Shown: positions 1-36,507 of the stretch, one piece after another
Numbering within the stretch: the stretch's first letter is position 1
Layout: the number at the start of each line of letters is the position of its first letter
IMG/VR virus record: IMGVR_UViG_3300029286_003398
Span: 1 to 36,507 of that record
DNA from: a virus
Direction: 5' to 3' (one strand)
DNA length: 36,507 bases
The notes under the pieces: model-generated
What the model saw: only the letters and a program-made list of their open reading frames with translations
The model's database searches: none
What the model was told of the DNA's origin: nothing
Translations under genes and position numbers: made by a program

Positions 1-1698
1 TCAAAACCTTTAGCGTGTTTTCTATAGCGCTGCGGGTCATGTCCTGGCAGTTCTTGGCCTGAATGCCTCCGTCTTGCAGCTGGCTGCTATTGCGACCCGT
101 AACGATAAAGTTGTGATTATCTTTGACCTCTATGTCGTAAACGGCTTCCTTGCGGCTTAGATCCTTGAAAGCCGATACCACGTTGTACGAATACGGCTTA
201 AACTGCGGATCCCACGAATATAGATCAGCTGTGTCGCATACGATGTCAGTCTTGTAGTGCAGATCTGAGTGCAGGTATGGTGCAACCTTATCAAGGAAAA
301 CATCCGACCCTTCCTTGTTTATCTTTATGACAAAATACTTGCCAGATACCATGGCTTTTTTGCACGCGACTCCCATGCTGATTAACTTCGCAACCAGCCT
401 ATCTACCGAATCTTCATCAAAAGAATTTGTGTGCAAGGTTATGTGGCGCTTGGTTTTGGCATTATTACTTCCGTCGTCCATGAACCATATGGCGACGCCT
501 CTCCAGTCTATCTTGTCGATAACCCACTGTGGACAGCTGTTTTTCTGATTCTTCGGGAAAGAACAGTTCGGAATTCCGAAACCCTTTGTCGCGAACCACC
601 ATCCCGGCTTCTTGTACTTGCCCTGTTCTGGAATAAATACACATTCTACCCCGAACATCTCCGCCTTCCACCTTGCATAGTTTTCCTGGCGAGCACCATG
701 CAGGACGCGAAGTCGATAGGAGTTGTTGGCGTATTCTTGAAGATTTCCATCTCCCAGGAACGAGCCTAGTACGATCTGGAGCTGGTCATCATTTATAGCC
801 CGAAGGTACTGTGATTTATTACCGGGATCTCCAATTACAAAATCTCCAACCTTGAGATTCTGGGCCTCTACCCACCCCTCTTCGGTCAAAAACTTGTGAT
901 CTTTGGTGCATTTCGCCCTGTACTTGCCGCACCTTAGTTCAAATACAGGCTTAGGTTCGCGCTTCCATGCGTGGACTACACTCTTATGCTCAAACTCCAT
1001 TGTTTGCTCATTTATCGTCTTGACGATAGGCAGCTCTTTTCCCGCCGCAAACATGTCGTATATTTTGCTTATCTTTATCTTGCCAGTTTCCGTCTTGATG
1101 AATGTGTTACCTACGAAACACTCGTCGTAAAGCAAAACATCCTGCGTACTACCGCGAATACGGTCGCCGGACTTGCCTATCGAGTCGACGCGAATCTTGC
1201 TCATTCCGATAAAGTTTTTCTGCGTCTGTGTGTCCTCTAGATCTACTGTCCTGGTAACCTTTAGAGCTCGCTTGCCAATATAGTTGTCCTTGGCACCGCT
1301 AATTAGATTAGCAAGAATGTCTTTTGCATAGACGCCGCAGCGCTTGAGGTCTGGGAAAACATGCATCACTCGAATAGGTGGTTTGCCTGACTCAGTACTA
1401 TACAGTCCAGAGCTGGCCATGTGCAGGCTCAGCACTCCGGCCATGATAGTGGCACCGACCTGACGGCCTTTTAGCAGAATGATGGGCTTTGCCTCTTTGT
1501 TCTCTACCTGCGCAGACACTGCCCGGTATATTTCTGCCATGTACTTCCATCCCGACCCCGATAGGTCGAATGGTTTTCCATCTATGGTCAGATTGTTTTC
1601 TGCAAAGCTAACAGGGTCAATGATCGAGATATCTCTCTTGATTTCATTGAAGATATCTTTTGACGTTAACGCCTTGACTTTCTTAGGGCTTACCATCT
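1..1698 (-). CDS. terL: Terminase large subunit (DNA packaging ATPase), partial, intein-interrupted
   Basis: This is the ATPase half of the motor that packages phage DNA into the prohead. The frame is open from about 1686 to the left edge, so the nuclease half lies outside the window. A Walker A-like stretch LLKGRQVGAT has its lysine at the front of the loop, as in lambda-type terminases. Walker B LLYDE is cut by an intein after the Glu; joining the flanks gives LLYDECQDM, the usual terminase DExQDM signature. The best start is ATG 1698, with GGAG seven bases upstream, but that frame stops after ten codons. The terminase frame lies -1 relative to it, across AAGAAAAAG near 1677-1685. One extra A would fuse them and give an N-terminus MVSPKKKVKALTSKD. 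Otherwise the first in-frame ATG is about 50 codons further in. The family call is secure; the start is not. Confidence 0.9.
50..1120 (-). mobile_element. Intein with LAGLIDADG homing endonuclease inside terL
   Basis: This is a 357-residue protein-splicing element in frame in terL. It begins with Cys1 (CFVGNT), directly after the Walker B Asp-Glu. A splicing block B is seen as CTKDHKF, with its His near residue 75. Two LAGLIDADG-type motifs, FLGDG near residue 121 and MDDG near residue 214, mark a homing endonuclease in the middle. Block F reads YDIEVKDNHNF. The element ends in AKN, followed by Cys as the +1 residue of the C-extein (CQDM). The penultimate residue is Lys, not the usual His. 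I saw no stop codon or frameshift, so both splicing and endonuclease parts look intact. The boundaries are inferred from the intein blocks and from the extein join restoring DECQDM. Confidence 0.9.
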
Positions 1699-1708
1699 GC
1701 TTTCTCCA

Positions 1709-1739
1709 TAAACACAAATCCGGCTATTGAAGCCGGACT
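1709..1739 (-). terminator. Intergenic hairpin, terminator-like
   Basis: TCCGGCT at 1721-1727 pairs with AGCCGGA at 1733-1739 around a five-base loop. Read on the minus strand it is followed by TTTGTGTTT. It lies between the 169-residue gene and terL, so it could end or attenuate transcription before terL. The T-tract is imperfect. Confidence 0.6.
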
Positions 1740-1760
1740 TATTGTAATCTGAAGCCGCAT

Positions 1761-2270
1761 TCAGTGCTTTAGCTTGTCTGATATGTTTTCGAAGGTCTCG
1801 TTATCTTCTTTTGAGGCGCTGCCTTCCGGCTTGTTATACAGAGTTGGTACAGGCGCGGGCATCTCGACCTTGTATTTTGATAGCAGCTTTTCGATAAAAT
1901 CCCTTAATTCGGCCTTGTGCTCGCGCACAAGCTCTGTCTTGTGAGCAAATTTATTCTTGATATCATCCATGACTGCAAGGCTATCTATGCCCGACCGGCG
2001 CAGCTCTATTAGACCTGCGATATAGGACTTGACCTCGGAGAGGTCGTGCTCCGCATCCCCTGCAATGACAAGCCTAAATGCGACAGATGCCTGCTTTTTG
2101 AGAGAAGCTTGCTTGGTTAGATGCGAGGCTGAGTCAAGGCAAACCCTGGCGCGCAGCTCGTCTACTTTGGCCTCAACGGTCTTGAAATGCTCGCCAGATT
2201 CAGCACTAAGTCCGTCCTGCTTTAGCTCGCTTTTAACAAGATCCTTGTAAAGTTCGTCCCAAATTGTCAT
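1761..2270 (-). CDS. Unknown helical phage protein
   Basis: This 169-residue protein is not recognised. It is rich in Lys, Glu, Leu and Ala and is probably almost entirely alpha-helical, with charged heptad-like stretches (ELRARV, IEKLLSKY) that suggest coiled coil. The last 30 residues are polar and probably flexible. The start ATG has GAGG six bases upstream, right after the stop of the preceding gene, so the two are co-transcribed and probably translationally coupled. It contains SLKKQAS, one of several short hydrophobic-Lys-Lys-x-Ala motifs in this region. Its place immediately upstream of terL fits a packaging or head role (small terminase or scaffold-like), but no motif shows this. Confidence 0.75.
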   Translation of the reverse strand: MTIWDELYKDLVKSELKQDGLSAESGEHFKTVEAKVDELRARVCLDSASHLTKQASLKKQASVAFRLVIAGDAEHDLSEVKSYIAGLIELRRSGIDSLAVMDDIKNKFAHKTELVREHKAELRDFIEKLLSKYKVEMPAPVPTLYNKPEGSASKEDNETFENISDKLKH

Positions 2271-2277
2271 ATTTTCC

Positions 2278-3153
2278 TCAGGCTGGATAGGACTTGTTGC
2301 CTACGCTCTGGGTGCCGATATCTACTTCTTCTCCGATCCGGCTAAAGTCACGGTCAATCAACATGCCTTTCTCGCGGAGCAGGGAGTGGACCGATAGGTG
2401 GTCGCGGTCGGTGAAGGTGTACTTCTTGGCCAGGTCGCGATAAACCGTCTCAATGTTGCGACCATAGGTCACATGTGAACGAATTATGATATTCGTGATC
2501 TCATGGAGGAAGGGATCTGCCATCAGGACGATGCGGGCCGACGAGGCCTCTTTCTTGAATTGGCCCGACTCCCACTCCATATAAGCGCGAACCTGGATGT
2601 CAGACGGCTCTTCAAGAGCTACCGGGAGCAGGGTCTCCTGACCGTCCGCTTCGGCTCGAATGTAGTAGGCCGGATCGCCGTCGGCGCCGATACGCGTAAA
2701 AACGGACGACGACAGCTTAAAAGCAGCAGTTTTACGGCGCGACTTCTTGGAGGCCAGGCCTTCGAGCGCTTCTTCCAGTCGGGCAACATAGTCGTAGATC
2801 TTATCGCGGATGCCCTCGGCCTCTTCCTCATCAATAGTGTTCTTCTCATCCGAACGAATCGCCTTGCTAATCTCGGCATCTAGGCGTTTCAGGTAGGCAA
2901 TGGCGCGCTCGCAGCCAACCGTGGTGTGCCCCTTGTGGCGCGGGATCCCGTCCATCTTCTGAGCCAGGTAAGATAGGAACTTGCTGTGATCGCCATGGTG
3001 CTCCCAGTCGGTCTCTTCGTCCTCATCGTCGCCCTTGCTGCGGTCCAGTGACTTATCTGAGCCAGGAAGAACGTCTACTTCAAATACAGAGCCATCATCC
3101 CCTTCGCCAAGCAGGATGTCGTCATTGATAATGTCAAGAAGATCGTCATTCAT
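2278..3153 (-). CDS. Unknown phage protein with acidic N-terminus
   Basis: This 291-residue protein has no recognised family. I chose the ATG at 3153 (MNDDLLD) because GAGG lies six bases upstream; a start four codons earlier is possible. The first 55 residues are very acidic (GDDEDEETDW). A helical middle follows, then a probable globular C-terminal half with YYIRAEADGQETLLPVAL and a histidine-containing SVHSLLREKG. It contains QFKKEASS and RRKTAAF, resembling short motifs in neighbouring genes. The start overlaps the end of the upstream gene by eight bases, so it sits in the same minus-strand operon between a Cys-containing unknown and the 169-residue protein. A structural or head-completion role is possible from position only. 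Confidence 0.75.
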   Translation of the reverse strand: MNDDLLDIINDDILLGEGDDGSVFEVDVLPGSDKSLDRSKGDDEDEETDWEHHGDHSKFLSYLAQKMDGIPRHKGHTTVGCERAIAYLKRLDAEISKAIRSDEKNTIDEEEAEGIRDKIYDYVARLEEALEGLASKKSRRKTAAFKLSSSVFTRIGADGDPAYYIRAEADGQETLLPVALEEPSDIQVRAYMEWESGQFKKEASSARIVLMADPFLHEITNIIIRSHVTYGRNIETVYRDLAKKYTFTDRDHLSVHSLLREKGMLIDRDFSRIGEEVDIGTQSVGNKSYPA

Positions 3154-3691
3154 TGTTTTCCTCATCAGCGAACAAATCGTCTAGGACCTGCTGTGTTTTC
3201 TTCAGATCAGGGCCTACTAATTCTGTGTTTTCCGTAGAATTTGCATTTATTATTAGCCCGGCATCATCCTGACTGGCATAGCCATAGATGCCATCAAACA
3301 GGTTTGCGTTCCCGGGATTGTCCCAGTAACTGGCAAGCGGATAGCTATAATAGCCATGAATGCCCATTGCCCCAAACATGCGCGGATACACCTGTATGGC
3401 ATCCATGGCCGAATCAGATATGCCGGCACCTGGCTCGCCATAATCGCAGTGAACAACCTTGCCGTTTTCGGCAAGCTTGTCGGCAAATACACACCGGCCC
3501 TGACCATGCAGAGCATAAGCGGCGACATTGTGCTGTTTTTGCACATCCCTGGACTCTGGATCGACATTCGCCAGAGCCTCCATCCGCAGGACTGAGTCGC
3601 CGGCATTGCGGCAGGCCACCTGGATACCAAGGCCAAATGGGCAGCGATTTATTCCATCTGGAGTCCGGATGACAGCTAGCTTCTTCAACAT
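3146..3691 (-). CDS. Unknown protein with scattered cysteines
   Basis: This 181-residue protein is not recognised. The frame opens further upstream, but ATG 3691 (MLKKLAVIRTPDG) follows AGGTGTC and forms an ATGTTGA overlap with the end of the gene before it, so I use it. Four cysteines fall in two groups: CPFGLGIQVAC, then one in GRCVFAD and one in VVHCDYG. This could be a metal site or disulphides. The C-terminal half is rich in Gly, Tyr and Asp (MGIHGYYSYP, GIYGYASQDD), typical of beta-rich virion proteins, and the final 30 residues are acidic. Context is the head and packaging operon. Function unknown. Confidence 0.75.
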   Translation of the reverse strand: MLKKLAVIRTPDGINRCPFGLGIQVACRNAGDSVLRMEALANVDPESRDVQKQHNVAAYALHGQGRCVFADKLAENGKVVHCDYGEPGAGISDSAMDAIQVYPRMFGAMGIHGYYSYPLASYWDNPGNANLFDGIYGYASQDDAGLIINANSTENTELVGPDLKKTQQVLDDLFADEENNE

Positions 3692-4077
3692 GACACCTGT
3701 TCTATATACTTCAAGAAATCTCTTACTGCCTTGCTGGATCCAGCAGACTTCCAGTACTTGCGATTTCTTTCTTTTCCGCAATAGGCCTCTGTTGGGATTG
3801 CGGAATCAAGCGAGTAGGCCTCGTACACACGCTTTTTCAGCGACTTGGCGGCTCTTTTGCGGTACTCATCCAGTTGGCCCTGGAGACCCTCGCCCGAGCC
3901 ATAGTCATAATTTTGCCTGAAAAACGGCGGAACGCGAGCATCGTCGCCCGTCAGCGGATGATCCTCTGACCAGCCAGCAGTCGCACGAATAACGCACCCG
4001 GCATCAGGCCCGTGATCCCTGTGTAGGGCAAGGGCTTCGTTTATAATGTTTTGTTTCCAGCGCTTTAGATCAGACAT
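3685..4077 (-). CDS. Unknown small basic phage protein
   Basis: This 130-residue protein has no recognised domain. It is basic and aromatic, with TAGWSEDHPLTGDD and VPPFFRQNYDYGSG near the middle and a Lys/Arg-rich helix (KRAAKSLKKRVYEAY) after it. It overlaps the upstream nucleotidyltransferase gene by eight bases and the downstream gene by seven, so translation is probably coupled. An AGGA lies some distance before the ATG, so the ribosome site is only moderate. The compact coding spacing supports a real gene. I cannot assign a role. Confidence 0.7.
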   Translation of the reverse strand: MSDLKRWKQNIINEALALHRDHGPDAGCVIRATAGWSEDHPLTGDDARVPPFFRQNYDYGSGEGLQGQLDEYRKRAAKSLKKRVYEAYSLDSAIPTEAYCGKERNRKYWKSAGSSKAVRDFLKYIEQVSC

Positions 4078-4777
4078 GGTGCAGCATCCTCTGGCGAGCC
4101 AGTTCTCTCATCACAAGCTTGGTAACAGGTATGTGCTTGATAAGGTCGTGCTCATACAGCCAGTTGACTATTTCAGGATTTTTCCGAATCGCGTCATTTA
4201 TGATTCTGCCAGCATGCCTGTGATTAATCTTTTCAATTTTATGGAACTGCTTGACCAGCTCGTCCTCAAGCTGCTGCTCTGGCCGCATTCCTTCTGCGAT
4301 GTATTTTATCGCCCTCAGGAGCCTGACCGGATCGCGAAACGTAATCTCGGGACTCAGTGGGCATCGCAGGGTTTTGCTCTTTAAGTCTTCCAGTCCACCA
4401 CAAACATCAACAAAGTGACCATCGTCGCAGGCGATCATCATCGTATTAATTGTGAAATCTCGGCTGTACAGCTCGGATGCAAACGCCCCGTCCCTGTGCT
4501 CTGTGTAGAGCATGTGCGGGCCAAAATCCAGCTCAGTGCCATCCACGATCATCTTCTTGGAGCCGCTGCCTGTTTCATAGACTGGCACGCCAAAGTACTC
4601 GGCGACCAGATCCGCCAGAGCAATATTATCCGGGCTGCCACAGGTGATGTCGTAGTCAACTGGGTCGGCGCCGGCTATCATATTTCTAACTGCCCCGCCA
4701 ACTATAAAAGGCCTAGGCAGACCATTGGCTGCCGCCAATGATGCTACCTGCTTCATTATGGAGGCAACGGTTTTCAT
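4070..4777 (-). CDS. tRNA nucleotidyltransferase / poly(A) polymerase family protein
   Basis: This 235-residue protein has the head domain of class II CCA-adding enzymes and bacterial poly(A) polymerases. The G-G-x-V-R loop reads FIVGGAVRN (about residues 25-32). The metal-binding D-x-D reads DYDIT (about 41-45). The second motif is YSRDFTINTM (about 103-112), and the neck motif is RDPVRLLRAI (about 147-156). All key acidic residues are present. At about 235 residues it lacks most of the body and tail of the roughly 400-residue cellular enzymes. The likely activity is adding C or A to RNA 3' ends, perhaps repairing tRNAs cut by host defence, but this is inference. ATG 4777 follows the previous stop as TGATAATG; a TTG two codons earlier is less likely. 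Confidence 0.88.
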   Translation of the reverse strand: MKTVASIMKQVASLAAANGLPRPFIVGGAVRNMIAGADPVDYDITCGSPDNIALADLVAEYFGVPVYETGSGSKKMIVDGTELDFGPHMLYTEHRDGAFASELYSRDFTINTMMIACDDGHFVDVCGGLEDLKSKTLRCPLSPEITFRDPVRLLRAIKYIAEGMRPEQQLEDELVKQFHKIEKINHRHAGRIINDAIRKNPEIVNWLYEHDLIKHIPVTKLVMRELARQRMLHHV

Positions 4778-4779
4778 TA

Positions 4780-6159
4780 TCAAACCTTGGGCGGCAATAC
4801 AGGTGGTGGTGCGGGCGGCAGTGCAGCTGGCGTAGCTAATTCTGTAGTGCCCTCAGATGCTTCCGGAGGAGCTGGCTCGAGTGCCTTGACGAGCGGAAGG
4901 TCTTGGGGCCTCACGACCGTTTTAACAACAGTGGGAGCCATCTTTGGAGCCGTCTGCTGCTGGAGCTCTGCGCGTAGTTTGCCGACCAGGTCGTCAATCT
5001 TGTTCGCGGAGCCGTTGAACGCTTCCATCAGCTTTGCAGCAGCATCACCGATCTCTGGCATATGGCCGAAGCCAAGATTAAAGATGTCGATATCTCTCGC
5101 TGACAACTCTCTGATAATTGCGCGCTGGCGGAGGAAAGCCGAGATCTCTTCGAGCGAACTGAGGACTGCGTCCAGGTCATCGGGACGGGAGATGGAGCCG
5201 GCAACCTTTACGAACGCCTCGTCCGGGGCAGCTATCTTGCGAATTACGTCAGCGCCCTCAAACCAATCGTTCTGCTCCGCAGTGAAGGCTACCTTCTCAA
5301 TAACGTCCTGAAGGGTAGCAACCTTGAGCTTGCGGATGCTCTTTCGAAGAATATTAAGACTGTCCTCGACCGCGTCAAACTGCTCTTCCTTGAGCAGATG
5401 GCGATATTTTTCTAGCAGCTTGTCTATGGCGAATGTACGCCCGACCATCTTGTCGCGCATCTTCTTGAATTCTTCCGCAGACATCGGGTCGGTGTAGCGG
5501 TCGCGCGCTGGTTGCTCCACAGAGGCTTCCTGTGCAGGCTTCCTGTGCATGAACTCGTAGGCGAACGCACTGTCTGAATCGGGGCCGTATGCAACCTTTT
5601 TAATCAAAACGTCCTCCTGGGCACTCAGGTAGCCTAGATTCCTACCGGACTTGTACTTCAATCCATACCAGGAAAGGAAGGCCAAGCGGTCATCTATATC
5701 TAGGTCAGAAATCACTCTGCGAATCGCGTCTGCCTCTAAAACGCCCAAGGATATAAGGCTTGCCGCCCGAGACGCCAGAGAGGGGAAATCCTTTCTAATA
5801 CCCGTATATACAGCTGTATCTACCCGTATAGGGTAAGCTTCCTTCTTTAATCCTTTACCCAGAGAGAATGACAGGGTCTTATTAGGATCCTTGCCCTTGC
5901 CTAGGATCGACATTAGCTCTTTCGCTATTTCTCTTAGGGTACTCACTTCTGACCTAACAAAGTGGCTTAGCAGATCCTCGTACTCTGACTCCGACAGCTT
6001 TGTGTTTAGATGTCTGAGGGCATCAGTCAGGACTCTATCTAGGAAGAGGAGCTTCACCAGGTCCTGTTGTTCGACCCCACATCTTTCCGCTTTAGCAGAA
6101 ATGCCCTTTAAGCACTCCAGCATCTCGTCGTCAAGTTTGTCTTCTGTGAAATTAAACAT
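4780..6159 (-). CDS. Unknown large helical protein with Pro-rich tail, probable virion protein
   Basis: This 459-residue protein is not recognised. ATG 6159 follows GGGAGGATTA, an excellent ribosome site overlapping the end of the upstream gene, so the five codons before it are excluded. The body is helical and charged. The last 70 residues are low in complexity, with Pro-Ala runs (LPPAPPPVLPPKV). Short motifs of the form hydrophobic-Lys-x-x-Ala recur (GLKKEAY, IKKVAYG, IEKVAFT, FVKVAGS), resembling motifs in other proteins here. They could mark protease sites or domain linkers. Size and position between head-type genes and the nucleotidyltransferase suggest a virion or portal-associated protein, but nothing proves it. 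Confidence 0.75.
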   Translation of the reverse strand: MFNFTEDKLDDEMLECLKGISAKAERCGVEQQDLVKLLFLDRVLTDALRHLNTKLSESEYEDLLSHFVRSEVSTLREIAKELMSILGKGKDPNKTLSFSLGKGLKKEAYPIRVDTAVYTGIRKDFPSLASRAASLISLGVLEADAIRRVISDLDIDDRLAFLSWYGLKYKSGRNLGYLSAQEDVLIKKVAYGPDSDSAFAYEFMHRKPAQEASVEQPARDRYTDPMSAEEFKKMRDKMVGRTFAIDKLLEKYRHLLKEEQFDAVEDSLNILRKSIRKLKVATLQDVIEKVAFTAEQNDWFEGADVIRKIAAPDEAFVKVAGSISRPDDLDAVLSSLEEISAFLRQRAIIRELSARDIDIFNLGFGHMPEIGDAAAKLMEAFNGSANKIDDLVGKLRAELQQQTAPKMAPTVVKTVVRPQDLPLVKALEPAPPEASEGTTELATPAALPPAPPPVLPPKV

Positions 6160-6856
6160 TAATCCTCCCGCCAAGAGGGATAAGGCCGGTGTTCTCTGTG
6201 TACTCGAGCTCCTTCATCTTCAGGTTCAGACGCTCCATGAACTCAATCGCTAGGTTGGGATCTACGCTGTCGAGCGTGTCTCGCACTGCGTCGCGGATAA
6301 CCGTTGCATGGTCACGAACAATATTTATACTTACGCTTACCTCTGCTGACTGGACCGAAGCAGCAGTGTCCGCCTTGTCTTGCTGCTGCAAGATAGACAG
6401 GAGCAGCTTCATTTGATCTAGTAGTACTTTCTCGTTGCGCTCGTCCATCTTGCCGCCGGCATGCAGCTCGTTGTAGTAGAACTCCATGCGTCCTTTGATT
6501 ATAGTAAGGAGCTGTACAAGTTCTTTCTTTACGTTTATCTCTTCCTGTGCCAGCTTGGCAATCGCCTCTTGGTAGGCGGACGACTTGATTAGCTCGGCCT
6601 TGATCTCGGCATTTTCCTTTGCCCAGCGTGGAACTTCGCTCTCCTGGATGGCAATCTTACTTAGCTTTCCAGAGGGCATGAAGCGATCCCGGAAGTCATG
6701 TACTGTTCTCCAGTGTACATTTAGGTGCGCGTTATGCTTACCGGGATACTTATTCTTGAGGAACTCAGCTACGCTCTGAGGACTTTCTCCATCAGAAAGC
6801 ATCTTGATGATTATATCGCGATCTATGTGTCCAAGGATTTTGTTTTTTGTTGCCAT
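6152..6856 (-). CDS. Helix-turn-helix-like protein, possible small terminase
   Basis: This 234-residue protein begins with a region that looks like a DNA-binding helix-turn-helix: IKMLSDGESPQSVAEFL, followed by VHWRTVHDFRDRFMPSG (about residues 16-64). A long helical, coiled-coil-prone middle and a short C-terminal tail follow. The arrangement of N-terminal HTH, oligomerising helices and peptide tail matches small terminase subunits in outline, and it lies about 5 kb upstream of terL in the same operon. I saw no conserved signature, so this is only a candidate. No clear Shine-Dalgarno precedes the ATG; a strong GC hairpin lies just upstream. Its 3' end overlaps the next gene's start. Confidence 0.7.
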   Translation of the reverse strand: MATKNKILGHIDRDIIIKMLSDGESPQSVAEFLKNKYPGKHNAHLNVHWRTVHDFRDRFMPSGKLSKIAIQESEVPRWAKENAEIKAELIKSSAYQEAIAKLAQEEINVKKELVQLLTIIKGRMEFYYNELHAGGKMDERNEKVLLDQMKLLLSILQQQDKADTAASVQSAEVSVSINIVRDHATVIRDAVRDTLDSVDPNLAIEFMERLNLKMKELEYTENTGLIPLGGRINV

Positions 6857-6875
6857 GGTTTATATTACAAATGAC

Positions 6876-6897
6876 CCGGGGCCCGCCTGGGCCCCGG
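6876..6897 (-). terminator. Strong GC hairpin between genes
   Basis: CCGGGGCCC (6876-6884) and GGGCCCCGG (6889-6897) form a perfect nine-pair stem with a four-base loop. On the minus strand it lies after the 176-residue gene and is followed by TCATTTGTAATA, not a clean T-run. It may be a terminator, or an attenuator or processing site in front of the next gene. Confidence 0.55.
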
Positions 6898-6904
6898 TAA
6901 CAAA

Positions 6905-7435
6905 TCACTTGCTGAATTCGATTTGTTGTCGCAGTGGCCGGAATCTTTCGCTGCCGGCTGGTGTTTGTGCAGACACCGACCCTCCGACATACTTGGTTCC
7001 GTCATCCAAGACGAATCCCTTGTGAAAATCGTAAATCTTGTCAGTTACCGGATCACGATAAACGCCATCCGACACACGAAGCAGCTGAACTCCTGGTAGA
7101 TCGGGTGAGTGGCGGGTGCTGAGGCTGGCGCCGATGTCGCCAAGCGCAGAGCGATTGGGCGGGAGCATCTCTGTGCTGCGGCGCTTTGGTGGATCCCAGA
7201 ATGCCTCCGGGTTCGACGCAAACTTGCCCAGTACGCGATCCAGGCGATCAGCCGCAACGCGGTGGCCGTCAGCATCAAGGGCATCTGCAAACCCCACTAC
7301 GAGGCCTGCAACACGGCGCAGATCGTCTGTGTCGTAAGCAGCAAAGTCTAGGGCTGCGGCAGCAAGGGTGTCCTCGTCTGTGCCAGACTCATCAAGGCTG
7401 CTGATCTCTTGCTCAAGTTTTGCGATTTTCAGCAT
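6905..7435 (-). CDS. Unknown protein with LD-G-AD helical module
   Basis: This 176-residue protein has no recognised family. Residues of about 37-74 form a two-helix module with GFADALDADGHRVAADRLD and a following RVLGKFA. It closely resembles the C-terminus of the plus-strand protein ending at 10947 (AAALDSAGQRDAADQVDAVL). After a Pro/Arg-rich linker comes a beta-like region (GVYRDPVTDKIYDFHKGFVL). It starts three bases after the stop of the 499-residue gene, consistent with translational coupling; its own ribosome site is weak. The shared module suggests a common docking or oligomerisation function for phage particle proteins, which is inference. Confidence 0.72.
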   Translation of the reverse strand: MLKIAKLEQEISSLDESGTDEDTLAAAALDFAAYDTDDLRRVAGLVVGFADALDADGHRVAADRLDRVLGKFASNPEAFWDPPKRRSTEMLPPNRSALGDIGASLSTRHSPDLPGVQLLRVSDGVYRDPVTDKIYDFHKGFVLDDGTKYVGGSVSAQTPAGSERFRPLRQQIEFSK

Positions 7436-7438
7436 ATA

Positions 7439-8938
7439 TCAATCCAGTAGGCCGAACATGGCCGCGTTCACACGATTTGAAACATAATTCGCAGTTTCGC
7501 TGCCACCGGCGGCGAGTTCATCGGCATATTTGTCGAGATCGCTGCGCTCCATGGTAGCGCTCTTCTGGATAATGGAAACCATATCCTGGAAAGCCTGGCG
7601 GTGAAGGTCCTCGCCGTGCTCCTGGAGGATTACGGCCATCGCTTCCTCGGCACCAGCTAGGTTGCCAAACTGGGCATTCTTGATAACAATCTTATAGAGA
7701 TCATTGAAGCCCAGGCTCTTGAAGCTAGAAGCAGCGGCATTAAAAGAGGTATCTGATCCTGACGCGATGCGCTGCAGTGAAGAGTCAGAGAACTCGCACA
7801 CACGATTGCCGGCCTGGAAGAAGCCCGGCAGGAGCACGTTGCCACCATCGAACTCAACCGGAACAGTGATGTACTGCTTGCCAGAGGCGCTGCGAATATG
7901 AGTGCCCAGACGCAGTCCATTGTCGATTTCACTTTCTACGACAATCTTATCGTGGCGAACATTGGCAAATCGGAGCTGATTTGCGAGCATCTGGCGAGCA
8001 GAGGCAAGCTTCTCAGAGCCGCACTTTAACGTCGCCTCCTTGAATACCTGTTCAAAGTCGGCTCCGCCCATTTGCTTCGCGGCGGGGCTAAGCTCAGATG
8101 GCAGCTCGGCTGGAGCGAGAACAGGTGACTCAAGCGAGCCAAGATCAAAGCCGATGCCACCGGCTACGCCGATGTCGGCATCCCAGGCGTCGGCGGCAGC
8201 CTTGATAACGGCTGGGCCAGCAAGGTTATTCAGTTTGTCAAGCAGACCGACCGCGGAAACTGCAGTCTTGCCGCCGGCGCTTGCCCAGCTGCCAAGATTC
8301 TCCTTGTTAAATTCGGAGAAATTTGCACCAAAGAAAACCGATGGCAGTAGTACGGTACCGTTGCGGACTTCGGTTGGAATCAGGGCACTGGCCGTGCGCT
8401 TTCCATCGCTGAGCTCTGCGGCAAATACGGCAAAGCGCGAGTCCTGCGCAGCAAGGGTAAGCTTGCTATCGAGACCGTAATCCTTCATTTCTGCCTGGAT
8501 GGTCTCCATGCCAAGGCGAACGCTGTTTGTGGCAACATGCTCACCGAACAGGGCAGCGTACTTGGCAGAATCATCTACCGAAATATCGATTGCAGCCTTG
8601 CCGGCATTCATAGAGGTCTGCTCTGAGCTGCGGACTACGCCGCTCGAAGGAGCGGTATCACCGAGCAAGTCGCCGATTTCGTCGCGCACAACGTCGGCGC
8701 GACCGAGGCTCGCCACTCGCATCCAGTTGTCGCGCAGGTCTGCGCGGCTAATTACGACCTGATCCGCCTTGGCGGCAACAACATTGTGCAGCGCATGGAG
8801 GCTGCCGTCACGCGTCCGGGCGTAGGCTGCGTCAATGCGATTTAGAACATCGGAAACAAAGTAATCCTTTGAGTCATCGGCTACGGCTGCACTTGCAGCC
8901 TTCAGAAAAGCCTGGAGCTGGCGCTTAATATCGGTCAT
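7439..8938 (-). CDS. Unknown 499-residue probable virion protein with internal duplication
   Basis: No family is recognised. The most telling feature is an internal repeat: residues about 179-215 (SDGKRTASALIPTEVRNG, then VLLPSVFFGANFSEF) match residues about 351-389 (SASGKQYITVPVEFDGGN, then VLLPGFFQAGNRVCEF). The shared pattern is Gly-Lys, a beta strand ending Pro-x-Glu, V-L-L-P, F-F, and Glu-Phe, so two copies of a small beta domain are likely. The rest is Ala-rich and helical. The start follows GGGGAAAACCAA and overlaps the upstream stop as ATGA. Size and position suggest a virion structural protein, but there is no diagnostic capsid motif. Confidence 0.78.
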   Translation of the reverse strand: MTDIKRQLQAFLKAASAAVADDSKDYFVSDVLNRIDAAYARTRDGSLHALHNVVAAKADQVVISRADLRDNWMRVASLGRADVVRDEIGDLLGDTAPSSGVVRSSEQTSMNAGKAAIDISVDDSAKYAALFGEHVATNSVRLGMETIQAEMKDYGLDSKLTLAAQDSRFAVFAAELSDGKRTASALIPTEVRNGTVLLPSVFFGANFSEFNKENLGSWASAGGKTAVSAVGLLDKLNNLAGPAVIKAAADAWDADIGVAGGIGFDLGSLESPVLAPAELPSELSPAAKQMGGADFEQVFKEATLKCGSEKLASARQMLANQLRFANVRHDKIVVESEIDNGLRLGTHIRSASGKQYITVPVEFDGGNVLLPGFFQAGNRVCEFSDSSLQRIASGSDTSFNAAASSFKSLGFNDLYKIVIKNAQFGNLAGAEEAMAVILQEHGEDLHRQAFQDMVSIIQKSATMERSDLDKYADELAAGGSETANYVSNRVNAAMFGLLD

Positions 8939-9408
8939 TTGGTTTTCCCCTGATCACTAATAAGATCTAGCAGGTGAGCGCGGCGGGCCGGAGTTAGGGT
9001 GTCGGCCAACTCGTCGACAAATGAGCTATCGCGCGCCTTTGATACAACAAAGCTAGCAAACTGACCGGCGCTCGACTGGTCAAATCCGTAATCTGCCGCA
9101 GCGAATTTATAGATTGGAGCGCCACGGAAGGCAAGGGTTACAAACTTGCTGGAGGAGTCTGGGTGAGCCGACCACTCATTTACTGAAGCAGTCTTAATGT
9201 TTTCAGCAGCTTCCTCATAAAGAGCAACAAGAACTTTGCGGCCATCTTCGGCTTCGCGCAGCTCCCACAGGCCCTCTTCTCCGATCTTTTTATAAACATC
9301 AAACGCGACCTTCGCAAACTGACCAGATGCTGAAGCAAAGTCAATTGACCTGTCGGTCTGCGGATTCAGCGCTAGCTCAAGGGATTTCCAGTCAATGTCC
9401 GATTTCAT
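8935..9408 (-). CDS. Unknown small phage protein
   Basis: This 157-residue protein is not recognised. It is mixed alpha/beta with no cysteines and no membrane segment. It has QFAKVAFDVYKKIG near the N-terminus and ends in a charged helix (TPARRAHLLDLIS). ATG 9408 sits after ACTTGGAGACAC, a ribosome site shared almost exactly with the fibre gene at 13628, which suggests similar expression. The 85-base gap upstream holds a possible promoter-like TGTAAATA (9472-9479 on the minus strand). It overlaps the next gene as ATGA. Probably a particle or assembly protein by context only. Confidence 0.72.
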   Translation of the reverse strand: MKSDIDWKSLELALNPQTDRSIDFASASGQFAKVAFDVYKKIGEEGLWELREAEDGRKVLVALYEEAAENIKTASVNEWSAHPDSSSKFVTLAFRGAPIYKFAAADYGFDQSSAGQFASFVVSKARDSSFVDELADTLTPARRAHLLDLISDQGKTK

Positions 9409-9493
9409 GTGTCTCCAAGTGCCGGTAATTACGGGGCCTCGTCTAAATTAGAGCTTCCGGATTGATAGTTATATTTACAAGCAAAGGTCGGAA

Positions 9494-10243
9494 TTAGCTA
9501 CTCATATGAATAGTTTCGTCGTCACCCTCGGCCTCGGGTAGCTGGTAAATGGGCTTGCGCTGGCCCCTGCCCTTTAGCACTCTGATCACCAGCTCTCCAG
9601 TACCCCAAGGGCTGCGAGCCAGAGCTTGGGCAGCCGCCTGAGAGGCACCAGGACCGCCATCGCGAAGCGCAGATATAATTTCGCCATATCTGCCATTTAG
9701 CAAGGTTTTAACGGTTGCTGATACGCCTTGCTCCTCGCTAGTGTAGTTCTTCACACCAGCCGTATTGTAATTTGTCGCTCCCGGAGCTCCCTGTGTGGTA
9801 TTAAAAGGATTAAAGGCAGCCACCCCTCCCTCTGCCGCTCGCCAAGCGTACATGAACCTTTTGTTCTCTGGAGTTGCTGGAGCTCCGATCCCGGCCAGGA
9901 TCCTGCTGTAGAATGCATCGTCGGATCCCGCCGGGCCTGGAATGGTATGGAGTTTTGTAACAGTGATCCTTTTGCCACTAGGTCGGGTACTCTCGCGTTC
10001 AGAGACCACTTTTTGAATGTATTTTTTTACCTGCTCGGGCGAAGGGCTCTTGTCAGCACGCAAATCGCCATCTTTGCCGGTTATGCCCGCTAGAAAACTA
10101 GCTGGCAAATCTTTTATGGCTTTTGCAACATCTGGACCAAGCATGTCTACCGCCTTGGATCCAAGATCTTTAATGAAATCAGCAACACCTGCTTCGGATC
10201 GCAGTTCGCGCTCAGCACGTTTGAATAATGAAAAATTGGCCAT
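9494..10243 (-). CDS. Lysozyme-like / transglycosylase-like probable virion protein
   Basis: This 249-residue protein has a C-terminal half resembling lysozyme-superfamily domains of phage lysins and virion hydrolases. A helix with MYAWRAAEGG, where the Glu would be the catalytic acid, is followed by FNPFNTT, YNTAGVKNYTSEEQG, TLLNGRYGEIISAL and ALARSPWGTG. This order (Asn-rich strand, GVKNY, NGRY, WGTG) is a known pattern in muralytic domains. The N-terminus MANFSLFKRA is nearly identical to that of the NUDIX protein at 21042. No signal peptide is seen, so action from the virion or after holin release is more likely than secretion. It would cut peptidoglycan. The ribosome site is not clear. 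Confidence 0.65.
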   Translation of the reverse strand: MANFSLFKRAERELRSEAGVADFIKDLGSKAVDMLGPDVAKAIKDLPASFLAGITGKDGDLRADKSPSPEQVKKYIQKVVSERESTRPSGKRITVTKLHTIPGPAGSDDAFYSRILAGIGAPATPENKRFMYAWRAAEGGVAAFNPFNTTQGAPGATNYNTAGVKNYTSEEQGVSATVKTLLNGRYGEIISALRDGGPGASQAAAQALARSPWGTGELVIRVLKGRGQRKPIYQLPEAEGDDETIHMSS

Positions 10244-10318
10244 GCGTAATGCGGCAATAAGTAATAGCGCAAGTAGAATGCGCGTCTGCGCGAAAAACTA
10301 AAGCTGCTTTCAACAAAG

Positions 10319-10546
10319 ATGAATATTGGGGCAGATTCACTTACAATTGGGCATGTTACAAGTCAGAATGAGGGCATTCAGGTTTACCTGGGGCACAGGA
10401 AGGTGGGGTATATCAGGGCTCTAGATATAGTAAAAAACAGGGTAAAATTCGCTTACCCACGGCCCTCGGCCGTAGATGAGGCCGCCATAGCTGCATTCAA
10501 TAGTCGCGGATTCCACGTAGAGGTGGTTGTGCTGTCGGATTCGTGA
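10319..10546 (+). CDS. Small unknown protein, plus strand
   Basis: This 75-residue protein is not recognised. The sequence looks coding: a beta-rich core (GIQVYLGHRKVGYIRALD, then KFAYPRPS) and a final VEVVVLSDS. It starts 75 bases from the divergent minus-strand gene at 10243 and precedes another plus-strand gene. There is no good Shine-Dalgarno before ATG 10319. The frame stays open about 14 codons further upstream without an ATG, so the start is uncertain. With the next gene it forms a short plus-strand island inside minus-strand virion genes. Confidence 0.5.
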   Translation: MNIGADSLTIGHVTSQNEGIQVYLGHRKVGYIRALDIVKNRVKFAYPRPSAVDEAAIAAFNSRGFHVEVVVLSDS

Positions 10547-10596
10547 CTACTAAATATCTCGAACGATAAGCAGTTAGCAAGCTATCCGGAGTAAAA

Positions 10597-10947
10597 ATGG
10601 CAAAAGGAAAAGATAACAAGTGGATGCAAGGGGCGGTCAGCCTAGAAGAAAAGGGCGAGCTACACAAGAAGCTCAAGATCCCGAAAGACAAGAAGATTCC
10701 GACCTCGCTTCTAAAGAAGAAAAAGAAAGAACTGCAGGAGAGGGCAGAAGGCGACAAGAAGCTGACGAAGGCTGAGCGCGAACTGCTCGGCCAGATTCAG
10801 TTTGCGATCAATGCTCGCCAGAGCCGCAAGGCATCACTTATGGGTGAGCTGGTCAAGGTTGCTGCTGCGCTTGATTCTGCTGGCCAGCGTGATGCCGCCG
10901 ACCAGGTAGACGCCGTATTGGATCTTGTTTCAGAAACCGAATTCTGA
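10597..10947 (+). CDS. Small Lys-rich protein with LD-G-AD module
   Basis: This 116-residue protein has no known family. The first 75 residues are extremely basic (LLKKKKKELQERAEG), suggesting nucleic-acid or membrane-surface contact. The C-terminal 35 residues hold the helical module KVAAALDSAGQRDAADQVD, followed by AVLDLV, also found in the minus-strand protein at 6905-7435. ATG 10597 follows CCGGAGTAAAA, a strong ribosome site. A strong bidirectional terminator begins 20 bases after the stop. The start lies 51 bases after the stop of the preceding plus-strand gene. It may be a scaffold- or particle-associated protein, on the strength of the shared module only. Confidence 0.75.
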   Translation: MAKGKDNKWMQGAVSLEEKGELHKKLKIPKDKKIPTSLLKKKKKELQERAEGDKKLTKAERELLGQIQFAINARQSRKASLMGELVKVAAALDSAGQRDAADQVDAVLDLVSETEF

Positions 10948-10964
10948 CTTGCTCTCACGCAAAT

Positions 10965-10999
10965 AAAAACCGGGCCCTTTTCAGGGCCCGGTTTCTTTT
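10965..10999. terminator. Bidirectional terminator
   Basis: An 11-pair stem, AAACCGGGCCC (10967-10977) with GGGCCCGGTTT (10984-10994), is followed by CTTTT on the plus strand and by TTTATT on the minus strand. It separates the convergent 10597-10947 gene from the minus-strand fibre gene ending at 11013. Confidence 0.9.
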
Positions 11000-11012
11000 C
11001 AGTCTCTAGTTA

Positions 11013-13628
11013 TCAGATGATAAACCAGTTGCTACCATCGCTGAGGAAGGTCATCGACTCGTTTTCAAGCATCAGTTCCTGAAGGTTTGACGATGAGTCG
11101 GCGACTGCGCCATCAATGGCCTGGCCAGAGCCCGAAGCAGTACCAACGTTATCTTCAGCGCCGGAATTGCGCTTCTTGATGACGATTACCCTGCCAGCGT
11201 TGCCGGCATTCGCCTGCGGGAGGCGAATGATGGAGCTGCCGGAACCGGTCACAAACACCACATCGGTTGTCGCATTGATGCTGCCAGAGCCCGCGATGGT
11301 CTGAATCGTCAGCAGACGACGTGACTCAAGGAAGGCGAGGTTGACAGCGTCGTTGTTGCTCGAGGGGGTGGCAAGATTCGTGATCTTGTTCGAGCCCATC
11401 GAAACCGGCTGGTTGAACGTAGCGGTACCATTTACGGTAACTACGTCAGCATAACCATCACCGACGGTGACTGCGCCGTTCATCGTAATCGCGCCATCTA
11501 TCTGGGCGCTGCCGCCTACATGTAGGTTGGCAGCTGGTGACGCAACCGTGCCTATAACAAGGCGGTCATTCGGTGCATCCCAGGTCAGGTTCGCTTCGCC
11601 GGAGACTGAGCGGGTGCCATCGAAGAAGGCAACCTGACCGGTCGTACCGCCGCCGCTGATCGCCTCGGAGTCGTTGTACGACCAGGCAGCGATTACATCG
11701 GTGTCATCCGGGCCATATGCAACGAACGAGAGCAGCGCGACCTTGTTGGCCGGCACTGCAGTTGGCGTGGCGCCACCGAGCCAGCTCCAGCCGGCTGGGA
11801 AGGTGACGGTGCGCTCAGATGCGCCAGCAACGAGGCGAACGCTTACGGAGCGACCAACACCAAGGTTTGACGTGGTAAAGGTCGTAGCACCTGTCATGCT
11901 CAGGCTGCGGTAAACCGGCAGCGATGGGCTGGCGTCGAGATCTACGGACGTGCCGGACAGCTGAACGTAGCCGTCGAGCAGGATGTAGTGGCTTACGCCC
12001 TCCGAGTCAACGAAGTACAGGCCGTCATCGGTCTTGGCAAAAAGCTTGCCGTAGCCCGCCTCACCGGCTGGAGCCTCGGCCACCTCGCCTAGCGAAACTA
12101 CACCATTTACCTTGGCTGCGCCACCTACGAATAGTGAGCTCTGCGCATTGTCCCAGGTTAGGTTTGCACTCGCACCGAAATCATAACCATCGGCGTTAAA
12201 CTGGATCTGACCAGCGCTACCGGCAGGATCAATTGCGGTGATGGCTGACTGCAGCTGCGATAGCGTGACGGCGTCGGCAGCATCGGTACCAGCAGCAAGA
12301 CCAGTGACCTTGTGATTGCCCATGGCAATGGAACCGGTCATGGTGCCGCCGGAGAGCGCCAGCTTTGTTGCGTCAGCAGCTACGCGAGCCGAGGTCTCAA
12401 GGCCCAGGCTTGTCGTTAGAGCAGTATCGCCCGCGGCGCGAGCAGAGACCTCATTGTTTAGACTGCCGGTAAGAACCAGGTCAGCGGCAGCGCGAACGGA
12501 CTCTTCGACATCAATCTCACCACCGAGGACCAGGTCTGCGGCTATACGAGCAGATGTTTCAAGACCGAGAGCCGAGCTGGAACCAGTGGATAGATTTTGA
12601 AGAACTTCCAGTAGATAGCCGTCAGCATCCTTGAAGGCAGAAACGATCTCGCTAAGGGAGTCAAGAGCGTCAGGGTTGACGTTTGACAACAGATTGTTGA
12701 TCTGGTTCTGCAGGTTGGTGTCGCCGGCCATGCGAGCCGACTCTTCCAGGTCTAGGTCGCCAGCCAGAGCACTGTCGGCAGCGGCACGGGTAGAGGCCTC
12801 GGAGGTGATGCTGCCCTGCAGTACTACATCCTGAGCGGCACGAACCGACTCCTCGGTGTCGATCTGGCCTTCGAGAGAGGTGATGGCGGCAGCGCGGGTT
12901 GACGCCTCGGCATCAATATTGCCCTGCAGGGCCTCTTCCGCACCCGAAGCACGCTCAACTTCATCAACAATAAGATCATGCAGATAGCCGTCTTGAGCAA
13001 CGCGAGCAGAGGTCTCAAGGCCAAGACTACCAGAAAGCGACAAGTCCGCGGCAGAGCGCACTGACGACTCGGTACCAAGAGCCGACTGCAGGGCCGCGTC
13101 GCCAGCAGCACGGGATGACGCGTCGCTGTCAATCCTGGAGGCCAGGGACAGGTCGGCTGCCGTGCGAGCAGAAACCTCAAGATCAATGTTGCCCTGCAGG
13201 ACCAGATCCTGGGCCGCGCGAGCGGATGCCTCAAGGCCGATGGCCGAATTCGAGCCAGTCGACAGGCTTGAGAGAGCCTCTAGGATGTAGCCGTCTGTGC
13301 CCTGGAACGCAGAGACAATCTCGCTCAAAGAATCTAGAGCATTGGCGTCGACATTTGATATGATATTGTTAATCTGACCCTGCAGATGAGCATCGCCAGC
13401 GATGCGGGCAGATTCTTCCGAGCTGATCTCTGAGTCAACGTAGCCCTTCGTGGCCGCATCAGCGTCCTTTGACGGGGCCTCAAGAGAGAGCTTGCTCTGG
13501 TCAATGAGCGTTGCGATAATCTGCGTACCCTCGCGAGAAAGTACGTATCCGTCCGGAAGTTCAGAGATATCTAGAAAAGTCTCTGAATTACCAAGACGGA
13601 CTTTTCCGGTATATGGCCTAAAAGTCAT
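11013..13628 (-). CDS. Tail fibre-like protein with coiled-coil repeats
   Basis: This 871-residue protein is a probable trimeric tail fibre for host recognition. The N-terminal 65 residues (RLGNSETFLDI, LIDQSKLSLEAPSKDADAAT) are shared with the fibre at 17168 and probably form the virion attachment module. Next come some 30 degenerate units of the type SARAAxDxxL (about residues 75-430), including two copies of a NINNIIS / ALDSLSEIVSAF block: a long coiled-coil shaft. The C-terminal half is Gly/Ala/Val-rich beta sequence (GGTTGQVAFFDG, AANLHVGGSAQIDG), ending SNWFII. I saw no S74-type chaperone domain. ATG 13628 follows CTTGGAGACACC, a good ribosome site. Repeats make it prone to expansion and recombination. 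Confidence 0.85.
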   Translation of the reverse strand: MTFRPYTGKVRLGNSETFLDISELPDGYVLSREGTQIIATLIDQSKLSLEAPSKDADAATKGYVDSEISSEESARIAGDAHLQGQINNIISNVDANALDSLSEIVSAFQGTDGYILEALSSLSTGSNSAIGLEASARAAQDLVLQGNIDLEVSARTAADLSLASRIDSDASSRAAGDAALQSALGTESSVRSAADLSLSGSLGLETSARVAQDGYLHDLIVDEVERASGAEEALQGNIDAEASTRAAAITSLEGQIDTEESVRAAQDVVLQGSITSEASTRAAADSALAGDLDLEESARMAGDTNLQNQINNLLSNVNPDALDSLSEIVSAFKDADGYLLEVLQNLSTGSSSALGLETSARIAADLVLGGEIDVEESVRAAADLVLTGSLNNEVSARAAGDTALTTSLGLETSARVAADATKLALSGGTMTGSIAMGNHKVTGLAAGTDAADAVTLSQLQSAITAIDPAGSAGQIQFNADGYDFGASANLTWDNAQSSLFVGGAAKVNGVVSLGEVAEAPAGEAGYGKLFAKTDDGLYFVDSEGVSHYILLDGYVQLSGTSVDLDASPSLPVYRSLSMTGATTFTTSNLGVGRSVSVRLVAGASERTVTFPAGWSWLGGATPTAVPANKVALLSFVAYGPDDTDVIAAWSYNDSEAISGGGTTGQVAFFDGTRSVSGEANLTWDAPNDRLVIGTVASPAANLHVGGSAQIDGAITMNGAVTVGDGYADVVTVNGTATFNQPVSMGSNKITNLATPSSNNDAVNLAFLESRRLLTIQTIAGSGSINATTDVVFVTGSGSSIIRLPQANAGNAGRVIVIKKRNSGAEDNVGTASGSGQAIDGAVADSSSNLQELMLENESMTFLSDGSNWFII

Positions 13629-13747
13629 GGTGTCTCCAAGTTAATTAGCTTGCTCCCTTCCCTATGCTCGATTTCTTGCTTATCATGCAATATAATTAGC
13701 AGCGGTGGTTGCCCACCCCGCCGTCATGATCCATGATATCAGCCTGT

Positions 13748-13884
13748 TTATTGGCCAGTGCCCTCAGGCTCGTACTCCGCCACAGATACCTCGACGGAAT
13801 TACTCATATTATAGGCAGCAAGCGTATCAACGCGATCCTGCATATCTGTTATGAATTCTATCTCTTCTTGTAAAAAGTCATCAT
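13748..13884 (-). pseudogene. Small frameshifted ORF downstream of fibre gene
   Basis: An ATGATG at 13884-13879 overlaps the stop of the large fibre gene (ATGA), a typical coupled start. That frame ends after a few codons. The -1 frame across the TTTTT run near 13872-13876 is open and looks coding: TTTTTACAAGAAGAGATAGA reads FLQEEIE, and the frame continues to a stop at 13748 (AEYEPEGTGQ). With one more T it would be a clean acidic 45-residue protein. Without it, ATG 13843 gives 31 residues (MQDRVDTLAAYN). It could be a small fibre-assembly or unknown protein, a sequencing indel, or chance. The rest of the gap, 13629-13747, shows only the ribosome site for the next fibre gene. Confidence 0.4.
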
Positions 13885-16800
13885 ATCACCAGTGCCATCC
13901 AGAATGGAAGAGCAGTCGCCGACTCGGTGGTGAAGGCAGAGTCCCCGAACATGGTGCTGGGGCGCGTCGATGTCCTAGTCCTCAGGACGCCAGTCTGAAG
14001 ATCGTCTGCCACTGAAGCGGCACGCAATGTGCCCAGGGTGGTGGCATTGATTGCAAAAATAACCCACACGTCATCTCCAGGTTTTATATCTGAAGTTATA
14101 TTAACAGTTATCGTCTTTGGGCCCGTGCTTGTCACGTTAGAGCTAACGCTTGCAAACCCGCGAGTCGTCAGGGCGCCGTCGGCGCCAGTGGCCACTGCAA
14201 CCTCTGCCCAGGTTACTCCGGCAAACACACCGGTCACGCGGAACTTGACCTCCGCGCTCGTTCCGGATGGCTTATACTGAGGAGAGCGGCCTAGGTATAT
14301 TGCATACGATGTCTGAGAAACAGGACCCCGCGCAGATGTTAGATTTGCCGTAGAAAAAAATGGCATGACCATCACTGACGAGCCACCAGTATTCAGCAAA
14401 TTAAACTCGACGCCGTCTGAGTTAGTAAATGTAGGATAGTCTCTGCTTAAGACAGCATTTCGCCTTACCCAGTATACGCCATCGCCAGAGGCGGGAGTAA
14501 CGGGCACTGACGTCAGACCCTTCATGGTCAATCGCGATTGTGTTCCCGCAAGATGTAGGTTGGTGGCCGGCGCAGCTGTTCCTATGCCGACATCGCCTGA
14601 AGCAGTTATTACAAATGGTGTACTGTCGGGGTTTGCTGAATCTTCTACACGAAAAGACTCGCCTGCTCCAGCCTGGGTTATTCGGAAGGCAGTGGATGCC
14701 GTCGAGACGCTAATAACCTTTTCCGCGGTTATTGTCTGCGCCGTGTCGAGAGTTGCGTAGTTGCCGCTACCAGGCGGAGCCGCCCAAGTGCCGTCGGCAC
14801 GCAAGTAATTGGCTGTGCCGCCTCCACTTGCCGGAGCTAAACCTTTTAAAGAAGTATTGAACACATTAAGGAGACTGGTTGCTTGAGTTCCAGTAAGATC
14901 TTCTGGATCGCCTGTAGCTGCAGTTATTCTACCTTTAAACGTAGCGGTAGGAACATCTGCTAGTTTAACGTTGCTAACTACATTATTCGCTATTGTAGTG
15001 CTGTTATCATTTGCTGCAGCAGTAACATCGCCAGTTAACGCAGAGCGAGATAGTGTGCCACCGGCAAAGGTTAAACTTGTGCCAACTACAGCATTACTAA
15101 AACCACCAGCGCCATCTCCATAGAGAATAGAGGTCCCATTGGTAGCCGGAGCATAGTCCGTGCCGGATACTGCCGCACTAATAGCGGTGCCATTGCCTTT
15201 TAGCAGACCAGTGACACTCGTTGAAAGGGTTATTGCAGGAGCTGTCGTAGGATTAGCTACAGTTCCAGCCAAGCCATTGGCTGATACAACGCTCACAGTG
15301 GTTACAGTGCCTGCAGGAGGAGCTGACCACGTACCATCTGCTCTTAGGAAATTTGTAGTTCCACCACCACTTGCTGGAGCTAATCCTTTAAGTGTGCTAC
15401 TAAAATTATCTAATAGCGCAGTTGCCTGAGTACCGGTAAGATCTTCTGGCGAACCAGCACCAGCAGTTGCTCTACCTTTAATTGTTGCTGTGTTTACGTT
15501 GTTTAATTTAGCATTGGTAACAACTGCATTGTCAATGGTCCAGGTAGCGCCTGTACTTGATACCGTAATATCGCCTTTATCACCATCAGTTAGACCAACT
15601 TGGCTATTTGATAATAGACCGGCGGAAAAGGTTAAACCACTACCAATTGTAACGGGACTAAAACCACCAGCGCCATTGCCAGACAATATAGATGTACCAG
15701 AAGTTGGCGCGGCATAATCAGTACCAGCTGTTGCGGCGCTTATTGCAGCACCATTACCCTTCAGTACGCCAGTTATACTGGTTGAAAGGGTTATTGCAGG
15801 AGTAGTGCCAGAATTGGCCACCGTGCCAGCCAAACCATTGGCAGAAACAACAGATACGCTGGTGACCGTACCTGTCGCTGTACCAGGCGGAGTTGCCCAG
15901 CTGCCGTCTGCACGCAGGAAGTTGCTGGTGCCACCGCCGCTTGCCGGAGCCAGGCCTTTTAAAGTGCTGTTAAATGCGCCAAGGAGTGCAGTAGCTTGCG
16001 CAGAAGTTAGATCTTCCGGAGCCCCTGTTCCTGCAGTAGTGCGACCTTTGAATGTCGCGGTCGCTACATTGGCCAGCTTAGCATTAGTGACCGCTGCCGA
16101 GTCAATGGTCCAGGAGGTACCGGTTGATGCGACCGTTATATCGCCCTTGTCACCATCCGTAACGCCGACCAAGCTGCTGGATAAAGTGCCGGCAGTAAAC
16201 GACAGGCCTGTGCCAACAGTAACGCCCGAGAATCCGCCCGAGCCATTTCCCGATAGAATGCTCGTACCAGAAGTGGCCGGGGCATAATCAGTCCCAGCTG
16301 CAGCATTGGAGAATCCGCCAGTTCCGCTGCCCTTTAGGATCGCAGTTCCGCTGGTCGCAGGAGCGTAATCGGTGCCAGATGCAGCACTAGCAAACCCACC
16401 CGCGCCATTGCCCTTTAGTACTGCAGAGCCACTAGTTGCCGGAGCATAGTCGGTGCCAGAAACTGCCGCACTAATAGCGGTCCCGTTGCCCTTTAGAACG
16501 CCGGTTACACTGGTCGAAAGGGTTATCGCAGGAGTGGTGCCAGAATTTGCAACCGTGCCGGCCAAGCCATTGGCAGAAACTACAGAAACTCCGGTAACAG
16601 TGCCCGCAGGAGGAGCTGCCCAGGCACCGTCGGCGCGCAAGAAATTTGTCGACCCTCCGCCGGTTGCAGCAGGAGTAAGGCCCTTTGTCTCAGTATTAAA
16701 CACATTAAGCAGAGCCGTGGCCTGGGTCCCGGTCAGGTCCTCGACCGCGCCAGTCCCGGCAGACGAACGACCTTTTATAATGCCGCTGGCCACGGCAGCA

Positions 16801-17168
16801 AGTTTGGCGTTCGTAACCGCGCCAGTGTCAACTGTCCAGGCATAACCATCCGCCGCAATGGTAATATCACCTTTATCGCCGCTGGTCAGCGAAGTACCCA
16901 TGAGTGCGTCGATCTGTGCCTGTAGATAGGTATCTACTGCAACACGGGCCGACTCGTCAGTGTTTAGATTGTCGTCCACGTACTGCTTGGTCGCCGCGTC
17001 ATTCGGGTTCTGCGGGGCACTCAGGCTTAGTTTGCCCTGGTCAATCAGGGTAGACATCACCTTGGATCCATTTCTCCATAGCAGATATCCATCTGTTAGA
17101 TCATCAATATCAAGGAAGTTCTCGGTGTTGCCGAGACGAATTTTCCAGGCATAGTGTCTAAAGGTCAT
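13881..17168 (-). CDS. Long tail fibre-like protein with four large tandem repeats
   Basis: This 1095-residue protein is a probable receptor-binding fibre. The first 85 residues (RLGNTENFLDI, LIDQGKLSLSAPQNPNDAAT) match the N-terminus of the fibre at 13628, so both probably attach to the same virion site. Residues about 92-795 are four repeats of roughly 150-230 residues, each with GDKGDIT (GDVT in the last), VTNAKL, KGR, EDLT, QATALL, FLRADG, and, except in the last, VVSANGLAGTVAN and VLKGNG. The C-terminal 300 residues are unique (VYWVRRNAVLSRDYPTF, FRVTGVFAGVTW), probably the binding tip, ending LPFWMALVI. CGGAG nine bases before ATG 17168 fixes the start. Function is inferred from repeat architecture and paralogy. 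Confidence 0.87.
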   Translation of the reverse strand: MTFRHYAWKIRLGNTENFLDIDDLTDGYLLWRNGSKVMSTLIDQGKLSLSAPQNPNDAATKQYVDDNLNTDESARVAVDTYLQAQIDALMGTSLTSGDKGDITIAADGYAWTVDTGAVTNAKLAAVASGIIKGRSSAGTGAVEDLTGTQATALLNVFNTETKGLTPAATGGGSTNFLRADGAWAAPPAGTVTGVSVVSANGLAGTVANSGTTPAITLSTSVTGVLKGNGTAISAAVSGTDYAPATSGSAVLKGNGAGGFASAASGTDYAPATSGTAILKGSGTGGFSNAAAGTDYAPATSGTSILSGNGSGGFSGVTVGTGLSFTAGTLSSSLVGVTDGDKGDITVASTGTSWTIDSAAVTNAKLANVATATFKGRTTAGTGAPEDLTSAQATALLGAFNSTLKGLAPASGGGTSNFLRADGSWATPPGTATGTVTSVSVVSANGLAGTVANSGTTPAITLSTSITGVLKGNGAAISAATAGTDYAAPTSGTSILSGNGAGGFSPVTIGSGLTFSAGLLSNSQVGLTDGDKGDITVSSTGATWTIDNAVVTNAKLNNVNTATIKGRATAGAGSPEDLTGTQATALLDNFSSTLKGLAPASGGGTTNFLRADGTWSAPPAGTVTTVSVVSANGLAGTVANPTTAPAITLSTSVTGLLKGNGTAISAAVSGTDYAPATNGTSILYGDGAGGFSNAVVGTSLTFAGGTLSRSALTGDVTAAANDNSTTIANNVVSNVKLADVPTATFKGRITAATGDPEDLTGTQATSLLNVFNTSLKGLAPASGGGTANYLRADGTWAAPPGSGNYATLDTAQTITAEKVISVSTASTAFRITQAGAGESFRVEDSANPDSTPFVITASGDVGIGTAAPATNLHLAGTQSRLTMKGLTSVPVTPASGDGVYWVRRNAVLSRDYPTFTNSDGVEFNLLNTGGSSVMVMPFFSTANLTSARGPVSQTSYAIYLGRSPQYKPSGTSAEVKFRVTGVFAGVTWAEVAVATGADGALTTRGFASVSSNVTSTGPKTITVNITSDIKPGDDVWVIFAINATTLGTLRAASVADDLQTGVLRTRTSTRPSTMFGDSAFTTESATALPFWMALVI
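14757..16890 (-). repeat. Four protein-level tandem repeats within the fibre gene
   Basis: Copies begin (minus strand) near 16890, 16160, 15590 and 15050, each opening with GDKGDIT or GDVT. Copy 1 contains extra short sub-repeats (GTDYAPATSG). The protein sequence is conserved while codon choice differs: the copies at about 14.8-15.7 kb are visibly A+T-richer than those at 15.8-16.9 kb. Confidence 0.85.
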
Positions 17169-17307
17169 TGGATCTCCGGAATGCGCAGCTGCTTTCGGCT
17201 TTAAGGCTGTTTTAATAATAAGTAGCTTGACACGACTACACTATAATTGACATCGCCCGCCGGCCGCCCCGCCAATTCTTGGCACCTCAAGAGGGATCTG
17301 GCCTTGG

Positions 17308-17340
17308 CAAAAGGCCCGCCGCGAAGCGGGCTTTTTGTTG
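17308..17340 (+). terminator. Terminator, first of two identical copies
   Basis: Stem GCCCGC (17314-17319) with GCGGGC (17326-17331), then TTTTTGTTG. The same 33 bases recur at 18034-18066. No plus-strand gene precedes this copy. The stretch 17169-17307 holds the fibre ribosome site, a TATAAT at 17242-17247, and otherwise nothing recognisable. Confidence 0.85.
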
Positions 17341-17378
17341 CATCTATGAATCTGTAAATAAGAAATATGAAAGTTTAA

Positions 17379-17462
17379 CCGGGCCCCATACCGGGCCCCA
17401 TACCGGGCCCCATACCGTGCCCCATACCGGGCCCCATACCGGGCCCCATACCGGGCCCCATA
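17379..17462 (+). repeat. Seven tandem 12-bp GC-rich repeats before a start codon
   Basis: Seven units of CCGGGCCCCATA; the fourth carries a G-to-T change (CCGTGCCCCATA). Each intact unit has the palindrome GGGCCC, so neighbouring units can pair into serial hairpins with a CATACC loop. The array ends 11 bases before ATG 17474, directly before its GAGAGGG ribosome site, and so lies in the likely mRNA leader. Confidence 0.97.
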
Positions 17463-17473
17463 GAGAGGGCTCC

Positions 17474-18031
17474 ATGTTTAAAAAGACTGCTGCTGCGTAT
17501 GACCTGGCGCAGAAATTCCTACAGAAGGGCGACGCTCGCAAGGCTCGCCTGGCCATGGATATCGGGGATCGGTTTCAGAAGATTGCCGAGGAATATGTGG
17601 AGCGCGCGGACCGCCTGCATCCCGCGATTGTCGAAGGCGACCTCGAAGCGACCAACAGAAATATAAATCTAATGAGCGACTACCTCCGAAAGGTGCAGGA
17701 GCGCGCATCAAGGATTGATCCAGCCGTCTTCTCCGATACCGGCACCACCGGCAGGCGTAACAAGGACGCCCTGCAGCATATTCAGGAGCTACAGGGCACT
17801 CTAGATGCCGTTAAAAGCCTCATGTCAACCAACAAGGGCCGTAAGTCGCTCTCGGCAAACATGGCGCTTGAGCACCTAAAAGAAATCGTAGATGAAGACA
17901 TCCGCAGCGGTCTGCTAGAGGGCGAAGGCGCGCAGACTATGAAAAACTATGTCATGCACCTGCAGCCAAAGTCAGGACTCGACAAGGATAAGCCATATTA
18001 CTTCAAAATGCCTCCAGGCGAGAAAATCTGA
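17474..18031 (+). CDS. Unknown helical protein, plus-strand cassette
   Basis: This 185-residue protein is not recognised. It is strongly helical and charged (FLQKGDARKARLAMDIGDRF, IQELQGTLDAVKSLM) and ends PYYFKMPPGEKI. ATG 17474 follows GAGAGGGCTCC, so I place the start after the 12-bp repeats. The frame continues upstream through the repeats as a TGPH array, but there is no ribosome site there. The N-terminus MFKKTAAAYD resembles the short Lys-Lys-x-Ala motifs of head-region proteins. Identical 33-bp terminators flank the gene, so it looks like an insulated cassette on the strand opposite the fibres. Role unknown. Confidence 0.78.
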   Translation: MFKKTAAAYDLAQKFLQKGDARKARLAMDIGDRFQKIAEEYVERADRLHPAIVEGDLEATNRNINLMSDYLRKVQERASRIDPAVFSDTGTTGRRNKDALQHIQELQGTLDAVKSLMSTNKGRKSLSANMALEHLKEIVDEDIRSGLLEGEGAQTMKNYVMHLQPKSGLDKDKPYYFKMPPGEKI

Positions 18032-18033
18032 AA

Positions 18034-18066
18034 CAAAAGGCCCGCCGCGAAGCGGGCTTTTTGTTG
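18034..18066 (+). terminator. Terminator, second identical copy
   Basis: The same 33 bases as 17308-17340: GCCCGC / GCGGGC stem and TTTTTGTTG. It starts three bases after the stop of the 185-residue gene and ends its transcript. Confidence 0.92.
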
Positions 18067-18103
18067 GTGTCTGCAGACAACCGTTCACCGGATCACGGGC
18101 TGT

Positions 18104-18136
18104 AAGAAAAACCGGGTTGCGCCAACGACCCGGTTT
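18104..18136 (-). terminator. Terminator of the HNH gene
   Basis: AAACCGGGT (18109-18117) pairs with ACCCGGTTT (18128-18136), nine pairs with a ten-base loop. On the minus strand it continues into TTCTTACAG after the stem's own T-run. It lies 24 bases beyond the stop of the minus-strand HNH gene. Confidence 0.8.
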
Positions 18137-18159
18137 CATTGCTTAAGTAAATAATCTGA

Positions 18160-19935
18160 TCAAACATCCCCTTCCGCCCGGAGTTCACGCTTCTGGCGGA
18201 AGGTTCCGTATTTGGTGAGGTAAGCTGAAAGCTGCTCTGGGGTATTGTTCTGATTGCCGTAGTCAGTATGAAACCCAATGTGACAGCCACGGCACATCGT
18301 AATGCCATTGTCAACATCGTAACGCAGCTCTTTGTATTTTGAAAAATCATACTTGTGGTGCGCATTCATGCCAGCTCCGCCAGTCGGCCCAACGTGACCG
18401 CAGCACTGACAGGTCATGCTATCGCGGGCGAATACTGCGCCTCTCCAGTCAATATACTCCTGGCTGCTGCGAGCTAGCCGTACCTCTTCGGTTGAGCCAT
18501 CGCGCCAATTCGGGTTATTCTCCCCGCTAAAATCTGCACGATAATCCGCAAGTGCGCAGCCACAGCTTGTCACCAGACCATTCTCTAGTTTGTACGGAGT
18601 AGCAGAGTGAGTCTTGCCGCAGTCGCATACTACTCGAGCAACAATCTCATTTTCGTACTTTTCACCCGGAGCCGCAACTCCAATGTCCGTGACAACCACT
18701 TTGCCAAAGCGCTTTCCAACAAGCTGGATCTTGCGTCGGGCAATTGCTGAGCAGCGGTCACTGCAAGCAGAAGCTTTATTCATCCGCAGCTTCGTAAGAG
18801 CCTCGACCCGAACATCCCCGCAAACACACCTGGCGTTTACCATTACGATCTTGTTTGCATCAGTAGCGTCTTTGTTTAGCGATTCGACCGTTAGTGAGCC
18901 GTATGTTTTGCCGATATCAACGCTTGCGGTTGAACGGTGGTAGCAGGACAGAGAACAGTAAACATTTCGACCTTTTTTCTCTGCCTCCTTTAGGTAGTTC
19001 ATGCGCTGCTGAGATTGCCCACCACAGCCAGGGCATTCGCAGTTCCACTCAGAATGTCCACTGTCCGTTCCGATAAAGCTAACCAGCTTCATGCCGGCAA
19101 CAGTTGTACCAACAAGGCCTGCAGTCTTGCCGACAAAAGCTCGCTTTTTTGCGCACGACGAGCAACCATTTGGAACAAGCGGATTCGTCTCTACTGCCTC
19201 GACATCATCACGCCTCAGACCCTCGACAACGGAATCGCAGTATCGGCAGCGACAATTCCACGCAGGCCGAGCACGACGAAAATGCTTTGTGCGCTCAATT
19301 ACCATGTATGCTGGGTATTCCCGGCCAGTCAGATCCTCGGCCTCGACAACAACTTTGGCAGATTTTATCTGCTTTGGGTGTGACGCAACGCGCTGATGGC
19401 GGCAGATGCCACAGCCATGGGTAGAGCCGTCAAGAACCTTGCGAGCCAGAGTAAGTGTCTTCCGACCGCAGTCACAGTCCGCCTGAAAGCACCACTGCCC
19501 CTCGTGATCACGGGCAACACCAGTAATGGTCAAAGAGGAATGTCTTGCGCCGATCTGATTTTTGTATTTTGTTTCTGCTGCACACTCAGACGTGCAGCTC
19601 TCCCAGTCGGCCTTCCTGGAAAAACGCCGCTTAGAGATCGCACCGCATGAACAGCGCAGTACTGCTAGCACACCCTGATTATCAGTGGAAGCCTCAGCTC
19701 CGATGACTGTCATATTTCCGTAAACATTTCCCATTTCACGGGCAAGGGTTTGTTGAACAGACTTGCATGTAGAGGAGCAGTACATATCTTCGCCGGCACG
19801 GGCCGATGCCAGCATCGCGCTTTGCTGAAGGCGGCGCTTAGCACCGCAGATGCACGTGCACTCCCAGTATACCTTGTAGTTTTCCCTTGGTAGTTCTGCC
19901 GTGACAGTTAAATGACCTATCTTCGTACCTATCAT
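18160..19935 (-). CDS. HNH endonuclease with seven zinc-knuckle-like modules
   Basis: This 591-residue protein is a probable free-standing homing-type endonuclease. The C-terminal domain (about 470-560) starts with SGENNPNWRDG, a motif common in HNH homing enzymes. It then shows TCQCCG (509-512), NAHHKYDF (His526/527) and MCRGCHIGFH (Cys548, Cys551, His556): a zinc-bound HNH nuclease. Residues 2-461 hold seven similar modules starting near 2, 68, 128, 201, 275, 340 and 406. Each has G-x-x-x-G-x-L-T-V or a variant, then C-x-C-(G) and a second cysteine pair, as in CICG with YCSSTC, CDCG with CGIC, CVCG with CSDRC, CDCG with SCGC. The array probably reads a long DNA target. ATG 19935 has a strong GAGG that can be masked by upstream RNA. 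A terminator follows. Confidence 0.88.
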   Translation of the reverse strand: MIGTKIGHLTVTAELPRENYKVYWECTCICGAKRRLQQSAMLASARAGEDMYCSSTCKSVQQTLAREMGNVYGNMTVIGAEASTDNQGVLAVLRCSCGAISKRRFSRKADWESCTSECAAETKYKNQIGARHSSLTITGVARDHEGQWCFQADCDCGRKTLTLARKVLDGSTHGCGICRHQRVASHPKQIKSAKVVVEAEDLTGREYPAYMVIERTKHFRRARPAWNCRCRYCDSVVEGLRRDDVEAVETNPLVPNGCSSCAKKRAFVGKTAGLVGTTVAGMKLVSFIGTDSGHSEWNCECPGCGGQSQQRMNYLKEAEKKGRNVYCSLSCYHRSTASVDIGKTYGSLTVESLNKDATDANKIVMVNARCVCGDVRVEALTKLRMNKASACSDRCSAIARRKIQLVGKRFGKVVVTDIGVAAPGEKYENEIVARVVCDCGKTHSATPYKLENGLVTSCGCALADYRADFSGENNPNWRDGSTEEVRLARSSQEYIDWRGAVFARDSMTCQCCGHVGPTGGAGMNAHHKYDFSKYKELRYDVDNGITMCRGCHIGFHTDYGNQNNTPEQLSAYLTKYGTFRQKRELRAEGDV

Positions 19936-19938
19936 AAA

Positions 19939-20046
19939 TCAACCTCTTCGCTCTGTGGACTGTAGCAGTTTTGCTCGAACAACTCGAGTTCTGCCAGCCT
20001 GTACATGTATATTTGATAGTCAAATATAACCAGACGAAGAGGTTGA
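19939..20046 (-). promoter_or_regulatory. Leader with inverted repeat masking the HNH ribosome site
   Basis: CGAAGAGGTTGA, which contains the HNH Shine-Dalgarno, lies at 19950-19939 on the minus strand. Its exact complement TCAACCTCTTCG lies upstream at 20046-20035. Pairing gives a 12-bp stem closing an 84-base loop and hides the ribosome site. Inside the loop is a second perfect palindrome, TATATTTGA / TCAAATATA, around 20008-20028. A transcript starting inside the loop would lack the masking arm. Confidence 0.65.
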
Positions 20047-20049
20047 AAG

Positions 20050-20484
20050 TCAGGTTTCGCTGAGAAGTCCCTTTATCTCCTCGAGACGAGCGAGGATTTG
20101 AGTGACATCCGGGTCGGTTTCGCAGATCTTCTTTATCTTCTTCAGTGCTCCGCCGTAACGTCTCCCTCCATTGGAATAGTCGATATTGCCAGAGATAATC
20201 TTATGTACAGTCGTCTGACATACCCCCAGCATATCAGCGACTTCCATTTGCGTTCTTTGCTCTAAAAAAGTACGTATCATCACCTCTCGCTGCCGCTCAG
20301 TCAGACACGTATCAATGACCTCTTTGATCTTGGCGATTAGGCGGTCCTGGAGCTCCTTCATCTCCTCCATCAACTCAACTTCGTTGATGTTATAGGTGGC
20401 GTTCCTGAGATAGACGGTAGACAGGATAACGGGATCAACGACAACTTCGCGATAAAGATACTGTGAATTGCTTGACTTAGAAAT
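20050..20484 (-). CDS. Sigma-70 region 4-like transcription regulator, possible ATT start
   Basis: This 144-residue protein has a helix-turn-helix of sigma region 4 type: LTERQREVMIRTFLEQ, then TQMEVADMLGVCQTTVHKII. It would bind promoter DNA or RNA polymerase and may direct a phage gene class, or be a simple HTH regulator. The frame is coding well upstream of the first ATG or TTG (QYLYREVVVDPVILSTVYL), back to a TGA at 20488-20490. The only well-placed start there is ATT at 20484, after GAGGTGATTT. The HNH gene next door has GAGGTTGATTT then ATG in the same layout, so ATT probably takes the place of ATG. A shorter 106-107-residue form from the TTG/ATG near 20373 is the alternative. Confidence 0.72.
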   Translation of the reverse strand: MSKSSNSQYLYREVVVDPVILSTVYLRNATYNINEVELMEEMKELQDRLIAKIKEVIDTCLTERQREVMIRTFLEQRTQMEVADMLGVCQTTVHKIISGNIDYSNGGRRYGGALKKIKKICETDPDVTQILARLEEIKGLLSET

Positions 20485-20574
20485 AAATCACCTCGACTGC
20501 TAATAAAATTTTCAACCTAGCTCGTATGGAATTACATTTTATGGCCGGCGGTCTGGCGTATTTTACCGGGCGCG

Positions 20575-20598
20575 CAACAAGAAGCCCGCAAGCGGGCT
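20575..20598 (-). terminator. Terminator after the NUDIX gene
   Basis: AGCCCGC (20583-20589) and GCGGGCT (20592-20598) form a seven-pair stem. On the minus strand it is followed by TCTTGTTG. It lies 28 bases beyond the NUDIX stop. The remainder of 20485-20625 shows no gene. Confidence 0.75.
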
Positions 20599-20625
20599 GC
20601 GGGCCTCCGCCGGGTTAAATTGCAT

Positions 20626-21042
20626 TTATTTTAGTACTCGCAGCAGGATTGGTACTAGAGGCTTCATCCCTGGGTGCAGTGGTTGAGGCAGATCGGTTGC
20701 ATCTACCCACCGGTGCTCGGCAGATTCTTCGCTGTTTACTGGTTCGAACTCTTCTGGGGTGCGCAGCAGATAACTGCGGTACTGTAGGTGTTTTTTATTA
20801 CTTGTGTACAGGTGCTGGGGTTTGCCTGTTAGTGCGGCCCCGGTCTCTTCTGTTATTTCGCGAAACAGTGCTTGCTCGGGTGATTCACCGGGCTCGACGC
20901 CCCCGCCTACAAGACTCCATGTACCACCGGCGCTTAGATGAGGTGCGCGCAGTTGGAGTAGAATTCTGCCGGTGCTGCTGGCTACTATCGCGGCTCCGGC
21001 AGCCAGTGCCGGGCTGGCGCGCTTAAAAAGCGAAAAAGTCAT
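20626..21042 (-). CDS. NUDIX hydrolase
   Basis: This 138-residue protein hydrolyses a nucleoside diphosphate linked to another group. The complete Nudix box (G-x5-E-x7-R-E-U-x-E-E-x-G-U) is present: GGGVEPGESPEQALFREI continuing TEETGA, about residues 46-69. The preceding TWSLVGG strand and following LQYRSYLL strand fit the fold. Substrate cannot be told; MutT-like cleaning of oxidised nucleotides or NAD/ADP-ribose processing are options. ATG 21042 follows CCGGGAGCGCG, so the 38 codons of open frame upstream are not used. The N-terminus MTFSLFKRAS nearly repeats that of the lysozyme-like protein at 10243 (MANFSLFKRAE), an unusual shared tag. It is divergent from the adhesin gene at 21191. Confidence 0.9.
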   Translation of the reverse strand: MTFSLFKRASPALAAGAAIVASSTGRILLQLRAPHLSAGGTWSLVGGGVEPGESPEQALFREITEETGAALTGKPQHLYTSNKKHLQYRSYLLRTPEEFEPVNSEESAEHRWVDATDLPQPLHPGMKPLVPILLRVLK

Positions 21043-21190
21043 CGCGCTCCCGGTTTTTGACATCATCTCTATGTGCCCATAATAATAGGTTTCGCAGTTG
21101 TGATACCCTGGTCCTGGCGGCCATGGTACTAAACATATTGTATTATGGCCAAGCAAAACCTGCGCAAGGCTAGCGATCTTCGGAGAATCT

Positions 21191-23488
21191 ATGTCACGTC
21201 ATTTTTGTGTATCGAATCCAGCTGTATTGGCAGTAGCTCAAGCCTCAAATCTCGTTAGATCTGCCGACTCCCAGGTAGCACCAGTCGCTGCGGGTCAGAG
21301 CATCTCGACTTTTGAAGATACTGCGGTCAATATCGTGCTCACTGCCAGTGATGCCAATGGCGATTTGCTGAGCTATACAGTAGTCGCCGGCCCCAGTAAT
21401 GGCGGCCTGACGGGCACCGCCCCAAACTTGACGTATACGCCCAACGCGAACTATAACGGCTCGGACAGCTTTACGTTCAAAGCTAACGATGGCATTGCAG
21501 ATTCGGCCGTAGCTACTGTCTCTATAACGGTAACTGCCGTTAATGACAACCCTGTGGCAAATGCCCAGAGCGTTAGCGTGCTCGAAGACGGCTACGTTGC
21601 CATTACCCTGACCGGCAGTGATATCGACGGAAATCCACTGACTTACATAGTAGTCGCCGGCCCCAGCAATGGCGGTCTGACGGGCACCGCCCCGAACCTG
21701 ATCTATACGCCCAATGCGAACTACAACGGCTCGGACAGCTTTGCGTTCCGCGTTAACGACGGGTACGTGAGCTCTTCTGCTACTACCGTTAGCATAACGG
21801 TAACTGCCGTCAATGACACGCCTGCGGCCACTGCTCAAAGCGTATCAGTGAGCCATAATACTGCAACTGCAATAACCCTTGCGGGCAGCGATGTCGAAGG
21901 CAGCGCACTGACCTACACGGTTGTAACAAATCCGACCAACGGCTCGCTGACGGGTACGGCGCCAAGCCTGACGTATACTCCGAATAGCGGCTATTCCGGT
22001 TCAGACAGCTTTACCTTCAGGGTCAACGATGGCACGGCCGATTCCGCTGCCGCTACGGTCACGCTCACTGTTGCCGCCGCCGCCGTGGACGCATCCTTCG
22101 CAAACGTCTCGCTATTACTTAAGGCTGACGGGGCAAATGACAGCACGTCGTTTGTCGATAGCAGCGCTAATAGCTTTGCCATCTCAAGATTCGGCAATGC
22201 AAAGATTAGCACTGTCAGCAGCCAATACGGTGGATCCAGCGCTTATTTTGATGGCAATGGCGACTATCTGTCGGCTGCGAATAATGCGGCATTGAATTTC
22301 GGTAGCGACAACTTTACCATCGAGATGTGGTTAAACCCACAATATATTTCGGGCGGCTGGACTCACAAGGAGCTTTTTGCGAAGCGAGCATCTGCGGCGG
22401 TGTACGGTCTACTGTGTCATATCAGGAGAAATAATTCAACAGGCTTATTCCATCTAGAATTTTATGTCCCGACTGCAGGCGCTAGCGCCTGGCAAATTAT
22501 TTACGCTACGTCGACCTTTACCGGATGGACCCACGTGGCCTTTGTCAGAAATGGTACCGAGTGGGCAGCCTACATCAATGGCGTAAAGAGCGTCATGTCC
22601 GTCCCCCTCGTCACCTCCTTCACCATCCCGTCGAACTCGGCAGCATTCACGTTCGGTTCCTCGTCTGCGGCGGTCGGTGGCCCAGGGTCTGGGGGCTACC
22701 AGGGCTACATGGACGACATCCGCATAACAAAAGGAGTTGCTCGCTATGCGGCGAACTTCACACCTCCAGGCTCCCACCCGGTTGTGGACCCATATTTCTC
22801 AAGCGTCTCGCTGCTAATGAAGGCTGACGGAGCCAATAATAGCACAACTTTTGTCGATAGCAGCACCAACGCATTTGCCGTATCACTAACCGGCAATACC
22901 GTGATTAGCACCACGCAGAGCAAGTACGGTGGCTCGAGCGCGTATTTTGATGGCAATGGAGACTATCTGTCTGTTCCTTCAAGCGAGAATCTTGATGTTG
23001 GTTCTGGAAACTACACAATTGAAATGTGGGTTAATCCTGCAGGGGGCCTTGCCAATCGCACGCAAAAATACCTGTTTGGTAAAAGACAGTCGCTTAGCAT
23101 TTACGGAGGTGTTTTAGGATTCTTGCAGTTCGACTCGTCACTCAATGCGTACCGCGCGTATTACTATGTCACAGTCAATGGGACCACTTGGGCTGTAACC
23201 GCGGCAACTGGTGACATTATCGCTGCAAACACTTGGACGCACTTGGCATTTGTTAGGAGTGGAAGCACGTTTACCCTATACGTCAATGGCGCTTCTGCAG
23301 CAAGTGGCACGACAAGCGGCACGATTCCGTCTAATGCTGAACCACTTGTGATTGGCTCAACTTCCAGTGCAAATCCAGGCGCCAATGGTTATGCTGGCTA
23401 TATAGATGATTTCCGCATCACCAAGGGCGTAGCTCGATACACGGCGAGCTTTGGCCCTCCTGACTCGCACCCGACCTCGGGCACCTGA
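21191..23488 (+). CDS. Adhesin-like protein: three cadherin-like and two LamG domains
   Basis: This 765-residue protein probably binds a carbohydrate or surface receptor. Residues about 30-300 are three roughly 92-residue Ig/cadherin-like repeats of the Big/VCBS type, each with GSDxxGxxLxYxVV, GLTGTAPNL or a variant, YTPNxxYxGSDSFxF and NDG, the first two ending TAVND. Residues about 303-530 and 535-763 are two LamG/concanavalin-like lectin domains with matching landmarks: YGGSSAYFDGNGDYLS, TIEMWLNP or TIEMWVNP, WTHVAFVRNG or WTHLAFVRSG, YMDDIRITKGVARY or YIDDFRITKGVARY. ATG 21191 follows CGGAGAATCT. No signal peptide or membrane anchor is visible, which favours a virion appendage. A terminator follows. 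It is plus-strand, opposite the fibres. Confidence 0.87.
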   Translation: MSRHFCVSNPAVLAVAQASNLVRSADSQVAPVAAGQSISTFEDTAVNIVLTASDANGDLLSYTVVAGPSNGGLTGTAPNLTYTPNANYNGSDSFTFKANDGIADSAVATVSITVTAVNDNPVANAQSVSVLEDGYVAITLTGSDIDGNPLTYIVVAGPSNGGLTGTAPNLIYTPNANYNGSDSFAFRVNDGYVSSSATTVSITVTAVNDTPAATAQSVSVSHNTATAITLAGSDVEGSALTYTVVTNPTNGSLTGTAPSLTYTPNSGYSGSDSFTFRVNDGTADSAAATVTLTVAAAAVDASFANVSLLLKADGANDSTSFVDSSANSFAISRFGNAKISTVSSQYGGSSAYFDGNGDYLSAANNAALNFGSDNFTIEMWLNPQYISGGWTHKELFAKRASAAVYGLLCHIRRNNSTGLFHLEFYVPTAGASAWQIIYATSTFTGWTHVAFVRNGTEWAAYINGVKSVMSVPLVTSFTIPSNSAAFTFGSSSAAVGGPGSGGYQGYMDDIRITKGVARYAANFTPPGSHPVVDPYFSSVSLLMKADGANNSTTFVDSSTNAFAVSLTGNTVISTTQSKYGGSSAYFDGNGDYLSVPSSENLDVGSGNYTIEMWVNPAGGLANRTQKYLFGKRQSLSIYGGVLGFLQFDSSLNAYRAYYYVTVNGTTWAVTAATGDIIAANTWTHLAFVRSGSTFTLYVNGASAASGTTSGTIPSNAEPLVIGSTSSANPGANGYAGYIDDFRITKGVARYTASFGPPDSHPTSGT

Positions 23489-23512
23489 GAGGAGACGCTT
23501 CCCGGAACAAAG

Positions 23513-23537
23513 ACCCCGCTGCAAAGCGGGTTTTTTG
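23513..23537 (+). terminator. Terminator after the adhesin gene
   Basis: CCCGC (23515-23519) pairs with GCGGG (23526-23530), followed by TTTTTTG. It lies about 25 bases after the adhesin stop and isolates that gene from kamA. Confidence 0.8.
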
Positions 23538-23593
23538 TTGTGCGGTGCCACCTGCTCCAGCCCGCACAGATAAGTAATCTTGTAATAGTAGCC

Positions 23594-24964
23594 ATGAGCA
23601 AACTACAAATTCTTGACAGCGTTAATAGTCTTAAGCCGCCAGCTCCGGCTGCAGCCCTGGCTCACCGCAACTTGCGTACGGACGAGTTTTGGAGGACGAT
23701 TCCGGCGTGGAGCGAGATCGACGAGGCGGCTTTCCTAAGCCACACCTGGCAGGAAAAAAATGCGATAACTTCAGCAGACCGCCTAGTAGCCGCGGTTCGC
23801 GACCTTGTGTCAGAAGATTTCATTGCAGATGTGCAAGCTGGATTTGCGGCCGCTCCGATGGCCGTTCGCATAAGCCCGTATCTAATGAGCCTGATCGACT
23901 GGTCAAGCCCGTATACTGATCCAATTCGCCGGCAATTCCTGCCAGTGGGCAGTGAACTAGAGGCCGACCATCCAATGCTCACGCTTGACTCGTTACACGA
24001 GCAGGACGACAGCCCGGTGCCCGGACTAACGCATCGCTATGCAGACAAAGTACTATTTCTAGCACTTGACACATGCCCAGTCTATTGCCGTTTTTGTACG
24101 CGCAGCTATGCAGTGGGCCTGGATACCGATACGATAGAAAAGGTTAGCTTGAAGGCAGATGAGGAACGCTGGTCACGCATCTTCCAGTACATCGAATCGC
24201 GGCCCGAGGTAGAGGATGTTGTCGTGAGTGGCGGCGACAGTTACCGGCTGCGCGCCGACCAGGTGCGTGCTATTGGGGAGCGCCTGCTAGCAATTCCGCA
24301 TGTGCGGCGGTGGCGCTACGCCACAAAAGGGCTTGCAATCCAGCCCATGAAGGTGCTGACCGATACGGCATGGACTGATGCGATCTGCGATATCGCGGCC
24401 CGTGGCCGGCAGTTACACAAAGAGGTGGTAATTCATACGCACTTTAATCATCCTGCGGAAATAACGGCAATTAGTGCACGGGCGTGCAACCTGCTTATGG
24501 AGCGCGGTGTCACCGTTCGTAACCAAAGCGTGCTGCAGCGCGGCGTAAATGACAGCGTCGAAACGATGCAGCTGCTTGTAAAGCGGCTGAGCTGGATCAA
24601 CGTTCACCCCTACTACGCATATGTGCACGACCTGGTGCGCGGCACGGAAGATCTGCGCACACCGGTTTCTGCGGCCTTGGAGATCGAGAAGGGGGTGCGG
24701 GGCAGTACCGCCGGGTTTAACACGCCAATGTTCGTTGTAGACGCTCCCGGAGGGGGCGGCAAGCGCGACGCGCACTCGTTCGAGCTGTATGATCGCAGCA
24801 CTGGCATCAGCGTCTATGCCGCGCCAAGCGTAAAGCCGGGCGAAACATTTTGTTATTTTGACCCACTGGCCAGTCTGGATCCGGCGGTACGAGCGGATTG
24901 GAGTGATCCGGACAAGCGGCGTGCCATGATAGAGGCTGCAGTAGCATCAGCTGGGGCAGCATAA
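23594..24964 (+). CDS. kamA: Lysine 2,3-aminomutase family radical SAM/PLP enzyme
   Basis: This 456-residue enzyme belongs to the KamA family, which moves the alpha-amino group of L-lysine to the beta carbon using an iron-sulphur cluster, S-adenosylmethionine and pyridoxal phosphate. The cluster motif C-x3-C-x2-C reads TCPVYCRFCTRSY (Cys161, 165, 168). The SAM-binding SGGDS is at 212-216. The PLP lysine is Lys390 in VDAPGGGGK. Both carboxylates known to hold the lysine side amine have counterparts: Asp346 (YVHDL) and Asp383 (VVDAP), which favours lysine over glutamate as substrate. The length suits full KamA. ATG 23594 starts the conserved frame; there is no clear Shine-Dalgarno, and the open frame begins 18 codons earlier within the terminator area. 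The product may modify a protein or act as a solute; unknown here. Confidence 0.9.
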   Translation: MSKLQILDSVNSLKPPAPAAALAHRNLRTDEFWRTIPAWSEIDEAAFLSHTWQEKNAITSADRLVAAVRDLVSEDFIADVQAGFAAAPMAVRISPYLMSLIDWSSPYTDPIRRQFLPVGSELEADHPMLTLDSLHEQDDSPVPGLTHRYADKVLFLALDTCPVYCRFCTRSYAVGLDTDTIEKVSLKADEERWSRIFQYIESRPEVEDVVVSGGDSYRLRADQVRAIGERLLAIPHVRRWRYATKGLAIQPMKVLTDTAWTDAICDIAARGRQLHKEVVIHTHFNHPAEITAISARACNLLMERGVTVRNQSVLQRGVNDSVETMQLLVKRLSWINVHPYYAYVHDLVRGTEDLRTPVSAALEIEKGVRGSTAGFNTPMFVVDAPGGGGKRDAHSFELYDRSTGISVYAAPSVKPGETFCYFDPLASLDPAVRADWSDPDKRRAMIEAAVASAGAA

Positions 24965-24968
24965 AGAA

Positions 24969-24993
24969 GGCCGGGTAACCCCGGCCTCTTTCT
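24969..24993. terminator. Bidirectional terminator between kamA and the protease gene
   Basis: GGCCGGG (24969-24975) pairs with CCCGGCC (24980-24986), loop TAAC. It is followed by TCTTTCT on the plus strand and TTCTTTAT on the minus strand. It separates two convergent genes. Confidence 0.85.
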
Positions 24994-25675
24994 ATTCTGG
25001 TTCGGTTGACTGCAGATCCGGCACTGGCTCTGCGGCCTTTTTATTGGCGGCGGCAATGATTTCCATGATCGTACTGTAGAGGTCAACTGCGTAGTTGCCG
25101 GCTTCGCGCAGCAGGCTTGCAGAATCATTAGAAGGACCAAAGAAGATCTGGCTGGTACTGGAGACGACACCTACCACCTCGCCCTTGTCATTTAGCAGCG
25201 GCCCGCCGCTCATGCCTGGCCAAACATCTGGTCCGAGTGATATCGCGTACTTGCCGCCTGCTTCATCACTGGTGACGCCAATGATCTTTACGCGCGCGTA
25301 GACAAAACCACTGGAAACACGAGCCGGAAATCCAACAGCAGTCATGCTTTCGCCGTTATTCGGTAGTGCCCGAGAAACAACAAAGCCAGGGCGATTAGCT
25401 CCTGGCGCGTAGAATAGTGCTATGTCTGTTGTAGGAGAGATGCCGATCAGGCTGCCCTGGATAATATCGTCACCATTTTTAAATAGGAAGATGTCTGAAT
25501 CGGAGCAGTGTGCTGCGGTTACGAGCAGATCTGGCTCAATCTGGAAGGCCGTGCATTCTGCTTTAGATAGCCTCATTTTCCAGACATTTTGCTCGGCCAA
25601 TGCCGTTATCGATAGCGGGTCTTTCGGCTGGCAGCCGACGGCGAACATCATAGCCAGTGCTAGAAGTATCCTCAT
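24992..25675 (-). CDS. Trypsin-like serine protease, predicted lipoprotein
   Basis: This 227-residue protein has an S1/HtrA-type protease domain exported as a lipoprotein. The first 15 residues (MRILLALAMMFAVGC) form a signal peptide with a lipobox-like AVGC, so Cys15 would carry lipid. The catalytic triad is visible: His in LLVTAAHC, Asp in TTDIALF, Ser in GMSGGPLLN. No PDZ domain follows; the tail is short and polar. GGAG precedes the ATG, and the start overlaps the upstream gene as ATGA. It is last in the long minus-strand operon. It would act in the periplasm or at a membrane surface, perhaps on receptors, defence proteins or the envelope during superinfection or lysis. The role is inference. 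Confidence 0.88.
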   Translation of the reverse strand: MRILLALAMMFAVGCQPKDPLSITALAEQNVWKMRLSKAECTAFQIEPDLLVTAAHCSDSDIFLFKNGDDIIQGSLIGISPTTDIALFYAPGANRPGFVVSRALPNNGESMTAVGFPARVSSGFVYARVKIIGVTSDEAGGKYAISLGPDVWPGMSGGPLLNDKGEVVGVVSSTSQIFFGPSNDSASLLREAGNYAVDLYSTIMEIIAAANKKAAEPVPDLQSTEPE

Positions 25676-26073
25676 GCATCTCCTCGCTTCATTGTTATAC
25701 GCAGCTCCGGATCCAGGTCCTCGCTGCCTTCTAGAAGGTTTGTTGATTTCCGGAGGTGTGCTGCAGAATCGGCATAGGCAGACTCTGCCAGCTCAATAGC
25801 TAGCTCAGTGTGGTACTTGAGAACTTCCTCTGGAACACCGATCTCTGGGTCAGAGACCAGCGCATGTATGAAATTGTACAGGTAGGTTGCGTAGAAAAAT
25901 ACGCTAACGAATTGCAGGTTTGAATCGAGCGGAGGCCCGGCAGAACTGAAAAAAATTCTGCGGGCCTCCTCGTCCACGAAAGCTAGCCTGGTTCGCCACT
26001 CCTCCTGATTATCTAGCAGTAGCTGAACCCATTCCTCTGTGGTTAGTTTTTTAGGCTGCTTCGGGCTGCTCAA
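25672..26073 (-). CDS. Unknown small helical protein
   Basis: This 133-residue protein is not recognised. It is helical and acidic, with an aromatic hydrophobic stretch (FVSVFFYATYLYNFIHALV, about residues 55-73) that may be a buried helix or membrane-associated segment. The N-terminus is basic and polar. It overlaps the protease gene as ATGA and starts 11 bases after the gene before it, so it is translated with both. Pairing with an exported protease might mean a partner or immunity function, but no motif supports this. Confidence 0.7.
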   Translation of the reverse strand: MSSPKQPKKLTTEEWVQLLLDNQEEWRTRLAFVDEEARRIFFSSAGPPLDSNLQFVSVFFYATYLYNFIHALVSDPEIGVPEEVLKYHTELAIELAESAYADSAAHLRKSTNLLEGSEDLDPELRITMKRGDA

Positions 26074-26084
26074 AGTTCCCTCTA

Positions 26085-26648
26085 TTAAAAGTCAGTATGT
26101 AGGCACGTGACAGTGTTCGGCTCAAAGGGACCAGATGTCTTTAGCTCTACAGTATTATCTTCCCTAACTCTAACACCCTCCGTTTCAGACCAGCGTACAT
26201 CCTCCCCCGGTCGCAGCTCATGTAAGCCGGACTGAAACACCCATGTAATATAGGTGTGACCTACTACTCGGCGATCCATGGTATTTGCTAAATTTTGTGC
26301 GAATAGCTGGCCCTCGCGACGAGCAAATGTGCTGCATGATCGGAACCATGCGCGCCCCGTTGGTGCAATTTTTGCCGCAATTCCTTTCCAAAACCGCGGA
26401 TCGATGCGGTTATGTGCGACTTCCTCCTTGTTAATGACCACTCCGCCCGGATAGCCGTGGCACCAGAACTGGAGGTCTGTAATGCTAAGGTCCGGCAGTT
26501 GCTGCAGCTCGGAGTACACCTGGCTCCAAAATAGAACCGGAATTACGAGGTCTACCTTGCGCAGCGCGCGATAAAGCCTGCCCCCGGCTACCCAGGTGTT
26601 CCCTACCCATCCGGCATGATAGCTAGCATCATAAACTACGACTTTCAT
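26085..26648 (-). CDS. Unknown protein with possible Cys/His dyad
   Basis: This 187-residue protein has no sure family. Two spots look like an active site: LQFWCHGYPGG (His64) at a strand end, and WFRSCSTFARREGQLFAQ (Cys105) at a strand-to-helix turn. This His-Gly and Ser-Cys arrangement resembles caspase-fold proteins such as CHAT or DUF4347 domains. A final beta-rich part (VVGHTYITWVFQSG, ELRPGEDVRW) follows. If correct it could be a cysteine peptidase, but the similarity is by eye only. It lies between thioredoxin (ATGA overlap) and the small unknown next to the serine protease. The start has only a weak ribosome site, consistent with translational coupling. Confidence 0.72.
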   Translation of the reverse strand: MKVVVYDASYHAGWVGNTWVAGGRLYRALRKVDLVIPVLFWSQVYSELQQLPDLSITDLQFWCHGYPGGVVINKEEVAHNRIDPRFWKGIAAKIAPTGRAWFRSCSTFARREGQLFAQNLANTMDRRVVGHTYITWVFQSGLHELRPGEDVRWSETEGVRVREDNTVELKTSGPFEPNTVTCLHTDF

Positions 26649-26914
26649 GGCAGCACCTTACTCACGAGGGTCCGGACGTCAGCTTCTGACTTGTTGCCAA
26701 AGAACGAGGCCACAGGGGCGCCATCCTTGACGGCGAAAACCGCAGGAATGCTGCGCACCCCGAACTGTTGCGCAAGCTCAGGATTCTCGTCCACGTTTAC
26801 CGAAAGGAGTTTTACGCCGAGCTCTGCAGCAACTGCCTCAACTACCGGGGCAAGCTGCTTGCACGGCCCGCACCAATTTGCATAAAACTTAACAACGCAA
26901 TTTGCATCTACCAT
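26645..26914 (-). CDS. trxA: Thioredoxin
   Basis: This 89-residue single-domain thioredoxin reduces disulphides in the cytoplasm. The active site is WCGPC (residues 14-18) after VVKFYAN. The cis-Pro loop is VRSIPAVF, and the last strand has APVASFFG. It is shorter than the roughly 105-residue cellular protein at the N-terminus but has all core elements. The ATG follows GGAGGAATAAA, one of the strongest ribosome sites in the window. It overlaps the primase by seven bases and the next gene as ATGA. Likely roles are electron supply to a phage ribonucleotide reductase, a polymerase processivity role as in T7, or redox help to the Cys-dyad neighbour; none is shown here. Confidence 0.93.
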   Translation of the reverse strand: MVDANCVVKFYANWCGPCKQLAPVVEAVAAELGVKLLSVNVDENPELAQQFGVRSIPAVFAVKDGAPVASFFGNKSEADVRTLVSKVLP

Positions 26915-27642
26915 TTTATTCCTCCTGCCCGTAGGGCTTCATCTAAGTCTTTTCCATCCTGAAAGTACATCGGAATCAGCTCTACTCCGAGCTGCCGTGC
27001 TGCGGCCGCATGCTTGTCCATCGCCCTCGCGATGCCAGCTTGGCCGGCTTCATCGCCGTCAAGAGCAAGAAAGATCCTGTCCGCATAACGAGCAGCCAGC
27101 GAAATCTGGTGGGTGCTTATGCTTGACGAGCTCGTGGCAACAACGTTTCGTAGCCCATACTGATGTGCGGTTATTACGTCAAGATTCCCCTCCACTAGGA
27201 CTATCTCCCGAGTGCGCATCACTGTCGACAGAGCTCGGCTCAGGCCAAACAGTGCCCGCGTCTTTGGATAGTGAGTGTTATAGTATTTTGGAAAATCGTA
27301 TTGCTTGCAGACCTCTGCGGGCAGCACTGCTCGCCCCATGATGGCCATCGAGCCGCCATACGTATCTTCGACAGGAATTATCAAGCGATTCTTTAAGAAA
27401 GAGGACTCGAAATACCCGTCAGTGAGGCGCAGTATAGAGTAGCTTGAATAGCGAGAGTTGTTTATCTGTGTGCTTAGGCTATACAACTGGTTCGGGTCCT
27501 CGGGAAAGGCGCCCAGTCGCCAGTCTCGAATGATTGCATCCGACAATCCCCGCTCGCGACAATAAGAGAGAACCTCGGAATCTTGCCAGATGCCGAGGTT
27601 GCAAACTTTTATGGTTGTTTCTAGTGCTTCTGTTTCGATCAC
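26908..27642 (-). CDS. DnaG-type primase, TOPRIM catalytic core
   Basis: This 244-residue protein makes RNA primers. The basic N-terminal core subdomain appears as NRLIIPVEDTYGGSMAIMGR (about 85-104), matching the DnaG stretch around its conserved Asn-Arg and Gly-Arg. The TOPRIM motifs are VLVEGNLDVI (Glu151) and ALDGDEAG (Asp195/Asp197). The usual N-terminal zinc-binding domain and C-terminal helicase-binding domain are missing. A zinc-ribbon protein is encoded directly upstream with ATGA overlap, so the primase may be split over two chains. It sits between that gene and thioredoxin in the replication operon. A helicase-loading partner is not in this window. Confidence 0.88.
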   Translation of the reverse strand: MIETEALETTIKVCNLGIWQDSEVLSYCRERGLSDAIIRDWRLGAFPEDPNQLYSLSTQINNSRYSSYSILRLTDGYFESSFLKNRLIIPVEDTYGGSMAIMGRAVLPAEVCKQYDFPKYYNTHYPKTRALFGLSRALSTVMRTREIVLVEGNLDVITAHQYGLRNVVATSSSSISTHQISLAARYADRIFLALDGDEAGQAGIARAMDKHAAAARQLGVELIPMYFQDGKDLDEALRAGGIKW

Positions 27643-28121
27643 GGCTCGCTCTTAAGTATTTCGTCCAGGCGATTTAAGTCCAGTCCGTGCTCGGCAAAAT
27701 CCGATGCCAGGTCTGGTCGCGTTGGCTGAGATGCTTGAGAGAGCGCTTCGTCTGTATTTGCCAGACTTGCAACAATCGCCTGTTTGCGAGCAGCGGCCTC
27801 TGCCCGTGAAATCTTCGGAATGTTTATTTTTCTTGAAGTATCTCCGTCCATCTCGGGGTTAAGCTGCGACTGTTGCTGGTTAATTCGCCGTAGCGCAGCA
27901 GCCCGGGGATCATGCTGAACCATGACTGGCGCGGGCGCTGGCCGTTCGGCCGGCGTGTCAAAAAAGTCGTCAGGCAAAAAGGCGCCCTTGCGAACAAGGG
28001 CAGCCTTAATGCCGTCAGAGGCGGGAATCTGCTTGCCGCACGCACTGCAGTACAGAGCGCCGGTTTCCTTGTGCAGGAAGTTTAGCGATGATTTCCGACA
28101 TGCGGGGCAATGAGTTTTCAT
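27639..28121 (-). CDS. Zinc-ribbon protein, possible primase zinc-binding subunit
   Basis: This 160-residue protein begins with a four-cysteine zinc ribbon: HCPACRK (Cys5, Cys8) and YCSACGK (Cys25, Cys28), about the spacing of the DnaG zinc domain. The remaining 130 residues are polar, Gln/Ala-rich and probably partly disordered (PKISRAEAAARKQAIVASL). The end overlaps the primase core by four bases (ATGA), and its start overlaps the recombinase stop as TGATG. The simplest reading is that it supplies template recognition to the adjacent TOPRIM protein. A general zinc-ribbon regulator is the alternative. Confidence 0.75.
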   Translation of the reverse strand: MKTHCPACRKSSLNFLHKETGALYCSACGKQIPASDGIKAALVRKGAFLPDDFFDTPAERPAPAPVMVQHDPRAAALRRINQQQSQLNPEMDGDTSRKINIPKISRAEAAARKQAIVASLANTDEALSQASQPTRPDLASDFAEHGLDLNRLDEILKSEP

Positions 28122-29254
28122 CAGGCGCTCTCCGCGGTCTCTTCTACTCCGAAGTCAGATACAGGTCCAGTGTCGTCCTCTGACAGGACCGCGGGCCTGC
28201 CATTCCCAGATTGCTTGATCTCCCGAATCTTTGTGATGAGTTTGTCAATTAGATCGGGGCGAGCCTCGAGCGCGGCCGCGAAAGCGTCCTTGACCTTGAC
28301 GGTCAGGTCTTCGTAGATCCACATGGTGGCATTTGGGCGCGAAATAAGGCCATATGCGTCACCAAGTAGTGCAGCCTCTGCGCCGCGATTGACCACGCCC
28401 TTAGAGAAATCGAGCCAGAACTCGCTCTTCCACTTATCTGGACCAGCACGGGTCTTTTCCACGGTGGCAAGAATCTTGTGCCCCCGCTTGCGCTCGTCCT
28501 CGCTCTGAATCTGGCCATCTTTGGCAGCAGATGCCTTGAAGAGTACAGCCAAGCTAAGGGTGTGTCGATAGGGACGACCGCCCGGGTAGGTCAACGTAGG
28601 GACGCGCTCGCCAATCTTTTCACGAGATTGGTTGATACAAAGGAATGCGGTTCCAGTGTCAGCAAGCATCGGAGTCGTGCGCTTCATGCCCTTCATTAGG
28701 AAGCGAGCACCCGCGGCCATTTCCTGCTCATCAAACCCGCGGTTCTCTTCGATGGGATAAATGAGATTTGCAATGCTATCCAGGGCGATGAGCTTGCAGT
28801 CAAGACTCCCGGCAGCGACGTGATCAAGGATGCCGAGATCAATCTTCTTGCCCTGGTCATTGGTGCGACCGCAGATCATGGTGAAGATTGTGGCAGCATT
28901 ATTCTCAGGGATGATAATCAGCCGCTCGATATCGATTCCGAGGTTCTTGGCCCAGGTCTCGCTAAAGCTGTACTCGGCGTCAAACCAAACAACGCTGCTG
29001 CCCGGATACTTGTCCTGAGCCTGCTTTACCATGAGCATTGCGAAGAAAGTTTTGCCGCTGCCCTCGGGCCCATGGAACTGCGTAATCTTGCCAAGAGGCA
29101 AGCCCCAGTAATGGCTGGCATCGCCAAGCGTCAACGACGGAAAATCAATCACCTCCCCCTTGTAAGCTTGCGGATCGCTCGCCTTGCGAGCAGCGTCCCC
29201 GCCGCTCTTAGCAAACGTCTTGTTAAATGCTTTAAGGAATTCCTTATTGCTCAT
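28121..29254 (-). CDS. uvsX: RecA/UvsX-type recombinase
   Basis: This 377-residue strand-exchange ATPase has Walker A GPEGSGKT (62-69) after GLPLGKITQFH, then VVWFDAEYSF with the catalytic-type Glu, a Walker B region CKLIALDSIANLI, and a loop ending FLCINQSREKIG, where RecA proteins have the Gln that senses ATP. TYPGGRPYRHTLSLAVLFKA matches the DNA-binding loop 2 region. The length and acidic C-terminus (SEDDTGPVSDFGVEE) suit phage UvsX-like proteins. It would drive recombination-dependent replication with the gp32-like protein and a mediator. The start overlaps the dnaJ end by 11 bases. UvsX versus RecA naming is not certain by eye. Confidence 0.93.
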   Translation of the reverse strand: MSNKEFLKAFNKTFAKSGGDAARKASDPQAYKGEVIDFPSLTLGDASHYWGLPLGKITQFHGPEGSGKTFFAMLMVKQAQDKYPGSSVVWFDAEYSFSETWAKNLGIDIERLIIIPENNAATIFTMICGRTNDQGKKIDLGILDHVAAGSLDCKLIALDSIANLIYPIEENRGFDEQEMAAGARFLMKGMKRTTPMLADTGTAFLCINQSREKIGERVPTLTYPGGRPYRHTLSLAVLFKASAAKDGQIQSEDERKRGHKILATVEKTRAGPDKWKSEFWLDFSKGVVNRGAEAALLGDAYGLISRPNATMWIYEDLTVKVKDAFAAALEARPDLIDKLITKIREIKQSGNGRPAVLSEDDTGPVSDFGVEETAESA

Positions 29255-30164
29255 CTAGCGCCTCTTTCACTTTCTCTCTTGTTGCTTCATCTGGCATCTC
29301 GACCCTTACATCCAGGACGTGATCACCAGGACTAGAGCCCTGTACGCCGAGACCGCGTAGTCGCAGTTCGGCGTGCCCGTATTTAAGCGGGTCTATAGAA
29401 ACTGTTTTTGTACCCAGCGCAGTCTCAATCGGCACTTTGCAGCCGAATAGCGCTTGTTGCAAGGAAATAGTTATCTTTGATCGGATATTGCGGCCATCTA
29501 TGGCGAGATTCGGATCCGGGTTGATTCCTACCGGAATGCCAATTCTATTTCCGAAAAGATTTACTACTAGCTGGCCGCCGCCAGCACCTGGTGGCACTCG
29601 GACTTCTACCGTATCATCAGACATAGATCGCCCGCTGCCACTGCACTTGGAGCAGGGCCGGGTAATAGTGCGCCCTACTCCGCGGCATGGCTGGCAATTG
29701 CCCATGGATACCGTCACAAATCCCTGGCGAAAAGTAGCCTTACCAGTACCGCGGCAAATGCCGCAATCTGCATAGTCGCCTGGAGCCGCGCCTACGCCTG
29801 AGCAATCCCGGCAGTTGCCGTCTAAGCGAATTCGCGTAGTCTTGTCTGCTCCGGTAGCATACTCCCGCACGCTGATCATGATTGGCTCGACGTTTGCGTA
29901 TTGCTGACGAGTACGCGCATCAAAACCAAATTGGCTAAAGATGTCGTTGAGCATGTCGTCGATAGGCTGGCCGACGGACTGCCTGGCGCTGCCACTCGTG
30001 ATTGCTTCGTAGGCAGCGGTAATCTCTTTAAATTTGTCTTCTGCAGCGGCATCACCCGGATTGCGATCCGGGTGGTACTTAAGGGCAAGCTTTTTATAGG
30101 CTTTTTTTACTTCCTCTTGACTTGTCTCTGGACTTACCCCCAGGACTCCCCACGGATTTTGCAT
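29244..30164 (-). CDS. dnaJ: DnaJ (Hsp40) co-chaperone
   Basis: This 306-residue protein is a nearly full-size class I J-protein, which stimulates host DnaK. The J domain (1-60) contains the essential HPD at 31-33. A short Gly/Phe-poor linker follows, then four zinc-binding repeats: CRDCSGVG, CGICRGTG, CQPCRGVG, CSKCSGSG (about 117-180). Two C-terminal peptide-binding domains follow, with GNRIGIPVGINPDPNLAI and VSIDPLKYGHAELRLRGLG. It lacks a clear G/F-rich segment and about 70 residues compared with E. coli DnaJ. It overlaps ruvC by 71 bases, the longest real overlap in the window. The likely task is folding or remodelling of replication or capsid proteins, as lambda uses DnaJ at its origin. 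Confidence 0.94.
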   Translation of the reverse strand: MQNPWGVLGVSPETSQEEVKKAYKKLALKYHPDRNPGDAAAEDKFKEITAAYEAITSGSARQSVGQPIDDMLNDIFSQFGFDARTRQQYANVEPIMISVREYATGADKTTRIRLDGNCRDCSGVGAAPGDYADCGICRGTGKATFRQGFVTVSMGNCQPCRGVGRTITRPCSKCSGSGRSMSDDTVEVRVPPGAGGGQLVVNLFGNRIGIPVGINPDPNLAIDGRNIRSKITISLQQALFGCKVPIETALGTKTVSIDPLKYGHAELRLRGLGVQGSSPGDHVLDVRVEMPDEATREKVKEALDEQ

Positions 30165-30765
30165 TTTGTTTCTCCAGTCCTTTAAAGTAGTCTTCGGCTC
30201 GATCAGTTGCCAGTGTCAGCAGGCGACCCGCTGACCTTATCTTTGGGTTGGCAGCGCGGACGCTGACTAACTCCTCGTCTAGCTTTGTGCGCCAGTAATG
30301 GGCTGCCATGGCAATTCCAACCGAATCATGGACGTCTTCCGATGAAGAGGAGAGCTCGGGATAAATGGAGCAGACGAGAGAGCCCACTGCCTGTTTTGCT
30401 TCTTCGCGCTCTGCGTAATTAAGCTTGACATTGTGCACGACCCCAACAAGCCGGCGGAAGCGGCTGGGGGTCATAATCTGCAGCTGTAGGTGCGCTTCGG
30501 CAGTCAGCTGATACACAATGCCGTGATAAAGAGAAAGTATCTTGTACGTGAGCTTGTTCTTGCCCGCCCAAACATCCTCTATGCACAGTTCTGCCGGTTG
30601 ATGCCGGGCGATCAGCTGCAGCAGCGCAGTGCGGAAAAAATGGAGCTTTTCTGGATGATCTGCGCCGGCAGGTGGCGCGATATCTCCGGTCTCGACAAGA
30701 TATCCGTCGGACATAGCAGCCCAGCCAGTATTTCTGCTTGATATGTCCAGTGCAATGCTTTTCAT
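30094..30765 (-). CDS. ruvC: RuvC-like Holliday junction resolvase
   Basis: This 223-residue RNase H-fold nuclease cuts four-way junctions. The acidic residues are Asp7 (SIALDISSRNTGWA), Glu63 in CIEDVW, and a C-terminal Asp in EDVHDSVGIAMAAH (Asp144/147). It is longer than cellular RuvC (about 170) because of a basic, low-complexity tail (GGKSRDKSRGSKKSL) that overlaps the start of dnaJ in another frame. The tail may bind DNA, or be spared selection because of the overlap. In the operon it would resolve recombination intermediates made by the UvsX-like protein, or debranch DNA before packaging. Confidence 0.9.
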   Translation of the reverse strand: MKSIALDISSRNTGWAAMSDGYLVETGDIAPPAGADHPEKLHFFRTALLQLIARHQPAELCIEDVWAGKNKLTYKILSLYHGIVYQLTAEAHLQLQIMTPSRFRRLVGVVHNVKLNYAEREEAKQAVGSLVCSIYPELSSSSEDVHDSVGIAMAAHYWRTKLDEELVSVRAANPKIRSAGRLLTLATDRAEDYFKGLEKQNAKSVGSPGGKSRDKSRGSKKSL

Positions 30766-30774
30766 CTGATTGCA

Positions 30775-31500
30775 CTAGTTGATGTCATAATTTTTTCGTT
30801 TTGGCTTGGGCTGGCCATCCAACTCTTCGAGCATTCCTACGAGGGGTCCTATAACTTCTGGTAGCTTTAGGTGGTCGTTTACGCGCTCGAATTCTTTGCA
30901 AGCGACCATTATCTTTATGATCTCTTCCTTGTAGTCTTCGGGGAGCTCATCTTCCGATATTGAAACGATGGTATCTATGAAGTGATCCCAGTCGGGATAT
31001 GCAATCGCCCGCCGCTCAACAATATGCCCAATATCAGTGAACTGCAGGTCGACGCCTTCCCACATAGAAATGTCTACGTTCGGCAGATGGACTGCGACCT
31101 CCAGGCGCTCCATGTAGCGCATGGCAACATCTATGGCATAGCAGAAGGTTTTAAGCTCGGCCTCGATCTCATCATTTGTGCCAAGAAGCCGAAGGCTAAT
31201 GACTTTTCTCAGCAGTATTTTTGTAGTACCCGATTCGGTCGGACGGGGAGCTGATAGGAAAACACCCAGGCGACCAACTGCATCTGCAATGCTGCCATAG
31301 GTATGCAGGCTTAAATAGACTGGATCAGCGATCAGCTCGAAGTCTAGCAATACATCGTCAAACAGCGGACGCAGCATTACGGTAAAATTGTCCTTACTGA
31401 TGGACATCGCCGTAATCTTGTTTTCAGTGCAGTAGTCCTCTAGATAGTGAAAAGAGGTGGACTTCTTAAGGCATTCATGAATTGCTTTAAACTTGTTCAT
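30775..31500 (-). CDS. Unknown 241-residue protein
   Basis: This protein is not recognised. ATG 31500 (MNKFKAIHECLKKS) is preferred: the open frame continues upstream into the ssDNA-binding gene on the same strand but would read Pro/Arg-rich out-of-frame sequence. Its body is mixed alpha/beta (AIDVAMRYMERLEVAVHLPN, DWDHFIDTIVSISEDELP) with a basic C-terminal tip (QPKPKRKNYDIN). A strong terminator lies between it and the ssDNA-binding gene, so it may have lower expression or a promoter of its own. It ends nine bases before ruvC. The location suggests a replication or recombination accessory; no motif identifies it. Confidence 0.75.
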   Translation of the reverse strand: MNKFKAIHECLKKSTSFHYLEDYCTENKITAMSISKDNFTVMLRPLFDDVLLDFELIADPVYLSLHTYGSIADAVGRLGVFLSAPRPTESGTTKILLRKVISLRLLGTNDEIEAELKTFCYAIDVAMRYMERLEVAVHLPNVDISMWEGVDLQFTDIGHIVERRAIAYPDWDHFIDTIVSISEDELPEDYKEEIIKIMVACKEFERVNDHLKLPEVIGPLVGMLEELDGQPKPKRKNYDIN

Positions 31501-31512
31501 GCCTAGCGTTAC

Positions 31513-31547
31513 AACAAAAAAAACAAAAGACCGGCCGAAGCCGGTCT
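31513..31547 (-). terminator. Terminator after the ssDNA-binding gene
   Basis: AGACCGGC (31528-31535) and GCCGGTCT (31540-31547) form an eight-pair stem with a four-base loop. On the minus strand it runs into TTTTGTTTTTTTTGTTG. It is one of the strongest terminators here and fits high, independent expression of the ssDNA-binding protein. Confidence 0.92.
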
Positions 31548-31570
31548 CCTGACGCTGGATTACTGCGCTA

Positions 31571-32317
31571 TCACCAGCTATCGTCCCACTTGGCGCCGCC
31601 GGCTGCGGGGGCAGCGTCACCGCCACCACCGCTGAGTGGTGCGGCTGAGGCATCAGGCCCGCCACCAATTCGACCAAGGCGTCGCATATTGGCTTCGTCC
31701 TCTGGCGGAGCATAGAGCTTGCTAAGATCAATGCCCTTCTCCTCAAAGGCCTTGACGGCATCAAGCTGCTGCTGGTTCATCTTGTACGCGGTTGGTACAA
31801 GAGTAACGCTGTACATGCCCGATGGGCCACGGCGTGCCTCGCGGTTTACGAGCAGAATGCTGCCGCTCAGCTGACCACCGATCTTATCAAGGGTCTTCGC
31901 AACCTGCGAAATTTGGTCATAAATTTGCTTGCCGAACTCAAAGATAACCGCGCGACCGGTAGTCTGACCCAGGCGCTCATTGCCCTGAGCGAGCAGGAAG
32001 GCTTCGATAGCATACTTAGGCTTTGAAGTCATCTGCTTGGCAGCCTCACGAACCTTGGGATCTGGTGAATTCTTCGCGACATCAGCCTCTTTGCAGAGAG
32101 TGCAGTTGCGGAGAGCGCAACGCAGGCTGCGGTTCTGGCCATCTGATGTCTTGCTCCAGTGCTCGTGGTAGGCCATAGGCGCCTCGCTCATGAGCTGGAT
32201 GATGTAGTCGCCATCTGCCTTGAGGCGCAGAAAGTCGTTCTTCTGGTCTAGTCGCGAGCCGCCCGCACCACCGCCAGCCTTCTCGCCCCACGCAATACGT
32301 CCATTTACTGTAGTCAT
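31571..32317 (-). CDS. gp32-like single-stranded DNA-binding protein
   Basis: This 248-residue protein resembles phage T4 gp32-type proteins. The N-terminal region is followed by a probable zinc site formed by His51/His53 (AYHEHW) and CALRNCTLC (Cys67, 72, 75), in the same place as the gp32 zinc subdomain. An OB-like core follows (AIEAFLLAQGNERLG, RAVIFEFGKQIYDQI, SGSILLVNREARR). The C-terminal 35 residues are Gly/Ala/Asp-rich and end in the acidic-aromatic tip AKWDDSW, as in proteins that recruit replication partners. It has its own leader region, a strong ribosome site (AGAGGTAAAAA) and a strong terminator, fitting an abundant protein. Confidence 0.85.
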   Translation of the reverse strand: MTTVNGRIAWGEKAGGGAGGSRLDQKNDFLRLKADGDYIIQLMSEAPMAYHEHWSKTSDGQNRSLRCALRNCTLCKEADVAKNSPDPKVREAAKQMTSKPKYAIEAFLLAQGNERLGQTTGRAVIFEFGKQIYDQISQVAKTLDKIGGQLSGSILLVNREARRGPSGMYSVTLVPTAYKMNQQQLDAVKAFEEKGIDLSKLYAPPEDEANMRRLGRIGGGPDASAAPLSGGGGDAAPAAGGAKWDDSW

Positions 32318-32441
32318 TTTTTACCTCTTGGTTTGTCTGCACTTATAGTGAGGATACCATTATCCCGGCTTGCGCCTACAGACTGTTGTTTGCACTTGAC
32401 TGCCACATAGTGGCAAAGAATCTTGTTTTATCCGTAGCGCC
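32318..32441 (-). promoter_or_regulatory. Leader region of the ssDNA-binding gene with an operator-like palindrome
   Basis: This 124-base gap is the largest inside the right-hand operon. TGCCAC (32401-32406) and GTGGCA (32410-32415) form a perfect six-base inverted repeat with a three-base centre, suited to a repressor site or small RNA hairpin. GGATAATGG and CACTATAAG on the minus strand are possible -10 boxes, but no matching -35 is clear. Confidence 0.4.
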
Positions 32442-32993
32442 TCAGAATGTGACGCGCCCGTTTTCGTTCCTTCGCGCTACCTGAGTTCCGGCCGTATTTC
32501 CAACAGACGGCAGATCTGGCGGAGCCATCGTGTCGCCCTCTGCAATCTTTCGCATGAAATAATGGGCCTTCTCCAAGTCCTCGCGCTTGTTCTCGATAAG
32601 CAGGCGAAACATTTTTGCCCGCATATACTCCTCAGCGGCATCAACATGAGGGGTGGAGATCTCGGCGTACGACTCCTTCTCTTTCTGGGTCTTGAACTTA
32701 TCGCTCGCGCCAATGAAGGCTTCTGAATAAGCTGCCTTTTGCTTGCGAGCCATCTTGCCCTCGTAGAACTCTGCAATCGCAACAAGGTCGGCGCACAGCG
32801 ACTGGCCCTTTAGGAATCGAGCGGCCAACTCCCGGGCAGTGTGGCCATCTACCGTGGCAACGGTATCAGGAATCTGCCCTACGTAGTCTGAAATAGTGCG
32901 CATCATCATGCGAATATTTGGATAGCCAGTGGCGAGCCTGATTTGCTCCTCCAGCTGAGCCATGATAGAATCGGCTTTTTGTTCTTCTGACAT
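32442..32993 (-). CDS. Unknown helical protein, possible UvsY-like mediator
   Basis: This 183-residue protein has no firm family. ATG 32993 overlaps the preceding stop as TAATG, favouring this start over one four codons upstream. It is almost all helix. After residue 70 it has YEGKMARKQKAAYSEAF, a Lys-rich stretch, then AEEYMRAKMFRLLIENKRED and a final helix AHYFMRKIAEG. Small helical basic proteins with this order occur next to recombinase and ssDNA-binding genes as UvsY-type recombination mediators, and this one lies directly upstream of the gp32-like gene. This remains a suggestion from layout and position. Confidence 0.7.
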   Translation of the reverse strand: MSEEQKADSIMAQLEEQIRLATGYPNIRMMMRTISDYVGQIPDTVATVDGHTARELAARFLKGQSLCADLVAIAEFYEGKMARKQKAAYSEAFIGASDKFKTQKEKESYAEISTPHVDAAEEYMRAKMFRLLIENKREDLEKAHYFMRKIAEGDTMAPPDLPSVGNTAGTQVARRNENGRVTF

Positions 32994-33382
32994 TATTCGC
33001 TCCAAAAATTGTACGACCAGTAACCTGGTCCGTCTTCAAGAAAACCTGCGGTCTCTAGGTAGTTCCGGTGCTTGCTACAAGTGCTTGCTCTTATGCTTAC
33101 GCGAATAGTCAGCAGACCAATAGCTGACACCGCAGCGGGCTGATTGTTCTCAAGCAAGTGTAGCTGCCCCGCAGGAGTAAACCAGGCTCTCCAGAACTGA
33201 GTAGGGGTATCAGCCGTCATGGTGATGCCGTTCATGTCATCTGAAAAAGAAGAGAAGTAATTACGAGCAGAACTCCACATACCGCCAGCGCCCCGGGCCC
33301 ACGGTATCGACTGAAATACAATATCCAGATCGTTTTCTGACTGCAGATCGCTGCATGCCAGTATGTACTCTTTTATTTTCAA
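32993..33382 (-). CDS. Unknown small protein
   Basis: This 129-residue protein is not recognised. It is mixed in character, with many aromatic residues (QFWRAWFTPAGQLHLL, GPGYWSYNFWSE) and two cysteines. The middle (SAIGLLTIRVSIR) looks like a beta strand pair. It overlaps the upstream gene as ATGA and the downstream one by one base (TAATG), so it is a coupled member of the replication operon. It is too hydrophilic to be membrane-bound. No function can be read from it. Confidence 0.68.
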   Translation of the reverse strand: MKIKEYILACSDLQSENDLDIVFQSIPWARGAGGMWSSARNYFSSFSDDMNGITMTADTPTQFWRAWFTPAGQLHLLENNQPAAVSAIGLLTIRVSIRASTCSKHRNYLETAGFLEDGPGYWSYNFWSE

Positions 33383-33648
33383 ATGACACCGCGGCTCTTA
33401 AGTGCGCTCATGGCGGCGTCTACCTGGTGCAGGCGCTGCATGATCATGAGATTTTGCACGTACCAGACCGTGCCCCATGTCATTGCCTTAGAGGGGTTGA
33501 AGCGGGTGATCCTGCCATCAAAATCGCACGTAAGAATAGAGCGCGCGTCATGAACGCGCGCCTCGTCAAGCATTTTGCTTATGTTTGATTCGTCAATATC
33601 TGTGCAAAGCAGGTGCACATTCCTTATGTTTCTTTTCTTCCAGTCCAT
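33379..33648 (-). CDS. Unknown 89-residue protein
   Basis: This small protein has no recognised family. It begins with a basic MDWKKRNIRN, then a strand-helix unit (VHLLCTDIDESNISKMLDE), a short beta hairpin (SILTCDFDGRITRF) and a C-terminal helix (MQRLHQVDAAMSALKSRG). It starts five bases after the zinc-ribbon gene stop and overlaps the next gene as ATGA. The close packing supports that it is real. Role unknown. Confidence 0.65.
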   Translation of the reverse strand: MDWKKRNIRNVHLLCTDIDESNISKMLDEARVHDARSILTCDFDGRITRFNPSKAMTWGTVWYVQNLMIMQRLHQVDAAMSALKSRGVI

Positions 33649-33653
33649 TTGAT

Positions 33654-34226
33654 TCAGCCTTTAACGCCAGCATGCTCGGCTCGCATTTTGGCAATCTTCT
33701 GTTTTGCGAGTCGTACCGCCTCTGCATCGCGCAGGTCCTCACTAAGCGGCCCATCAAAAGTAACTAATTCGTCTTCTTCAACCTCTACGGTTTGCTCCTG
33801 CCGCTGCTGGAATTCTCGCAGCTTGGCTAGCTGGGCATGAGTAAGCTGCTCGCCTGGCAGCTCAAGAGTCGACTGCTCGGGGGCTACGCGAGCCTTGCGG
33901 ACTGGAAGTGGTGCAGGGCGGCGCATACCACCGGCCGGCTGCGAGGAGGAGCCCGCCGTGACGTAGACGATTTCCTTTGTTACCTGCCCATCGACCACAA
34001 CGCCTTTTGGGAAGATGTCGAACTTGCCGTGAAGCGCAGTTGCTAGCTTAATAGTGGTATCTTCGGCCATGTCGGTGACAGAAGAAGTGATTAGCGAAAC
34101 AACCGAGAATATCGCACCATGATCGGCATCTGATAGACAGGCCTTGCCGCAGGCAGGGCACTTGTTGTCTCGAATGGACGCTACAAAGCTTGGCGATATT
34201 TCTAGGTTACAGTTGATACAATTCAC
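33654..34226 (-). CDS. Zinc-ribbon protein downstream of polymerase, GTG start
   Basis: This 190-residue protein begins with a four-cysteine zinc ribbon (NCINCNLEIS and KCPACGKACL). A beta-like region follows (KFDIFPKGVVVDGQVTKEIV), then a Pro/Arg linker and a charged helical C-terminus (HAQLAKLREFQQRQEQTVEV). The start is GTG 34226, overlapping the polymerase stop as GTGA; longer frames upstream run through the polymerase gene and are not used. Such small zinc-ribbon proteins occur as transcription or replication accessories in phages. Its tight coupling to the polymerase suggests it works with it, but no family match is claimed. Confidence 0.72.
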   Translation of the reverse strand: MNCINCNLEISPSFVASIRDNKCPACGKACLSDADHGAIFSVVSLITSSVTDMAEDTTIKLATALHGKFDIFPKGVVVDGQVTKEIVYVTAGSSSQPAGGMRRPAPLPVRKARVAPEQSTLELPGEQLTHAQLAKLREFQQRQEQTVEVEEDELVTFDGPLSEDLRDAEAVRLAKQKIAKMRAEHAGVKG

Positions 34227-36507
34227 TTGGGCTCCTTCCAAATTGAAACTACGTCCTCTAGGCTGAGAGATTTTGCCTCGTTCCACTCTTTTACAGTGCA
34301 GCGTAGGATCACCGGAGACCCCACTTCCAGACGGGGCTTTGTGCTCTCCCAGTCGTCCGGCCAAACCGACACTTCAAAATCCTCTTTCTTCAGCGACTCG
34401 ATTTTAACCTTGCCCTGCATTCTGCCTGCGTTCTTGCCAGTCCGAACCGGAATCTGGTCTATTCCAAGTATAACGCCTTCCAGCATGACCTTGTGATAAT
34501 TAGGCAGGGCCTGCAGCTGAGCACGTGTAAGCGGGTTATTGATGTTCTTGAAGAAGCCACCAAACACCTCTTCGGCAGAGCCGGAGATAAACTCTCCGAG
34601 AGCCTCTTTCTCGGCAAGAAGGATCTCTTTCCGGCCCCACTCCCGGGTCATTTCCTCTTTTGTAGAGAGGTAGTCAAAGCTGCTCCAGTCGATATCCTTG
34701 GCTTCTGCGGCGCCATCCTGAATGGCCGCATCACCGAGGCTGTTGATCTTCATGCGCAGGCGCTTAGCGGCTTTCTCTTCAGAGAAGGTGTCGCAAATCC
34801 ACTTGCGTGAAATACCGAAGCCGTCAAATGCACCAGCTTTGGCCAGCGAGATAATAGTCTTGCGGTTGACAGAAGAGGGGCTGCGATAAACAAAGTCGGC
34901 AAATGCTGTATATGGCTGACCCGCAAAAATATGCGAGATTGCTACGTCACCAACTCCGTTGACAGCGTTCAGGCCCGTAACAATAGTCTTGCGATCAATC
35001 GCCCGATACCTGTCGCCGCTCAGGTTGATGTCGCAGGCACGGATTGCAATCTTGGAAGAGAGGATTTCTTTCTTGACCTGTTCGATGTACGCAGCAGTGT
35101 CCGGCGTCTTCTTTGCGATCTCCTGGTTCAAGTAAGAGCACAGAAAGGCTGCTCGGGCGTGATACTTATAGTATGCCGTCGCATAACCCATTCTGGCGTA
35201 GGCAACGCTGTGGGCTTTGCAGTTGTGAGCAACGAAGCCACCTGGAAGGATGAAATTGGGGTCGACGGGCATCTCCATGTCGTAGACCTCTATTTCTCCC
35301 ATGTCTAGTACTTCTGTCACGGGGTCTGTGATCCATGTACCAAAACCATTGGCACGACTCGCTGCGCCGGCAGCGATGACCTGCTTAAACTGCACCCAGC
35401 CTCCGACCCGGTGGTCGTAAAAACGGTGGTCCTCTGTGGCAGAGACCGTATGACCGCTTTCAAAGGTTACCTTGAAAGCCTGCTTATTGCCAGTCGACCA
35501 GACTTTGCTTGCGGGCGCATACTTGAAGCCGCCCGTATGAAGATCGATAAATTTAACAAGCGTGCCACTGCCGATGGAGGAGATTGGGCGCGGGCCGTCG
35601 ATTGTCTCAACAAGCTGATCACCTGCTATGCAAAATCCGTATTTTGCATAATCGGCAATAACATTGTCCCAGATGTATTGCGCATCCTTGCGCGCCACGC
35701 GACCGAGCTTCTCAGCGTCGTCAACGAACTTCTTCTCTAGCTTGGCCGCTAGATCTGCGCCCTTTTCCTTCAGCTTTGTTAGCTTGCGCAGACCATCGGC
35801 CTCGGAAAGGCTCCATCCGGCAATATGGCTGGCGATCTTCAGCAGATCTTCGTCGTAAACAGAGATACCAAGAGTTGACTTCGAGATGTGCTCGAGCTCG
35901 GGGTGAGCGTAATCTACCTTTTGCCGTCCGAAGCGACGGTCGATAAACTGCTTGCGCTTTGCCTTGTCAACGCCAGGGCGACCAAGAGCGTTGATGAGAG
36001 AAATGTCTTCAATGTTTTTGGGCTGCATTGGCTTGCACAGCTGTGCAAGAGTGCCGCCCTCTAGCTGGAAAAGGCCAAGCACATCGCCGGCGGAGATCAT
36101 CTTATAGACCTGCTGGTCGTCCTCTGGAACTTCCCATGGCTTAGGCAGATCAATGCCCATCTTGCGAGCAGTCAGGTAGGCCTCCCGCAGCACATCGAGC
36201 GTATCCAGACCAAGCATGTCGATCTTGATGAGACCCACTTCTTCTGACACGTACTTGTCGTAGTGAACGCTTACGGTGCCATCAGAGTCCCGCCGCAGCG
36301 GGAAGTTGTCGGGCAGCGACACATCGCTGACAATAACGCCACCGGCATGCATACCCCAGCTACGGGGCAGGCCTACGACCTTTTCCGCATGGGCTTCGAC
36401 TTCTGGGTATTGCCTAAAGAAATCAACAAGAGTGGGGCTGTATTCCTTCGCAAGAGCAACGGTATTAATCTCGATAATCTTGCCATCTGGCTTCGTAACC
36501 TTGAGGG
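34223..36507 (-). CDS. dnaE: DNA polymerase III alpha-type polymerase (DnaE family), partial, intein-interrupted
   Basis: This is the replicative polymerase; its N-terminal part lies beyond the right edge, and the frame is open to 36507. Visible DnaE landmarks in order: LPRSWGMHAGGVIVSD (the palm-region histidine loop), GLIKIDMLGLDTLDVL, which carries the third catalytic Asp, NALGRPGVDKAKR, STLGISVYDEDLL, and, after intein removal, YAKYGFCKAHSVAYA, equivalent to the FNKSHS helix. The C-terminal part has a helix-hairpin-like region (NAVNGVGDVAISHIF) and an OB fold (RMQGKVKIESLKKEDFEVSV). There is no tau-binding tail as in E. coli. The stop overlaps the zinc-ribbon gene as GTGA. A phage coding its own alpha subunit would replicate with limited dependence on host enzyme. 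Confidence 0.93.
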   Translation of the reverse strand, partial: LKVTKPDGKIIEINTVALAKEYSPTLVDFFRQYPEVEAHAEKVVGLPRSWGMHAGGVIVSDVSLPDNFPLRRDSDGTVSVHYDKYVSEEVGLIKIDMLGLDTLDVLREAYLTARKMGIDLPKPWEVPEDDQQVYKMISAGDVLGLFQLEGGTLAQLCKPMQPKNIEDISLINALGRPGVDKAKRKQFIDRRFGRQKVDYAHPELEHISKSTLGISVYDEDLLKIASHIAGWSLSEADGLRKLTKLKEKGADLAAKLEKKFVDDAEKLGRVARKDAQYIWDNVIADYAKYGFCIAGDQLVETIDGPRPISSIGSGTLVKFIDLHTGGFKYAPASKVWSTGNKQAFKVTFESGHTVSATEDHRFYDHRVGGWVQFKQVIAAGAASRANGFGTWITDPVTEVLDMGEIEVYDMEMPVDPNFILPGGFVAHNCKAHSVAYARMGYATAYYKYHARAAFLCSYLNQEIAKKTPDTAAYIEQVKKEILSSKIAIRACDINLSGDRYRAIDRKTIVTGLNAVNGVGDVAISHIFAGQPYTAFADFVYRSPSSVNRKTIISLAKAGAFDGFGISRKWICDTFSEEKAAKRLRMKINSLGDAAIQDGAAEAKDIDWSSFDYLSTKEEMTREWGRKEILLAEKEALGEFISGSAEEVFGGFFKNINNPLTRAQLQALPNYHKVMLEGVILGIDQIPVRTGKNAGRMQGKVKIESLKKEDFEVSVWPDDWESTKPRLEVGSPVILRCTVKEWNEAKSLSLEDVVSIWKEPK
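35222..35632 (-). other. Mini-intein in the DnaE polymerase
   Basis: This is a 137-residue protein-splicing element without an endonuclease. It begins CIAGDQLVETIDG, has block B as SATEDHRF, block F as EVYDMEMP with NFILPGG, and ends in the canonical FVAHN followed by Cys as +1 residue. Removal joins YAKYGF to CKAHSVAYA, restoring a conserved DnaE segment. It sits two residues downstream of the site used by the cyanobacterial split DnaE intein (Y / CFNKSHS). The ends are inferred from the motifs and agree with a reading frame divisible by three. Confidence 0.93.

Follow-up and report, generated by a model that had tools for sequence, protein, structure and literature searches.

A phage HNH protein with seven diverged zinc modules, probably a free-standing homing endonuclease, at a locus where the module number varies

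Introduction

The DNA-binding parts of phage homing endonucleases are arranged as beads on a string (PMC2988022, PMC3943268). Among the T5orf172 homing endonucleases, these beads include tandem zinc modules (up to six), whose number changes by recombination, examples being the six modules of Vibrio phage Helene and the gp174 deletion allele, and the authors of that work put forward the idea that specificity arises from the beads jointly (PMC10448857). The question raised by such enzymes is why they have multiple zinc modules and whether the module count governs target length, specificity or cutting distance.

The gene described here lies in a virus genome (IMG/VR record IMGVR_UViG_3300029286_003398, positions 1 to 36,507); the window is this whole stretch of 36,507 nucleotides. 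The gene encodes a seven-module array followed by an HNH domain, and its value lies in the series of zero, three, five and seven modules found at one locus, more than in the array as such.

The gene, its modules and its HNH domain

The gene is an open reading frame (ORF) of 591 residues with an ATG start (Table 1). A hidden Markov model (HMM) seeded with the seven candidate modules of the protein placed them at residues 2-63, 69-125, 128-185, 203-268, 275-338, 342-402 and 406-467, with an irregular spacing of 59-75 residues, which bears out the seven diverged modules proposed in the initial annotation. Their likeness is not a matter of chance, because the summed pairwise BLOSUM62 score of the seven was 769, against 488 ± 21 for shuffled sequences (maximum 538; n=300), more than 13 standard deviations away, and with the cysteines masked it was 517 against 429 ± 17 (maximum 491), about 5 standard deviations. 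Each module contains a C-x-C (or C-x-C-x-x-C) knuckle and then a second C-x(1-3)-C pair, and both pairs, as had been claimed, are found in seven of seven modules of this protein and of its two orthologues; from these cysteines we infer that the modules bind zinc. The G-x-x-x-G-x-L-T-V strand that had been attributed to every module fared less well, since the strict string occurs in only two of them, at residues 3 and 342, and is degenerate in the other five (for example, GREYPAYMV and GTTVAGMKL), so that it represents a consensus and not a constant feature. The net charge of modules 1 to 7 is mostly positive (+3, +2, +3, +6, +2, +5 and 0).

The array precedes one HNH domain, in agreement with the initial annotation: PF01844 matched residues 509-553 below the Pfam cut-off, and the best match to the PHROG HNH families reached 1e-14. 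The HNH residues and the zinc pairs are conserved in all orthologues, the catalytic motif thus being intact.

Table 1. Features of the endonuclease gene and of its locus. Positions are those of the window unless another contig is named.
Feature	Position	Strand	Basis or remark
591-aa HNH endonuclease with seven zinc modules	18160..19935	-	ORF list; whole architecture kept in orthologues L002 (96%) and L003 (73%)
Module 1, residues 1-67	19735..19935	-	HMM and alignment
Module 2, residues 68-126	19558..19734	-	HMM and alignment
Module 3 with long linker, residues 127-201	19333..19557	-	HMM and alignment; linker residues 180-191 pLDDT <50
Module 4, residues 202-273; counterpart L222 module A	19117..19332	-	HMM, alignment and module-by-module comparison
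Module 5, residues 274-339; counterparts L222 C, L220 A	18919..19116	-	HMM, alignment and module-by-module comparison
Module 6, residues 340-404; counterparts L222 D, L220 B	18724..18918	-	HMM and alignment; AlphaFold2 pair model pLDDT 87
Module 7, residues 405-469; counterparts L222 E, L220 C	18529..18723	-	HMM and alignment; AlphaFold2 pair model pLDDT 87
SGENNPNWRDG linker motif between array and HNH, residues 470-480	18496..18528	-	conserved in HNH relatives retrieved with the motif
HNH catalytic domain, residues 505-556 (CxxC, AHH, N, CxxCH..H)	18268..18423	-	Pfam PF01844 and PHROG HNH families; residues invariant in orthologues
Ribosome-binding-like GAAGAGG upstream of the ATG	19943..19949	-	sequence read directly
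Hairpin and T run directly past the stop	18105..18135	-	sequence read; in L003, not in empty allele L218
Sigma-70 region 4-like HTH gene, locus anchor	20050..20373	-	PF04545 E 1.4e-8; relatives L217-L222
Cassette absent from L218/L219 (approximate)	18100..19950	-	blastn and junction alignment against L218; left edge between about 19951 and 19997
Scar of the 3' end of a window-type gene	6653-6736 of L220		behind a different endonuclease gene; 86% identical; tblastn E 5e-6
Five-module array gene	5405-6820 of L222		two modules and, past an in-frame TGA, three more with HNH

Orthologues and selection

Two orthologues of the protein were found in IMG/VR, L002 (96% identical) and L003 (73%), in each of which the seven modules are all retained, their order unchanged. 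Between the window and L002, dN is 0.019 and dS 0.231 (dN/dS about 0.08), with a low dN in every module (0 to 0.025); between the window and L003, the synonymous sites are near saturation. Judging from these substitution rates, the seven-module array is maintained under purifying selection.

The strong conservation between the window and L002 would also be compatible with a gene domesticated for a phage function. The protein would then be a nuclease aimed at rival phages or at satellites, with Odn of ICP1 as the precedent for such marker exclusion, and not a selfish element, a reading for which the strong purifying selection, the position shared by three phages and the known co-option of homing-derived nucleases (PMC10448857) can be adduced. 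However, relatives lack the gene, have another in its place or carry an interrupted version, the protein has no PADLOC match, and domestication appears to us rather unlikely. Elsewhere in the window, a minus-strand Nudix hydrolase (20626-21156) gives a match of 1.6e-14 to PDC-S07, a candidate defence model in PADLOC.

A widespread module family

The module is widespread, and sequence searches revealed neither a model for it in Pfam or NCBIfam nor a sequence match in the PDB, from which a solved structure is likewise missing. It does occur in other phage proteins, as had been surmised: the window protein matched phrog_374, a family named HNH endonuclease, at 2.7e-26 over four stretches, and in a profile search 63 of 65 sampled module pairs matched the same family. 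Scans of viral and bacterial genomes yielded at least about 190 ORFs with the module. Among the matches listed, with duplicates removed, 72 ORFs had one module, 67 two, 42 three, 6 four, 1 five and 3 seven, these counts coming from a sample biased by the search patterns and from an HMM that undercounts diverged modules. The family is, then, common to many phage and bacterial proteins, with 1-7 copies per protein; its four cysteines (CxC ... C-x(1-3)-C) are near-invariant, being present in 352-360 of 360 aligned modules at each column, and its modules are mostly basic, with a mean net charge of +4.8. Seven modules are also found in a bacterial protein from a rumen Clostridia MAG (L151), so the seven-fold array is rare without being unique; a search for long arrays in 291 genomes of the same class returned no further seven-module protein. 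Given that the module is that of PHROG 374, that arrays of 2-7 occur elsewhere and that phage homing endonucleases with zinc modules in tandem have been published (PMC10448857), the suggestion that the array constitutes a new system is not supported.

The C-termini of the module proteins include HNH, AP2-like and Y/F-DF...E-x-Q-G-x-Q-H nuclease types, the PHROG relatives of the last being named homing endonuclease; the module is a candidate DNA-binding part common to HNH, AP2-like and EDxHD/PD-(D/E)xK-like nucleases. Conversely, relatives of the window's HNH domain bear arrays of other mini-modules (NUMOD3, DUF4379 treble-clef repeats, CxxC repeats). Relatives adjoin terminase, helicase, capsid and tape-measure genes, where homing genes typically lie, and the annotation of several reads HNH (homing) endonuclease. 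Three further records are worth mentioning. An Azonexus plasmid (L014, 2650-3573) encodes an unannotated protein that carries three modules but lacks a nuclease domain; a cysteine-rich HNH protein of Vibrio phage 1.245.O (L005, 2243-2932) is annotated as a 'multiheme cytochrome', a label that its CxxC pairs probably prompted; and the record of Vibrio phage F102 (L048) contains about 19 CapR-domain matches, several in a row in some proteins.

A relationship between the module and the zinc domain of CapR is plausible. The CapR homology domain (PF21817) was not matched in the window protein in the Pfam search, the CapR Pfam model matched 3 of 65 family module pairs (best 1.4e-5), and a profile-profile comparison (hhalign) gave a probability of only 40% over 30 columns. 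CapR is a repressor built from a homing-endonuclease zinc domain (PMC10448857), and this precedent, together with those few matches, could suggest that the window protein acts as a regulator of transcription or at the RNA level, with its HNH domain in a subordinate role. With the HNH residues intact and conserved and the relatives being nucleases, such a role is very improbable.

Predicted structure of the array

For modules 6-7, AlphaFold2 supplied with 65 module pairs gave a model with pLDDT 87, in which each module begins with a pair of strands, followed by the zinc knuckle, another strand, a short helix and, at the second cysteine pair, a longer one. The full-length model (pLDDT 77, pTM 0.28) contains a similar unit seven times, and the arrangement from bead to bead is not fixed in it; the seven modules are predicted to be beads on a string. 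A Foldseek search of the PDB detected no relative (best E 0.19), and VIA-align gave, for the first ~48 residues, only resemblances to small SH3/Tudor/KOW-like barrels with a best Z of 5.7 (all under Z 6). The structure matches in BFVD were phage proteins annotated AP2, HNH or 'restriction enzyme', that is, members of the same family. The likeliest role of the seven modules is that of a modular DNA-binding array.

The array could act mainly as a ruler, tether or fidelity switch, with only one or two modules contacting bases and the others setting the distance between binding and cutting, in the manner of the I-TevI zinc finger and linker, which determine the distance and also act as a switch sensitive to redox state (PMC2988022). 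The zero net charge of module 7, the irregular spacing of the modules and the loose bead arrangement of the full-length model are in keeping with this possibility; the mostly basic character of the family modules and the existence of arrays without HNH or with AP2-like domains speak against it, and we regard it as possible, if unlikely.

A locus with zero, three, five or seven modules

The equivalent place in related phages was located via the sigma-like HTH gene. In L218 and L219, similarity to the window extends up to position 20009 and restarts at position 18101, about ten bases on in those contigs, which contain no relative of the window protein anywhere. An empty allele, in which the flanks are joined without the cassette, therefore exists at the same locus. 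The empty allele of L219 lies on a contig of 371,675 bases, so this phage group may have very large genomes, or the contig may not represent a single phage.

L220 carries, in the same place, a protein of 349 residues with three modules and an HNH domain. Its scar still encodes ITKYGTFRQKRELRAEGGV followed by a stop, corresponding to the C-terminus of the window protein, and this indicates that L220 once held a gene with a window-type 3' end, since replaced; of the alleles compared, it is the only one for which the polarity of gain and loss is clear. In L222, the five-module gene is interrupted by a single TGA, after which a GTG could serve as a start, and it may be a split gene or a broken one. 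When the modules were compared one by one, the best matches of L222 A, C, D and E were window modules 4, 5, 6 and 7 (L222 B being ambiguous), and those of L220 A, B and C were modules 5, 6 and 7. The modules close to the HNH domain are hence conserved and colinear, while the number of N-terminal ones varies; with seven modules in L002, L003 and the window, a 0/3/5/7 series is observed at one locus.

What these observations show is a self-contained cassette (start region, ORF and hairpin) at a fixed locus, present in some of the related phages, missing from others and variable in module number. We consider it probable that the window gene encodes an HNH homing endonuclease of the free-standing (intergenic) kind in a tailed phage, whose array would bind a long site beside the sigma-like gene; it is assigned to the free-standing type only, because the window has no intron and no Rfam match. 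The seven beads would line the DNA and jointly occupy a long site lying at, or close to, the junction downstream of the sigma-like gene; alleles lacking the cassette would be nicked or cut by the HNH domain, and repair from the carrier would copy the cassette, as for the T4 Mob and Seg enzymes. Over time, N-terminal modules would have been gained or lost while modules 5-7 and the HNH domain remained colinear. Against homing it can be said that the presence or absence of the gene at the locus could also stem from loss.

A stronger form of DNA recognition was also weighed, in which each module reads a defined short DNA element, the module number sets the target length and N-terminal additions lengthen recognition, as the 3/5/7 series would show. 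This is decidedly unlikely. The one-module-one-element code raised as a possibility in the initial annotation is unsupported, because the mean identity among the seven modules is 19% (3-34%) and no constant frame with a few hypervariable positions, as in TALEs, was found among them. Columns conserved among orthologues and variable among modules, read by eye, form no evident cluster and thus offer no candidate positions for a code. With these identity values, the modules do not follow the pattern of a TALE-like programmable array, which would consist of near-identical repeats differing at a few specificity positions. Since a single locus offers an empty site and three, five and seven colinear modules, the relation between bead number and target length is directly testable.

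Other elements in the window

Several selfish elements appear to reside in this phage. The terminase large subunit ORF (5-1717, minus strand) has an internal match to a LAGLIDADG homing endonuclease (residues 309-484), probably an intein, and a DNA polymerase III alpha-like protein (34226-36352, minus strand) has a sub-threshold intein-splicing match. Two identical terminator-like hairpins of 33 nt (17308-17340 and 18034-18066) flank a plus-strand gene ending at 18031, and the second adjoins the endonuclease cassette. A 12-nt tandem repeat, (ACCGGGCCCCAT)n, which reads as PHTG repeats on the plus strand, occupies 17378-17474; a related repeat in L003 differs from it in unit or in copy number.

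Comparison with known systems

Several described systems share part of this architecture. The T4 Mob, Seg and I-TevI enzymes (PMC2988022) are also phage homing nucleases with DNA-binding parts strung as beads, in I-TevI with a zinc finger, but they have no single module repeated at length in tandem. In HNH enzymes that carry NUMOD3 (for example L038, PF07460 E 5.8e-35, four stretches), the HNH domain likewise follows a tandem array of small DNA-binding motifs, made, however, of NUMOD3 helices without zinc. The PHROG 374 'HNH endonuclease' proteins, among them those of Pseudomonas phages KIL1 and 201phi2-1 and of Variovorax phage VPv62, have 1-5 GxxFGxLTV zinc modules of the window protein's family, often with an HNH or AP2-like C-terminus; their modules are fewer and less diverged. 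The L151 protein equals the window protein in having seven tandem modules of this family, but its modules are 41% identical to one another, against 19% in the window, and its C-terminus is homing-endonuclease-like (phrog_9084), an EDxHD/PD-(D/E)xK-like nuclease by motif and PHROG match.

The T5orf172 (GIY-YIG) enzymes, with their tandem CapR/DUF723/DUF4379-type zinc modules (PMC10448857), resemble the window protein, read as a free-standing phage homing endonuclease, in having repeated zinc modules at one end and the nuclease at the other, with a repeat number that shifts by recombination. The window protein differs from them in its HNH nuclease, in a distinct module profile (the link to CapR having the 40% probability given above), in its seven modules and in the natural 0/3/5/7 series at one locus.
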